From Lentisphaerota bacterium (GTDB lineage Bacteria > Verrucomicrobiota > Lentisphaeria > Victivallales > Victivallaceae), in NCBI GenBank assembly GCA_015061745.1, contig SUWB01000002.1, positions 1-64,000 of the forward strand: a stretch of 64,000 nucleotides of DNA, in the 5' to 3' direction. Shown piece after piece: positions 1 to 64,000 of this stretch. The first letter of the stretch is position 1, and the number at the start of each line of letters is the position of its first letter. The notes beneath the pieces were generated by a model. The model worked only from the letters and a program-made list of their open reading frames with translations. It ran no database searches and had not been told where the DNA came from. The translations under genes were made by a program, and so were the position numbers.

Positions 1-118
1 TATTGCCTTCTTTCAGATTCCACCTCACAATGGACACCCTTGGCTTTCGCTAACAGTTCCTACTGACAAGGCCTGTATCGGACTTTCACCGACGAGTCAA
101 TGCGCATGCCGCGCATAC
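1..118 (-). ncRNA. Group IIC intron RNA, 5' portion (domain I), continues beyond left edge
   Basis: Read on the minus strand from 118 downwards, the sequence starts GTATGCGCGGCATGCGCA and then shows GGTGAAAGTCC, CAGTAGGAACTGTTAGCG, CCAAGGGTGTCC and GGAATCTGAA in that order. From memory this is the order and wording of domain I of bacterial group IIC introns (Oceanobacillus iheyensis type). The 5' boundary is placed at the G at 118, giving GUAUG where GUGYG is usual. Only the first part of domain I lies in the window. Domains II-VI and the reverse transcriptase/maturase ORF, if present, lie to the left. It sits immediately behind a terminator hairpin, the known target type for class C introns. 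Confidence in the family is high; the exact first base is uncertain by one or two positions. Confidence 0.85.
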
Positions 119-119
119 C

Positions 120-152
120 AAAAAAAGCCGGAGTATTCATCCGGCTTTTTTT
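120..152 (-). terminator. Rho-independent terminator of the lipid kinase gene; target of the intron
   Basis: A 12-bp perfect stem (121-132 with 140-151), GC-rich at the loop end and A/T-rich at the base, has a 7-nt loop. On the minus strand it is followed by seven T residues and then two G residues, where the intron RNA begins. It lies 13 bp downstream of the kinase stop codon. Confidence 0.85.
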
Positions 153-164
153 GTTCCTTGAATT

Positions 165-791
165 TCAGAAAAAACGAAATCCGATATACAAGCAAGCTCC
201 GACACAAAGGGGAATGGAAAAGTTATCATCCACTTTGAGTTGTTTCTGAAAGAGCTCTGCCGCAGCGGCAAGCACAACGCCTGCCAATCCCCAGAGATAG
301 AATTCCCTGAGTAATCCCGGAATGAAAAGTACTATGGCCAAAGCCGCATATCCGACGATAATAAAGGCGAAAAAGCCTTCCCAGGATTTGCCGTTGACAG
401 TTTTGTGTTTTCCATATTTCCTGCCGATCAGGGCCGCAGCAGCATCCCCTGTCAGCATTACAGCCAGAGCTCCTGCGGCAATGAAAGGTACAAAAAGCAG
501 ATTGACCAGCAATGCCGCCGCCAGAACCGGGGCTCCGCCTGAAACGATCCACTGTCCGGGTTTGACCTCGTTGCGGAGCATTTTTCCGAAAAGTTTACCG
601 TAAAGGCACCCCAGATATTTTCCACCGTTGGCGTAATCGTGTTCTGAAACAAGGGTCAGCACCAGCAAGGCTCCGAAAAGCACGCAGCTGATCCACTGCC
701 ACCTGCCCAGAAGCAGCGTGGCAGCGACCATCCACAAAGAGGAAAGGTGTACAGCTTTACGCTTGATTTCTTCCCAATATGTAATTTCCAT
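165..791 (-). CDS. CTP-dependent lipid/polyprenol kinase-like membrane protein (SEC59/DGK1/VTE5 type)
   Basis: A 208-residue polytopic membrane protein with about six hydrophobic segments. The N-terminal KRKAVHL resembles the RKxxH start of the dolichol kinase / diacylglycerol kinase 1 / phytol kinase family. The central GDAAAALIGRKYGKHK followed by NGKSWEG matches the cytidylyltransferase-like nucleotide site, and the C-terminal VDDNFSIPL is the usual DNxxIPL ending. Family members use CTP to phosphorylate a lipid alcohol at the membrane; the substrate here cannot be told. Databases often label such proteins phosphatidate cytidylyltransferase. The gene starts 19 bp after the hydrolase upstream, so the two are probably co-transcribed, and it ends in a strong terminator. 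No good Shine-Dalgarno site is visible, so translation may depend on the gene before it. Confidence 0.75.
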   Translation of the reverse strand: MEITYWEEIKRKAVHLSSLWMVAATLLLGRWQWISCVLFGALLVLTLVSEHDYANGGKYLGCLYGKLFGKMLRNEVKPGQWIVSGGAPVLAAALLVNLLFVPFIAAGALAVMLTGDAAAALIGRKYGKHKTVNGKSWEGFFAFIIVGYAALAIVLFIPGLLREFYLWGLAGVVLAAAAELFQKQLKVDDNFSIPLCVGACLYIGFRFF

Positions 792-810
792 AAATCAAAG
801 ACATCTGCTG

Positions 811-2625
811 TTAGAAAGAGGTCACATTTCCGCCTGCCAGAGCACAAAAGTCAGCCATATCTCCAAACTGCAATATCCCCGGCACGATCACCGTATGAGA
901 GAATTTAGTCTCTTTTGCCTTATCGTAGCACAATGTTTCAGGAGCTTTTTCCAGCCACAGGGGAGTATCTTCACATCTTGCCGCGGCAAACAGTGCTGCG
1001 GCAACAGCTGCATCTCCGATACCGCCTGCCCCCAGTTTCACTGCTGCACCGAAACGGTCTTGCAGGAATTTTTCGATCATACGGAAATCTTCGATCCACT
1101 TACCCTGTATACATTTGCCGAGCCAGATGAGAGAACGGCTGTAATAGGAATCGTTGGTTGCAGAAAAAAGCAAATTGTTTTCGCCGCCGCCCCAAAGATC
1201 CACCAGTGCAATACCGTATCCCTCTTTCAACAGAGCTTCCAAGATACGGCTTTCGCCCAGATAGAGTTTGGAAATACTCGTTCCAACGATAACGATTTCC
1301 TTTCCCTCAACAGCGGGTTTGCGGAAAAGCAAAGGAGTCAGACGGCCGTCTGAACCTTCGATACCGATACGTTCCCAGCCGTCACGGTCGCTGAACTTTT
1401 CGCTCACAGCAACGGTAATATTGGCAAGGTTCAAAACCTTTGCCAACCGTTCTCTGTCAAAAGTACGGCGTGAAAGAATTTCCTTTTCCTTGACCTTCAA
1501 ATATTCAGGGATCGACATCACTTCTGCCGGACGCTGTCCTTTGGGATAAACCATTACCTCATCTTCAGGCAGAGCTTCATAGTCGGGACAATATTCAACA
1601 GGTTCTCCATCTCCTTTGCCCTTCAGGTGATAATCGAACCAGCCGATTACGGCTTTGACCACGTCAGGACCGAAAAAGTGGTGTTCCTCAGTCACCACCT
1701 GCCGCAGATTTCCCGGCACGCCGCAGGCCCGGAAGATCCGTTTGGCTTCGTCAACAGTGCGGCGGGTTTCAGAAGGATTGAAAGCGGCATTGTTGTCAAG
1801 AACACCGTTGACCGGCATAATGGCACGGGGAGCCACAAGGGCAAGAACTTCAGCTTCATTGGCAATATCAAGACCGCCGGGCAGAAGTTCACACATACAG
1901 TTGGAACAAAGAACATAGGATTTGAAACTGCCCACACTGACCACCGGCACAGCGGCAGTGATACGTTCATCCATAGCGGCCAGCCACATTGTCTGATTGC
2001 CGCCGCCGGAAGCCCCGCAAGCTCCGATGCGGTCTTTGATCACATAGGGCAAAGAACAAAGCAAGTCGACACCCCGCATATTGTCAACCACCTGAAATCC
2101 CATAAGGGATTCACCGATCTGCATCAAAGATCCCCCCAGCAGATTGCCGTGATAGGAGTATACGCCGTGTTCAGGACAGCGTTCTCCGGAACCGAAAGCA
2201 TCAACTGCCAGCACAACATATCCCAGTTGTGCAAGGATATGTCCCCGCATCTGCACTCTGGCGGCAAGGCGGCCCTGTGACCAGTGACCGTGCATATTGA
2301 TCACAGCGGGGAAAGGTCCTTCGCCTTTGGGAACATAAAGATTACCTGTGACCCGGACACCGGGACGGCTGACATAACTCAGACAGAGGATACTGTAACT
2401 CTCCCGCTCAATGGTCTTGGTAATTTCCACATCAAGGGGAAGAGTGTGGTCTATTTCAGCCCCCATAGCCTGCATAATTTTTTTACGCAGCTCTGCGGGG
2501 TTCCAATCATCAAGAGAAAAAGGCACCTGGTGCAGACGGTCTTTTTTGATTGCAGCAGTACGCAGTTCAGCTTCGGCAAGGGTGCCGAGAAAACCGCCGT
2601 TGAACACATTAGGCAGATTGATCAT
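811..2625 (-). CDS. Alpha/beta hydrolase, acetyl-xylan-esterase-like
   Basis: A 604-residue protein without a signal peptide. Residues about 85-335 form an alpha/beta-hydrolase domain: MHGHWSQGR oxyanion region near 111, nucleophile Ser206 in GASGGGN, probable Asp277 in GVLDNNA and His near 315 in EEHHFF. This arrangement is typical of the large esterases (Abhydrolase_7 / acetyl xylan esterase group) that remove acyl groups from plant glycans. The C-terminal 250 residues form a second domain that seems to be a degenerate hydrolase repeat (IVIVGTSISKLYLGES, then IALVDLWGGGENN) and may be structural. The missing signal peptide suggests action on imported oligosaccharides. The gene is followed after 19 bp by the lipid kinase gene, and the beta-helix gene ends 29 bp before its start. 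The gene at 53346 has a similar fold and size. Confidence 0.75.
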   Translation of the reverse strand: MINLPNVFNGGFLGTLAEAELRTAAIKKDRLHQVPFSLDDWNPAELRKKIMQAMGAEIDHTLPLDVEITKTIERESYSILCLSYVSRPGVRVTGNLYVPKGEGPFPAVINMHGHWSQGRLAARVQMRGHILAQLGYVVLAVDAFGSGERCPEHGVYSYHGNLLGGSLMQIGESLMGFQVVDNMRGVDLLCSLPYVIKDRIGACGASGGGNQTMWLAAMDERITAAVPVVSVGSFKSYVLCSNCMCELLPGGLDIANEAEVLALVAPRAIMPVNGVLDNNAAFNPSETRRTVDEAKRIFRACGVPGNLRQVVTEEHHFFGPDVVKAVIGWFDYHLKGKGDGEPVEYCPDYEALPEDEVMVYPKGQRPAEVMSIPEYLKVKEKEILSRRTFDRERLAKVLNLANITVAVSEKFSDRDGWERIGIEGSDGRLTPLLFRKPAVEGKEIVIVGTSISKLYLGESRILEALLKEGYGIALVDLWGGGENNLLFSATNDSYYSRSLIWLGKCIQGKWIEDFRMIEKFLQDRFGAAVKLGAGGIGDAAVAAALFAAARCEDTPLWLEKAPETLCYDKAKETKFSHTVIVPGILQFGDMADFCALAGGNVTSF

Positions 2626-2654
2626 TTTTTACATCTTTCTTTTTTTGATAAAGT

Positions 2655-5600
2655 TTATTTAAAAATGGAAAAATCAGCACCCAGATTTTCGCCGTTGCGG
2701 CCCTTGCCCCGGGCGGGAGAATCTTTGCGTAATGTAAAATCCTTTCCGGGAGCATCGACAAAAAGAGGATCCGCTTCAACGGCGTGCTTTTCAACGCCGA
2801 AACGCTTTTGAGTTTCCGCCAGCGTCAGAGGCATATCCTTTTTGAGAACGTGCCAGACAGCACTGTATATGGGATGAGTCTTATGACGGCCAAAGGCATA
2901 ATACCGCTGCATCGGGGCACGTTTTGTTTTCCAGTAAAGGTTGTAGTCACAATAAACGTGAGGCCCGTGAACAGCCACAGAAACAGCGGGACTGTTGTGA
3001 TTGGAAACAGTATCAACAAAGATATTGTTGTAGATCGTCGTTTTGCCGCCTTTCAGACATCCGACGTGAATGGCATTGACGCCGCCGCCGGAAAAGGTAC
3101 AGTTGCGGATCGTCACATCTTTGCCGGGATAGATCCAAATGCCGTGGAATCCGGAATCAAAAACACAGTTTTCGATCAGCATCCCCTTGGGATCATAGCC
3201 GAAAAGATGAATATTGCCCGTACCGCCGTGAGCGGGACGCTGGAAATAACAATTGCGTAAAGTGAAATTGACCACATTGCTGGTACTGATCGTCTTGCCC
3301 CCTGCAGAATAAGGAAGGCCTGTAAACTGGAATCCCTCAACAGTCACATTGCGGGTATTGACGCTCATAATACAATAGTTGAGCAATCCGGCAAGATTCA
3401 ATATCGCTTTGCCGGGGATACGGCTTTTCAGCGTGATCCCGGAAAGGTAAACAGGGACAGATTCAGTATAGACTCCGGGGCCTACCAGAATCGTATCACC
3501 GGGACCGGCTTTGGCCATAGCTTCACAAATGGAACGGAATGCGCCGGGAGCTTTTTTGTCAACGTGCAAAGTCACAGGTTTATGGTCAAATTTTTCAGGC
3601 ATCTTAAAATTGAGGGTGCGACTGACCATTTTCTGTCCGCTGATGGGATAGAAATAAAAGGTGATCTTATACTCTTTCCCGGGGAGGAATTTCTGAAGAA
3701 GCACCTGACCGGAGCTTTCTCTCAAAGAGCCCTGATTTACACCGGCGGAACTGTTGTGACGCCGTTCAGAAAGGGAATAACTGCGGACAGAGACATTGCA
3801 ATAGTGCCGGGGAGTACTCCAGCTGACCATTACACTGTCAGAACTTACAGCCTTGGCAAAAAGGTTTTCAACCAAAACAGGAAGAGCCGCCACAGCAGTC
3901 GGCCGGCCGCCTATGGCACTGCAATCCAGTCCGGCACAAGCGAGATCACTTCCCGCCGGAAGTGAAAAATCAGCCCCAAGTTTCACATTGCGGAAAAAAC
4001 TTTTGTGAGCTTCGCTGACTTTTTTCTGAAATGCCCCAAGGGAACTTTGAGAGGTGAAACAGTTGTTTTCACTAACCATTCCGGCAGCGGCAAAAGCGTT
4101 TCCGCTGCCGCATACGAGAGAATTTCTCAAGGTGACTTTTCCGGAGATCCGGGAATCCTGAAGCGTGGTATTTTCCAGGATCACTCTTTTTCCCTGCACA
4201 TCACACCCATCAAAAACAGAACGGCGTACCCGGATATCTCCGCTCACACGGAAAGAACTTCTCTTAAATATGATCCCGTCAACAACAGTTTGTCCTTTGC
4301 TGATGAAAACAGCTCCGTTGACAATAACTTTCCCGCCCTGATAATTAGCCAGCTTGACATTTCCTGCAAACACAGCCTTTCCGGTATAAGTTCCGGGCAG
4401 CAGGTAAACAGTGGCTTCTTTTCCCTGCACTTTGCTGAGTGCACTTCCGAAAGAAGCGGCCTTTTCAGGGATAGAACCGTCGCCGCTGCCCTTGGGAGAA
4501 ACATAAATAACATTTCCGGCCTTGGGGAAAGCTCCTTTTCCCAAATAAGGACTGTCGGGACGCAGACGGAAATCGTGATGATACACATCAGCAAATTTTC
4601 CTTTAGTGCGGTCTTTAAGATAGAGATTATCTTTGATAACGGGGGTATATTTTTTCCCCGAGGTCAGATAACCGATTTGAATATCTCCTCCGGCACAGGT
4701 ATTGTTGGCAAGCAAAGCCGAACCGTCATCTGTGGCATAGAGACTTACGCCGCCGCCGTAAAACACATTTCCGGTCTGGGTAGTGAATTTACGGATTCCT
4801 CCTTTATTACGCATCAGGTGACTGCCGCACCGTTCCCGGTCAGTGGCAATGACAGTATTGTCAATAATGTCGCTGCTGCTGAAACTGCCGTAATGAGCAA
4901 TATTGTACACATTGCCCTCGCTTCCTGTTTTAGCCCCCTTGAAAGGCGAAGTGGTACCGCAGGTATCCACGGTATTTCCTTTGATGAGACACTTGTCCCC
5001 GTCGCCTGCAAGCTGAAGTCCGGTGCCGGCAACTCTGAAAACTTTGTTGTTGATCATCTTGGAGTTTTTAACTTTTCCGTAGAACATAATACCGCAGGTA
5101 CCGCCGTAAACAGTATTGTTGCGGACGGTCACATTGTCAGCAGGAGCATTGACACGGATATTCTGTCCCGGGAAAAATGCGACGTGGAAATTTTCCCAGA
5201 TAATATTGCTGCCGTAGATCATAACCCCTTTGCTGAAACCGTAAACGCCTGTGATATTTCCGGAAAAAGGCACCAGATCAACAAATCCTGCACCATAACG
5301 GGAACTGCCGGCAAAATAGGGAATGAACTGGAAACACAAACCTTCAGGATGTTCCCCCCTTAAAGTGTTGACATAAAGTTTTCCGTTTCTTTTGTCGAGC
5401 ATAAAAGCCCCCGGCTGGCGGTCAAGCATTTCCAGAGAATCGACACGCATATAGCGGTTGAGTTCTTTGGAGTCAAAAAGCATACAGATTTCCAAATCGC
5501 TGACCGATTCATAAATAAAGCGGAAACCTGCTGTTTTTTTCCATTTGTTTTTTACGGGCAATGCTCCTGTCAAAAGAGCCGTCTCCCCGGGAGCTCCCCG

Positions 5601-5843
5601 AAACACGATAGGCTTGTCAGGCGTACCGGACACGCCCCGAATCAGCACCAGTTCCCGGTACGTTCCTCCCCGAACCGTGACAATATCGCCGGCTTTGACG
5701 GCCTTGACTGCCCTGCTGATGGTTTTGAAAGGACGAGTTCTGCTGCCGTCTGATTTATCATCACCTGAGTTGGAAACAAAATACTCTTTTCCGCAACACA
5801 AAAAGGTTGCTGCCAGCATCAGTAACAAGGCGGTTTTTTTCAT
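2655..5843 (-). CDS. Secreted right-handed beta-helix protein, copy 1
   Basis: A 1062-residue protein with an N-terminal signal (MKKTALLLMLAATFLCCG). Right after it comes YFVSNSGDDKSDGS..PFKTI..AVKAGDIVTVRGGTY, the DUF1565-like opening of parallel beta-helix polysaccharide lyases. Similar openings recur near residues 445 (YVSPKGSGDGS) and 760 (HVDKKAPGAFRSI..GPGDTILVGPGVY), so there appear to be three beta-helix blocks. A fibronectin-type-III-like stretch lies near 655-755. Many NNTV/NCVF turns fit helix coils. Such proteins bind or cleave uronic-acid-rich glycans outside the cell or in the periplasm; lyase activity is not proven here. The gene is a tandem paralogue of the next one (6021-9224), with the same length, domain order and the same ending GADFSIFK. 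Confidence 0.75.
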   Translation of the reverse strand: MKKTALLLMLAATFLCCGKEYFVSNSGDDKSDGSRTRPFKTISRAVKAVKAGDIVTVRGGTYRELVLIRGVSGTPDKPIVFRGAPGETALLTGALPVKNKWKKTAGFRFIYESVSDLEICMLFDSKELNRYMRVDSLEMLDRQPGAFMLDKRNGKLYVNTLRGEHPEGLCFQFIPYFAGSSRYGAGFVDLVPFSGNITGVYGFSKGVMIYGSNIIWENFHVAFFPGQNIRVNAPADNVTVRNNTVYGGTCGIMFYGKVKNSKMINNKVFRVAGTGLQLAGDGDKCLIKGNTVDTCGTTSPFKGAKTGSEGNVYNIAHYGSFSSSDIIDNTVIATDRERCGSHLMRNKGGIRKFTTQTGNVFYGGGVSLYATDDGSALLANNTCAGGDIQIGYLTSGKKYTPVIKDNLYLKDRTKGKFADVYHHDFRLRPDSPYLGKGAFPKAGNVIYVSPKGSGDGSIPEKAASFGSALSKVQGKEATVYLLPGTYTGKAVFAGNVKLANYQGGKVIVNGAVFISKGQTVVDGIIFKRSSFRVSGDIRVRRSVFDGCDVQGKRVILENTTLQDSRISGKVTLRNSLVCGSGNAFAAAGMVSENNCFTSQSSLGAFQKKVSEAHKSFFRNVKLGADFSLPAGSDLACAGLDCSAIGGRPTAVAALPVLVENLFAKAVSSDSVMVSWSTPRHYCNVSVRSYSLSERRHNSSAGVNQGSLRESSGQVLLQKFLPGKEYKITFYFYPISGQKMVSRTLNFKMPEKFDHKPVTLHVDKKAPGAFRSICEAMAKAGPGDTILVGPGVYTESVPVYLSGITLKSRIPGKAILNLAGLLNYCIMSVNTRNVTVEGFQFTGLPYSAGGKTISTSNVVNFTLRNCYFQRPAHGGTGNIHLFGYDPKGMLIENCVFDSGFHGIWIYPGKDVTIRNCTFSGGGVNAIHVGCLKGGKTTIYNNIFVDTVSNHNSPAVSVAVHGPHVYCDYNLYWKTKRAPMQRYYAFGRHKTHPIYSAVWHVLKKDMPLTLAETQKRFGVEKHAVEADPLFVDAPGKDFTLRKDSPARGKGRNGENLGADFSIFK

Positions 5844-5945
5844 AACTTTTCTCTTATTTTACATAACATAAACGAATTTTTATGCTTTTATACTTCAATT
5901 TCTTTAAGTTACATCCTGTTCACGCTTTTTTCAAGGGGGAAAACA

Positions 5946-5978
5946 CAAAAAAAACGGCAGAATGTATTTCTGCCGTTT
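5946..5978 (-). terminator. Rho-independent terminator after beta-helix gene copy 2
   Basis: A 10-bp stem (5952-5961 with 5969-5978) with a 7-nt loop, followed on the minus strand by a run of T residues. It separates the two beta-helix genes, so copy 1 (5843 downwards) probably has its own promoter in 5844-5945. That stretch is AT-rich, and no clear -35/-10 pair was picked out. Confidence 0.8.
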
Positions 5979-6020
5979 CAACGTGATCTTCTGCTTTTTC
6001 ACGCAGAAAATCTCAAATTT

Positions 6021-9000
6021 TTACTTGAAGATGGAAAAATCTGCTCCGATATTTTTACCATTCCGTCCCCGTTTGAGTGCCGGGGAGCCGGGCTTCAAGG
6101 TAAAGTCGGCTTTGGCAACATCTGTGAAGCAGGGATCAGCTTCAATGGCGTGTTTTTCAATTCCAAAACGCTTCTGAACTTCTTTCAAAGTCGGCGGCAT
6201 ATTTCTTTTCTTCACACTCCAGGGGGCACTGTAAGTATGTCCTTTTTTGTGCCGTCCGAAGCCGTAGTAACACTGTTTGGGTGCCCGTTGGGTCTTCCAG
6301 TAAATGTTATAGTCGCAGTAGATGTGGGGACCGTGTTCCGCAACAGTAACAGGGGGGCTGTTATGATTGGAAACAGTATCCTGAAAAATATTGTTGTAGA
6401 TCTCAGTTTTCCACCCCTGTTCACATCCGACGTGAATGGCGTTGACTCCGTTGCCGTAGAAAGAACAGTTGCGGATCGTCACATTTTTTCCGGGATAGAT
6501 CCAAATGCCGTGGAATCCTGAATCGAACATACAGTTTTCAACAAGAACTCCGTCAACGTGATGGCCGAGGAACTGGATATTGCTGACACCTCTCCCCTTG
6601 TCAGGACGATGGAAGAAACAGTTGCGGACAGTCACATTTTTGGTGTCGCTGAGCCAGAGGGTCTTGGCTCCGGCAGAATAGGGCAGACCGATGAACTGAA
6701 AACCGTCAATAGTCACATTGGAAGCCCCTTTGACCTTAATGGCATAATTCAGCAGATTGGCCACATTGAGGAAGGCTTTTCCGGGAACTTTGCTCTTGAG
6801 CGTAAGACCGGAAAGATAAACATTAAGTTCCTCAGTATAGACTCCGGGAGCCACGATAATGGTATCGCCGGGGCCCGCCTTGAGCAGAGCCGCAGAAATG
6901 GAACGGAATGCTCCTTTTGCCTTGGGATCGACTGTCAAAGTAACCGGCTTGTGGGTAAAATCTTTGGAAATTTTAACCGTCAGATGTTTGGACATCATCT
7001 TTTCGCCGTTGATGGGATAGTAGAAACATTTGAAAATGTAAGTATTTCCGGGAACAAGTTTCTGTACCAGCACCTCTCCGTGAGTGGAACGCAGTCTGCC
7101 CTGTTCAGATGAACCGCCGAAAAAAGTTTTCTTGGTTTCAACGCAAGAAACTCTCACATTGACATTGCAATAGCCACGGGGGACATCCCAGCTGACCAGA
7201 ACACTGTCAGCACTGATCTGACGCCCCTGAAGATTCTCAATGGAAATACTCTGTTTGAAAGGAGCAACTTTCTGTCCTCCGATAACACTGCAGTCGATAC
7301 CGAGACAGGCAAGAGCACTGCCGGCAGGAAGTGTATAGTCGGCGTTAAGTTTCACCGCCTTAAAGAAGCTCTTGTGCTGTTCTTTCACCTTGCTTTGGAA
7401 AGAAGTCAAAGCTCCCTTCACGTTGAAACAGTTGTTTTCGCTGATCATTCCATTGGCGGCAAAGCTGTTGCCGGTACCGCAGACAAAGGAGTTCCGCAAA
7501 GTGATCTTTCCTGAAACAGCACTGTTGCGGAAAGTGTCATTTTCAAAAATCACACTGCTTCCTGTTACTTTGCACTTGTCAAAAACAGAACGTCTGACAA
7601 GAAGTTTCCCCTGAATGATCACAGTGCTGTTTTGGAAAACGATACCGTCAATGGTCACATTGCCTTTTCCTTTGATTTCGCCGTTGGCAAAAATGACTTT
7701 TCCCCCTTCAGCATTGGCGAGCTTGACATCACTGCTGACAACAGCTTTTCCGGAATAGGTCCCGGGCAGCATATAGACCACAGCCTTTGCTCCGCGGATT
7801 TTTTTCAGAGCCTCAGCCAGCGATGAAGCTTTGGCAGGGACAGAGCCGTCACCCTTGCCGTCAGGTTTCACATAGAGCATATTTCCGGCCTTGGGGAAAG
7901 CTCCTTTTCCCAGGTGGGGACTGTCAGGCTGCAGCCGGAAATCCCGGTGGTACACATCGGCAAATTTGGGATCTTGTTTGTCACGGATAAAGAGGTTATC
8001 CTTGATAGTGGGTTCATACTTGTTTTCAGTTTTCAGAGTCCCGATATTGATCTGCCCCTGAAAACAGGTATTGTTGGCAAGGAGAGCTGAACTTTTTTCA
8101 CCGGCATACAAGCTGACACCGCCGCCGTAAAACACGTTTCCGGTCTGGGTGGTGAATCGGCGGATCGCTCCTTTGTTACGCATCAGCGTTCTGCCGCAAC
8201 GGTCTTTATCAGTGGAAACGACTGTGTTGTCAATAATATCGGAATAAGAAAAAGCTCCATAGTGAGCAATGTTGAAAATATTTCCGGAAGATCCTTCTTT
8301 GGCTCCCTTGAAAGGTGAACAGGCTCCGCAGTTAAAAACATAGTTGCCTTTGACCAGACACTTTGTCCCGTCCCCTGACAGCTGGATACCTGTTCCGGCC
8401 ACCCGGAAAACACGATTATTGACAATGGTACAGTTCCGGACGGCACCGTAAAGCATAATGCCGCAAGTACCGCCGAAAACAGTGTTGTTGCGGACAGTCA
8501 CATATTGGGCAGGTTTATTGACCCGGATCCCCTGCCCCGGCCAGAAACCGACAGTAAAGTTTTCAATAATCAAATGACTTCCATACACAATGATACCTTT
8601 GTTCATCTGATAGAGACCAGTTGTATCTGCGGAATAAGGCTGCAGGATATTTCCTGTACGGCCGCCGCCGTGTCCGGCTTCACTTTTGCCTCCCCACCAG
8701 GGAATGATCACCACACCGATAGAATTGGGGTTGCGTCCGGAAAAGGTATTGATATAGAGTTTTCCACTCTTTTTGTCCAGCAGATAAGCACCGGGCGTTT
8801 TGTCAAGAAGCTTCATATCTTCCACCCCCAGATAGCGGTTGAGCAATATGGAGTCAAAAAGCATATTGATCGCATAGGGGGTGGAACTTTCATAAACAAA
8901 GCGGTATCCGGGAGTCTTTTTCCAGGTTTCGCCAACAGGAATCCCGCCGTACAGAAAAGCTGTTTCTCCGGGAGCTCCACGGAATGTAATAGGTTTTTCT

Positions 9001-9224
9001 GCCGTTCCTGAAGCGTTGATCCGCACCTGTTCGCGGTAGGTACCGCCACGGACGGTCACAATATCTCCGGGCTTGACAACGGAAGCTGCTTTGTTTATGG
9101 TTTTGAAGGGTTTTTCTGCAGTTCCCGGCCATTTATCGTTTCCAGAGGGGGAAACGATATACTCCCTGGCACAACAGCAGGCACACAGACACAAAGTCAA
9201 CAAAAATGTAATTTTTCTCATCAT
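6021..9224 (-). CDS. Secreted right-handed beta-helix protein, copy 2
   Basis: A 1067-residue paralogue of 2655-5843. The signal peptide region MMRKITFLLTLCLCACCCA is unusually rich in cysteine. A lipoprotein or an ordinary signal peptide are both possible, with cleavage before REYIVSPSGNDK most likely. The three beta-helix openings recur (YIVSPSGNDKWPG at about 23, LYVKPDGKGDGS at about 447, LTVDPKAKGAFRSI at about 765), with a fibronectin-III-like stretch between 660 and 755. NCSFYGNGVNAIHVGC and DTVSNHNSP are almost word for word as in copy 1, so the last third is the best conserved part. The AAGGAA site 8-9 bases before the ATG at 9224 supports this start. Likely exported and active on glycans; no catalytic residue can be named. 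Confidence 0.75.
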   Translation of the reverse strand: MMRKITFLLTLCLCACCCAREYIVSPSGNDKWPGTAEKPFKTINKAASVVKPGDIVTVRGGTYREQVRINASGTAEKPITFRGAPGETAFLYGGIPVGETWKKTPGYRFVYESSTPYAINMLFDSILLNRYLGVEDMKLLDKTPGAYLLDKKSGKLYINTFSGRNPNSIGVVIIPWWGGKSEAGHGGGRTGNILQPYSADTTGLYQMNKGIIVYGSHLIIENFTVGFWPGQGIRVNKPAQYVTVRNNTVFGGTCGIMLYGAVRNCTIVNNRVFRVAGTGIQLSGDGTKCLVKGNYVFNCGACSPFKGAKEGSSGNIFNIAHYGAFSYSDIIDNTVVSTDKDRCGRTLMRNKGAIRRFTTQTGNVFYGGGVSLYAGEKSSALLANNTCFQGQINIGTLKTENKYEPTIKDNLFIRDKQDPKFADVYHRDFRLQPDSPHLGKGAFPKAGNMLYVKPDGKGDGSVPAKASSLAEALKKIRGAKAVVYMLPGTYSGKAVVSSDVKLANAEGGKVIFANGEIKGKGNVTIDGIVFQNSTVIIQGKLLVRRSVFDKCKVTGSSVIFENDTFRNSAVSGKITLRNSFVCGTGNSFAANGMISENNCFNVKGALTSFQSKVKEQHKSFFKAVKLNADYTLPAGSALACLGIDCSVIGGQKVAPFKQSISIENLQGRQISADSVLVSWDVPRGYCNVNVRVSCVETKKTFFGGSSEQGRLRSTHGEVLVQKLVPGNTYIFKCFYYPINGEKMMSKHLTVKISKDFTHKPVTLTVDPKAKGAFRSISAALLKAGPGDTIIVAPGVYTEELNVYLSGLTLKSKVPGKAFLNVANLLNYAIKVKGASNVTIDGFQFIGLPYSAGAKTLWLSDTKNVTVRNCFFHRPDKGRGVSNIQFLGHHVDGVLVENCMFDSGFHGIWIYPGKNVTIRNCSFYGNGVNAIHVGCEQGWKTEIYNNIFQDTVSNHNSPPVTVAEHGPHIYCDYNIYWKTQRAPKQCYYGFGRHKKGHTYSAPWSVKKRNMPPTLKEVQKRFGIEKHAIEADPCFTDVAKADFTLKPGSPALKRGRNGKNIGADFSIFK

Positions 9225-9283
9225 ACAACGATTTCCTTTTTTGGGAGTATGTATTGAATATTCTTCCTTTAGTGTCCTTAATT

Positions 9284-10291
9284 TCAGAACCGGACTACAT
9301 CTCCAGTTTCAGCAGACTCCATCATTCCGAGGCAGAAAGTCATCGCCTCAACAGCCGCATCGGCACCGGCAAGAGGAGCTTTGTTATTGAGGACGCAATC
9401 CACGATGGTTGCCATTTCCTGAGCGTACATATTGCCGGAAATTTCTTCCTGCAAATGGCCTTTGACACCTTCGTCGATTTCAATTTTGCTTTCAGCTCCG
9501 CCGATGTCGTAAAAGGTAACGCCCTGAGAGTCGGAAAATTTCAAAGCACCTTTTTCACCGTGAATAGTCATAAAGGTATCTGAAACTCCGGCCCGGATCC
9601 AGGAACATTCCAGATTGCAAATGCAGTTTCCTTCATAGACAGCGGTTGCACTGACATAATCCTGAGGTTTTTCCTGATCTTTGGGCATCCGGAACGCTTG
9701 AGCATAAACACTGACCGGCTTGCCGAGAAAAAGATTCTGCAGATCGCAGTGGTGAGCGAGCATATCCAACATAACGCCCCCTGATTTATCGTAATCGGCA
9801 AACCAGTCGCCCCATTCCCGTTTGAATCCGCCGAAAAGACAGGTCACTGAAGAACAGATCGGTTTGCCGATCTTGCCCTGAGCGATCAGATTCCGCATTG
9901 TGATAACTGCGGCAGAGTAACGCCGCACAAAACCGATGGCAAAAAGATTTTTGTAACCTTTGATAAGGGGGGTAAGTTCCTTGAAATCCTCTTTTGTACG
10001 GCAGAGAGGTTTTTCACAAAAAATAGGTTTACCCGTTGCCATAGCAGCAAGGATCCCCTCTTTGTGGCAGTAGGTGGGGGAAGCAATAACAATCAGTTCC
10101 ACTTCAGGATCATTCACCAGTTCGGCGGCAGAATTTCTGATCTCCATAGTGGGATAGTTTTCTTTCATAGCCGCAGACTGGGCTGGATTGATGTCATAGA
10201 CAGCGGTGAGTTTGACACTCTGCAATTTCGCCAGATTACCGGCGTGAGCTTTGCCCATACGTCCGGCACCGATGATTCCGACTTTCAGCAT
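9284..10291 (-). CDS. Gfo/Idh/MocA-family NAD(P)-dependent oxidoreductase
   Basis: A 335-residue protein. The N-terminal LKVGIIGAGRMGKAHAGN is a Rossmann GxGxxG nucleotide site, and FCEKPLC (about residue 92) is the EKP motif whose Lys is catalytic in this family. GDWFADYDKSGGVMLDMLAHHCD is the usual C-terminal-domain signature with a substrate His. Members oxidise hydroxyls of inositols, glucose or related sugars. The start lies only one base after the stop of the TIM-barrel isomerase gene, a pairing that often serves inositol or rare-sugar catabolism (dehydrogenase plus IolE/IolI-like isomerase). The substrate cannot be assigned from sequence alone. Confidence 0.85.
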   Translation of the reverse strand: MLKVGIIGAGRMGKAHAGNLAKLQSVKLTAVYDINPAQSAAMKENYPTMEIRNSAAELVNDPEVELIVIASPTYCHKEGILAAMATGKPIFCEKPLCRTKEDFKELTPLIKGYKNLFAIGFVRRYSAAVITMRNLIAQGKIGKPICSSVTCLFGGFKREWGDWFADYDKSGGVMLDMLAHHCDLQNLFLGKPVSVYAQAFRMPKDQEKPQDYVSATAVYEGNCICNLECSWIRAGVSDTFMTIHGEKGALKFSDSQGVTFYDIGGAESKIEIDEGVKGHLQEEISGNMYAQEMATIVDCVLNNKAPLAGADAAVEAMTFCLGMMESAETGDVVRF

Positions 10292-10292
10292 A

Positions 10293-11123
10293 TTACTTTA
10301 CTCCCTTGATAGTGGATTTTATAAGTGCAACAGCTTCTTGGATATCTTTTTCCTGTTCAGGTCCGGGCAGAATTTCTCTTTCAATGATAAGAGGACCATT
10401 GAATCCCCCGGAAACAAGGCGTTTCAAAAGAGCTGTAAAATTGGTACTTCCCTCTCCCAGCACTGTTTCTTTGCCCATAGGAGCCGCATCAACAGGCGGA
10501 TTGGCATCTTTACAATGGATAACTTTGATTTTATCCCCCAGAAGATCCACAACTCCGGCAGGGTCGCCGTTGTTATAAATAAGCATATTGGCAGGGTCAA
10601 AGTTGATCCCCACATTGGGTTCATTGATATCATCGAGGGTCATCTTGAGATGTGCAGCCGTTTCAGTACCCGTTTCAAAAAGGAACTCCTGTCCCAAAGC
10701 GGCGGCAAAACGTGCCAACTGCTGCATATCGAGAATGAAACGCTCATAAAATTCGTTCTTTTCCTCCGGAACAAATCCTACGTGACAGCTGACGGAATTG
10801 ATATCGTAGCGTTTGCACCACTCCATAAGGCGGCAGGAAATCAACATTCTTTCAGCCCGGGTGGCAGCAGGAACGACACCGATGCCCTCTTTGGGGTTTG
10901 CCCAGTTCTGATTCGGATAAGAAAGAAACATTGTAGGAACAGAAATATTGTATTCCCTCAAAAGTTCAAAGAGGGCATCTGAAGCCTTCGCTGCTTCGGC
11001 AGTGGGGGCAAGGAGATTTTCAAAAACTCCGGCGATTTGAATACAATCAAGTCCGATTTCCTGAAAAAAAGCAATTCTCCGTTCATCGATATGGGCACAT
11101 CTCAGTAAAGTTCCAATCTGCAT
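10293..11123 (-). CDS. Sugar phosphate isomerase/epimerase (xylose-isomerase-like TIM barrel)
   Basis: About 276 residues. Visible family marks are EIGLDCIQIAG near the start, FLFETGTE with a metal-binding Glu, VGINFDPANMLIYN with a metal-binding Asp, and VIHCKDANPP with His/Lys. This AP_endonuc_2 fold covers inosose isomerases, keto-sugar epimerases and similar enzymes. The ATG at 11123 is chosen because AAAGGGA stands seven bases before it; a TTG at 11129 is also in frame. The gene lies 2 bp after the GDPD gene stop and 1 bp before the dehydrogenase start, so the three are probably translated together. The likely role is isomerisation of a sugar or inositol derivative alongside the dehydrogenase. 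Confidence 0.8.
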   Translation of the reverse strand: MQIGTLLRCAHIDERRIAFFQEIGLDCIQIAGVFENLLAPTAEAAKASDALFELLREYNISVPTMFLSYPNQNWANPKEGIGVVPAATRAERMLISCRLMEWCKRYDINSVSCHVGFVPEEKNEFYERFILDMQQLARFAAALGQEFLFETGTETAAHLKMTLDDINEPNVGINFDPANMLIYNNGDPAGVVDLLGDKIKVIHCKDANPPVDAAPMGKETVLGEGSTNFTALLKRLVSGGFNGPLIIEREILPGPEQEKDIQEAVALIKSTIKGVK

Positions 11124-11125
11124 CG

Positions 11126-11932
11126 TCAAATCCCTTTATTGTTAACCAGAGGCAGAATCACCTCGGGGTAATCCGTTAAAATCCCGTCAACGCCGCATTC
11201 GATCAGATAACGGGCGTTCCGCTCATAATTGGCGTAATAAACATTGGAAATGATCCCCAGTTTGCGGCTTGTTTCGCAGTATTCAGGGGTAATATCTCCA
11301 AATGTTGGCTGCGTGATAAAACAGCCGTAATCGTGCAATGTATGAAGTCCCGCCATTGTCGTTCTGCCGTTGACCCGGCAGAGAATACACAAGGGGATAT
11401 CAGGATCTATGGCTCTGATCCGGTCTGCTTCCCCAAAGTTGTCCATTGTGAGAAAAGCTCTCTCATACATACCAAACTCTTTATAGATCGCACAAATGGA
11501 TTCCAGACCTTTCTGATCTCTTTCGTAGACCTGGATATTCATAAAAATATCTTTGCTGTGAGCTTCGAGAACCTCTTGAAAGGTGGTAATGGGACACTCC
11601 GGCAGCTGCGGTTCGGCCAGAGTTCTGCCGGAAGCGTCAGGAAAATACTGCCAATGACTGAAGTTGAGTTTTTTCAGTTCTGCCAGGTCAAGATCATAAA
11701 CATCTGCCTCCACATTGGCCGTGGCTTTCAAACTTACATTATGCTGCAGAACAGGAATACCGTCTCTGGAAATACGCAAGTCAAACTCCACAAAGTCGCA
11801 TCCCATATCGACAGCAGACTTGACTCCGATAATGGAATTGGCAGGGGCGTGCCCGATATTGGTTCCGTGAGCCGTTACGACCGGCCGCCCCGCCTTTTTA
11901 TAAAGGTCGTAAAAGGAATCATATTTTTTCAT
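11126..11932 (-). CDS. Glycerophosphodiester phosphodiesterase-family protein
   Basis: About 268 residues with a GDPD TIM barrel: RPVVTAHGTNIGHAPANS, then MGCDFVEFDLRISRDGIPVLQHN. The usual HRGxxxxxPENT is HGTxxxxxPANS here, so the catalytic-loop Arg and the first metal-site Glu (ENT) are changed. The ExD pair and the HN/HD position are kept. Activity may therefore differ from that of a standard GDPD. The start is set at the ATG at 11932, which shares one base with the phosphatase stop (TAATG) and indicates coupled translation; a longer ORF reaching 11962 would overlap the phosphatase and is less likely. No signal peptide, so cytosolic. Confidence 0.75.
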   Translation of the reverse strand: MKKYDSFYDLYKKAGRPVVTAHGTNIGHAPANSIIGVKSAVDMGCDFVEFDLRISRDGIPVLQHNVSLKATANVEADVYDLDLAELKKLNFSHWQYFPDASGRTLAEPQLPECPITTFQEVLEAHSKDIFMNIQVYERDQKGLESICAIYKEFGMYERAFLTMDNFGEADRIRAIDPDIPLCILCRVNGRTTMAGLHTLHDYGCFITQPTFGDITPEYCETSRKLGIISNVYYANYERNARYLIECGVDGILTDYPEVILPLVNNKGI

Positions 11933-12381
11933 TACCCGATTTGCTCCAATATTCCCCTGCATCCTTCTGAAACATCTTTCCAGGTACTTTCAAAGTCACC
12001 GCTGTACCAGGGGTCAGCCACCTCGCCGGGACGGCCGGTATAATCAAGAAGGAGACGGAGTTTGTTTTCAGGATCACCGTTCCAAAAGCGTTTCATATTA
12101 CGCATATTGGCATTATCCATACCGATGATAAGATCGTAATAAGCGTAATCTTTTGCGGTGATCTGCCGGGCGTATTTTCCGGAACAATCAATGCCTTTGC
12201 TGTTGAGAAGCCGTCTGGCAGGAGGATACACTGGATTGCCCAGTTCCTCGGTACTGGTGGCAGCTGAAGCAATTTCAAACTCCCCTGCCCTGCCGGCAGA
12301 ATCGACGAGATATTTCATACAGAACTCTGCCATAGGACTGCGGCAAATATTTCCGTGACATACAAAAAGTATTTTTATCAT
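11932..12381 (-). CDS. Low-molecular-weight protein tyrosine phosphatase
   Basis: A 149-residue protein, normal for the family. It opens with the P-loop VCHGNICRSPMAE, giving nucleophile Cys8 and Arg14 (CX5R). The general acid is Asp123 in DPWYSGDFESTW. MDNANMRNM and the Tyr-rich stretch DYAYYDL also fit. Such enzymes remove phosphate from protein tyrosine or arginine. No tyrosine kinase or capsule genes lie near, so the target is unknown. The gene follows the MFS gene after 26 bp, and its stop overlaps the GDPD start. Confidence 0.92.
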   Translation of the reverse strand: MIKILFVCHGNICRSPMAEFCMKYLVDSAGRAGEFEIASAATSTEELGNPVYPPARRLLNSKGIDCSGKYARQITAKDYAYYDLIIGMDNANMRNMKRFWNGDPENKLRLLLDYTGRPGEVADPWYSGDFESTWKDVSEGCRGILEQIG

Positions 12382-12407
12382 CTTTTTCCCTTGAAAATGT
12401 TATGGCT

Positions 12408-13688
12408 TTAAGATACCACACCTTTCCTCTTTTTGCAAGTTTTTTCACCTCCGGCACGCTGTTTTTTCCAGAACCACAGCAGCAGTCCCAAAGTTATCAG
12501 CGGAAAAACAGCTCCCATTCCCAAAGCACAGCGTAAGCCGAATTCCTCAAGTGTAAGAGAAGTTTTGTTGAAAAGCTCAGACAAAACAGGCCACACGGGG
12601 GCATTATCCGCAATAACGCCCAACATATACGGTCCGGCGGCGGCCCCTATATCGCCTCCTGCGGCAAGCATCGCGTAAAGCCACGCTCCGGCAAGAGGAA
12701 ATGTTTTGTTTGCAAGCACCACACTTCCGGGCCACAGCAAACTTGTGGCAAGACAGCACAAAGCACACCCGGCAAGGGCGGCAATATGACTCCCGGAAAA
12801 TCCTGCAATCAGATAGAGCACCACCGCTCCCGCAGCCCCCAGGATCATAAAGGGAAGCACATCGCGTTTTTCACCGAAAAGTCCGTACAACAGCCGTCCC
12901 GTTCCCAGCATAAGGGCCCCCATACATACGCCCAGGGTATCTCCGACGATCTTGGGAAGTTTTATTGCCCGTTCAAGAAATGCGGAACTCCACATCGGCA
13001 TAGCAACTTCAGACATTCCCCCGAAAGCGATCAGAATAATGAGAAAATAAAAATATTTCTGCTTCAGCAAAAAAGAAGCTCCCTGCCGCTGTTCTTCCGG
13101 GATCCGGGGCGGCATACGGCAGGTGATGAACTGCCAGATATTGATACAGGGCAAAACAGCCCAAGCGGCCACGATCCACTGCCAGTTGGAGATCCCGAAG
13201 TACCAGAGAGCCAAAGTTGAAAGCAATACAACAGTCAGCTGTCCCCAGGCATAGAAGGAGTGAAGTACACTCAGCATCCCCGCTTTCTGTTCTCCCGGGA
13301 TACCATTGATGATGATGTTGAGCATCAGCTCCAAAAGTCCCCCTGTTGCCGAAAAGAGGATCGTCCCTGCCAGAAATCCGGGAAAAGGATTTTCCCACAA
13401 CACAGGCGACAGGGCAAAAACGAGATATCCGGCAATAGTCAGCACCGGGGCAAGAATGGCAAAGGGACGGCAGCCGTAACGGTCAACAGGCCAGCTGAAA
13501 AGTATATCAGCGGCAACCTGGGTCACATAGTTTGCCGCCAGCAGTATGCCGAACTGGGTATAGCTCAATCCGTAAAGGGTTTTCAGAGGAATAAACAGCA
13601 CAGGAGTCAGATTGATGACCAGAGCTCCTATAAAATTGGCCGTATAACAGGCACTGACCGTGGAACGGTATGAAAGTGTATCACGCAT
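12408..13688 (-). CDS. MFS transporter, possibly for a sugar
   Basis: About 426 residues with twelve predicted membrane segments. The loop between segments 2 and 3 reads PVDRYGCRP, the MFS signature A region. The N-terminal half resembles the FucP/YbjJ-like sugar group in general form only. The start is taken as the ATG at 13688 (MRDTLSYR): an in-frame ATG at 13727 lies inside the terminator of the rhamnose isomerase gene and would add a non-family extension. Because it follows rhaA and the rhamnosidase gene on the same strand, import of rhamnose or a rhamnoside is a fair guess, but the terminator between them argues for partly separate expression. Confidence 0.8.
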   Translation of the reverse strand: MRDTLSYRSTVSACYTANFIGALVINLTPVLFIPLKTLYGLSYTQFGILLAANYVTQVAADILFSWPVDRYGCRPFAILAPVLTIAGYLVFALSPVLWENPFPGFLAGTILFSATGGLLELMLNIIINGIPGEQKAGMLSVLHSFYAWGQLTVVLLSTLALWYFGISNWQWIVAAWAVLPCINIWQFITCRMPPRIPEEQRQGASFLLKQKYFYFLIILIAFGGMSEVAMPMWSSAFLERAIKLPKIVGDTLGVCMGALMLGTGRLLYGLFGEKRDVLPFMILGAAGAVVLYLIAGFSGSHIAALAGCALCCLATSLLWPGSVVLANKTFPLAGAWLYAMLAAGGDIGAAAGPYMLGVIADNAPVWPVLSELFNKTSLTLEEFGLRCALGMGAVFPLITLGLLLWFWKKQRAGGEKTCKKRKGVVS

Positions 13689-13710
13689 AGCAATTTCTTG
13701 CAAAAACAGA

Positions 13711-13748
13711 AAATTCCCGGCAGACAAAAGTAACTCTGCCGGGAATAT
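13711..13748 (-). terminator. Rho-independent terminator after rhaA
   Basis: A 12-bp stem (13713-13724 with 13735-13746), 10-nt loop, T-rich tail on the minus strand, 7 bp after the rhaA stop. It lies between rhaA and the MFS gene. Confidence 0.75.
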
Positions 13749-13754
13749 CTTTCC

Positions 13755-15008
13755 TTATCCGCGGTGAGCAAGCACCCGCTTTTCGTAGTCCCGGATTGAA
13801 TCCATTACCTGGAAATCATCGGGCATATCCCAACGGGCAAGAAGCTCATTCCAAACCGCCCCCCAGGGCAGTGATTTTGCGGCTTCCTGAGCGGCAAGGC
13901 GGCCGGTATAATCGAACTGTCTTTCTGCGGCACGGGCAGTCCGGGGTTCCAGCAGGGCGATCAGGAGAGCCTTGCGGAAATTCCGGGTGCCGATGATCCA
14001 CGCCGCTGTGCGGTTGATACTGGCGTCAAAGTAATCCAGTGAAATATGGATTTTTTCCAGATAATCATACGCGGCACATTCCCGGGCGATGGCAAGAAGT
14101 TCATCGTTAAGGGTCAGCACGTGGTCACTGTCCCAGCGGACGCCGCGGCTGACGTGGAGCAGCAGTTCATCCATCATACAGAAATAAGCTGAAAGTTTAT
14201 CTGAAATAACTTCCGTCGGGTGGAAATGTCCGGAGTCAAAACAGAGCATTTTCCCTCTTGTGGCTCCGTAAAGCATATAAAATTCGTGAGAGCCCACAGT
14301 GCAGCTTTCACAGCCGATACCAAAAAGTTTTGCTTCAACGGCATCTCTTTCGTACTCCTCAGAAATAGGTTCATCAAAGCACTCATCCAGAGCATCCATA
14401 AGCCGCTGCCTTGCCCCATAGCGGTCAACGGGAGTATCCTTGAAACCGTCAGGAGCCCAGAAGTTGCAGATGCAGGGACTTCCCAACTCTTTACCGAAAA
14501 TCTCTCCGATCTTGCGGCAGGCGATCCCGTGATCGATCCAGAATTTGGAAATCTCACGGTCAGGATGTGAAAGGGACAAATTATGGATCAGTTTTTCGTG
14601 GCCGTAAAATGCGGGAGCCAGATCAAGATGCAAATTTTTTTCTTTTGCCCAATCCAGCCAGCGTGAAAAGTTTTCGATCGTGAAACCGTCCCGGTCAACT
14701 CCGGGCAGCATTTTATCCACCTGATGTCCCTGCAAGCCCACTCTGTGAGCTCCGGGTACAAGATCGAGGGTAAAATCCAGATCTTTACGCAATTCATCAG
14801 CCGTGCGGGCACGGCCGGGATAGTTTCCCGTCACCTGACAGCCGCCGGTCAGTGAAAAGCTGTCGCTTTCAAATCCCATCACATCATCGCCCTGCCAGGC
14901 GTGGATTGAAATTTCCACCGCGGCGGCAGCATTCAGGGCAGACTCCACATCCACGCCCTGAGCGGCGTAGATCTCACACGCTTCTTTGAAAAATTTTTCC
15001 TGTTTCAT
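13755..15008 (-). CDS. rhaA: L-rhamnose isomerase
   Basis: A 417-residue protein; E. coli RhaA is of very similar length. It opens FFKEACEIYAAQGVDVESAL, then ISIHAWQGDDVMGFE and LTGGCQVTGNYPG, all typical of RhaA. The metal site is visible in FDSGHFHPTE and RWDSDHVLTLNDE. The enzyme turns L-rhamnose into L-rhamnulose in the cytosol, using Mn2+. The start overlaps the alpha-L-rhamnosidase stop by four bases (ATGA), so the two are translationally coupled: the rhamnosidase frees rhamnose and this enzyme begins its breakdown. No rhamnulokinase or aldolase gene is seen in the window. Confidence 0.93.
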   Translation of the reverse strand: MKQEKFFKEACEIYAAQGVDVESALNAAAAVEISIHAWQGDDVMGFESDSFSLTGGCQVTGNYPGRARTADELRKDLDFTLDLVPGAHRVGLQGHQVDKMLPGVDRDGFTIENFSRWLDWAKEKNLHLDLAPAFYGHEKLIHNLSLSHPDREISKFWIDHGIACRKIGEIFGKELGSPCICNFWAPDGFKDTPVDRYGARQRLMDALDECFDEPISEEYERDAVEAKLFGIGCESCTVGSHEFYMLYGATRGKMLCFDSGHFHPTEVISDKLSAYFCMMDELLLHVSRGVRWDSDHVLTLNDELLAIARECAAYDYLEKIHISLDYFDASINRTAAWIIGTRNFRKALLIALLEPRTARAAERQFDYTGRLAAQEAAKSLPWGAVWNELLARWDMPDDFQVMDSIRDYEKRVLAHRG

Positions 15009-17380
15009 TTTATCTCCTCCCAGGAATTAACCGGAAATTCCGGATATTGTTGCGGTATGACACGGCATTGGGGCGGTGCACCGACCCGGACGGCAAGTCC
15101 GCCGTTGCTCTCTTGGTGCCACTCGACACGGATCCTGCCGTGGGGTGTGGGGACTTCTCCTGCGGCGTGAGTAAGATTGCCGGGAGCGATCTTGACGGTA
15201 AAAGCTCCGAATCCGGGCTCTACGGGACGGATCCCCAGCAGATATCTGCCGGAATAGGCCGCCGGAATGGAACTCCAGGCGTGACAGAGACTACCGTTGC
15301 CCCCCATATCTGAGACACCGTGACTGGTTTCCCAGGTGGTTGTGGCTCCACAATCAAGCATCGGCTTATATTTGCGATAAAGGATTTCCACATATTTCTT
15401 TCTGGATTCCGGCGTACAATTCATCAACGCTTCCATTTCAAAAAGCTGATTTTGAGTGGACACTTCAATCAGTTTGCCGGAATCAAAAGAGTTCCACAGC
15501 AAGGGCATTCTTTCTTCGGGAACAAGTCCGTGGACGATCATCAGGCACTGGGTGAGAGCGTAGTTGAAGCGGTTTTTTCCCGGAAGTTCCACACCGTAAA
15601 ATTCAGGTTCCCGGAAAGTTTCTTCCACAGCTTTTCCCAGCTTTTCAGCGGTCTGTTCAAGGAGCAGAGCTCTTTCACGGTTGCCCATAGCATCGTGAAG
15701 AAAAGCCGCAGCACCGAGAGCTTCAAAAAGATAGAGATTCCAGAGAGATTGAGGAAATCTGCTCATCTGGGCGATTTCACCCACCCACTCGTAAAAATGC
15801 CAGAAACGGGGATCTTCGGGCAGATAGTAAAGATCTCCGTCCTTATATTGAAGTGCATTGTCAATGATTTCATCAACAGTCACCAGATGAAGTTTGAGCC
15901 CGTCCCAGAAATCTCCGAAAAGCAGACGGTCCCGCAAAGCGACAATGTAAGCAAAACTGAACATCGGGATCGTCCTTAATGTACCGTCTCCCGGCTCCGT
16001 CAGAGCAAGGAATCCCTTGACACAGGATTTCCGCATCAGTTCCAGAGAAGCGGCAGCAAAGTCATAATTGCCCCACACATAGTATCCGAGGAGCATCTGT
16101 ATTCTGGCATCAAAGTTCCAGAGAGCCTGTTCCCGCCAGGGACAATCTTCGTAATGCTCGTGCATACAAAGTTTCATTGTCCGGCGTGAAATCTCGTTGA
16201 GACGGAGCAGCGTTCCGTCTTCGCAGGAAAACTCAGCAGCTTCAGGCAGCGGCAGATTGGTCGGGATCAGAGAAACATTTTTGAAAGAAAATTCTCCTGA
16301 GATCCCCGTGATGTGCAGCTCAATGTAACGGCAGCCGACTCTGCGGTGAGGATAAACAAAGTCGTTCAGCCCCTCTTTGCAGATGTAACGGTCGGCAAAA
16401 CTGTAACTGGCAGTGGAACTGAGGACCCGGCCGTGAGCCAGATGCTCGCCGTGAGCGATATCAACAATGGTTCCGGCAGCGGCCTTGAAACGCAAATGCA
16501 GATAACCGCACTCCTCCTGCCCCAGATCCAGGATCAGCATTGCACCGTTGATATGGCTTTCCTGAGGTAAAGGCTGCAGCTTGATAAAACGGTCGGAAGC
16601 AAAAGAAAAAGTCAGACAGGAACGGGCAAGGACAGGGTCATTGAGCATATATTCAAGATCCAGCAAATCCTGTTTGAGTGCAGGACGGACCAAATCTTCA
16701 AAGCACATTTTTCCCGGCATTTTTCCGGGATCTTCCTCTCTGATCAGCCAGTGGCCTGCGGTAAAGGCACAGGGCAATTCAGCTTTTTCCTCAAGCTGGC
16801 GAACGGGACGGGGCGAAAGAGTCAGAGGAGCTTCTTCATCGGTATAGACGCCTGCATTTTCCCACTGACTGTCATCAAAGTCCGCCTCTTTCCAGGGAAC
16901 TTCTTTGCGGGCATCATATTCAAAGATGAATCCCGCCTGGGGAGTCATCTTGCGTCCGGAGTAAGAAAGAAATCCCGGTTCATCGGCACATTTCCAACTG
17001 TCGTCTGTGGCACAGATGATCTCCCGTCCGGAAAAAACGACCGCTTTCAAAGAAGCTGTCCCCGGCAGATAAACGTGAAACTTGGTGCCGAGATAATGAA
17101 CTGAAACAGCGATAACGTTGCGTCCTTTTTTCAAATAAGGAGCAATATCAAGTGTCGAGTAAGTACGGTCAGTTGGATAATCGGAAAATTGTCCTCCGGG
17201 CACCCGGGTGCCGTTGACATAAAGAGCAAAAGAGGTGTCGGCGGCGATTTGAACTGCTGCCATACCGGGGAGTTCATCAAGTTCAAAAGTTTTTCTGAAA
17301 GCCTTATAAGAATCTATTTTTCCGCACTTGGCAGCATCCCAGATCCACCGGACTGCGGGATTGAATATCACATCAGCCAT
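15005..17380 (-). CDS. Alpha-L-rhamnosidase (GH78)
   Basis: A 791-residue protein, shorter than many GH78 enzymes. The N-terminal beta-sandwich part contains FALYVNGTRVPGGQFSDYPT and RNVIAVSVHYLG, the jelly-roll modules of the family. The (alpha/alpha)6 catalytic barrel carries HYEDCPWREQALWNFDAR near residue 395, the region of the general acid, and later TTWETSHGVSDMGGNGSLCHAW, a GH78 C-terminal catalytic-site landmark. There is no signal peptide, so it likely acts in the cytosol on imported rhamnosides. It overlaps rhaA by four bases. A perfect inverted repeat at 17418-17439, about 40 bp upstream of the start, may be an operator. Confidence 0.9.
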   Translation of the reverse strand: MADVIFNPAVRWIWDAAKCGKIDSYKAFRKTFELDELPGMAAVQIAADTSFALYVNGTRVPGGQFSDYPTDRTYSTLDIAPYLKKGRNVIAVSVHYLGTKFHVYLPGTASLKAVVFSGREIICATDDSWKCADEPGFLSYSGRKMTPQAGFIFEYDARKEVPWKEADFDDSQWENAGVYTDEEAPLTLSPRPVRQLEEKAELPCAFTAGHWLIREEDPGKMPGKMCFEDLVRPALKQDLLDLEYMLNDPVLARSCLTFSFASDRFIKLQPLPQESHINGAMLILDLGQEECGYLHLRFKAAAGTIVDIAHGEHLAHGRVLSSTASYSFADRYICKEGLNDFVYPHRRVGCRYIELHITGISGEFSFKNVSLIPTNLPLPEAAEFSCEDGTLLRLNEISRRTMKLCMHEHYEDCPWREQALWNFDARIQMLLGYYVWGNYDFAAASLELMRKSCVKGFLALTEPGDGTLRTIPMFSFAYIVALRDRLLFGDFWDGLKLHLVTVDEIIDNALQYKDGDLYYLPEDPRFWHFYEWVGEIAQMSRFPQSLWNLYLFEALGAAAFLHDAMGNRERALLLEQTAEKLGKAVEETFREPEFYGVELPGKNRFNYALTQCLMIVHGLVPEERMPLLWNSFDSGKLIEVSTQNQLFEMEALMNCTPESRKKYVEILYRKYKPMLDCGATTTWETSHGVSDMGGNGSLCHAWSSIPAAYSGRYLLGIRPVEPGFGAFTVKIAPGNLTHAAGEVPTPHGRIRVEWHQESNGGLAVRVGAPPQCRVIPQQYPEFPVNSWEEIK

Positions 17381-17417
17381 ACCAACTCACTCTCCCTGAT
17401 TTTCTGTTTTTGAACTG

Positions 17418-17439
17418 TTATATCTTAATAAAGATATAA
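17418..17439. promoter_or_regulatory. Inverted repeat, candidate operator of the rhamnosidase-rhaA operon
   Basis: A 9-bp perfect inverted repeat (TTATATCTT, AATA, AAGATATAA) in the gap upstream of the GH78 start. It is AT-rich with no T-run behind it and sits where a promoter would be, so an operator is more likely than a terminator. No regulator can be tied to it. Confidence 0.45.
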
Positions 17440-17489
17440 TTTAGCTTCACAAAGAGGAAAAAACAAATCAAAAAGAGACAAAAAAACGA

Positions 17490-18029
17490 TTATTCACGTT
17501 TTTTCTGCCATTTTTGTTCTGTAAAAATCAAATTTTGTGTTTCAAATCCCAGCAGACTTACCCATTGCAGCAGCTTTTCAAGCTCAGATTCCGGCAAATC
17601 CGGCGTGCGTGCCAGGATCCAGAGTTGAGAATAATCCCCCCCGGCAACCACTGCAACAGTATAGGCATTGTCCACCTTGATGACCTTGTAAATTCCGGAA
17701 AAGGGAAAGAAAAAACGAACCCGCAATTCTCCGACTTCCGGCCGGATCGCAAACCACGCCTTTCCGGTGATTTTCTTCGGGCGGCCGTTTTTTATACCGC
17801 TGTTGACCACCTTGACGGTGCCGTCAGGCTCAAGGAAATAAAGGGCACACACATTACTCATTCCCTTTTCAAACCAGTTGGGCATCCGTGCGATCTCATA
17901 CCAGCGTCCGGCATAGGCTTTGATGTCAAAGGGGGTCACAGCCGGGATCCCTGCCGTCGTGGGATCACTGCAGCCGTTCCAGAATAATGAACAAAAAACG
18001 CCCGCCAGAAAAGAAAACACTTTTTTCAT
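17490..18029 (-). CDS. Bacterial lipocalin (Blc-like), probable lipoprotein
   Basis: A 179-residue protein. The N-terminus MKKVFSFLAGVFCSLFWNGC ends in a lipobox-like WNGC, suggesting lipid attachment at the Cys. The lipocalin signature follows: YAGRWYEIARMPNWFEKG, with the conserved Gly-x-Trp and the NWFEKG typical of Blc. KAWFAIRPEVGELRVRFFFPFSG and YKVIKVDNAYTVAVV continue the beta-barrel, and LWILARTPDLPESELEKLL matches the family end. Blc proteins bind lysophospholipids or fatty acids at the outer membrane. It stands alone between the rhamnose operon and the aldolase operon. Confidence 0.88.
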   Translation of the reverse strand: MKKVFSFLAGVFCSLFWNGCSDPTTAGIPAVTPFDIKAYAGRWYEIARMPNWFEKGMSNVCALYFLEPDGTVKVVNSGIKNGRPKKITGKAWFAIRPEVGELRVRFFFPFSGIYKVIKVDNAYTVAVVAGGDYSQLWILARTPDLPESELEKLLQWVSLLGFETQNLIFTEQKWQKKRE

Positions 18030-18113
18030 ACTTTCACCTCCTGTAAAATTTCTCTCTCTGAAAGTTTCAGTATACAGTGATGAAAACGTTTTTTCAAATT
18101 TTTCTTTTCAAGC

Positions 18114-18159
18114 AAAAAGTCTGCTGTCCGCCTTTTCAGCAGGCGGCAGCAGACTTTTA
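18114..18159 (-). terminator. Rho-independent terminator after the DHDPS-family gene
   Basis: A strong 12-bp stem (18115-18126 with 18147-18158) with an extra inner stem, and an A/T-rich base giving T residues on the minus strand. It ends the long operon that starts near 27990. Confidence 0.8.
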
Positions 18160-18178
18160 ATAAGAAAACGCCAACTTT

Positions 18179-19243
18179 TCAGTCAGCCAGCCATTTTTCC
18201 AGATTGGCAGCCACAAAAGCATCGTCGTGGAGTTCGGGATAGGCATCGTGGACACGGGTGATCTCATCAGCCTGTCCAGGGGAAAGCACTTCTTCAGGGT
18301 CGATGCACCAGATACCGGGGAGCAGTCCCTGACGGCGCAGAACTTCGTGCAGTCCCGGGATACATCCGGCAAATCCGTGAGCAGGGTCAAAAAAGGCGGC
18401 ATTGCAGTCGGTGATCTTAATGGCACGGGTCAAAAGTTCCTGGGGAACGGGAGCTCCGCTTGCAATAAGAGCGTGCAGTTCGTCCAGCAATTCCACAGCC
18501 TTCTTTGTCCAGGCGGACCAGTGGCCCAGAAGTCCGCCCTTGATGCGGAGTTTTTTACCGTTGATATCATACTCGGTCAGCAGATCGAGAAGCAAATTGT
18601 CATCATTACCGGTATAAAGAGTGATGTCATCTCTGCCGGACTCAGCAACGGCCCGCACCACATCAAAGGTGCAGTAACGGTTGAAAGGAGCCATTTTAAT
18701 GGCAAGGACATTTTCAATTTTGGCAAATTCACGCCAGAATTCATAAGGCAGGATTCTGCCGCCCACACTGGGCTGCAGATAGAAACCGATAATAGGCATC
18801 ACTTCAGAAACAGCCTTGCAGTGCTCAAGCATCGCATCAATAGAATCATTTTTCATTGCCGCCAGAGAAAGAAGTGCGGCATCATATCCGTTGGCAAGCT
18901 CAAATTCAGCCTCAGCCACAGCCTGTTCAGTACGGCCGCAAACGCCGCCCACCTTGAGGATCTTTTTGCCGGTACGTTCACACCATTCATCAATAAAACG
19001 TGAAGTTTCACTCAAAACCGGCTTGAAAAGTCCCACTTTGGGATCGCGGATAGCAAACTGGGTGGAGTGGACTCCCACAGCAATACCGCCCACGCCGCAG
19101 TCGATGAAATAACGGGTCAGGGCACGCTGATATCTGGGAGCAAACTTGCGGTTTTCGTCCAGTGCAAGCACCTGAGCGGGGATCGCTACACCCTCGCGGA
19201 CTTTTTTCAATACTTCGGGAGCAATATCTGAAACTCTTTTCAT
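18179..19243 (-). CDS. DHDPS/N-acetylneuraminate lyase superfamily aldolase
   Basis: A 354-residue protein, about 60 longer than DapA or NanA. The Schiff-base lysine is likely that of LAIKMAPFNRY, and the catalytic Tyr that of GFYLQPSVGG. GVGGIAVGVHSTQF replaces the usual GTTGE loop, so the substrate differs from that of DapA. Family members cleave or form C-C bonds of 2-oxo acids (sialic acid, keto-deoxy sugar acids) or dehydrate sugar acids. It is the last gene of a run with an epimerase, a beta-lactamase-fold hydrolase and an Asp-box protein, which suggests breakdown of a sugar acid. True lysine synthesis is served by dapA at 61783. Confidence 0.8.
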   Translation of the reverse strand: MKRVSDIAPEVLKKVREGVAIPAQVLALDENRKFAPRYQRALTRYFIDCGVGGIAVGVHSTQFAIRDPKVGLFKPVLSETSRFIDEWCERTGKKILKVGGVCGRTEQAVAEAEFELANGYDAALLSLAAMKNDSIDAMLEHCKAVSEVMPIIGFYLQPSVGGRILPYEFWREFAKIENVLAIKMAPFNRYCTFDVVRAVAESGRDDITLYTGNDDNLLLDLLTEYDINGKKLRIKGGLLGHWSAWTKKAVELLDELHALIASGAPVPQELLTRAIKITDCNAAFFDPAHGFAGCIPGLHEVLRRQGLLPGIWCIDPEEVLSPGQADEITRVHDAYPELHDDAFVAANLEKWLAD

Positions 19244-19246
19244 TTT

Positions 19247-20281
19247 TCAAAACTTTCCATTGTTAACTTCAAAGTGAGTAGGTTTACCGATAGAAATACC
19301 GCCGTCAGCGATCCACTTGGCCTGCAGACGGATCATTTCGTCAAGACTCATACGGGGATAGCCGAAAAGGGAACACATCTTGGAAGAATCATTGAGATAG
19401 TTCAAATCTCCGGGAGTTCCGGCGAACTTCACCTCTTTGCCCATAACTTCGCCCATAATCTTTGCCGCCTTTTCCACAGAGGCCGTTTCAGGACCGGTCA
19501 CATTGAGAACGGCACAAGGACTGTCGGCAAGTTCAAGGCTCCGGAGAGCGGCAGCATTGGCGTCCCCCTGCCAGATCACGTTGAAATAGCCCACAGTGTT
19601 GTTGACAGGTTCACCGGCCCAAATGGAACGGCCGATATCGTGCAGCACGCCGTAACGCAAATCAACGGAGTAATTGAGACGGAAAAGCAGCACTTTGGTG
19701 CCATTCTTTTTGGAATAGTATTCAAAAACCCGTTCCCGTCCCAGACAGGACTGGGAATATTCACCCACAGGAGCGGGGGGCACATCTTCGCTGCAGCCGC
19801 CCTCTTTGACACTCATCAAAGGATAGACACATCCCGTTGAAAAGGCCACGATACGGCTTTCTTTGAAGTGTTCAGCCACCAGAGCGGGCACCAGCACATT
19901 CATCGCCCAGGTCAGTTCCTCGCTGCCGCCTGTACCGAATTTACGTCCGGCCATAAAGATGATATTGGGGATCTTGGGCAGCTGATTGACCTGTTCACGG
20001 TCAGAAAGATCACAGGCAATGGTGATGACACCGGCCTTTTCGAGTTTGGTCTTTTCTTCAGGATTGGAAAAGCGGGCCACACCGTAAACCTTTTTGTCAA
20101 CGCCGGCGGCCTTGATAGCTTCCACAGCCTGCATTCCCATAGTGACACCCATTTTTCCGGCAATACCGAGAATCATAATGTCACCGGGGAGACGCTTCAT
20201 CATTTCAACGACGCCCTCGTGAGGAATGGAAAGAAAAGCATCCAACTTTTCAACAGAATCAAGATTTTCTTTACAATACAT
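19247..20281 (-). CDS. NAD-dependent sugar epimerase/dehydratase
   Basis: A 344-residue extended-SDR protein. The nucleotide site is IMILGIAGKMGVTMGMQAVEAIKAAG, a variant of GxxGxxG placed about 50 residues from the start, so there is an unusual N-terminal extension (LDAFLSIPHEGVVEMMKRL). GCVYPLMSVKEGG and RVFEYYSKKNGTKV give the YxxxK catalytic pair (about 200). It lies 3 bp before the aldolase gene. The family changes C4 or C2 of nucleotide sugars or, in catabolic clusters, oxidises sugars or sugar acids; the latter fits its neighbours. Confidence 0.75.
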   Translation of the reverse strand: MYCKENLDSVEKLDAFLSIPHEGVVEMMKRLPGDIMILGIAGKMGVTMGMQAVEAIKAAGVDKKVYGVARFSNPEEKTKLEKAGVITIACDLSDREQVNQLPKIPNIIFMAGRKFGTGGSEELTWAMNVLVPALVAEHFKESRIVAFSTGCVYPLMSVKEGGCSEDVPPAPVGEYSQSCLGRERVFEYYSKKNGTKVLLFRLNYSVDLRYGVLHDIGRSIWAGEPVNNTVGYFNVIWQGDANAAALRSLELADSPCAVLNVTGPETASVEKAAKIMGEVMGKEVKFAGTPGDLNYLNDSSKMCSLFGYPRMSLDEMIRLQAKWIADGGISIGKPTHFEVNNGKF

Positions 20282-20307
20282 AATTTTACTCCTTAAAGTA
20301 ATTGATT

Positions 20308-21414
20308 TTACATTTTATCCACAGCTTCGTGAACAATATCCCGGATCGTAATCCGCCTGGCACCGGCAGTGGAGCATATAACGTGCTGCATATAAAGGAT
20401 CGTCACCTGCCGGGAAAGGTCGATGGAATAATAAGCTCCGCCGGCACCGCCCCAGCCGAAATCACTTCTGCGACCGTCTCCATTCCGGGGGCAACGGACT
20501 CCCAGCCCCCAGCTGTATCCTTCTCCGGTTGCAACATATTGAGCAAGATTTTCACTCAACTGGTCTGTACGCATCAAATCAATGGTGGAACGTTTCAATA
20601 TACGCTCATCACAGCACAAAGATTGGAGCAGCTTATTGTAATCTTCGACAGTGGAAACGGCTCCCGCACCGCCGCTTGCATAACAAACACCCAACCGGTA
20701 GGGGCCCGCACCGTGATTGCCGACGCCGTCAAGGGGAGTCAAACGGGTATCCTGCGGAATCTCTCTGTACAAAGGCACCAGCGTATCATATTCTGCTGCC
20801 GGCAGCAGAAAGGTGGTCTGAGACATTTCCAGGGGATCAAAAATATTTTTGGTCACATAATCGTTGAAAGAGATCCCCGAAAGGAGTTCAACGACAGCAG
20901 CCAGCACATCGTGAGCGAGACTGTACTGCCACTTGGTTCCCGGTTCAAACTCCAAAGGCTCCTGAGCCAGAAAGCGGATCACTTCCCGGGTCTGGCAAGC
21001 CCCGGAAGTCGCATCAACAGCCCGCCTGATGGATTTGGATTGCAAATCGTAGTTGAACCCCGCCGTCATCGTAAAAAGATGACGCAGAGTAATGGGATTG
21101 ACTGCTTCTTTCACACCGCCGTCGCAAGTTTTCACTGTCATCCGGGCATATTCAGGCAGATAACGGCTCAATTCGTCATCCAGTTGGAACAATCCCTTTT
21201 CCCAGAGCTGCAACGCGGCACAGCAGGTAATCAGCTTGGAACAGGAAAAAATCTGATATTTTTCATTACCGTTCAAAGGCTGTTTTTGCTCTTTGTCGGC
21301 AAAGCCTGAATATTTACGGTAGATCACTTCACCATTGCGGCAGACAAGACAATCGTTCCCGGGGATGCCGCTGGCAAGCAATTCATCAAGAAAGGCGTCC
21401 AATTTGGAAAACAT
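20308..21414 (-). CDS. Beta-lactamase-fold serine hydrolase (class C / esterase type)
   Basis: A 368-residue protein with the SxxK motif in FSCSKLITC (about residue 77) and a later Y-S-L triad around WQYSLAHDVLAAVVEL. GNGDGRRSDFGWGGAGGAYY near the end takes the position of the KTG/HTG box. No signal peptide is visible, so this is more likely a cytosolic esterase or peptidase than an antibiotic-resistance enzyme. Its start shares one base with the stop of the Asp-box gene (TAATG), so the two are coupled and it probably handles a product of the same pathway, for instance an ester-linked sugar. Confidence 0.8.
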   Translation of the reverse strand: MFSKLDAFLDELLASGIPGNDCLVCRNGEVIYRKYSGFADKEQKQPLNGNEKYQIFSCSKLITCCAALQLWEKGLFQLDDELSRYLPEYARMTVKTCDGGVKEAVNPITLRHLFTMTAGFNYDLQSKSIRRAVDATSGACQTREVIRFLAQEPLEFEPGTKWQYSLAHDVLAAVVELLSGISFNDYVTKNIFDPLEMSQTTFLLPAAEYDTLVPLYREIPQDTRLTPLDGVGNHGAGPYRLGVCYASGGAGAVSTVEDYNKLLQSLCCDERILKRSTIDLMRTDQLSENLAQYVATGEGYSWGLGVRCPRNGDGRRSDFGWGGAGGAYYSIDLSRQVTILYMQHVICSTAGARRITIRDIVHEAVDKM

Positions 21415-22517
21415 TATTCAGTTTCTCCATTCAAGCGGTCAAGATCAAGGACTCTGAGCCTTGAGTCATACAAGGGGATCTGTCCCTCACCGCCACCGCC
21501 GCAGCAATACTCAAGGAGCAGTTCGTTCTTTCCCAGAAAGAGCATTGCCGTGTAACAATAACCGTGATCGGGTTCAGATTCGATAACAACGTGATTTGTC
21601 CAGCTTTTTCCTTCGTTGCAGCTTTTGGCGATAACAAGGGGCGTTCTGCCCCAAACCCCCTTTTTGAAAGCCACAGACCGTTCCGGGCTCCAGTCGTTCC
21701 AGACAGCATAAAGAACACCTGTTTCCGGATCACGCTTCATAGAAAGAGGAGCCTCAGGGCCGATAAATTCAGGAGCAGGCACAGGCACAGACCAACTTTC
21801 GCCGCCGTCCTGCGAAAAAGCTTTGTAGTGACATCTGGAATTAGTCCGCCACCAGGCCATAACAGTACCGTCTTTAAGTTCGATCACACCGGGTTCCCTC
21901 AGACCGCTGGTCAGCCATTGGGGGCCGTAACAGCACTCTTTGGATTCACGCCAGGTGGCACCGCCGTCATCAGAGAGGAAGAAAAATCCTTCAGCCCGGG
22001 CGGCCATAGCCCCTTTGGCACAGACGTGATGATGTGCAACAGCAACAATAAGTCTGCCGTTTGAAAGCTGCACCAGACGGTCATTGTTAAAGACCATATA
22101 GGTGGCTGAAGGATACCCGCAAATATCAACAGGTTCGCTCCAGGATTCAGCTTCATCAGCAGAAAATCTGATCAGAGGACGGCAATCGCACACTTCAACA
22201 TCTTCAGAACAGGCACAGCCGGGAATAAGGGATTTTCTGATATAGGCCAAAGCGATACGGCCGTCCTGCAAACGCAGCAAAGACACACTCATTACGTTGA
22301 CCGCATCATTTTTCACGATCATCTGTTCATCGCCCCAGCTTCTGCCATTGTCGTTTGAAAAAAGTGCCACCAGATCGGCATATGAGTGATCTCCCCCGCG
22401 ATTTCCCTGATAACGGGTATAGATCAGCATAATCCGCCCGTCATTCAAGCGGATAAAAGAGCCCTCCGAATTCCTGGGATTTCCGGGAGAGTGAAGCAAA
22501 TCATAAGTTATATTCAT
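21414..22517 (-). CDS. Asp-box (BNR) sialidase-like protein, cytosolic
   Basis: A 367-residue six-bladed beta-propeller candidate. Asp-box motifs (SxDxGxxW or near) are seen in SNDNGRSWG, SADEAESWS, SDDGGATWR, SQDGGESWS and SCNEGKSWT. The N-terminus MNITYDLLHSPGNPRNSEGS has no signal peptide, so it would act inside the cell. This fits the exo-alpha-sialidase-like family that is abundant in Lentisphaerae and Planctomycetes, many of whose members have unknown substrates. The arrangement with a DHDPS-type aldolase, an epimerase and a dehydrogenase suggests removal of a sialic-acid-like or other acidic sugar from imported oligosaccharides. Confidence 0.78.
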   Translation of the reverse strand: MNITYDLLHSPGNPRNSEGSFIRLNDGRIMLIYTRYQGNRGGDHSYADLVALFSNDNGRSWGDEQMIVKNDAVNVMSVSLLRLQDGRIALAYIRKSLIPGCACSEDVEVCDCRPLIRFSADEAESWSEPVDICGYPSATYMVFNNDRLVQLSNGRLIVAVAHHHVCAKGAMAARAEGFFFLSDDGGATWRESKECCYGPQWLTSGLREPGVIELKDGTVMAWWRTNSRCHYKAFSQDGGESWSVPVPAPEFIGPEAPLSMKRDPETGVLYAVWNDWSPERSVAFKKGVWGRTPLVIAKSCNEGKSWTNHVVIESEPDHGYCYTAMLFLGKNELLLEYCCGGGGEGQIPLYDSRLRVLDLDRLNGETE

Positions 22518-22602
22518 AAAAATTTCAATACCTTATTTTTCAAGCGACTTTATAATATAAAGCAAACACGCCTATATTACAAGTCCGCCGGAGATAATGT
22601 TG

Positions 22603-23619
22603 TTATTTTTTCTTTCCCAACTGTTCCACAGTCATTGTTCTGAGCCGGTCGGCAGAGATCTCGCACAGACACTTTTCCCCCTTTGCCGCCCGGTTGAATT
22701 CATCCAGCAGGAAAGGCAAAAATTCCTTTCTTCCGGGATAGCCTGCGTTGTGAGGAGTCATAACCAGATTGGGCATCGTGTACAGGGGAGAAGCTGCGGG
22801 GAGAGGTTCTTCATAAAAGACATCGAGATAAGCATAGAGTCTCCGGGCGGCAAGTTCCCGGCAGAGAGCTTCTTCGTCGATCAATCCGGCCCGTCCGCCA
22901 TTGATAATGGCCGCACCATCCTTGAGGGCGGCAAGTTCTTTTGCCCCGATGCCGTGCCAGGTATCGGGAGTCACTCCGACAAGGCAGTGGATCATATCAG
23001 ATTCCTTGAAAAGGTCGGCAAAGGCCACTTTTTCGGCACCGTATTCAGCAAGTTCTGCTGCATCTGCGTGTTTTGACGCCACCAGGATCTTTCCGATATT
23101 CAAAGGTTTCAGCATTCTGAGAAAATGGCGTGTGATATCTCCGAATCCCCAGCAGCCGATAACGCTTTCACGCAAGTTCCCCATATTGAACTTCTGCTCC
23201 CAGTCCATCAGTTCGCCGCTTTTGACAGAGCCGCTGCCAAAAAGGTTGCGGCTGTGCAATAAAGTCATAAGCAGATCCCACTCAGCCACAGCAGTTGCCA
23301 TAACGTAATTGGCAGAAAAGATACGTCCTCCTTTGGCGTAAAATTCAGAAGACGCCACTGCGGCAACAGAACCGGCACAATGCCCGAGAAATTTCAAGTT
23401 CGGCAGTTTTTCAAAAACCTCTGCGGTAAAGCAGGGAGACCCCCAGCTGGTCACCACAGCCTCCACATCGGGATCGACGGGCAGATCAGCCAGTGTCAAT
23501 CCCTGTTTGAAGAAATGTTCGATTTCAAAACCGTATTCCAAAAGTTTTTTTTCAACAACGGGACTCCAGAACTCATCATTGAATCCGGTAAGAGCAGTTG
23601 CAATAAGGATCTTTTTCAT
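22603..23619 (-). CDS. D-isomer-specific 2-hydroxyacid dehydrogenase
   Basis: A 338-residue protein. The NAD site is VIGCWGFGDITRHFLRMLKPL (GxGxxxR form, about 163). The catalytic Arg is in NGGRAGLIDEEAL, the Glu in DVFYEEPLP and the His in MTPHNAGYP, the full R/E/H triad of the D-2-hydroxyacid dehydrogenase family. It reduces or oxidises a 2-hydroxy/2-oxo acid pair in the cytosol. It starts three bases after the stop of the 1455-residue secreted protein, and 85 bp separate it from the Asp-box gene, so it probably belongs to one long operon. A hydroxypyruvate or sugar-acid substrate would fit, but this is not shown. Confidence 0.85.
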   Translation of the reverse strand: MKKILIATALTGFNDEFWSPVVEKKLLEYGFEIEHFFKQGLTLADLPVDPDVEAVVTSWGSPCFTAEVFEKLPNLKFLGHCAGSVAAVASSEFYAKGGRIFSANYVMATAVAEWDLLMTLLHSRNLFGSGSVKSGELMDWEQKFNMGNLRESVIGCWGFGDITRHFLRMLKPLNIGKILVASKHADAAELAEYGAEKVAFADLFKESDMIHCLVGVTPDTWHGIGAKELAALKDGAAIINGGRAGLIDEEALCRELAARRLYAYLDVFYEEPLPAASPLYTMPNLVMTPHNAGYPGRKEFLPFLLDEFNRAAKGEKCLCEISADRLRTMTVEQLGKKK

Positions 23620-23622
23620 AAA

Positions 23623-26600
23623 TCATCTCTCTTTCCAAGCACTGACAGTGCCATCTGCGGCGGCACAGAGAAGCTCATTTCCGCGACATTTCACATCGGT
23701 GAATCTGCCTTCAATGTGTTTGACTGCTTTGCCTTTTGTTATTTCATATATTCCTTTATTTCCTGCGGCAAAAACCCGGCCTGTATCTGAAACAGCCACA
23801 GCCCGCAATTCATCGTCAAAGGTGTACTTGCCCAAAATCTGCGGTACTTCACCGGGAGTCCGCCATTGATAAAGTGTCACGACACTGTCGTCTCCTGCGG
23901 TAACAGCAAGCCAGCGGTCTGTTCCGACAGCTTTGATATCGGCAGCAGCGACAGGAGTCGGGAACTTGCAGTGCCAGGCATATTTTTTGGCAGCAGCATC
24001 GTAAACAAACATAAAGATGCGGCTGACAGCAGCGGCATAACGGACTTTCCCTTTGAAAGGCAGTGCCTTGAGGGCAAAAACTTTCGGTCCCCAGGTGCCG
24101 TATCCGATGCTCCACCAGCTCGGCATACGGTGCGTCACTCCGTCAAAAGCCTGAGGCCAGGTCGTTCCCGGCAGAGGAGAAGACGCGTGTTCTTTGCCGG
24201 AGCAGTGGATCAGATAACTGCAAGACATCGCAAGTATTTCATCGTATCCGTCCCCGTTGAAATCCGCTCCCCGGGGAAGCATATAGCTCACACAGTAGAC
24301 ACCTCCTGCCCGGACACCCTGCATCTGGCCTGAACCGTGAAAAAAGCTCATTTGTCCATAACGGGCAGTCACCAATTGTGCCGGTTTTCCCCAGGAGCCC
24401 AGAGAATAAGTCGAAGCAAATCCTCCCGCCGGATGACGGGTATTGTTGCGGCCGTATTTCTTATGGAATCCTTTAAGTTCTTCAATGGTATCTATCACCA
24501 TAATTTCCTTTCCGGCACGGTCATAGAAACGCAGTCTGCCGTCAGGATAGGCTGTTGAGACACTGTTTTTTGCTGGAAAGTCGGTAAATTTTATTTCGTG
24601 AGGAGCAAGCTGGTTCTTTTTAATAAACAGTGTTTTTCCGGAATGATCCAATGCTCCCCAGAGGGTATTGTCATAATTATAGGCTCTGGGATAAATCTTG
24701 ACGATCTCAGGAGAAACAATGATAAAGGGATCTGTTTCCAATATTCTGGGACTCCCCAAAGGTTTGGCAACATCACTGAAATGGAGCTGGATCCGTCCTT
24801 TACCGGGCAGACGGAAGAAGCGGCCTTTGATCTTCCGGGGCAATTCAAGTTCCTGAAAGCCCTGCTTTCTCAAAGCGATGTTGCCGTAATTGTGAGTCCA
24901 GACGCCCTCTTGCCAGACGGGATCGGCGAGAACAAGTTTTTTGAATGTTTTGCCATCAACGGAATATTCAAGATAGGGAGGCAGCACTTCTCCTACGGCA
25001 AGAGATCTGCAATAGGCGACTTCTGCAACCCGTCCCACATCAAAAACCTGCCCCGGTTTGCCGGAACTTGAATAAACTTCTCTGTGTTTAAGGATATTGC
25101 TTTTCCAAAGGAGTTGATAACTGTTTTTCTTTTCAATTTCAGCACGTTCACTTTGCTTTTGAGAATCAGCAGGGATCTTCAGAGAATCAAGGTAAGCGTG
25201 ACAAATCTCACGGACTTTTTTATTTTCAGCGGCGGGGACCCGGCGGAATCCGGCTTTGCTCCGGTAGCAGCTGCCCTTCTGCAATCCCCAGAAAACATCG
25301 GTCGGCTGGTCGGCAACTTTGATTTTATGCGTTCCGACACAAATCTCTTTCACATTGCTTGCGGCAAGGAAATTCCGGGAAATTTCCACCAGACCGGCTC
25401 TTGTGATGCGTAACTCAGCAACCGCTTTTCCATTGTCAAAAATCAGCACTCTGCCATTGCCGCAATCGTACACTTTGCTCTTTTTATTGACTTGCAGCAA
25501 AGAAGCGGCACTGATGCTCTCTCCTTTTGCAAGTTTGCCGTCAAAGGAAAAGAACGAAAGGAGTTTTTCACTTTCTTTTTTCAGATAGGAATCCGTATTG
25601 GTCTTGAGTTTGAAGCCTTTTCCTGACATATTAATGGAAAACAGACATTTTCCGTGCCGTGTGTAAAGCGTATCAACAGCTGCAGGAAGAATATACTTTC
25701 CTCCCGGGCGCCAGACAATGGCGACATTGTAATGATCGCTCTTTTCGGCAACAAGGGTATCGTGCACAACGATCTGATCGGGATTGAGCATTACAGCGGC
25801 CCGGTTCCAGACAGTTCCGTTGGCATCAGTAAAGCGGCACGAAAATCCCTGTCGTCCCCCTAAATCGAAACACCATTCCAGAAATCCCCCTTGAGGAGCA
25901 GTATGTTCTTCATTGAGGCTCTGGGAGCTGCGGGTGATATGAAGCGTATTTTTTTCAAGAGGCAGACCGGAGTTATGGTTGTAAACGGAAGTCCAGGTGG
26001 AATTGAGAAAATTACGTCTGCGGAAAGAAAGATGTACGACTTCTCCGCTTATTCCTTTGGTGATACCGTTCATACCGGTCATTCCAAACACGGTGAAGTC
26101 CTCTTTATATCCGTTACGCATAACAGCAGCGATCAGGGGGGATTTTTCTTTAAGTTCAGGATATCTTTTTTTCACCGCCTCTCCAAAGGGGAAGAATCCC
26201 TGTTCAAAGGAGGGCAGCAACATCAAATGAAGTTTGAAATCTTTTTTGGGCAGAGCGGGAACCAGATCGTTGTTGTAAGAGCCGATATTGTTGGGATAAC
26301 GGTCGGCAAACATCGCTCTGCTCCATTTGCCCCCGGGGGAATTGACTTCATAATATTTTATTTCAGGGTCACGGTAGTAACTTCCGAGCACGGCGGCGAT
26401 CATTGAAAAACGCTGAAATTTTCCGAAAAGGACACTGTCCCGTTCTGAGTTGGAAAAGTGTTGAAAATTCCCCCATTTCTGTGCCTGTCTGCTCTTGAAA
26501 ACACCAAAATCATTGAAGCGGAACGCATAACGGAACACAGCAAGTGGCAGCTCCGCATAATTGTCCCCTTTTTCAAAGTCTGAAGTGGGCCGCGAACGAT

Positions 26601-27990
26601 CATTGGCAATGTGATATACCGCCGCCATAACCTCGTTTCTTGTGTAATTCACCAATTCAGCAACTTCCCCGGTAAGAAACACGTTCCGGTAAAGATAGTC
26701 GCTCATCATAAGCTGACACCAAAGAGGGGCGGTCACGTGGCGGGAGTTGATCCGGACGTTCCGGTAAGGCGGCACAAGGGGACGCTGCCATTTGACATCC
26801 AATCCGGTCTGCAATTCCACATAGTTGGCAAAGAGGAGTTCTTCCATAGCCTTTTTCTCTTTGGCAGTGTACAAATTGCTGTTTTTTGTCACCTCCCAGG
26901 TCAAGATAAGCCACTCCATAATGTAGTGATGAGTATAGGCTTTTTGAGTAATGACAGGAGCAAAGAATTTCTTTGCCATAGCCCGATAGAATTTATTTCC
27001 CGTCCAGTAATACATCAATGCGTGATGATACCAGCGGCGCACAGCATCGTAACCGGGAGACGTGCCGGGCAACTTCCCTTTATTCTTTTTCCAGTCAGAC
27101 ATATCGGCATTGACTGTTTTAAGACAGTTTCCTGCCAGTTGAACATCCAGAAGCATTTTCTGTTCACGACTGCAGACAGAGAGGAATTTTTCCATTCCCC
27201 GCAGGAGCCCCTCCGGGGTTGAACCGCCGATAATGATATGATTTTTGCCGTTGCTCAAAACGTTGACTGCAGTACGCAGTTCATATCCATTGCCGCCGGG
27301 ATAAAAAGCATCCGCCCCGGCAAGAATCCGGGTGTAGGCGGGCCAGAAAGCACGGTTATTGTTCAAGTTTCCCACAATAATAAGATCTTTTCCGGCATAC
27401 TCGCTGCGGAGAATGGGAACATCTTTTTCGCAAGTTTGCAAATCATCAACAATAGGGATCCCCCCCAATTTTTCACTGATTTTCCGGGCAGTTTTCTGCA
27501 GGATATCCCTGAGTTTTTTGTCTGAAGGCAGGATGATCGCACTCCGGCTGTCAAGGCGGGTCACTGTTGAAACATTTTTTACTGCCAAAGGAACTTTGAA
27601 AGGATCAAAGGCGACAAGTTTCATATTCTCAACAACCGTCACTCCGGGAGTGCCTTTTTTTAATACGATCTCCATTTGAGCCTTGAGAGTATTGATATCG
27701 CAAGCGATCAATCCGAGGAGTTTCTGTTTTTTCCCGGGAGTGGTATAAGCGATCTTTTTTTCTCCCATTGAAACAGGAGAAAAGTAAAAACAAATTTCGT
27801 GAGGCGAAGTGATCTCAACTGAAAAAAGATAGGTTTTTTTCGGGGAAACAGAAAAATTTTTCTGCCAAAGCCCCTCCCCTTTGATCGTGCCGGGGATCTT
27901 ATCCGCAGCAGCAGTTCCCCGCACCAGATCCCACCGGGCAGCAGCAGTCAAACAAATAAAAATCGAGAGTAAACAATATATTTTTTTCAT
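23623..27990 (-). CDS. Giant secreted protein with lyase-like alpha-toroid, F5/8-like and FG-GAP parts, copy A
   Basis: A 1455-residue exported protein (signal MKKIYCLLSIFICLTAAA). Residues about 130-300 form an N-terminal alpha/beta part (IIVGNLNNNRAFWPAYTR). About 310-700 is helix-rich (GYDAVRRWYHHALMYYWTGN, AYTHHYIMEWLILTWEV), like the alpha/alpha-toroid of heparinase or alginate lyases. About 700-900 is beta-rich, and near 1000-1110 lies an F5/8C-like carbohydrate-binding part (EYSVDGKTFKKL). Near 1290 is an FG-GAP/VCBS calcium motif, ADFNGDGYDEIL, and the end looks like propeller blades (GRVFAAGNKGIYEI). A polysaccharide lyase or uronide-active enzyme is inferred; no catalytic residue was proven. 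It is paralogous over its full length to 29432-33802. Confidence 0.65.
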   Translation of the reverse strand: MKKIYCLLSIFICLTAAARWDLVRGTAAADKIPGTIKGEGLWQKNFSVSPKKTYLFSVEITSPHEICFYFSPVSMGEKKIAYTTPGKKQKLLGLIACDINTLKAQMEIVLKKGTPGVTVVENMKLVAFDPFKVPLAVKNVSTVTRLDSRSAIILPSDKKLRDILQKTARKISEKLGGIPIVDDLQTCEKDVPILRSEYAGKDLIIVGNLNNNRAFWPAYTRILAGADAFYPGGNGYELRTAVNVLSNGKNHIIIGGSTPEGLLRGMEKFLSVCSREQKMLLDVQLAGNCLKTVNADMSDWKKNKGKLPGTSPGYDAVRRWYHHALMYYWTGNKFYRAMAKKFFAPVITQKAYTHHYIMEWLILTWEVTKNSNLYTAKEKKAMEELLFANYVELQTGLDVKWQRPLVPPYRNVRINSRHVTAPLWCQLMMSDYLYRNVFLTGEVAELVNYTRNEVMAAVYHIANDRSRPTSDFEKGDNYAELPLAVFRYAFRFNDFGVFKSRQAQKWGNFQHFSNSERDSVLFGKFQRFSMIAAVLGSYYRDPEIKYYEVNSPGGKWSRAMFADRYPNNIGSYNNDLVPALPKKDFKLHLMLLPSFEQGFFPFGEAVKKRYPELKEKSPLIAAVMRNGYKEDFTVFGMTGMNGITKGISGEVVHLSFRRRNFLNSTWTSVYNHNSGLPLEKNTLHITRSSQSLNEEHTAPQGGFLEWCFDLGGRQGFSCRFTDANGTVWNRAAVMLNPDQIVVHDTLVAEKSDHYNVAIVWRPGGKYILPAAVDTLYTRHGKCLFSINMSGKGFKLKTNTDSYLKKESEKLLSFFSFDGKLAKGESISAASLLQVNKKSKVYDCGNGRVLIFDNGKAVAELRITRAGLVEISRNFLAASNVKEICVGTHKIKVADQPTDVFWGLQKGSCYRSKAGFRRVPAAENKKVREICHAYLDSLKIPADSQKQSERAEIEKKNSYQLLWKSNILKHREVYSSSGKPGQVFDVGRVAEVAYCRSLAVGEVLPPYLEYSVDGKTFKKLVLADPVWQEGVWTHNYGNIALRKQGFQELELPRKIKGRFFRLPGKGRIQLHFSDVAKPLGSPRILETDPFIIVSPEIVKIYPRAYNYDNTLWGALDHSGKTLFIKKNQLAPHEIKFTDFPAKNSVSTAYPDGRLRFYDRAGKEIMVIDTIEELKGFHKKYGRNNTRHPAGGFASTYSLGSWGKPAQLVTARYGQMSFFHGSGQMQGVRAGGVYCVSYMLPRGADFNGDGYDEILAMSCSYLIHCSGKEHASSPLPGTTWPQAFDGVTHRMPSWWSIGYGTWGPKVFALKALPFKGKVRYAAAVSRIFMFVYDAAAKKYAWHCKFPTPVAAADIKAVGTDRWLAVTAGDDSVVTLYQWRTPGEVPQILGKYTFDDELRAVAVSDTGRVFAAGNKGIYEITKGKAVKHIEGRFTDVKCRGNELLCAAADGTVSAWKER

Positions 27991-28057
27991 CTGAAATCAA
28001 CATCCTTTTAATTCTTGTAAAAAGAAGTTCACACACGCTCCTGCTCAGGTGCCAACA

Positions 28058-29350
28058 TCAGGGAACTTCCGGGATCCAGGTATACCCCGGTCCGGTGTGA
28101 ATATTGGGTTCATTGAACCAACCGGCGGCGACCTTTGCCGTCAAACTGACAAAAGCAAGCTGGTCAGTCCACCTTTTGAGTCCGCTTTTGTCCAAATAAA
28201 TCATACCGGCGTGCCCGTCGGTAAAGAGGACATTATACCCCAGATTGGCCGGTGAATGATTGGGGCGGAAATTGAATCCGCCTGAACCTTTGGCGATGTT
28301 CTGCATTGTGTCAGCTCCGTCTTCTGAAGCCATAATACACTTGGAAATCGAACGGACAGCCGAAGTTTTTTTGCCGGGAAGCCCCAAAAATGGAGCCGTC
28401 TTGTTGTAAGGTGTTGCAGGAGCACTGCCGGTGCCGGTATTGTTTCCGCAACTGTTCATCGGATAAGAATTTCCGTAAAAGCTGTGGGTACTGCCGTTGA
28501 CGGATCTCCAATATCCGTTTCCTTTGATGTCAACAGGACACATAAAAAGTTTGAAACCGTTGGCAGCCAGGACTTTTTTAGTTTCAGCCAGACTGGGGGT
28601 CTGCAGCCGTTCAAGACCAAAATAGGGATTAAGCTGCCCCAAAGCAGGTGAACCGGTATAATATCCAACAACCTTGTAACCGAAATCCGCTGCCGTTGTC
28701 TGCCCCGGATAAGGAGTCGGATAAAAACCGTTATAATCTGACACATAAGACATATAGGCCGAAGATTGCTGTTTGAGATTATTGACGCAAGTAACGGACC
28801 TGGCCCGTTCTCTGGCCTGATTCAATGCCGGCAGCAGCATAGCAGCCAGAATAGCGATAATAGCAATCACAACCAGAAGTTCGATCAAGGTGAAAGGAGC
28901 CGGGGAAGGAAGGGAACCCTTTTTGAAAAAAGGTTCTCCCGTCCTTCCCCGGACCCCATCCATCCTTGCCAAAAACTTTTGGTGGATTGCCGTTTTTGCA
29001 TCCGCAAAACCGACAATCCCGCATTTTGAAGAATTGCAACGGCAAGTATCAAGGCAAGAGGCAATTTTTCGCAAGATATAAACACATATTTGACAAGTTT
29101 TGCTTACCAATAGTTCAATCAGCGTGAACGCTGATTGAGTGAAGATGTGAAGGTGTGAAGAGCTTTTTTTGCTTCCGCAAAAAAAGCGTGAAGTGCACCC
29201 TTGCGGGCGTAAGGATGTGTCGTTTTTATAAATTATTTTGAGGTAATAAAACGGCAAAACCCTAACTTTACAAGCAGCACTCACGAGCAACTCAATAAGA
29301 GTAAAAAAAGGATATTCCCCCTTGTAACAACAGTTATGTTTTTTCAACAT
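28058..29350 (-). CDS. Pseudopilin with three prepilin motifs at the N-terminus, gene 1
   Basis: The start is set at the ATG at 29350 ([13 protein letters not shown]), which has AAGGAAAA right before it. The longer frame to 29395 runs into the upstream terminator. The frame contains FTLIELLV three times (29282-29305, 29105-29128, 28871-28894). Only the last is followed by the hydrophobic helix [16 protein letters not shown] and the heptad tail [18 protein letters not shown] of type II pseudopilins. Toward the C-terminus [15 protein letters not shown] is a variant (H-X12-DG) of the processing-associated H-X9-DG motif, and the end is [10 protein letters not shown] normal product would need a leader of about 15-20 residues before the last motif. 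As written, 152 residues precede it. The gene lies between two giant secreted-enzyme genes. Confidence 0.75.
28871..29305 (-). repeat. Hairpin-rich prepilin-motif modules inside pseudopilin gene 1
   Basis: Two modules of 177 and 234 nt separate the three FTLIELLV copies. Module 1 (29129-29305) continues after the motif as [15 protein letters not shown] and carries a hairpin array on the plus strand: a 10-bp stem at 29115-29138 that contains the FTLIE codons of copy 2, three GTGAAG words at 8-nt spacing (29139-29160), an 11-bp stem at 29162-29187, another GTGAAG, and a weaker G/C-rich stem. Module 2 (28895-29128) continues as [13 protein letters not shown] and ends in a long stem (28900-28910 with 28942-28952, plus an inner stem) just before copy 3. 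Both modules keep the frame open. Confidence 0.8.
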
Positions 29351-29380
29351 TTTTCCTTGCCCCCACGTAATACAATCAAA

Positions 29381-29417
29381 CAACTGCCGGAACATAAAAA
29401 CATTCCGGCAGTTGTTC
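29381..29417 (-). terminator. Terminator after giant secreted protein copy B
   Basis: A 12-bp perfect stem (29381-29392 with 29403-29414) with a 10-nt loop, 15 bp after the stop at 29432. The T tail is short. It separates copy B from pseudopilin gene 1. Confidence 0.7.
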
Positions 29418-29431
29418 AGAGTTGTGTGTTT

Positions 29432-32400
29432 TTATTCTTTCCAGAATGTGACATTGCCCTGCACATCGGCAGTAACAAGTTCATTCCCGCGGCATTTGAC
29501 ATCGGTGAAAGCCCCGTCAATGTGCTTGATGACCTTTTCACCGGCGATCTCATAGATGCCGTCGTTGCAAGCGGCAAAGATCCTGCCGTTTGCAGCAATG
29601 GCAATCGCCCGGACTTCTGTATCAAGACTGACCTTGCTGCTGACAACAGGAGCTGCATCGGCATCACGCCATTCATAGACAGTAACGATACTGTCATCAA
29701 AGGCAACGGCACTGACCCAGCGGGCATCGTCAACAGAACGGATATCTCCTGCTGTTGCCGGATTGGGGAACCTGAGAGTCCAGGCATATTTCCGGGCGGC
29801 GGCGTTGTAAATGAACATATACACCCGGCTGATACCTGCGGCATATCCATTTTTTCCGGCGAAAGGAAGAGCCTTAAAGGTGTAGTATTTTGGGCCCCAG
29901 ACACCGTAAGAAATGTTCCACCAGACAGGCAAACTTGTCTGGATCATATCATAGAACTGAGGCCAGGTGGTCCCGGGCAGCGGAGAAGTTTCTTTGGCAT
30001 CACCATAATAGTGGATCAGATAGCAGTTGGAAAGACCGATGGTCTCATCCTTGCCGTCACCGTTGAAGTCCACGCCCCGGGGCAGCAGGAAATTGATATT
30101 GTAAATTCCGGCGGCCCGGATACCGGCCATCTTGCCGTTGGCAGTATGGAATCCGGTCTGACCGTATCTGCCGGCAACAAGACCTTTGCCATTCTGCCAG
30201 GAACCGGCAGAATAGGTGGAAGGAAATCCCCCTGCGGGATGACGGGTATTGGACCTGCCCCACTTCTTGTGAAAATCCTGCATCGCTTTGATACTGTCGA
30301 TAGCCATAATCTTTTTGCCGTTCCTGTCATAGAAGTTCATCATACCATCCGGTTCGCAGGTGGTGACAGTATTCTTGACAGGAAAGTCAGTGATCTTGAT
30401 ATCCAGCGGAGCCAACTGCTGTTTTTTCACAAACAGCTCTTTACCGTTGTAATCCAATGCCCCGAAAATGGTGTTATCCCACTGATAACCGCGGGGGTAG
30501 ATCTTGACGACCTCGTTGGAAGCCAGGATAAAGGGCTCTGTTTCGAGGATTTTCACCGGCCGGTAGGGCATTTTTCTGTCGCTCAGGTGGAACTGGGGAC
30601 GGAAAGAAGAAGCAAAACGGAAATACCTTCCTTTGATACCGGGCAGTTTGATATCGGCAAAGTATTTTTCACGACGCTGTATATTGCCGTAGTTGTGAGT
30701 CCAGACACCGGATTTCCATTGACCGCCTTTAAGTTCAAACCGTTTGAAATTCTTGCCGTCAACAGAATATTCCATCCAGGCGGGGATACCGACATTGGGA
30801 GTAAGCCCACGCATATATTCCACCACGCCGACTCTGCCGATGTCGATAAAGTTCTGAGCGGTCCAATGGGTGTTGTAAACCTGAGGGGCAGTAAAGATAT
30901 TCTTTTTCCATACAGCTTTGAAGCTGCTCTTTTTCTCTACTTTTCCGCTTGCACCATCCACATTCTGAGCGTTGGGGACTTTCACAGAGGCCAGGAATTT
31001 GCGGCAAATTTCCATAGCCTTTTCATTTTCCTCAACAGGCACACGGCGATATCCGGCTTTGTCCCGGTAGCAGTTGCGGGTGGGGAAGAACCAGGCCACA
31101 TTGGTCACTTTGTCGGCGATCTTGATGACCTCACCGTTGAGCTTGACTTCAGTCACATTGCTGGCAATGATCCTGTCGGGGCCGATTTCCATAAAGCCGT
31201 CACGGCCGATGAAAATGTAAGCGGTCACTTTTCCTTTGTCGGTAATGACCAGTCTGCCGTTGCCGTTGTTATGGATCTTGGCATCCTTTTTGACCTGGAG
31301 CAGAGCAGCGGCATTGACGCTCTGGCCCTGGGCAAGTTTGCCGTGATAGGAAAAGAGAGAAAGGAGCTTTTCGCTTTCTTTTTTCAGGAAAGAGGCCGTA
31401 TTGGTCTTGAGTTTGAAGCCTTTACCTGAAAGATTGATGGCAAAGCGGTATTTATTCTGAGTGTAAAGGGTATCAGCGGTATTGGGAAGGATCGTTCCCA
31501 TAGGCCGCCACACCACAGAAATATCATAGAGATCAGCTTTGTCGGCGGTAATTGTATCATAGACGATGTACTGATCTATGGAATGAGAAAGAACCGTCCG
31601 CCGCCAGGTGGCTCCGTTGACGTCCCGGAACAGCAGAGAAACAGCCTGTCGGCCTCCCAAATTGAACTTCCAGTCGAGGAATCCGGCTCTGGGGCGTTCG
31701 TCAATGGCTTTGTCACTCTGTCCGGCACGGGTGATCTGAACAGTATTTTGTTCAAAAGGCAAGCCGGAGTTGTAGTTGTAAATGGAGTTCCAGGAAGAAC
31801 TGAGGTAGATCCTCTGATAGAAAGCAAGAGAGGTGATCTCACCGATACCGGCTCTCACGACTTCAGAGGAGCCTGAAATTCCCAAAACATTGAAATCATC
31901 ATTCCAGCCGTTGCGGAGCACTGCGGCAACGAGAGGAGTTTTCTTTTGCATTTCAGGATATTTTTTTCTGAGTGCCTTGACAAAAAAAGTCCGGTGGATA
32001 TCGTGAGCTGAGTAAGGCATCAGCTGAACTGTAAAATCCCGTCTGGGCAGAACAGCTTTCAAATCGTTGTTATAGGCACTGATACCGCAGGGATAACGGT
32101 CAGAAAACATCCTTCTGCCCCATTTTTCTCCCCGTGCCTTGTCTTCATAATATTTGAAAACGGGATCACGGTAGTAACTGCCCAGCACAGCAGCGGGCAT
32201 CTTGTGATCGTGGTAGGCTCCGAAAAGGACACTGTCCCGGTCTGCATTGACGAAAAGGTGCAGATTTGCCCACTTGACAGCTTTTTTGTTGCGGAAAATA
32301 TCAAACTTGTTGAAACGGAAAGCATAACGGTAAACCGAGTTGGCAAGTTCCACATAGTTGTCGCCCCCTTCAAAATCGCCGTCCGGGCGGCTTTTGGTAT

Positions 32401-33802
32401 GAGCGATATGCTCCACAGCATCCATAGTTTCCTTGCGGGTGAAGTTCACAAGTTCGGCAAGATCACCGCTGAGCTTGTAATTACGGTAAAGATAGTCACT
32501 TGCCATCAGACGGCACCAGAGGGGAGAAGTCACGTGACGGGAGACGAGAGTAAACCGGGTGTAAGGAGCAGAAATGTACCGTTCCCAGTACATATCGACA
32601 CCGACCTGAAGTTCAACATAGTTGTAGAACAGCACATCTTCCATAGCCTTCTTTTCGGCGGCGGTGTAAAGTCCGCAGTTCCGGGTCACTTCCCAGGTCA
32701 TAAAAAGCCATTCCATAATATAATGGTGAGTATAGGCTTTCTGAGTGACAACATCCTTAAAGAATCTCTTTGTCCATTCGGCATAGAATTTGTTGCCTGT
32801 CCAGTAATACATCAAAGCGTGATGATACCAGCGGCGGACCGCATCGTAACCGGGAGAAGTTCCGGGGAAATTGCCTCTGGGGAAATTGTTTTTCCAATCA
32901 GCCATATCTGCGGCGACCCGTTTGGCACATTCGCCGTCAAGTTCAACTGCAGAAAGCTGCGGAATGTTCTTTGAAGTGCACTTTGCCAGGAATTTTTCCA
33001 CCCCCCGGGCAACACCTTCCAAAGTGGTACCGCCGATAACGATGTGATTTTTTCCGTTGCTCAGCACATTGACAGCGGTACGAACTTCATAGCCCTTGCC
33101 GCCGGGAAAGAACGCGTCGGAAACAGCCAGTTTCCGGGTATAGGCGGGCCAGAAAGCCCGGTTGTTGTTCATATTACCCATTATGATGAGATTGCAGTTG
33201 GCATAGCCAACTTTGAGCATAGGAGCATCTTTGACACAAGCGGCCTTATCATCGACGACGGAGATCCCTCCAAGTTTATCGCTGATCTTTTTGGCAAGAG
33301 CCATATACTGGGGTTTGATCTTGGGATCAGAGGGGATAATAATAACAGAACTGCTGTTCAGTTTTGTTTCAAGGGGATAAGTTTTGAGGGCAGGAGTCAA
33401 GTTGACATTGATCTCTCTGCACTGGAAATTCTCAACTTTGGTATTGCCTTTTTTACCGAAAGAAGCGATAACCATTTCGGCATTGATGGGAGCTCCTGTT
33501 TTACTGGCGAGCAATCCTACAAGTTTCTGTTTTTTACCGGGAGTGGTATAGCAAATCTTTTTGATACCGTTTGCCACAGGCTTGAAGGTGAAAAAAACTT
33601 CGTGGGGAGAGGTCACTTCAATGGAAAAGAGATAATGTTTACCTGCGGGGATCTTGAAAGTTCTTCCGTAAGTACCTGTTCCGGTAATGTTGGTAAAAGC
33701 TTTGTCTGCAGCGGTATTGCCCCGGATACGCTTCCACATTGTCTGAGCATCAGCAGAAACACAGAGCATTGCTGCACTCAAAAGCAGAAATAGTTTTTTC
33801 AT
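29432..33802 (-). CDS. Giant secreted protein with lyase-like alpha-toroid, F5/8-like and FG-GAP parts, copy B
   Basis: A 1456-residue paralogue of 23623-27990 with the same domain order. The signal peptide MKKLFLLLSAAMLCVSADA is followed by QTMWKRIRGN. Shared landmarks are MGNMNNNRAFWPAYTRKLA, SPGYDAVRRWYHHALMYYW, AYTHHYIMEWLFMTWEV, EYSVDGKNFKRF and VDFNGDGKDETIG (calcium-binding FG-GAP loop), with the same final blade FTDVKCRGNELV. The helix-rich middle suggests a lyase or a related uronide-active enzyme, and the calcium loop suggests an extracellular place of action. It ends in a terminator. The Asp-box gene 33903-34973 and pseudopilin gene 2 lie upstream on the same strand with short gaps. 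Confidence 0.65.
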   Translation of the reverse strand: MKKLFLLLSAAMLCVSADAQTMWKRIRGNTAADKAFTNITGTGTYGRTFKIPAGKHYLFSIEVTSPHEVFFTFKPVANGIKKICYTTPGKKQKLVGLLASKTGAPINAEMVIASFGKKGNTKVENFQCREINVNLTPALKTYPLETKLNSSSVIIIPSDPKIKPQYMALAKKISDKLGGISVVDDKAACVKDAPMLKVGYANCNLIIMGNMNNNRAFWPAYTRKLAVSDAFFPGGKGYEVRTAVNVLSNGKNHIVIGGTTLEGVARGVEKFLAKCTSKNIPQLSAVELDGECAKRVAADMADWKNNFPRGNFPGTSPGYDAVRRWYHHALMYYWTGNKFYAEWTKRFFKDVVTQKAYTHHYIMEWLFMTWEVTRNCGLYTAAEKKAMEDVLFYNYVELQVGVDMYWERYISAPYTRFTLVSRHVTSPLWCRLMASDYLYRNYKLSGDLAELVNFTRKETMDAVEHIAHTKSRPDGDFEGGDNYVELANSVYRYAFRFNKFDIFRNKKAVKWANLHLFVNADRDSVLFGAYHDHKMPAAVLGSYYRDPVFKYYEDKARGEKWGRRMFSDRYPCGISAYNNDLKAVLPRRDFTVQLMPYSAHDIHRTFFVKALRKKYPEMQKKTPLVAAVLRNGWNDDFNVLGISGSSEVVRAGIGEITSLAFYQRIYLSSSWNSIYNYNSGLPFEQNTVQITRAGQSDKAIDERPRAGFLDWKFNLGGRQAVSLLFRDVNGATWRRTVLSHSIDQYIVYDTITADKADLYDISVVWRPMGTILPNTADTLYTQNKYRFAINLSGKGFKLKTNTASFLKKESEKLLSLFSYHGKLAQGQSVNAAALLQVKKDAKIHNNGNGRLVITDKGKVTAYIFIGRDGFMEIGPDRIIASNVTEVKLNGEVIKIADKVTNVAWFFPTRNCYRDKAGYRRVPVEENEKAMEICRKFLASVKVPNAQNVDGASGKVEKKSSFKAVWKKNIFTAPQVYNTHWTAQNFIDIGRVGVVEYMRGLTPNVGIPAWMEYSVDGKNFKRFELKGGQWKSGVWTHNYGNIQRREKYFADIKLPGIKGRYFRFASSFRPQFHLSDRKMPYRPVKILETEPFILASNEVVKIYPRGYQWDNTIFGALDYNGKELFVKKQQLAPLDIKITDFPVKNTVTTCEPDGMMNFYDRNGKKIMAIDSIKAMQDFHKKWGRSNTRHPAGGFPSTYSAGSWQNGKGLVAGRYGQTGFHTANGKMAGIRAAGIYNINFLLPRGVDFNGDGKDETIGLSNCYLIHYYGDAKETSPLPGTTWPQFYDMIQTSLPVWWNISYGVWGPKYYTFKALPFAGKNGYAAGISRVYMFIYNAAARKYAWTLRFPNPATAGDIRSVDDARWVSAVAFDDSIVTVYEWRDADAAPVVSSKVSLDTEVRAIAIAANGRIFAACNDGIYEIAGEKVIKHIDGAFTDVKCRGNELVTADVQGNVTFWKE

Positions 33803-33902
33803 TTGTTATCCACTTTCATAATTGTTATAATAAAATATTCTCTTGTATCTGATGCCCGGACAGGCCAGCTGGATACTAAAGAATTTTCCGTTTGTGTTCC
33901 TG

Positions 33903-34973
33903 TCAGTAAGGCACGTTCATCTTGTCAAGATAAGCCTTTGCCGCGGGAGTCAGTCTGCCCCATTCGGGAAGCATATCAGTTCTGACAGTAGCAAGGAAGA
34001 TATCGCTTCCGGCTTCCATATCCCGGAATCCTTCTTTGCTGCCGTATTCGTGCTGAGAATAATAGGCTGTCAGCATACGCTGATCGTCCAGTTTGACACT
34101 TTCGGAATAAGAACAGTCAAATCCGGAAGGAAATTCTGCATATTCCACAAAGAGTTTGATTTCAGGCACATACACATAGGTACGGAATCTGGTTACACCT
34201 CTGTCGGTAAAACTGCTCCCCAACCGGGGAGAAGCCCCCCGGAAGCGGCCTGAAAGAAAACGTCTGCCGTTGATTTCATAAGCCATAGGTCCCTGCAGTC
34301 CCACATTGAAGTCTTCTTCATCACTCCATTGGGTAAAATCACCTTGCGTGTGTTTCATCCGCAGAGTACCTCTTTCGTTGCGGATAAAGGCGTGGAGCAT
34401 TTCACCGTCAAAAAGCAGAGAAGTTTCATTCCCGGCAGGCAGATTTGAGATTTGAGAAACAAATTTCCAGGTAAATCCGTCCTCAGAAGAAAGCAGATCG
34501 ACCTCCATACGGGTTCCCTGATAGTTTTTGAAACTGCGGTAAGCGGCAACGTAAAGCAGCTCCCCGATCACAATGGGGTGCCAGAAACGCATCGCAAAAG
34601 CTGGGGACACCTCTTTGGGAGCACTCCAGTCGGTGCCGTTTTCGGAAACAGAGATATACTGTCTTGATTCGTGCATCCAGACAGGATGTTCAATATCTCT
34701 GGGGAAGGCTCCGCCGAACATAAAGAGTTTGCCTTTGTACTCCACCATAAAACCTTCGTAATAGTTTTTATCGGTGAGTGCACACGGCAGATCTTCCCAG
34801 GTTTCGCCGTTATCAAAAGAACGTTTGAGACAGATCACGCCGTCGTTCATAGCGTGTCCGGAAGATTTCCTGTAAGAAAGATAAAGTGCCCCTTTGAAAC
34901 GGGTCAGCCCCGGAAAAGCATTGTGATTGCCATCTGCCACGATCCGGCGTAAATTTTCAATTCTGGAATCCAT
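33903..34973 (-). CDS. Asp-box (BNR) repeat protein, sialidase-like
   Basis: About 356 residues. Asp-box-like motifs are SFDNGETWE (about 50), SENGTDWSA (about 120) and SSEDGFTWK (about 165). RFKGALYLSYRKSSGHAMNDG near the start resembles the Arg-containing first strand of sialidase-like propellers. No signal peptide is seen, so it is likely cytosolic. The ATG at 34973 is preferred because AAAGGAAAG stands just before it; an in-frame ATG at 34994 would put this site inside the gene. It lies 26 bp after pseudopilin gene 2 and 100 bp before copy B of the giant protein. The substrate is unknown, and catalytic sialidase residues were not all traced. Confidence 0.7.
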   Translation of the reverse strand: MDSRIENLRRIVADGNHNAFPGLTRFKGALYLSYRKSSGHAMNDGVICLKRSFDNGETWEDLPCALTDKNYYEGFMVEYKGKLFMFGGAFPRDIEHPVWMHESRQYISVSENGTDWSAPKEVSPAFAMRFWHPIVIGELLYVAAYRSFKNYQGTRMEVDLLSSEDGFTWKFVSQISNLPAGNETSLLFDGEMLHAFIRNERGTLRMKHTQGDFTQWSDEEDFNVGLQGPMAYEINGRRFLSGRFRGASPRLGSSFTDRGVTRFRTYVYVPEIKLFVEYAEFPSGFDCSYSESVKLDDQRMLTAYYSQHEYGSKEGFRDMEAGSDIFLATVRTDMLPEWGRLTPAAKAYLDKMNVPY

Positions 34974-34999
34974 ATTGTCAACTTTCCTTTGCAAAATAC

Positions 35000-36148
35000 T
35001 TATTTGAGTTCAGGGATCCACACATAGCCGGGGCCTCTGTGGATATTGGGAGCAAGCAGAAAACCGTCTTTAATCTTATTTTCAATGGGAACTGCATACA
35101 ACTGCCAACCGTACTTTTCCAAAGCATATTTGTCCAGATAGATCATTTTTGCCGAACCGTCTGTAAAGACAACATTGTAACCGAGATTGGAGGGTGAATG
35201 GGCAGGTTTGTAATAGTACCCAACACCGTTTTTAGCGACCCACTGCATCGTATCAGCTCCGTCCTCATAAGCCATAATGCACTTGGAAGGCATAGCCACT
35301 TTACTGGTCTTTTTGCCCGGCAGACCGAGGCTGGGGGGCGTTTTGTTGTCTGCATAACCGATATTGGTATTGTTTCCGGTGGCGTTCATAGGATAATTCA
35401 TACCGTAATAAACTTTCATCAATCCAAGGTCTCTCCGCCAGGTTCCATTTCCGGGGGCATCAGCCGGACAGAAAAACACATTAAATCCGCCCCTGGCAAG
35501 GATCGCTTTGGTTTCGTTATTGTTGGAATTCTGAAATCTTTCAAGTCCGAAATAGGGATTGATCTGGCCGTACTTGACTCCGTCAACTGTTTTGTAGCCC
35601 CCCACATAGTAACTGAAGTTGGAAAGGGTTGTCGCTCCGGCATAAGGGGTGGGATAAAAGTCCTTATTATCATTTGTGTAGTTGTGATAGGCCCCGCCCT
35701 GCTGTTTAAGATTGCTGATACAGGTCATTGCCCGTGCCCTTTCCCGTGCCTTGCCCAAAGCCGGCAGCAGCATAGCGGCAAGAATACCGATGATCGCAAT
35801 GACGACCAGAAGTTCAATCAGCGTGAACGCTGATTGAGTGAAGCACGGCTTCGCTGTATGAAGCATTTGCCTCTGGCAAATATGAAGCACACCGTTGGTG
35901 TATGAAGCACTTGCTTTGCAAGCATTATAAGGCATTTTTTTATAAAATTTATTGAAATAATGCAGCGGGGAGACACATACTTGACAAGTTTTGTTTACAA
36001 GAAGCTCTATTAAGGTGAAGCTGTACAGCTTCACCTGCCTGTAGGCAGGTGAAAAACCTTCTACTTTGCCATAAACACGATCACAGCAGTGATGGGATCT
36101 TTTCACCAGCTGTTCGATCAACGTAAAAAGAACGACTCTTTTTTTCAT
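35000..36148 (-). CDS. Pseudopilin with three prepilin motifs at the N-terminus, gene 2
   Basis: The start at 36148 ([15 protein letters not shown]) has AGAAGGAG about 8 bases before it, so the ribosome site sits before the first motif copy. Motif copies lie at 36104-36127 (FTLIEQLV), 35996-36019 and 35804-35827. Only the last leads into [16 protein letters not shown] and the pseudopilin helix [18 protein letters not shown]. The C-terminal part [16 protein letters not shown] and ending GYVWIPELK match gene 1. If copy 1 joined directly to copy 3 the product would be an ordinary pseudopilin with a seven-residue leader. As it stands, the first motif is followed by the charged [13 protein letters not shown]. 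Its role may be in type II secretion of the neighbouring exported enzymes, which is inferred from the family. Confidence 0.75.
35804..36127 (-). repeat. Hairpin-rich prepilin-motif modules inside pseudopilin gene 2
   Basis: Two modules of 108 and 192 nt lie between three motif copies. On the plus strand, 35814-35922 is an array of five stem-loops. The first (35814-35837) contains the FTLIE codons of copy 3. The other four (35845-35857, 35865-35881, 35889-35901, 35910-35922) differ in sequence but keep complementary arms. The 7-mer GTGAAGC or ATGAAGC stands between all neighbours. Around copy 2 a 24-nt perfect palindrome (36013-36036) overlaps a 10-bp stem (36030-36053), so the two folds compete. 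Another hairpin lies at 36079-36093. After copy 2 the words AAAACTTGTCAA and TATGTGT recur as in gene 1 (29105 downwards). Confidence 0.82.
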
Positions 36149-36167
36149 AAGAAAACTCCTTCTCATA

Positions 36168-36239
36168 TTATTTTGCTTCCGGTATCCAACCTCCTGCAGC
36201 ACGTCCGCCGCAATAGGTTGCTGTTAATAAATTTTTCAT
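36168..36239 (-). CDS. 23-residue ORF resembling a pseudopilin C-terminus (remnant or small peptide)
   Basis: ATG at 36239 reads [18 protein letters not shown] and ends IPEAK at the stop 36168-36170. The ending GGWIPEAK resembles the last residues of the two full pseudopilins (GYVWIPELK and GYTWIPEVP), so this may be the 3' remnant of a third pseudopilin gene that acquired a start codon. A GGGAG word stands about 10 bases before the ATG. Its stop is 20 bp before the start of pseudopilin gene 2, so it could also act as a coupling leader. The rest of 36149-36303 holds nothing else recognisable. Confidence 0.35.
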
Positions 36240-36303
36240 AGATCCCCGACTCCCTGTTTTTGCATTTTCACTCTTTTACGACATTATTTTCTGCCATAAA
36301 CCT

Positions 36304-37311
36304 TCAATCCGGATAATTTGCGAACCACCCTGTTAAAAAGATTTTCTTTGCCGTCAGAGAGGGAGTGGATATTCTTGCCATACACTCTCTGTAAGCAGCG
36401 ATACCGACTTGCTCCCAATCCACGGCTACCGTAGGGAATCGGGAAAATCCCGGCTGCAGAAACTGTTTTCCGTCAACCCCCATAATCACATAATCACTTC
36501 CCAGCTCCCGTCCTGTTTGTTCTTTGTAACGCAGACAGGCTGTATGAGCCCAATTGTCCGAGGTAAAAAAATACCCTGTCCCGGGAGTATAACTCCGGAC
36601 AGCGGTCACCGGCTTGGAACAGCTGATCCCCTGTTCTGCGGCAAGCATCGCAAAAATCTTGCCCCGCAGCACAAAGGCGTTGTTCATAGAAGAAAGTATC
36701 TTTACCTTTTTGATCTTGTGTTCAGTAAAGTAACGCACAGCAAGTTTGGCTGTCAGATAAGGATCAAGATCCACCACCGACACTGAACCGTTAAAGGAAT
36801 TTTCCATCATTACGCCCACGGTGGGAACAGATAATTCAAGACTGCTGAAAAAAGCATCGTACTGCCCCAACAGGATCGCTCCGGAATAACGGGCTGTCGT
36901 TTCACGCAAAGTACCGGCATCAGAAAGATCACTTGCGTGCATCACTTTTTCGATTCTGACACCCTCTTTTTCGGCCGACGCAATGATTCCTTTCAAAGCC
37001 GAATAATACAACCCGGAAGTATTGCGATGAAGTTCGTTGCAGCAGACGACGATTGAAATTTCGCCATTGCCTTCCCCGGCCTGATTGCTGCTGCCGGGTT
37101 TGAAGTAAGTCCCCCTCCCCTTCTCTTTGCTGATATCGGGATATTTCATATACAAATAAGCCATACCTCTGCGGGCAGTTCCGTAAGAGATGCCGAATTT
37201 CCGCATCAAAGTACGCAAGGAAGGCATCCGTTGACCGGCGGCATAAGCTCCGGCCAACAGCTGATCCTCAAGATACTTGATCATTGTAAATGCTTTATCG
37301 GGTCTTCTCAT
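36304..37311 (-). CDS. GntR-type transcription regulator with LacI-like ligand domain
   Basis: About 335 residues. The N-terminal winged helix is GntR-like (MIKYLEDQLLAGAYAAGQRMPSLRTLMRKFGISYGTARRGMAYL), followed from about residue 80 by a periplasmic-binding-protein-like domain (ISIVVCCNELHR.., GAILLGQYD, VVDLDPYLTAKLAVRYFTEH). This AraR-like layout is typical of sugar-responsive repressors. The start at 37311 (MRRPDKAF) follows AGGGAAAG. A longer frame to 37389 lacks family support. The word AAAGTGAGCCAAA occurs upstream of this gene (37401-37413) and upstream of the carbon-nitrogen hydrolase gene (38779-38791), so self-control and control of that gene are suggested. Confidence 0.85.
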   Translation of the reverse strand: MRRPDKAFTMIKYLEDQLLAGAYAAGQRMPSLRTLMRKFGISYGTARRGMAYLYMKYPDISKEKGRGTYFKPGSSNQAGEGNGEISIVVCCNELHRNTSGLYYSALKGIIASAEKEGVRIEKVMHASDLSDAGTLRETTARYSGAILLGQYDAFFSSLELSVPTVGVMMENSFNGSVSVVDLDPYLTAKLAVRYFTEHKIKKVKILSSMNNAFVLRGKIFAMLAAEQGISCSKPVTAVRSYTPGTGYFFTSDNWAHTACLRYKEQTGRELGSDYVIMGVDGKQFLQPGFSRFPTVAVDWEQVGIAAYRECMARISTPSLTAKKIFLTGWFANYPD

Positions 37312-37400
37312 CACTTTCCCTGTGTTTTCAGAGAGTATTATATCAAAAACAACACCGATTGTCAAGTTTTTTCTTACAAGCGGCATCAACTTTCAAAGAA

Positions 37401-37413
37401 AAAGTGAGCCAAA
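37401..37413 (+). promoter_or_regulatory. Candidate operator AAAGTGAGCCAAA upstream of the GntR-type gene
   Basis: The 13-mer stands 88 bp upstream of the regulator start. The same word, inverted, lies in front of the carbon-nitrogen hydrolase gene. This is a match by eye of two sites in likely promoter regions. Confidence 0.4.
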
Positions 37414-37427
37414 CCGATCCTTTTATT

Positions 37428-38672
37428 TTATTTCCGGCACTCTTTTTCAATGGCAGGAAGGGGATAAAGATCATCCCTGCGTTCTCTGATGTAAAGACTG
37501 CGGCCCTCACCTTTTGAGCCAACTGAAAGGTATTTGGTACGGATCCTGCGTGAAAGATTTATATCAGCACAGGCGTATCCGCCGTTTTCAGAAGTATGAG
37601 CGATCAAAGCTCCCTGATTGTCAAAGATCCGTGCCGACAGAAGTCCGTCGTATGAAGGACAGTAGGGAGAAAAGGCCGCAGCCATTCCCTGTTCAGAAGC
37701 TCTGCCGCCCCAGATGCAGTCCCGGTGTTCAGGAATACCGTCACCGGCAATGGGAACCAGCATCAATTCGGCACCGTTGAGGCGGAGCATACGGGCATTT
37801 TCACCGAACCAGTTATCCCAGCAAATAGAAAATCCTACTTTTCCGAAATCCAGCTCAAAGACCGGATGGGTGTTGCCGGGAATAACACCATTGGCACTTT
37901 CGCCCCAGGTGAGATTGACCTTGTGATAGACCCCCACGATGGAACCGTCACGGCCGATCATCGCAGCGGAATTATGACGCACCCCGTCGCAGATCTCCCT
38001 GATACCGACGGCAATATAACAGTTGAGACGTTTTGCCCATTCAGCAAGGAAATCGGTGGTCGGTCCGGGGATGGTTTCAAGCTGTTCTTCAAAGGGCAGA
38101 TAAAGCCCCATAACAGGCATAATTTCAGTAAAGAGGATCAAGTCAGGCTTTTCGACCTCTCTTTCAATGCGTTCCAGAAGTTCCTTCACCCGCTCCAACC
38201 GGTCAGCCCGGGTCTTTTCTCCGTCTTTGTGAGTGATACAAGTAGTAACGATCCGGGCGATCCGGTCAGGAGTTGGCTCCCAGGAAGATATGGACACATT
38301 AAAGAACCCGACCTTGCCGACGCCCCATTTGAAATGGGGTTTGAGCACAATGGACTGAACATCCTCATCCCGTTCATACTCTCCGTAAAAAGAAAGAGTC
38401 CCGTCGGGATTTTCCACAGGTTCAAGATAATCTTCACTGAAAAAATTGCCGTTACTCTGTTTGAAACAGGCCAGCACACCGACTTTGTTACCCCAGGAAA
38501 CAGCTGCATCACTGTCTACACGGATGGCACATCCTTTGCCTTCAGGAAAAGGAAATTCCTTTTCCCACATTCCGAATCCACGCCAATCCTTCAACTCGAT
38601 ACAGCACTTTTCCCCTTCCCGTGAAAAAACAGGGGCCACTTTAACTGCCGGAGCATAAGATTTCCAGTCCAT
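37428..38672 (-). CDS. Carbon-nitrogen hydrolase (nitrilase superfamily) with N-terminal beta domain
   Basis: A 414-residue protein. The first 130 residues are beta-rich (WRGFGMWEKEFPFPEGKGCAI), probably a sandwich domain that is not part of the usual nitrilase fold. The catalytic part starts near 135 and shows Glu in LILFTEIMPVMG, Lys in GVYHKVNLTWGE and Cys in GFSICWDNWFGE, the E-K-C triad. It hydrolyses a C-N bond of an amide, N-carbamoyl compound or nitrile in the cytosol; the substrate is unknown. It follows a terminator and a region with two GCTCACTTTG repeats, so it likely starts a transcription unit that continues into the regulator gene 116 bp downstream. Confidence 0.85.
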   Translation of the reverse strand: MDWKSYAPAVKVAPVFSREGEKCCIELKDWRGFGMWEKEFPFPEGKGCAIRVDSDAAVSWGNKVGVLACFKQSNGNFFSEDYLEPVENPDGTLSFYGEYERDEDVQSIVLKPHFKWGVGKVGFFNVSISSWEPTPDRIARIVTTCITHKDGEKTRADRLERVKELLERIEREVEKPDLILFTEIMPVMGLYLPFEEQLETIPGPTTDFLAEWAKRLNCYIAVGIREICDGVRHNSAAMIGRDGSIVGVYHKVNLTWGESANGVIPGNTHPVFELDFGKVGFSICWDNWFGENARMLRLNGAELMLVPIAGDGIPEHRDCIWGGRASEQGMAAAFSPYCPSYDGLLSARIFDNQGALIAHTSENGGYACADINLSRRIRTKYLSVGSKGEGRSLYIRERRDDLYPLPAIEKECRK

Positions 38673-38772
38673 AATACAAAGTCCTTGATGTTATAATCCA
38701 CTTAATTTGAATATACCTGTTATTAATATAAGTCCCCGAATCTGCTTTTGCAAGGGAATAAAATTACTTTTT

Positions 38773-38792
38773 GCTCACTTTGGCTCACTTTG
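38773..38792 (-). promoter_or_regulatory. Direct repeat GCTCACTTTG x2, candidate operator of the carbon-nitrogen hydrolase gene
   Basis: Two exact 10-bp copies in tandem, about 100 bp upstream of the start at 38672. The minus strand contains AAAGTGAGCCAAA, identical to 37401-37413. The rest of the 295-bp gap 38673-38967 holds the terminator of the GH20-like gene and AT-rich sequence. Confidence 0.45.
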
Positions 38793-38895
38793 AAAAAAAT
38801 TTTTTTGCAGCATCTCCCCGGAAACACTCCCTAACATACTGTATTATCTTGATTTACAATTCTCCGGAAAGGAATTTGGCAAATATTTCAGATAC

Positions 38896-38950
38896 AAAAA
38901 AAAGGCTTTGCGTCCCTCTCCCCTTGCAGGGAATGTTCCGCAAAGCCTTT
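38896..38950 (-). terminator. Rho-independent terminator after the GH20-like gene
   Basis: A 12-bp stem (38901-38912 with 38939-38950), long loop with its own short stem, then a T run on the minus strand, 17 bp after the stop at 38968. Confidence 0.8.
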
Positions 38951-38967
38951 TCTCTCTTATTCCGGCA

Positions 38968-41619
38968 TCAGAGCTGGACTTTTGTCAGATTTTTGCCGTC
39001 GTGATAATGCAGATAGAGACGGGATTCCTTCATAAGGTCATCCCGTTTTTTACCGCGAAGCGTGATCACCTTGTCTTGAGTAATGATCTCTCTGACAAAT
39101 CCCATAAAGAAAGAGGATTCAAAGAGGAACTGTTCTCTGGGGATCTGTACCTCAGCGCACCAGCCTGCTGCACTTTCACGACATTCAATGACAGCATTGG
39201 CCCCCATTGCTCCCTTACGCCTGGTGAAATGAACAGGCTCCATTACTTTACGCATACCAGAGGCATCGCAAAGGAGCAAAAAGACCGATTCATTATCATC
39301 GGTATCTGTTTGAAAATCCATATACACAGTGACTTTATCATCATCAGCTTCAACTTTCCAGGAAACCCCGTTGACCTCTGTCACCTGGCCGGGATAAACC
39401 ACCTCATCATTTTTCTCAATAAAAGACTTAAGATTTCCCCCTGCCTGCAGGATTTTTTCAGCTTCAGCCATATCGCCTGCAAGCAATTCTTCCAGACAAC
39501 GTGCACGCCAGAGAAGTTTCTCAGGGAAAAACTTGTAAACTTCCGCTTCTGAATGATATCCGAGCCGTACATCTTCTTTGCAGATCTCTGCCAGACGGCG
39601 GCTGCCCCGGATCTCCTCAAGGATGATTTTTTTCATACCTTCCAGCAGTTTCATCCCTTCTGAACTTCCCCCGGCAAGAGCAGTCCGCATCGTGTAAAAT
39701 TTAAGGATATTGTGCCCTGAACGGTACATAATATCCAAAGCCTCAGCCAAGGTAAATTCCAGTTCGTGCCCTTTGACAGAAGCCTTTTGCAGCTCTTCAA
39801 GGCCTTTGTGCCACAAATTTGAGATCCGCCGGGTCAATTCGGTCAGCTCAAAAAGGTCAAAGTGCTTCATACATTCGCCGCAGTTGTCCCCTGAAGGGAA
39901 ATTATCCGGTTTCCAGGAACGGGTCAGCGGCGTCAACTGCTGTTTCAGATACAAAGGCCACACTGGACCGTCGTGCATAGGACCGTAATACTGGAACTGG
40001 ATATCCAACGGATAGTTGCTGTATCCGTCGGCAAAATATTTCCAGGCATTGAGGACTGCGGGATAATCTTTTCCCCAGGCGGGGGCGGCCAGACTCTTGA
40101 GAAAATCCTCTTCCGTACCCGAAAAGTCTTCGTAAGCCAACTTTCCTGCCGCCTCATTCATCACGCCGGGATAGTTGCCGAAATACCAGCACTGGATAAC
40201 GTGTTTGACTCCCAGTGCGTGCATTTTTTTATATTTGCGGTACACAAGACCGGGAGCCGGGATATAGGGGACTGTGGCACACTCGTGAGAACAGGCCACC
40301 TGCAATTTGGCAGCAATATCGCAATGGCCTTTGGCTGCTTGAGCAATAATATTGAAACGGTCTGAGGGGCCCACTTCAGAGAGCCAGTAGTCGCCACCGT
40401 TACGGACTTTTCCCAACTGATATTTATTTACCCCGGACTCAAAGTTAAAGGCAAGAGCAATATCCCCGTTGAGTTCCGAAGGCATCTGGGTGATCCAGTT
40501 GCCCACCTGATCCACATAGGGCATATAGAGCCAGGAAATCAGATCCGCATCAGGATTGGCTTCTTTCATTCCCCGGTACATCGGTTCGAGAACCATTGAC
40601 AGGATCTTGCCGATAGAGTGTTCACACCGTTTTGCACAGGGAATCTCTCCGTTGCCGTGGCTTTTGATAGTGCTGAGACAGGAAGTCATCCGTTCGCCGT
40701 GAGAAATGGTGATCATACCGCCCAGATGAGGAACGGATTTGAAAAGAGAATTGGTGCACTCATAAAGATACTGCTGAGCCATTGGTGAATTGGGGCAGAA
40801 ACTGTTGGCTTCAAAACCGGCCTGTTCCTTTGTCCAGCCGGGACCTTTGAGACATTCGCATCCTTCAGGCAGGGGATTGTAGTGTACAGAGTGTTCATTC
40901 CAGTAGATAGGTTCGATGCAAAAGGCAAAGATCTTGATACCATATCTGCGGCAGCGGTTCACAGTGTCGCGCAGTTTGGCAATGCGTTGAGCGGCTTCGG
41001 GGATCGCCGGACGGATCGTTGTGGTGCAGATCTCTCTGAAAACCACTGTCAGGAACAGACCATTGACCCCTTCGTGAGCCAAACGGCTCAGATATTCATC
41101 TGGGTAATAGTCAATATCGTTCATCAATTCATCGATATTGAAAGGCGGCCGTTTGATAGGGCCGAAAAAACAGCGTGAAATACGGTTTTTCAGCCAGGGG
41201 GTTCTTTCAAAGGAGCCTTTTTTCAAAAAAGGAGCTCCGGCAATAAGATCCCGCAGATAATAGAGCCCGCGGCGGATACCTTCGGTATCGGAACTTTCAA
41301 GAGTGACGCTTTCATCAGTGACCGTCAATGTGTAGCTTTCAAACTTTTTCCCTTCTGTTTTTTTCACAATCACTTTAACGGGACCTGCGGCTAAAGCTGC
41401 TTCTTCAAGAAAACGGTTGAAGTCGAAACAGGCCGTTTCCAGCAGTTTTTCAGGATCGGGAAATTCAAAGTGCAAAGTCATTCCGGCAGAAACATCCAAT
41501 TCATCGGCAGCAGCTTTTCTTTTTTCATCCCAGTGAGGGATAAAAGGTTCGTGAGAAGCAAGCAGAGCGACAAAGGGGGGCTGCCCCTTGGGGAAATCCG
41601 GCATAACGGGCAAATTCAT
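38968..41619 (-). CDS. GH20-like glycoside hydrolase-family protein, function unknown
   Basis: An 883-residue protein. Residues about 60-135 (LHFEFPDP.. SDTEGIRRGLYYLRDLI) look like the small domain before the catalytic barrel of beta-hexosaminidases (GH20b type). A barrel-like part follows (PDEYLSRLAHEGVNGLFLTVVFREI, IKIFAFCIEPIYW, GGMITISHGERMTSC), then a helix-rich middle. The C-terminus is a beta-rich carbohydrate-binding-like part (VYMDFQTDTDDNESVFLLLCD). The DE dyad of true GH20 enzymes is not evident; ISHGER stands in the matching area. No signal peptide. GGAGAT before the ATG at 41619 supports the start. It is similar in plan to the DUF4838 protein at 56562. A cytosolic glycosidase of unknown specificity is the best guess. 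Confidence 0.6.
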   Translation of the reverse strand: MNLPVMPDFPKGQPPFVALLASHEPFIPHWDEKRKAAADELDVSAGMTLHFEFPDPEKLLETACFDFNRFLEEAALAAGPVKVIVKKTEGKKFESYTLTVTDESVTLESSDTEGIRRGLYYLRDLIAGAPFLKKGSFERTPWLKNRISRCFFGPIKRPPFNIDELMNDIDYYPDEYLSRLAHEGVNGLFLTVVFREICTTTIRPAIPEAAQRIAKLRDTVNRCRRYGIKIFAFCIEPIYWNEHSVHYNPLPEGCECLKGPGWTKEQAGFEANSFCPNSPMAQQYLYECTNSLFKSVPHLGGMITISHGERMTSCLSTIKSHGNGEIPCAKRCEHSIGKILSMVLEPMYRGMKEANPDADLISWLYMPYVDQVGNWITQMPSELNGDIALAFNFESGVNKYQLGKVRNGGDYWLSEVGPSDRFNIIAQAAKGHCDIAAKLQVACSHECATVPYIPAPGLVYRKYKKMHALGVKHVIQCWYFGNYPGVMNEAAGKLAYEDFSGTEEDFLKSLAAPAWGKDYPAVLNAWKYFADGYSNYPLDIQFQYYGPMHDGPVWPLYLKQQLTPLTRSWKPDNFPSGDNCGECMKHFDLFELTELTRRISNLWHKGLEELQKASVKGHELEFTLAEALDIMYRSGHNILKFYTMRTALAGGSSEGMKLLEGMKKIILEEIRGSRRLAEICKEDVRLGYHSEAEVYKFFPEKLLWRARCLEELLAGDMAEAEKILQAGGNLKSFIEKNDEVVYPGQVTEVNGVSWKVEADDDKVTVYMDFQTDTDDNESVFLLLCDASGMRKVMEPVHFTRRKGAMGANAVIECRESAAGWCAEVQIPREQFLFESSFFMGFVREIITQDKVITLRGKKRDDLMKESRLYLHYHDGKNLTKVQL

Positions 41620-41796
41620 AAAAAAATATCTCCTTTTTTACGGTATCTTGTTTATTCCAACAAATTCTTCGCCGTAATATACTGCCTGTATGATAAAAAA
41701 ACAAGTTTTTTTCTTACCAAAGACGACAGATTTCAGCCAAATAAGCTCTCCGGAACTTTCCCTTGCAGCAGAAAAGTATACTTGCTGAATCTGCAA

Positions 41797-41846
41797 AAAA
41801 ATACCGCTGTAAAAAATCCCGATGAGGGGCTTTTCACAGCGGCATA
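41797..41846 (-). terminator. Rho-independent terminator after the GH39-like gene
   Basis: An outer stem CCGCTGT/ACAGCGG and an inner stem around CCCGATGAGGGG form a two-part hairpin, followed on the minus strand by a T run, 16 bp after the stop at 41863. The rest of the 243-bp gap to 41620 is AT-rich; no gene or motif was seen there. Confidence 0.75.
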
Positions 41847-41862
41847 CACCTTAAAAGAAGCC

Positions 41863-43188
41863 TTACTTCTTCGGAGTCATAAAGAGGATCGAGTTCCGCT
41901 GCAGAGTGATCCTGACGGTACCTTCGGCATCGCTTTCGGGCCAGACCGGTTCAAAGGTGTGATACTGATCCACAAGACGGCATTCAAAACGGGTATTGGC
42001 CAGCTGCGTTCTGATAGTTACCTCTTTGCAAAGAGCATTGTCATCATCTGAATAATGAACGGCCATAATGCCGAAATCCCCTTTGTCATTTCTGGCGGCG
42101 ACGGCATAAATATCAGGGTCATCCCCGGTGCATTTGACCTGACTGCCCAATTCAGCAAGTTCGGCAAAGGCATAGAAAGCATAAAAACCTTTAAGCCGCT
42201 TCAAGGTGGTTGTGTCAAACAAACAATTCATTGCACTGGAAATCCGGGCATCATAATACATCAGCACATCCAGCGGAGCATTCTGTCCGATGCACATAAC
42301 AGCTGCGGTAAAGGCGGCACCTTTGATTCCCTGCATCTGTTCAAGAGAATAAAGCCACGCAGTATTCCAGTTGCGGACATAGTTCCATTCATTGAGGATA
42401 CTTTCAGTGTTTGAATAGCCGTTTTCGTCCAGAATCTTCCGCCAGTTCCGGCACAATTCGCCGAGCCAGTGAGGGGATACAGCATAACGGTGCCAGGAAA
42501 AGAAATCCATAGGCACCTTGTCTTTGGCCATCGTCTGAATAAACTCCGTTCCCCACTCCACGTTTCCGGCAATAGCGGGGCCGCCGATCTTAAGATGGGG
42601 GAAACACTTTTTCAAATGGGAGGCAGAGATTCTGTAAAGCTCAAAAAATTCAGCTTTTGTCCCGCCCCAGCACCGTTTGTTTGGGGAATCATCGCTGTCC
42701 AAATCGGGTTCGTTCCAGATTTCCCAGTACTGGATATTCCATTCAAAGCCGTTTGCCCACTTGAAGTTGTAGTGCATAATGATGTGTTCGCAAATGCGTG
42801 CCCACTTGGCAAAGTCAGGCGGGGGAAGGATCCCATATTTTTTGCTCCAGTGTTCAATACTGGCTCCCAGCCGGTAAAAGGGCTGAGTTCCCGCATCACG
42901 CATATTGGCAAGGTATTCGTCGGTCAGATGAAAATCATAGGACGCAGGATCATTTTCATCGGCATTGAAGTCAGGGAACACCGCATATATATCCACCGAA
43001 TGAGGTCCACCGTAAGAGTAACACCAGTTGGCATCGTGGATACGGGCAAAAGGAATACGCAAAGCCTTGTAATCATCAAAATTGCCCCGGCTCTGATCAT
43101 TGCGCGGCTTGATGGGGCCGTTGTTGACTGCGTTCATCGGTTTGATCTTACCGACAACAGAATTGAAATCAAAGGTCAGTTCTGCCAT
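41863..43188 (-). CDS. GH39-like glycosidase (beta-xylosidase/iduronidase clan)
   Basis: About 441 residues of (beta/alpha)8 barrel. The acid/base Glu is in IQYWEIWNEPDLDSDD (WNEP motif near 155-170) and the nucleophile Glu in TESILNEWNYVRNW (about 280). FARIHDANWCYSYGGPHSVD near residue 50 is the RxHD strand common in GH39. Such enzymes remove xylose or uronic acid residues with net retention. No signal peptide, so cytosolic. The start at 43188 (MAELTFDF) has GGAGGG four bases before it; the longer frame to 43230 is unlikely. The gene is divergent from the GH29 gene across a 291-bp region that holds the promoter of the latter. Confidence 0.8.
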   Translation of the reverse strand: MAELTFDFNSVVGKIKPMNAVNNGPIKPRNDQSRGNFDDYKALRIPFARIHDANWCYSYGGPHSVDIYAVFPDFNADENDPASYDFHLTDEYLANMRDAGTQPFYRLGASIEHWSKKYGILPPPDFAKWARICEHIIMHYNFKWANGFEWNIQYWEIWNEPDLDSDDSPNKRCWGGTKAEFFELYRISASHLKKCFPHLKIGGPAIAGNVEWGTEFIQTMAKDKVPMDFFSWHRYAVSPHWLGELCRNWRKILDENGYSNTESILNEWNYVRNWNTAWLYSLEQMQGIKGAAFTAAVMCIGQNAPLDVLMYYDARISSAMNCLFDTTTLKRLKGFYAFYAFAELAELGSQVKCTGDDPDIYAVAARNDKGDFGIMAVHYSDDDNALCKEVTIRTQLANTRFECRLVDQYHTFEPVWPESDAEGTVRITLQRNSILFMTPKK

Positions 43189-43374
43189 TTTCCCTCCGTA
43201 AAGTATAAAAAAGTTGTGTTTGCAGAGCAAATCCCGCTGCTGCAGTATGGAATTTTCCTCTTTGAACTTAATATAGCACAGAAAAAAATCTATTACAAAC
43301 GGTTCGATGAGCAGTTTTTGGTTTTTTTATCAGCAATCGGCAAAAATATCCTTGCCGTTCTGCCTTTTTTCAAC

Positions 43375-43403
43375 TTGCATTCATCCGGGAAAGTGGATAT
43401 ATT
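43375..43403 (+). promoter_or_regulatory. Candidate sigma70-type promoter of the GH29 gene
   Basis: TTGCAT (43375-43380), 17 bp, TATATT (43398-43403), about 76 bp before the ATG at 43480. Seen by eye. Confidence 0.5.
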
Positions 43404-43479
43404 ATGTTCCCGTGACCAATTGAGATGATCGGCACCTTTGAAAAATAATTTTTCCGGCCCATAAAACGAAGGTTACTAT

Positions 43480-44727
43480 ATGCGGTTTACAAAAGAAGAT
43501 CCCAGAAGCTGGTTTATGGAAAAACGTTTCGGTATGTTCGTCCATTGGGGCATTTACGCTTGCGGAGGCCGCCACGAACAGGAACAAATGCGTTACAATG
43601 TCCCCCCTGCCGTTTATGAAAACTACGCAGATATCTTCGATCCGGTCAAATTCGATCCGGCACAATGGCTGGATATGATCCAGGAAAACGGTATGCAGTA
43701 TCTGGTTTTCACCGCCAAACATCACGACGGATTCTGTATGTGGGATACCGCAGAAACAAACTACAATATTATGAATACGCCCTATGGCAAAGATATCGTC
43801 GGAATGCTTGCTGAGGAATGTCATAAACAAAAATTCCCATTGGAACTTTATTATTCCTGTGTGGACTGGCATCATCCGGCATATCCCAATCTGGGACGTC
43901 ATCACGAGATCACCACCGATCCAGCCAAACACGATATGGATCAATATATGGATTATCTGAAACGCCAGATCACCGAACTCTGTACCCATTACGGAGAGAT
44001 CCACGGCATCTGGTGGGATATGAATGTACCGCAGCTCCTTGACACTTCAGTGAATGCGTTGATCCGGAAGCTGCAGCCCAAAGCTGTAATCAACAATCGG
44101 GGCTATGATCCCGGAGATTATTCCACTCCGGAACGCAATTTTCAAGATGAAGTGTTCCGGCCGTTTGACGGGATCACCGAAGCCTGCGATTCCGTCAGTA
44201 TGAACAGCTGGGGATATTGTGCCGACGACGACCTTTTTTCCTCCCGGAAACTGGAGCGTCAAATTGCCTTGTACACGTCGCTTGGGAGCAACTTTCTCTT
44301 AAACGCCGGTCCCAGGCCGGACGGAACCTTCCCTGAGCGGACGGTAAAGCTGCTGAACAGGATCGGCAGCTGGTACAACTGCGTCAAATCGGCATTGACT
44401 GCCCCGCCGTGTCCGCGGCTTCAGAATAAAAACATTCTCTGCACAGGTGGCGGAAAAGAATTGAATCTGATCTTTTTAGAGACTCCTCAGGCTGAATCTG
44501 TCCGTCTCGAAGGATTGGATATCCTGCCGGAACGCTGTGAACTTCTGAATTCAGGTGAAACACTCCCGGCAACGTTGGAAGCCAATGTCTATGACCGCCA
44601 CCTGCCGCCGATGGTCCGTCTCCGCCATTTACCCGTCGAACGTATGAATAATGAAATACAAATCATCCGGATGAGTTTTGAAAAAGATGTTATTTGCCCG
44701 GCTAAAAACTCAAACTTGGGAAGATAA
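43480..44727 (+). CDS. Alpha-L-fucosidase (GH29), 3' end possibly replaced
   Basis: A 415-residue protein. RFGMFVHWGIYACGG opens the barrel, FTAKHHDGFCMWDT (about 78-90) is a GH29 landmark, and the nucleophile is Asp180 in IHGIWWDMN. VINNRGYDPGDYSTPE and NFLLNAGPRPDG are further family blocks. No signal peptide. After about residue 395 (the MNNEIQIIRM region) the end VICPAKNSNLGR has no family look, and the frame runs into an AT-rich DUF2442 gene in another frame, so the original 3' end may have been lost by recombination near 44700. A block of about 200 bp of this gene (44161-44357) is repeated nearly exactly at 49211-49411. Likely role: release of fucose in the cytosol. Confidence 0.88.
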   Translation: MRFTKEDPRSWFMEKRFGMFVHWGIYACGGRHEQEQMRYNVPPAVYENYADIFDPVKFDPAQWLDMIQENGMQYLVFTAKHHDGFCMWDTAETNYNIMNTPYGKDIVGMLAEECHKQKFPLELYYSCVDWHHPAYPNLGRHHEITTDPAKHDMDQYMDYLKRQITELCTHYGEIHGIWWDMNVPQLLDTSVNALIRKLQPKAVINNRGYDPGDYSTPERNFQDEVFRPFDGITEACDSVSMNSWGYCADDDLFSSRKLERQIALYTSLGSNFLLNAGPRPDGTFPERTVKLLNRIGSWYNCVKSALTAPPCPRLQNKNILCTGGGKELNLIFLETPQAESVRLEGLDILPERCELLNSGETLPATLEANVYDRHLPPMVRLRHLPVERMNNEIQIIRMSFEKDVICPAKNSNLGR

Positions 44728-44977
44728 ACAAATTAAAGATGTTAAACATATAAACGACTATGTTTTTATGTTTTGTTTTAAAGACGGAACCATAAAAATT
44801 ATGGACATAGAACCGTATATAAGAAAACATATTAAGCTTTTTGAACCGATGATAAAGGATAAAAATATCGCCAGGAATGTTCAAATTGAGCCGATGGGAA
44901 CAGGTATTTATTGGAATGATATTATGGATATGGAAGCAGAATATATTTATAACAATTCTCAAGAAGTTAATTGGTAA
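44687..44977 (+). CDS. DUF2442-family small protein
   Basis: About 96 residues from the ATG at 44687; the true start may lie a little later. IKDVKHINDYVFMFCFKDGTIKIMDIEPYI and later VQIEPMGTGIYWNDIMDMEAEYIYNNS follow the DUF2442 pattern (V-x-x-L-x-x-Y-x-L-x-x-x-F-x-D-G, then a GxxIxW-N-D-x-D end). These proteins are often partners of RelE/HigB-type toxins (DUF4160) or stand alone; no toxin gene was found beside it. It is clearly more AT-rich than the fucosidase gene whose end it overlaps by 41 bp in another frame, which points to a later arrival. The following 160 bp (44978-45138) hold nothing recognised. Confidence 0.75.
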   Translation: MLFARLKTQTWEDKQIKDVKHINDYVFMFCFKDGTIKIMDIEPYIRKHIKLFEPMIKDKNIARNVQIEPMGTGIYWNDIMDMEAEYIYNNSQEVNW

Positions 44978-45138
44978 AATCCGTCTGCGTTCAGTACAGA
45001 GCCAATTCAAAAAACATATCGTGTTATACAACACTTCTTAACAAAAGTCAAATTATATTCAAACTTGAATAAGGTGAGGGCACAAAAAAATACGCAGCCA
45101 ATTGTTTTTTGACAGAATGTCCGTCTTAAGTTTGATTT

Positions 45139-52612: not shown

Positions 52613-52735
52613 ATGAACAAGCAAACCTTTGAAATATTGCCCTTACAGGGCGTGTATTGGAAAGATGAGAGCACGATTTTACAGACTCTTACGGACTTGC
52701 ACGGACAGATACGGACAAATACGGACGTCCGTTAG
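52613..52735 (+). CDS. 40-residue ORF ending inside a decamer array
   Basis: ATG at 52613, preceded by GAAAGGAAATAC, reads MNKQTFEILPLQGVYWKDES and ends in ILQTLTDLHGQIRTNTDVR, the last half coded by the ACGGAC array. The first half looks like the start of a real gene cut short by the repeat. Function unknown. Confidence 0.35.
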   Translation: MNKQTFEILPLQGVYWKDESTILQTLTDLHGQIRTNTDVR

Positions 52736-53262
52736 TGTCCGTTTGTGTCTGTAATAGTCCGTAAAATTTTTCAAAAGGAATCATTGATGCCAATAAAACG
52801 ACTGATCATAAAACTGCTCACCGCATTTTCGGCGTTGCGGGCGGGAAAAGTGTTTGCCGCAGATAATATCAGCGTTATTGCCTTCCTGTCAGGTTATGAT
52901 CGACTATTACCGGAAACTTGGACACGATTTTACAGAATCTTACGGACTTGCACGGACAGATACGGACAAATACGGACGTCCGTTAGTGTCCGTTTGTGTC
53001 TGTAATAGTCCGTAAAATTTTTCAAAAGGAATCATTGATGCCAATAAAACGACTGATCATAAAACTGCTCACCGCATTTTCGGCGTTGCGGGCGGGAAAG
53101 TGTTTGCCGCAGATAATATCAGCGTTATTGCTTCCTGTCAGGTTATGATCGACTATTACCGGGAACTTGGACACGATTTTACAGAATCTTACGGACTTGC
53201 ACGGACAGATACGGACAAATACGGACGTCCGTTAGTGTCCGTTTGTGTCTGTAATAGTCCGT
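52675..53262 (+). repeat. 250-bp tandem repeat carrying three head-to-head ACGGAC/GTCCGT arrays
   Basis: Three arrays start (first ACGGAC) at 52691, 52942 and 53191, so the period is 251 and 249 bp. Each array has four ACGGAC decamers (plus a preceding CAGAC word in copy 1) joined directly to four GTCCGT/GTCTGT decamers, an imperfect palindrome of about 72-82 nt. Between the arrays lies a nearly identical stretch with AAAAGGAATCATTG before an ATG (52787, 53038) that reads MPIKRLIIKLLTAFSALRAGK. Single-base indels break this frame differently in each copy, so it is probably non-coding now or a decayed gene. Nothing else was recognised in 52736-53345. Confidence 0.88.
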
Positions 53263-53345
53263 TAAAATATCTCTTATACGCAACTATTTCAAAGCAAGCT
53301 GGCGGTTCTTGCGAACGCTGCCGGCACACAAATTTTTGAGTGCGC

Positions 53346-55274
53346 TCACTTAATCTTGATATGGACGCCTGATTCGTGAACAGCCGTGATAAGTTCCGGA
53401 ATATCTGTAACCGAAAGAATATTGCGGGGCAGCACAGCAAAAGAGGAATCCTCAGGAGAAGCACAGGGGCCTTTGGCGATATCTTCCCAGTTGCGGGGCA
53501 AATCTTCCAGACGGAGTTCCGCCACCTGCTGCGAAAAGAGTGCCGCCAGAAGTGCATCAATACAGCCGTGACCTTTGGCTTCAAGAATGACTTTGCCCGT
53601 TGATGAAACTGGAGCTATGAGTTTCAGAGCACTCAGAATGTCATAGACACGTTTGGCACTCATATCTTCCCCCCAAAGCATATGCAGTGAAGGGAAGTGA
53701 TAACTGGCTCCGTAATAGTGATAACGGCCATTGGCAGGATTCAAATCACAGGCGTTGGAAGTACATTCGCCGACACCGCGGCAGTCAATGGCATAAAGGG
53801 CATCATCGGGGGCAGGTTTGCGGAGCTGCAGTTCATCTGCAGCATCAGCGTGGGGAATGTAAAGAATGGTCGTTCCCTGAATTTTTTCAAAGCTGTAAAA
53901 AAACTCCTCCTGATCCAGACGGTTGAGGATACACATAACTTCTCCCGGTTCAGTTTCAAGACCGAAACGGTTATAATTCAAACTGGCACCGTCCGCAAGG
54001 AAATGACGGCAGGGAAGCATCCTGTAATGAGGGGGAGCAGCAGGCTGCTTTATCCCCAGGAGCTTTTCCAGACGAATCCTGAGTGCTTCAGGGGCAAGCT
54101 TTCTGCGTTTGTTTCTGAGCTGCTGCACTTTTTCAGCAGCATATTCATAGAAATATTTTTCGCCGGGCAGATTATGCACATCGCCTCCCGGTGATGCAGC
54201 AAGCTCCTCCTCGGTACTGACCGGGACTTCGCCCTCCTCTTTCTGAGTATTGGGAACTCCCATAAGGTGACAGAGAAATTCATACCCCTTTTCACGCAGG
54301 GGTTGATAGATCCCGTGATGATCCTCTCCCATCATATAGTCAGGATATTCAGGATGTCCCAGCAGCGTATAGATTTTTTTCAACTCATCTTTGATCTCGC
54401 GGAATCCTCTGGGATCAAAGAAATCTCTTTCACCCCCCAGCAGCAGCATAGGCTTGGGGGCGGCAGCAATCAGAAAGTCGGCAAAATCCAGTCCCCGGGC
54501 AGCCGCACCGGGAGGCACCTGTTCTATATCGACGGCAACTTCATTTTCCACATTGTGGAGCCAGGTGGTCACGGCACTTGAAGGCACGAAACAACAAGCA
54601 CGTTCTTCGACGGCAGCCATCCAGGTCGTCAGAGTGCCGCCGCCGGATTCTCCGCATACGGCGACCCGTGCGGGATCCACATCGTTCCGGGACAGCAGAT
54701 AATCCATAGAGCGTATGGCATCAAAAATGCGCCACGAAAAAAGATCTTCACCGACAAGGTGGAGCTGCTTGCCCATAATGGTATGCTGCTGCGTGGGGGC
54801 CAGTTCAGGAGAAAACTGTTTCCGTTCCCCCTGCCCGATGGGGTCAACGATAAGAACGGCAAATCCCCGCATCGCAAGGGAGCGGCAGAAACGCTGATAC
54901 ATTCTGCTGCCTTTGCCGTTGTGGGAGTGTCCGCAGAGCCAGAGCACAGCGGGAAGTTTTCTGCCGTCGGCATCAGGAGGCAGATAAACATTGCCTGAAA
55001 TGGTAAAACCGGGACGGCTTTTGAAAAGGACTTTTTCCATAACAAATCCCGGAAAAGATACTTTATCTGTAATTTCAGGGGCAAGATCGATTTTTTCTGT
55101 GGGCAGAGTCAGAGATTTTTTGATCTTTTCTCTGACGGACTTCACATAATTTTCTGCATCAGAAAAAGTCTTAAGTTTCTCGATCCGCTGCTGACGAAGT
55201 GCACTATGGCGGCGGAATCTGGAAAGAAAATAATGCTGCAATGCATTGCCGAAAGTATAGGAAGACATAGCCAA
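53346..55274 (-). CDS. Alpha/beta hydrolase, acetyl-xylan-esterase-like (two-domain)
   Basis: A 642-residue protein. LWLCGHSHNGKG (about 112-123) is the oxyanion region, Ser210 in VCGESGGGT the nucleophile, Asp in GGERDFFDPRG (about 284) and His in MGEDHHGIY (about 319) complete the triad. The C-terminal third (from about 380) is a second, degenerate hydrolase-like domain with ILYIPHADAADEL and IDCRGVGECTS. The plan is like that of 811-2625. No signal peptide, so cytosolic. Probable role: removing acyl groups from imported glycan fragments. It is divergent from the hydrolase gene at 55568; the 293 bp between are AT-rich, with no sure promoter found. Confidence 0.75.
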   Translation of the reverse strand: MAMSSYTFGNALQHYFLSRFRRHSALRQQRIEKLKTFSDAENYVKSVREKIKKSLTLPTEKIDLAPEITDKVSFPGFVMEKVLFKSRPGFTISGNVYLPPDADGRKLPAVLWLCGHSHNGKGSRMYQRFCRSLAMRGFAVLIVDPIGQGERKQFSPELAPTQQHTIMGKQLHLVGEDLFSWRIFDAIRSMDYLLSRNDVDPARVAVCGESGGGTLTTWMAAVEERACCFVPSSAVTTWLHNVENEVAVDIEQVPPGAAARGLDFADFLIAAAPKPMLLLGGERDFFDPRGFREIKDELKKIYTLLGHPEYPDYMMGEDHHGIYQPLREKGYEFLCHLMGVPNTQKEEGEVPVSTEEELAASPGGDVHNLPGEKYFYEYAAEKVQQLRNKRRKLAPEALRIRLEKLLGIKQPAAPPHYRMLPCRHFLADGASLNYNRFGLETEPGEVMCILNRLDQEEFFYSFEKIQGTTILYIPHADAADELQLRKPAPDDALYAIDCRGVGECTSNACDLNPANGRYHYYGASYHFPSLHMLWGEDMSAKRVYDILSALKLIAPVSSTGKVILEAKGHGCIDALLAALFSQQVAELRLEDLPRNWEDIAKGPCASPEDSSFAVLPRNILSVTDIPELITAVHESGVHIKIK

Positions 55275-55567
55275 AAAACCTTATGATATTGTTAAAAAAC
55301 GCTTCAAAAAACTGTGGGGTTAATATAACCTGTCACAAATATTTTTTCAAGAAATTTAAAAAAATAACACATTTTTATCATAAAACATCAAATTCTTTTT
55401 GCACAAAGTTTCAAACGGCGAAAAGGCAAGCTCCCTTTGACGATTTTATAGGGCGTTTTTCATTTCTGCTGCTGGAAAAAACAAATTTCAAGCAGTATAG
55501 TATGAATACGGCAATTTTTTCTGCCGTCAACTGTAAAAAACATCTTAGTGAAGGATACAATCTTATT

Positions 55568-56440
55568 ATGAGAAACGCTGCATCTGAAATTTTCGCTCCC
55601 GTCGATTTGAAAAATATGGACCTGGAAGGAAACAGTGTCGTTGACCGTTTGCGTCTCCGGTACAAAGAATTCCGCCTCTGGGAAGGACAAGCTCCCGTAA
55701 CGGTTCCGGAAGATGCAAATTTAACAGAGCATTTCAATGATCTCAAAGGGGGCGGTTTCAACCGTCTGACCGATATTACTGTTCCGACGGTAACATATTT
55801 TCCCGTCAGTGCCCCCGATCCCTGCCCTGCCGTCATCGTCTGCCCCGGCGGCGGCTACGGTTATCTTGCCTGGGAACACGAAGGTATCGCCATCTGCAAC
55901 TGGCTCAACACCATCGGATTTTCTGCTTTTCTGCTCAAATACCGCTGTCCGCAACGCCGGGAAAGTGCCTTTGCCGATGCCGCAAGGGCGGTGCGTTTCA
56001 TCAGAGCCAACAAAGCTGTTTTCAATGTAAGCAAGGTCGGCTGTATTGGATTTTCCGCAGGGGGACATCTGTCGGCGACTCTTTCTGCCCCCGGTTCAAG
56101 GCTCCCTTATCCTCCGGCCGATGAATATGACAAACTTCCCTTTGTCCCCGACTTTGCGATGCTCCTTTATCCCGCCTATCTGACAGAGGATGACGGCACG
56201 ATCAAGGAAGAATTTACCATTGATGCCACTGTGCCCCCCACCTTTATTGTCCAAACCGAAGATGACAGTGTCAGAGTTGAAAACGGTCTTTTCTGGTATC
56301 TTGCCCTGAAACGGGCCGGAGTTCCTGCTGAAATGCACCTTTTCCCCGACGGCGGCCACGGCTATTCTCTGCATCTGAAAAACAAAAATGTTTCCGTGTG
56401 GCCAAAACTGGCTGAAACGTGGCTTGCTCAATTTGCCTGA
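55568..56440 (+). CDS. Alpha/beta hydrolase (BD-FAE/esterase-lipase type)
   Basis: 290 residues from the ATG at 55568 (MRNAASEIFAPVD), which has GAAGGA upstream. The much longer frame to 55283 is low-complexity and lacks family support. VIVCPGGGYGYLAWEHEG is the oxyanion GGGY box, Ser in GCIGFSAGGHLSA the nucleophile, Asp in VQTEDDSVRVEN and His in FPDGGHGYSL the rest. These enzymes split acetyl or feruloyl esters of xylan and similar glycans. No signal peptide. It is one of five alpha/beta hydrolases in the window, fitting a cell that imports acylated oligosaccharides. Confidence 0.87.
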   Translation: MRNAASEIFAPVDLKNMDLEGNSVVDRLRLRYKEFRLWEGQAPVTVPEDANLTEHFNDLKGGGFNRLTDITVPTVTYFPVSAPDPCPAVIVCPGGGYGYLAWEHEGIAICNWLNTIGFSAFLLKYRCPQRRESAFADAARAVRFIRANKAVFNVSKVGCIGFSAGGHLSATLSAPGSRLPYPPADEYDKLPFVPDFAMLLYPAYLTEDDGTIKEEFTIDATVPPTFIVQTEDDSVRVENGLFWYLALKRAGVPAEMHLFPDGGHGYSLHLKNKNVSVWPKLAETWLAQFA

Positions 56441-56496
56441 ACGACCACTCAATCGGTCCAGTTCAGTCCCAGTGGGGCAGACTGCCGATCAATAAC

Positions 56497-56547
56497 TGAA
56501 AAAAAAGGGCTGCGGCAAAAACTCAAACAGTTTTTTGCAACAGCCCC
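56497..56547 (-). terminator. Terminator after the DUF4838 gene (may serve both strands)
   Basis: A stem of GGGCTG and GCAAAAAAC with its complement, A/T runs at both ends, in the 121-bp gap between convergent genes ending at 56440 and 56562. Confidence 0.6.
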
Positions 56548-56561
56548 TGTAAGTTTGGAAT

Positions 56562-58403
56562 TTATTTTTTGAATATCGTTTGCGTGTGCTTGATAACATA
56601 CGCATCTTCCCAATCCAACCCGAAGTGCAGCCACTTCTTTCCCTCGGAAATCATTTTTCCTATTTCCTCAGTATAACGGTTGAAGGAATAGAATCGCAAT
56701 ATCCGTCTGCCGGCACATTTTTCGTTTGCCCATTTGCGGAAATTTTCCAGCTCCTTGAGCCCGGCAACCCCTGCGTGATAATCATCAAAGAAGGTTTTGA
56801 AACGGACCAGATACTCTGTCCACAGCACCAAAGCCTGCCGGTATTCGTTGCGGGGAAGTTTTTTGCAAAGCACTTTTGCCATTTCGTTGAGCTTCACATA
56901 ATCTGCCAGATCGGTACGGCTGAAAAGACTGTAAGGATAAGGAATGTGGCAAGCTCCGGCACTGTGCACCAGCTGGTGAACTTTTTTGATAAAGCGTTTG
57001 CCTTCGGCAACATCTTTGCCGAACAGGGCATTCCACATTCTTTTCTGTACGGCATTGCGTTTTTTGCTGTACAGGGCATTGGCCATACAGTAGAAGTTGA
57101 TACCGTAAACGTGCCAATGGGGCACGTGAAACTGGGTCCAGAGACCGTCGGAACCGATTTCCTGATAAAATTTTACTTCGTCAAACACATCGTCGGTATG
57201 GATCATCGGCAATGAGATGTAGAAATTCACCCCCATAAAGTATTCATACACGCCGAATGAACCGCCGTTTTTGACCTTCATCCAGCGTTTATGATCCTCG
57301 GCATAGTGGGAGTTGACAGGACACTCAGGATCGTTGATCTTGTGATTGATACATCTCCAATAGTTGGCAAGGGCACTGCGCATACCTTTATCCACGGTCA
57401 TTCCCTCACTGGGACGGCAGTAGTTGATATAGGCTCCGAATCCCAGAGTCAGAGTGCAGTTTTCTTCCCGCAGCCGGGTGTTGACATATTTTACAAGCTG
57501 GTGATAGATGCGGTTTGCCTGGTGGACGTGTTCAGAAAGGCTGTACAGCTCGCCTTTCTCATTTTTATCGTAAAGTTTGCTGCACTCTTTACATTCGCAC
57601 CAGCCGAACCCGTCATTGGGAGACAGACTCAAGGATTTGATACGGGGATGTGTTTTGCTGTATTCGATGATATTTTTGACCAGTTCTTCACGCAGCTCCG
57701 GATTGGTGGTGCAAAGCTGTTCGCTCAAGAGCAATGCACTTTTAGCAGAAGAGGGCTTGATACGCTCGCCGTTACGTTCTGCAAAAAATTCCGGATGAGT
57801 TGCCGCATATTTTTCTCCGGGGATAAGAAAGCTGAAGTTGTGTCCCCCGCCGGCAATGTCAATGCCCCGCAAATCAAAATAATCCTGCAGATCCGGTGTG
57901 ATATCCTCATAATATTTCAGCCAGGTTTGCAGAAAGTTGAGTTTATTTTTGACCATCCAGTCAGCAATGATATAATCTTCGTCACTAAAGGGGAATTCCT
58001 GCACCAGACCTCTTATTTTCAATGCCGGCACCCGGTTGCGGATCGCATATTTCCCAGCGGGCAGCACGACTTTGCCGCCGACGACATCAAGATGATCGAT
58101 CCCCGGCTCAAAGAAGCAGTAGCCGAGATATTCTTCAGCGAAATCATAGACGGCGTAAAGGATCTCCAACGTCGTGGGAGCAGTAAAAACAAGTGCATTT
58201 TCCAGAGCTTTCAGCGAAAAACCTTTGGCATTCTCTTTGATTTCAAAGAAAACCTTCACTTCCTGATCGGGAGCATTTTTACTTGCAAAACGTCTTTTAA
58301 CCAGCCCTTCAAGTTCTTCGGCTGCCAACTTCAGCCGTGCATCATCGGCGGCATTTACAAATTCAAGCCTTGTACGGCGGCTTAAAATCAGATCTTTTAC
58401 CAT
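56562..58403 (-). CDS. DUF4838-domain protein, alpha-glucuronidase/GH20-like fold
   Basis: A 613-residue protein. The N-terminal 100 residues (RLKLAAEELEGLVKRRF.. DFAEEYLGYCFFEPG) form the small alpha/beta domain seen before GH67 and GH20 barrels. The middle shows the DUF4838 pattern: HPEFFAERNGERI, then LCTTNPELREELVKNI, then SLSPNDGFGWCECKECSK. The CxxC pair looks like a metal or structural site. Members are thought to be glycosidases but few are characterised. No signal peptide. It resembles the GH20-like protein 38968-41619 in plan. The gene ends in a terminator and has no close upstream partner. Confidence 0.8.
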   Translation of the reverse strand: MVKDLILSRRTRLEFVNAADDARLKLAAEELEGLVKRRFASKNAPDQEVKVFFEIKENAKGFSLKALENALVFTAPTTLEILYAVYDFAEEYLGYCFFEPGIDHLDVVGGKVVLPAGKYAIRNRVPALKIRGLVQEFPFSDEDYIIADWMVKNKLNFLQTWLKYYEDITPDLQDYFDLRGIDIAGGGHNFSFLIPGEKYAATHPEFFAERNGERIKPSSAKSALLLSEQLCTTNPELREELVKNIIEYSKTHPRIKSLSLSPNDGFGWCECKECSKLYDKNEKGELYSLSEHVHQANRIYHQLVKYVNTRLREENCTLTLGFGAYINYCRPSEGMTVDKGMRSALANYWRCINHKINDPECPVNSHYAEDHKRWMKVKNGGSFGVYEYFMGVNFYISLPMIHTDDVFDEVKFYQEIGSDGLWTQFHVPHWHVYGINFYCMANALYSKKRNAVQKRMWNALFGKDVAEGKRFIKKVHQLVHSAGACHIPYPYSLFSRTDLADYVKLNEMAKVLCKKLPRNEYRQALVLWTEYLVRFKTFFDDYHAGVAGLKELENFRKWANEKCAGRRILRFYSFNRYTEEIGKMISEGKKWLHFGLDWEDAYVIKHTQTIFKK

Positions 58404-58600
58404 TTTTATATTCCTTCTTTTACAAAATTGGAACCGTTATTTGTGATGCTCATAACGTCAACAGCGGCCCACCGTGCTTAATATACACGCAACAAGGCTT
58501 TTTTACAAGGAGCTGTTCCCACTATGGGGAGTTTGCTGTTTTCCCCAATCGTTATTCTGAAAAAGAAATGCGTGTGTTTGATCGGGGGGGAAGAACCTTT

Positions 58601-59158
58601 TTACCCAAAGGGCTTTTCCTGATGCATATTACTTATCATTTTCAACTTACCGGAACGTTTTACATCCTTCACACAGGAAGCCGCACCGCCCCACAAAAAA
58701 AGCAATGTGAGTACGAGTGCCGGAATACGCCAGTTTTTCCAATGTCCGAAACACAATGCAAGAGCCAGCGGGATACAGCTCCAAAGCTGCCAAATATTTC
58801 CGGCTCCAATGAAAATAAAATTTCCGATCCCGATAAAGGCTCCTGCGATAAATCCAGCCCGGGCAAGACGCCGTTTCCAATCATCAGGAGCAGTCTGCAA
58901 CGCCGGTCCGTCTGCGTCCTTTTTGCGGCGGAAAAAAATACGGTAAAGGATCCACTGCCCCAATAAAGTCACCGGAGTGAGCAAAATCACCCAGATAACT
59001 TGAGCAATAACGCCTCTGAGTCTGGGACGATACCCGTCTTTTGCGTATTCTCTGCGAATATCATCAGGCATAAGATTGATATTGTAAGCCTTGCTTTTTT
59101 GACTGTTGTATCCGGAAGTTCCGTCAGAAACAACAGCATAACGGTCACGCAGTTCCAT
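58601..59158 (-). CDS. Hypothetical membrane protein
   Basis: A 185-residue protein. The N-terminal 45 residues are polar (MELRDRYAVVSDGTSGYN), then hydrophobic segments appear near 48-72, 96-115, 120-135 and 147-163. The loop FFRRKKDADGPALQTAPDDWKRR is basic and likely cytosolic. I do not recognise the family. It follows the 62-residue membrane ORF after 18 bp, so the two probably form one unit. The gap 58404-58600 holds nothing recognised. Confidence 0.55.
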   Translation of the reverse strand: MELRDRYAVVSDGTSGYNSQKSKAYNINLMPDDIRREYAKDGYRPRLRGVIAQVIWVILLTPVTLLGQWILYRIFFRRKKDADGPALQTAPDDWKRRLARAGFIAGAFIGIGNFIFIGAGNIWQLWSCIPLALALCFGHWKNWRIPALVLTLLFLWGGAASCVKDVKRSGKLKMISNMHQEKPFG

Positions 59159-59176
59159 ACGGTAATGCCAGCCGCA

Positions 59177-59365
59177 CTAGGTAAAGGCGGCACTGAGCAG
59201 ACAAAAAAGAAGAAACGCTGCAGATGTGCATAAAAACTGCCTTCTTTTGCGCAGGATCGTAACGCAGAGCAGCCAGGTCAGCCACAGAACAAACAAAAGC
59301 GGCAGCAGATATTTTCCGCTTTCATAAATCCAATTAAAAATTTTTATATCAAAAGGGATATCCAT
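59177..59365 (-). CDS. Small hypothetical membrane protein
   Basis: A 62-residue ORF MDIPFDIKIFNWIYESGKYL with two hydrophobic segments (LLPLLFVLWLTWLLCVTIL and FLCTSAAFLLFCLLSAAF) separated by RKRRQ, a clear positive-inside pattern. It stands 18 bp before the next membrane protein gene. No family is recognised; the hydrophobic pattern and the spacing are the only support. Confidence 0.45.
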   Translation of the reverse strand: MDIPFDIKIFNWIYESGKYLLPLLFVLWLTWLLCVTILRKRRQFLCTSAAFLLFCLLSAAFT

Positions 59366-59438
59366 ATTTTACCCCGCCATACATAAATCAGCTGCCTCAC
59401 TGATAATATACCATCTCCCGCAGGCGTTTACAAGACTC

Positions 59439-61064
59439 TTATCTTTCTGATGTAATAAAATTTCCGTCAGCGGACAAGGTGAAGTTTGTTCCTTTGACGG
59501 AATAATCCAATTTTTTACCGGCAGATGGCGAAACATACTCTTTTTGAAGATAATTTGGAACGAGCTCAGACAGTTTGGCCGGATATTTTCCGTATTCGAT
59601 TCTGTAAACTTTCAAGGCGAGGGCAGTTCGTCCCGTAATGATTCCCAAACGCTGACGTTTTGCGGCATTGGCATACATCTCCGCTCCGGAAATTATTTCC
59701 TGCTGCTCCAATTTTTTCAAGTCAGGAATACGTTTTACTGCATCAAAAAATCCCCGATACCGGGCGGTATTCAAATACGGAGCATAGAAAAAGGCGGCAA
59801 TTTTTCCTTTGTTTTCAGGCGGCACAGCCAAATAAAAGCCTGCTTCACAAGGAAGATGAACTTTCCAGTTTTTGCTCCAGACAAGGAGTTTCCGGTAAAT
59901 CGGCAAAAAAGATTTATCTTCCGGACCATATTGAATCAATGTACTCACCCATATATTACGGGCCGCAGTCCGTATCAATTCACAAATCAGATATGGTGTA
60001 TCGGCTGGAATCAAACTTTCAAGTTCCGGATATTTCAAAAGTTCCGGTAAAACTTTTTCTTTTTGATTTGTCCGGTAATAAAGTTCGGCAATATCAGAGC
60101 GGTGACGCACCAGAGAAAGGAAATGCTGCAAAGAGAAAAAATGCAGGACATCCCTTTTTCCAATATATGCGGCACTTTTTTGCAAACCGGTCAGATATTT
60201 TTCCAGCTCCGGAGAGGTGAAAAATTTTATTGTGTACTCTTTTTCATCTGCGGGAATGGTATCTTTTTTCCAATTATACTTCCCGGAACGGGGAGGATTG
60301 TACTTTGAGTGTTTTGTATAAAAATCAGGATCGACAAATGTTTTCAATTCCGGGAGTTCCTTATCTGTCACCCGAAACGGCGTAATTCCAAGTGCGGCAG
60401 CTTTTGTCTCCATTGCATTGTTTGCCCATAGCCCGGTTCCCCACGCTGAAAGCCAGAGGAGACACACTGATCCGGTAAAAATCCCGGCAAAAACAAGAAT
60501 ATTTTTCCAGGACCGTTTTGAACTTTTAAGAGTATGCCATAACCACACTGCTGCTGCAATCAAATTCACACCAAACATAACATACACCGCCGGCAGCATC
60601 GACATATCCGGACTGAAGACATCCCGCTTTGCAGTTGAAAAAAAGTTTACAAATGCGGCAACTCCGTAATATTGGGGCAGGAAAAGCAAATGCCCTGTGA
60701 GGAAAGCAACGCCCAAAGTCCACAATAAGGCCCAATACCATTTAGAAGAATTTTTCCGGCAGTTATAACTCCATAAAAAAAGAATGATCCCGCAGAAAAA
60801 AACGATTATTCCCAATCCATACATAAGGTCCCACGGAATATTGATATTTTCTGCGATGAAAGAAAGATGCGGTGTTTTTTTCAAAAGGATTTCTTTGATT
60901 GGTCCTTTGCAGAAAATGAGTGCAGCTCCCGTCAAGCCAGACACCCCAACTCCGGCAGCACTCCAACAGACTGCGTACTTGGGTTTTTCTGATCCGCCAG
61001 CCATAAATGCGGCAATCAACACGCCGATAAAGGCAAGTACAAGAAGAATTATCAACTCAGCCAC
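59439..61064 (-). CDS. Polytopic membrane protein with a GspG-like C-terminal stretch
   Basis: A 541-residue protein. About six membrane segments lie in the first 215 residues (MAELIILLVLAFIGVLIAAFMAGG, VGVSGLTGAALIFC, LMYGLGIIVFFCGIILFLW and further). A long soluble part follows. Its end ALALKVYRIEYGKYPAKLSELVPNYLQKEYVSPSAGKKLDYSVKG resembles the pseudopilin-like stretch often found in Planctomycetes and Lentisphaerae membrane proteins (Y-R-x-x-x-G-x-x-P-x-x-L-x-x-L-V-P-x-Y). The function is unknown. It is probably transcribed before the two small membrane ORFs downstream (73-bp gap). Confidence 0.6.
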   Translation of the reverse strand: MAELIILLVLAFIGVLIAAFMAGGSEKPKYAVCWSAAGVGVSGLTGAALIFCKGPIKEILLKKTPHLSFIAENINIPWDLMYGLGIIVFFCGIILFLWSYNCRKNSSKWYWALLWTLGVAFLTGHLLFLPQYYGVAAFVNFFSTAKRDVFSPDMSMLPAVYVMFGVNLIAAAVWLWHTLKSSKRSWKNILVFAGIFTGSVCLLWLSAWGTGLWANNAMETKAAALGITPFRVTDKELPELKTFVDPDFYTKHSKYNPPRSGKYNWKKDTIPADEKEYTIKFFTSPELEKYLTGLQKSAAYIGKRDVLHFFSLQHFLSLVRHRSDIAELYYRTNQKEKVLPELLKYPELESLIPADTPYLICELIRTAARNIWVSTLIQYGPEDKSFLPIYRKLLVWSKNWKVHLPCEAGFYLAVPPENKGKIAAFFYAPYLNTARYRGFFDAVKRIPDLKKLEQQEIISGAEMYANAAKRQRLGIITGRTALALKVYRIEYGKYPAKLSELVPNYLQKEYVSPSAGKKLDYSVKGTNFTLSADGNFITSER

Positions 61065-61328
61065 ATTTCACTCCTTTCAATGAATACATCTCAAAGGTAA
61101 TATATCATAGCCCAAAGGTATTTACAACTGAAGTTCACAGGTTTTCAATCATTTTCTGCAGAATTATGAAATTTTCAGTTTTGAAAAAACTCTTTGGAGA
61201 TTTTTTGAAGTTCAAACGGCTTCAGAATGGCCGGGGACTTCAAATTGAAAACAGACGAAATTCCGGGAATTTCAAGCGGGAAATCATTATCACCTTGTAT
61301 CACAGAGCGGTGAAAAAGACAAAAAAAA

Positions 61329-61404
61329 TGGCATCCTCAACGGGAGTCGAACCCGTGTTGCCGGGATGAAAACCCGGTGTCCTAGGCCTCTAGACGATGA
61401 GGAC
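61329..61404 (-). tRNA. tRNA-Glu (UUC), copy 1
   Basis: 76 nt including an encoded CCA. Minus strand: GTCCTCA acceptor, D-arm TCGTCTAGAGGCC, anticodon stem-loop CCGGG-TTTTCAT-CCCGG giving anticodon UUC, T-arm ACGGG-TTCGACT-CCCGT. G1-U72 wobble in the acceptor as in E. coli tRNA-Glu. The 264 bp to the left (61065-61328) show no gene. Confidence 0.95.
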
Positions 61405-61551
61405 GCTTGTTATCATCAATAACAATCGCAATACAGCGGAGTCATCTGTTTGACAGATCATCTTCCGCAACGGCTTCGCTTTTTCAGCTTACACCTAAAA
61501 AAAACCGGACAGCAAACCTACTGGCTTGTCATCCGCAGTTTCAGCGAGAAA

Positions 61552-61628
61552 TGGTGGGCGGTACGAGACTCGAACTCATGACCTCTGCCGTGTGAAAGCA
61601 GCGCTCTAACCAACTGAGCTAACCGCCC
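61552..61628 (-). tRNA. tRNA-Val (CAC)
   Basis: 77 nt including an encoded CCA. Minus strand: GGGCGGT acceptor, D-arm AGCTCAGTTGGTTAGAGC, anticodon stem CTGCT/GGCAG with loop TTCACAC giving anticodon CAC, T-loop TTCGAGT. It reads GUG codons. The 147 bp between it and tRNA-Glu copy 1 carry no recognised feature. Confidence 0.9.
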
Positions 61629-61635
61629 AAAAAAA

Positions 61636-61711
61636 TGGCATCCTCAACGGGAGTCGAACCCGTGTTGCCGGGATGAAAACCCGGTGTCCTAGGCCTCTAG
61701 ACGATGAGGAC
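61636..61711 (-). tRNA. tRNA-Glu (UUC), copy 2
   Basis: 76 nt including CCA, identical over the whole gene to 61329-61404. It lies 7 bp upstream of tRNA-Val on the same strand, so the three are likely one transcript. Confidence 0.95.
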
Positions 61712-61782
61712 GCTTGTCATTATCAACATACCTCTAATATACACCCCAAATTCACATTTGTCAAGCGTAATTTTAATTTTTT

Positions 61783-62652
61783 TTACAATATTCCGCAACT
61801 TTTCAGGGCAGCAGCCAATTTTTCACGGTTGGCAGGAGCCATTTCGCACAGAGGCAGACGATATTCCTCAGTGCACTGTCCAACCATTGCCATAGCAGCT
61901 TTGATGGGAATGGGGTTGGTTTCAATAAAGAGATCTTTGAAAATCCGGTAATATTTCCGGTGCAGAGCCAGAGCCGCAGCAAAATCCCCCGTCAAGGCGG
62001 CATTCACCATAGCACTGAGCTCTCCGGGAACCAGGTTGGAAGCCACACTGATGACACCTTGGGCTCCCACTGAAATCATAGGAACTGTCAGAGAATCATC
62101 TCCGCACAACACAGCAGTATCCACCTGCTCAAGAATCTCAGAAACCCGGTCCACGCTGCCGCCGGCTTCTTTGACAGCCTGAATCATCGGATTGCTCACA
62201 AGACGGACGATCGTGTCCACATTAATGGGAACTCCGCAGCGGCCGGGAATGTTATAGAGCACCACAGGCAGCTGGCATTTGTCCGCCACAGTTGAAAAGT
62301 GACGGTAAAGCCCTTCCTGGGTGGGCTTATTATAATAAGGAGTCACCTGCAATGTGGCATCGGCTCCAATAGCTTTAGCTTCGTTGGTCAGGTAAACAGC
62401 TTCTTCAGTGGAGTTTGCACCGGTTCCGGCGATCACCTGGCATCTGCCGGCAGCACATTTGACCACAGCTTCAATGATCTTAAGATGTTCCTCAGGACTG
62501 ACAGTGGGAGATTCACCGGTGGTGCCCACCGGAACGACTCCGGCGACTTTGCCGGCGATCTGTTTTTCTACCAGTGCCGTCAATGCGTCGTAGTCAACTG
62601 CCCCATTGCGGAAAGGGGTGATCAAAGCCGTGTATACACCTCTGAATTCCAT
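61783..62652 (-). CDS. dapA: 4-hydroxy-tetrahydrodipicolinate synthase
   Basis: 289 residues from the ATG at 62652 (GGTGA upstream), the normal DapA length; the frame runs four codons further upstream. VPVGTTGESPT gives Thr44 and Thr45, TPYYNKP gives Tyr106/107, VLYNIPGR gives Tyr133, and QAVKEAGG gives the Schiff-base Lys161: all catalytic residues stand at the E. coli positions. It condenses pyruvate with aspartate semialdehyde in the lysine/diaminopimelate pathway. It stands alone between the tRNAs and the divergent helicase gene. A possible promoter (TTGAAA, 17 bp, TATTTT) lies at 62727-62757 on the minus strand. Confidence 0.95.
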   Translation of the reverse strand: MEFRGVYTALITPFRNGAVDYDALTALVEKQIAGKVAGVVPVGTTGESPTVSPEEHLKIIEAVVKCAAGRCQVIAGTGANSTEEAVYLTNEAKAIGADATLQVTPYYNKPTQEGLYRHFSTVADKCQLPVVLYNIPGRCGVPINVDTIVRLVSNPMIQAVKEAGGSVDRVSEILEQVDTAVLCGDDSLTVPMISVGAQGVISVASNLVPGELSAMVNAALTGDFAAALALHRKYYRIFKDLFIETNPIPIKAAMAMVGQCTEEYRLPLCEMAPANREKLAAALKSCGIL

Positions 62653-62850
62653 AAAAATCACCAAGCTCCAATTTCTGAAATATATTTAGTTTAACAGCCG
62701 CCATTTGCGGCCAGACTTGTATCCGGTATAAAATATCACCATTTCAAAGACTTTTCAATACCTCACGCCCCCGGTGAAAAGATTTTTTTGAAAAATATCT
62801 TCTGGTTGGTACATTTTTCCGGGAATGAGACGCTTTTTTCTCTGTTTTCT

Positions 62851-62879
62851 TTGAAAGAAGCACTTTTTGGTGCTATATT
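62851..62879 (+). promoter_or_regulatory. Promoter of the HrpA-like gene, very close to the ATG
   Basis: TTGAAA (62851-62856), 17 bp, TATATT (62874-62879). The ATG starts at 62885, only five bases after the -10 box, so transcription would begin at or beside the start codon and the mRNA would be leaderless or nearly so. Confidence 0.6.
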
Positions 62880-62884
62880 AAGAA

Positions 62885-64000
62885 ATGGAAAATAAAGAAC
62901 ACAATTCAACAAAAAATCCCCGTCTGGAAGCACTCAGTAAAGCAGTGATCTCTTATCCGGAGCAGCTGCCCGTTTCCGCAAAGATCGGGGAGATCAAGGA
63001 ACTGTGGCGGCACAATCAGGTCATTATCGTCTGCGGTGCCACCGGTTCCGGAAAAACGACCCAGCTCCCCAAGGCGGCTCTTGAGCTGGGATGCGTTTCC
63101 GTCGGCTGTACCCAGCCCCGCCGGATCGCCGCCACCGCTATGGCAAGACGCCTGGCAAGTGAACTGCAGGTCCCTTTCGGTGAAGGTGTCGGATGTAAAA
63201 TGCGTTTTCAGGAAAACACCTCCCCCGCCACCTTTCTGAAATTTATGACCGACGGTATACTGCTGGCCGAAAGCCGCTCCGACCGGCTGCTGAAAAAATA
63301 TGATGCCCTTATTATCGACGAAGCACACGAACGTTCTCTGAATATCGACTTCATATTGGGAATGTTGAAACTTCTCTGCGCCAAAAGGCCGGATCTAAAA
63401 ATCGCCATTTCATCGGCGACCCTTGATGCGGGAGCATTTTCAGTTTTTTTCAACGATGCCCCCGTAATCGACATTGAAGGCCGCACCTTTCCCATTGACG
63501 ACGTTTACCTGCCTCCGGAAGACGATGAAGAACTCCCTGAACTGGTGGCAAGAGGCGTCGAAACTTACTTGCGTGAAAATCTCAGGGGAGACGCTTTGGT
63601 ATTTCTGCCCGGTGAGCGGGAAATCCGGGATACCGCCGATATGCTCAACGGCAGAAACTACGGCGGCGTTGAAGTGCTCCAGCTTTACGGACGCCTCAGC
63701 AATGCCGATCAGCAAAAGGTTTTTCATCCGGGGAAACTCCGCAGGATCATTCTCAGTACCAACGTGGCCGAAACCTCTCTGACCATTCCCAATATCCGCT
63801 GCTGTATTGACTCCGGCCTTGCCCGGGTCAAAAGGTACAACCCCCGCAGCCGCATTGAGGAATTGCAGCTTGAAATGATCTCTCAGGCCTCTATGCGGCA
63901 GAGACGGGGACGGTGCGGACGAACCGGCCCGGGGCTGTGTATCCACCTTTACGGCACTTCAGATGAAGAACGCGCAATGCCTCAGACCGATCCGGAAATC
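62885..64000 (+). CDS. hrpA: ATP-dependent RNA helicase HrpA-like (DEAH), 5' part only
   Basis: The frame from the ATG at 62885 stays open to the right edge (372 residues seen; family proteins have about 800-1300). Walker A is GATGSGKTTQLPK, motif Ia TQPRRIAATAMARRLASEL, Walker B DEAHERSLNIDF, motif III SSATLD and motif V STNVAETSLTIPN, with QRRGRCGRTGPG for motif VI. The wording of Ia and FLKFMTDGILLAE is closer to HrpA than to HrpB. It unwinds RNA, and in other bacteria it acts on stalled ribosomes or mRNA processing. No Shine-Dalgarno site is visible, and the promoter is directly before the ATG. Confidence 0.92.
   Translation, partial: MENKEHNSTKNPRLEALSKAVISYPEQLPVSAKIGEIKELWRHNQVIIVCGATGSGKTTQLPKAALELGCVSVGCTQPRRIAATAMARRLASELQVPFGEGVGCKMRFQENTSPATFLKFMTDGILLAESRSDRLLKKYDALIIDEAHERSLNIDFILGMLKLLCAKRPDLKIAISSATLDAGAFSVFFNDAPVIDIEGRTFPIDDVYLPPEDDEELPELVARGVETYLRENLRGDALVFLPGEREIRDTADMLNGRNYGGVEVLQLYGRLSNADQQKVFHPGKLRRIILSTNVAETSLTIPNIRCCIDSGLARVKRYNPRSRIEELQLEMISQASMRQRRGRCGRTGPGLCIHLYGTSDEERAMPQTDPEI

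Follow-up and report, generated by a model that had tools for sequence, protein, structure and literature searches.

The window analysed here is a stretch of 64,000 nt from a Lentisphaerota bacterium (contig SUWB01000002.1 of GCA_015061745.1, a draft assembly of 75 contigs). It harbours two genes for four-helix proteins, W1 and W2, each with its own short repeat arrays, followed by three arrays that carry no gene and lie within a tandem repeat. The features are as follows.

49656–49695, + strand: W1 leader array, ACGGAC words directly before the ATG (word search)
49706–50299, + strand: W1, protein of 197 aa matching the four-helix (TIGR02436) and helix-4 suffix (TIGR04258) profiles (profile match)
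50126–50151, + strand: W1 coding array, three GTCCGT words, the reverse complement of the leader word (word search)
50824–50856, + strand: W2 leader array (repeat search)
50866–51462, + strand: W2, protein of 198 aa matching the four-helix (TIGR02436) and suffix (TIGR04258) profiles (profile match)
51276–51311, + strand: W2 coding array, four GTCCGT words, encoding the loop before helix 4 (word search, predicted structure)
52621–52691, + strand: truncated ORF MNKQTFEILPLQGVYWKDES..., joined to an MPIKRL gene tail just 5′ of array 1 (sequence; comparison with the congener G008)
52672–53268, + strand: 251-bp tandem repeat, 2.4 copies, each an array plus a decayed downstream gene (TRF, pairwise alignment of copies)
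52691–52762, + strand: gene-less head-to-head decamer array 1 (word search; RNA fold)
52787–52939, + strand: decayed MPIKRL gene copy 1, with an internal deletion of ~300 bp relative to the intact G008 orthologue (sequence comparison)
52942–53013, + strand: gene-less head-to-head decamer array 2, identical to array 1 (copy alignment)
53038–53188, + strand: decayed MPIKRL gene copy 2, with two further 1-bp deletions (sequence comparison)
53191–53262, + strand: gene-less head-to-head decamer array 3, identical; the repeat stops just 3′ of it (copy alignment)

The three head-to-head (ACGGACnnnn)n–(GTCCGTnnnn)n arrays named in the preliminary description are all present, inside 2.4 copies of the 251-bp repeat. 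Each consists of four ACGGAC words at an exact spacing of 10 bp, followed with no gap by GTCCGT, GTCCGT, GTCTGT and GTCCGT, again spaced by 10 bp. The head-to-head pattern occurs nine times in the window, and ACGGACNNNNACGGAC 18 times, against no match for either in 100 dinucleotide shuffles. Two substitutions and two 1-bp deletions separate copy 1 of the repeat (251 bp) from copy 2 (249 bp); the deletions break, as had been claimed, the frame that begins MPIKRLIIKLL, and copy 3 is broken off just 3′ of its array. As RNA, array copy 1 folds at −43.3 kcal/mol (z = −5.8). At the Rfam gathering score, no relevant match was returned for the window, which gave one chance-level miRNA match, or for the related loci.

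W1 and W2 are 77 % identical, with a dN of 0.13 and a saturated dS, and in both the leader array stops about 10 nt 5′ of the ATG. In an AlphaFold2 model of W2 (mean pLDDT 81, four sequences), the residues encoded by the array fall in the loop that precedes the long last helix, or ‘suffix’, and the best fold matches of the model in the PDB, at modest scores, are the S23-family structures 2gsc and 2rld. Since the right array falls in this loop, the gene is interrupted before helix 4 in the TIGR04258 subfamily. The picture of a gene body held wholly between two arrays is thereby corrected, as the right array of W1 and W2 is inside the ORF. We know of no catalytic activity for the four-helix family, and the profile matches of the protein (TIGR02436 and TIGR04258) include no transposase domain. 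A third four-helix/suffix gene of the same genome (G000:C33:8039-8179, locus L113) uses the unit TCCGTACnnn, unlike W1 and W2. Small genes lie 3′ of the four-helix genes at 50296–50622, 51501–51995 and 51983–52597 of the window, and also at locus L083; they vary between genomes in a cassette-like manner and give no Pfam match above threshold. Elsewhere in the window, two ORFs on the − strand (28058–29395 and 35000–36202) each encode three tandem prepilin-type FTLIELLV leader motifs ahead of a single prepilin-like body.

The history of the gene-less arrays is illuminated by G008, in which just one orthologous array separates a 330-aa ORF from an intact gene of the 160-aa class (MPIKRLILKLL..., 159 residues); a W1-like four-helix gene lies upstream. 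This array ends about 27 nt 5′ of the MPIKRL start codon and contains two left units, compared with four in the window. A short match to the MPIKRL tail precedes the array in G008, as it does in the window. The 251-bp unit corresponds to a G008-type array plus an MPIKRL gene lacking about 300 bp, arranged head to tail. On the strength of the single orthologous array, the gene-less array is older than the split between the window genome (G000) and G008, or else was exchanged between them. Because G008 has one intercistronic array before an intact gene, and the window unit combines this array with a shortened form of that gene, the tandem unit itself is a later local rearrangement and not the element. 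MPIKRL orthologues without an array exist in three further genomes (G016, G021 and G095), in unrelated neighbourhoods with unrelated upstream DNA. The preliminary description had taken the arrays to be full genes from which the body between leader and coding array was removed, and this finds no support: no remnant of the helix-4 suffix lies 3′ of the arrays, and their spacers also differ from those of W1 and W2. Nor did the proposed search for empty sites yield a clean one for the window copy, the neighbours of the best hydrolase orthologues not being syntenic.

Arrays with and without a gene, which the preliminary description had suggested seeking elsewhere, were both found. With the exact word, gene-less head-to-head arrays are present in five of 100 genomes, the window genome included; with the looser word ACGGA this rises to ten of 100, i.e. 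nine of the 99 relatives, and at two of the sites, in G085 and G098, the array is within a four-helix gene or next to one. Arrays in the reverse, tail-to-tail order were seen in one genome of the 100. A scan of 84,980 species genomes for head-to-head ACGGA arrays gave at least 120 stretches, with up to 118 matches in one genome, and the matches listed span Proteobacteria, Acidobacteria, Chloroflexi, Spirochaetes, Planctomycetes, Verrucomicrobia and others. Among the matches listed, a TIGR04258 gene is found at two of 120 loci, where the array separates the two domains within the ORF, and outside the window's order the gene-less hairpins are mostly away from four-helix genes and from those of the GxxExxY family (PF13366/TIGR04256, PDDEXK_3). 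Beyond lineage-specific repeats, no common protein was found near the gene-less hairpins, apart from a hint of GxxExxY. Gene-less copies also occur between divergent and between convergent genes, and a dedicated terminator was rejected as a general reading because of the copies between divergent genes.

Across genomes, the link between gene-less arrays and TIGR04258 is weak (8/10 versus 39/90; p 0.03, without phylogenetic correction), and two draft genomes (G005 and G010) have gene-less arrays with neither a TIGR04258 nor a PF13366 gene detected. A blastn comparison of the hairpin with plasmid records gave no match, under a low-complexity filter that makes this result uninformative. Complete head-to-head arrays lie inside a four-helix/suffix ORF at two loci (L159 in G085, and L183), and wholly 5′ of the ATG of such a gene at another (L377, G098:C196); the position of the array relative to the gene is thus variable. 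A Chloroflexota contig (L186) contains a tandem series of at least four head-to-head ACGGA arrays, at intervals of about 108 bp.

Gene-carrying counterparts are a general phenomenon. TIGR04258 is present in 47 of 100 relatives, and at its loci the leader array is the reverse complement of the coding array in 24/80 cases, compared with 1/74 controls. The units of these arrays vary from locus to locus, but match within any one locus. The same organisation, with units of 7–10 bp, was assessed around GxxExxY and canonical TIGR02436 genes drawn from hairpin-bearing genomes and their relatives. Matched inverted arrays surround 29 of 42 GxxExxY genes (0 of 168 shifted positions in the same loci), with periods mostly of 8–10, and 18 of 25 canonical four-helix genes (0 of 100 shifted positions), with a period mostly of 7. 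The idea that the canonical four-helix genes use the ACGGA word proved wrong, as they have heptamers of other sequence instead. Six GxxExxY genes in hairpin-bearing genomes have ACGGA arrays on both sides, versus none at 20 loci in relatives; a looser count, accepting either side, gives a Fisher p of 0.06. This family is nearly absent from the genus of the window (1/34), and a relative of the query occurs in only eight of 72,556 plasmid records. In a Kiloniellales MAG (G105), the unit variants come in the same order in the gene-less hairpins and in a copy with a GxxExxY gene, which is what a MITE-like derivative would show. The earlier proposal that the arrays are non-autonomous derivatives, as MITEs are of transposons, is therefore sustained in part: gene-less and gene-carrying arrays both exist elsewhere and share unit order in G105, but the origin by body deletion falls away, and the window copy has no clean empty site.

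In a second four-helix lineage, with the unit TCCGTAC, the gene and its leader array follow directly after gloA in six genomes, and these copies look vertically inherited. G021 has a four-helix gene that is 77 % identical but lies after pyrD, not gloA. In G021 the entire gene lies between arrays: leader array, gene and downstream array take up all the space before the next gene, and from the leader array onwards the nucleotide sequence is homologous to the gloA copy. No element follows pyrD in the other 14 relatives with a readable pyrD end, although the DNA beyond differs, such that the comparison is one of presence and absence and not a clean empty site. Within the DNA compared, pyrD and folC are adjacent in no relative. 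For the gene-less copies in this order, no clean empty/filled pair or target-site duplication of constant length was found, and no tRNA or Rfam target was seen near the elements, apart from one unrelated tRNA. As a separate feature of the gloA-linked loci, the four-helix gene at L108, L109, L110, L113 and L117 is followed by a decayed duplicate of the gloA 3′ end (~75 bp). These copies resemble the gloA end of their own genome, with DGYWLEIIPAGKY on both sides in the window genome, and at L110 such units are repeated 5′ of the array.

The nearest known relative of the arrays is the 23S rRNA intervening sequence (IVS), of which short forms lacking an ORF also exist. In Coxiella burnetii, the IVS has a terminal inverted repeat with an S23p/IVP four-helix ORF in its loop; the 5′ arm of this repeat contains tandem heptamers (GACAGAT) in variable number, and the IVS has been called a selfish element (PMC4990558). 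The arrays share the terminal inverted repeat able to form a stem, and the ORFs of W1 and W2 are of the same S23/IVP four-helix family, a likeness confined to the gene-carrying members and not extending to the three gene-less arrays. They are not themselves 23S IVSs, as they are located between protein genes and not in the 23S rRNA gene. Furthermore, they are built of decamers, W1 and W2 have their right arm inside the ORF, the gene-less copies are dispersed, and the GxxExxY type of ORF shares the architecture.

In copy number and dispersal, the arrays behave like MITEs and REPs. REP/REPIN sequences with their RAYT are likewise short palindromes scattered between genes in many copies, and are presumed to move by means of a protein supplied in trans (PMC3116915, PMC3733652), but measure 20–40 bp, whereas the arms here are arrays of 3–6 direct units, 70–100 bp overall, with no evident GTAG/CGTC tag, and the candidate partner, the four-helix protein, is not a Y1 transposase. 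MITEs are similarly non-autonomous inverted-repeat elements related to gene-carrying relatives, with inverted repeats common to a coding relative in the same genome; ACGGAC plays this part in W1, W2 and the arrays, and the case is clearer in G105. They differ in that the partner of the arrays is without a transposase domain, and in that no constant target-site duplication was found here. A looser resemblance is to heptamer repeats, amongst which cyanobacterial STRRs are short tandem heptamers comparable to the TAACTGA kind. Those of Beggiatoaceae (TAACTGA) are short, direct and intergenic, often just before start codons, and patchy across distant phyla (PMC4679880). The arrays agree in all of these respects, whereas TAACTGA and STRR repeats are mostly direct only and are not known to be linked to a gene family.

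Several other readings of the arrays can be weighed against this background. They might be RNA-level regulatory hairpins, i.e. long transcribed stems of 10-bp periodicity that govern how the cistron after them is translated, terminated or cut by RNase III; in the mRNAs of W1 and W2, the leader array would base-pair with the coding array and make the start codon inaccessible. The strong fold and the closeness to start codons, both of the leader arrays and of the G008 array, speak for such a role, as do the excision of the Coxiella 23S IVS by RNase III via a stem of this kind (PMC4990558) and the proposal of a heptamer direct-repeat family as a post-transcriptional regulator site (PMC4679880). 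We nevertheless hold it to be unlikely, given that gene-less copies also lie between divergent and convergent genes, and that tail-to-tail arrays, which would fold equally, are almost absent. RNA stems further predict that arm mismatches leaving G:U should outnumber those breaking a pair, and in a comparison of limited power the transitions fell at 21 versus 24, 33 versus 39 and 14 versus 20. With no G:U excess, RNA pairing gains no support, and the balance leans towards a DNA-level function or homogenisation. Slippage-born repeats without mobility, their units expanding and inverting by replication slippage or template switching and kept by gene conversion, would account for the two left units in G008 against four in the window, for the tandem amplification in the window and for the variable heptamer number between Coxiella strains (PMC4990558). 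They would account poorly for the same pentamer, period and head-to-head order in unrelated phyla, and for matched arms that track two particular gene families, making this explanation distinctly improbable.

The variable genes after the four-helix gene bring to mind cassette-junction sites, that is, intercistronic palindromes resembling integron attC which exchange small genes at this position. The MPIKRL orthologues, accompanied by an array in G008 and the window and lacking one in G016, G021 and G095, would suit this, as would the short MPIKRL-tail match before the G008 array and its window counterpart. The arms, however, are periodic and without an evident conserved core site, and the upstream neighbour gloA is fixed in six genomes, hence we give this explanation little credence. 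Least credible of all is an assembly artefact in the tandem repeat. The assembly is a draft, the repeat exceeds common short-read length, and some differences between the copies fall in homopolymers; yet substitutions are also found outside homopolymers, and a mere assembler duplicate is argued against by copies that differ in sequence. The orthologous array of G008, moreover, comes from an independent genome, and an artefact could alter only the copy number, not the array itself.

The explanation that we favour, to which we would give roughly an even chance, is that the three arrays belong, as members without an ORF, to a broad family of small inverted-array elements, that the arms act mainly at the DNA level and that the ORF-less copies are spread or maintained in trans. 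An element of this family would comprise two arms, each of 2–6 direct copies of a 7–10-bp unit, with the right arm the reverse complement of the left. Gene-carrying members would enclose one small ORF, encoding a four-helix protein of the 23S-IVS type or a GxxExxY (PDDEXK_3) protein, and ORF-less members would consist of arm joined to arm. Within the window genome, the cognate coding members would be the neighbouring genes W1 and W2, where the word is likewise ACGGAC. The arms may serve mainly as iterated recognition sites in DNA, or as a fold-back structure, through which elements could be copied or inserted, mostly between genes, with the ORF-less copies spread or maintained in trans, possibly by the four-helix protein. 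One such copy would have been placed between two cistrons before the split from G008; in the lineage of the window, the downstream gene would then have lost about 300 bp, and array and gene remnant would have been tandemly amplified.

These results suggest that a large, apparently undescribed class of small, possibly mobile elements exists, and in the open-access literature no paper was found that connects inverted arrays of short units with GxxExxY or four-helix genes. More tentatively, and at somewhat less than an even chance, the class may be a very large and hitherto unrecognised superfamily of small mobile elements with terminal inverted arrays of 7–10-bp units, an S23-type or GxxExxY PDDEXK ORF and dispersed ORF-less derivatives, of which 23S IVSs would be one special case. 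Environmental genomes commonly encode four-helix ‘intervening sequence’ and GxxExxY proteins, and to our knowledge neither has a known function. If both families sit in matched-array elements, the arrays provide a handle on what these proteins bind and do. The origin of 23S rRNA intervening sequences would, if this is true, be tied to a testable, genome-wide family, and the gene-less copies, numbering over 100 in some genomes, would form a new class of dispersed palindrome to annotate.
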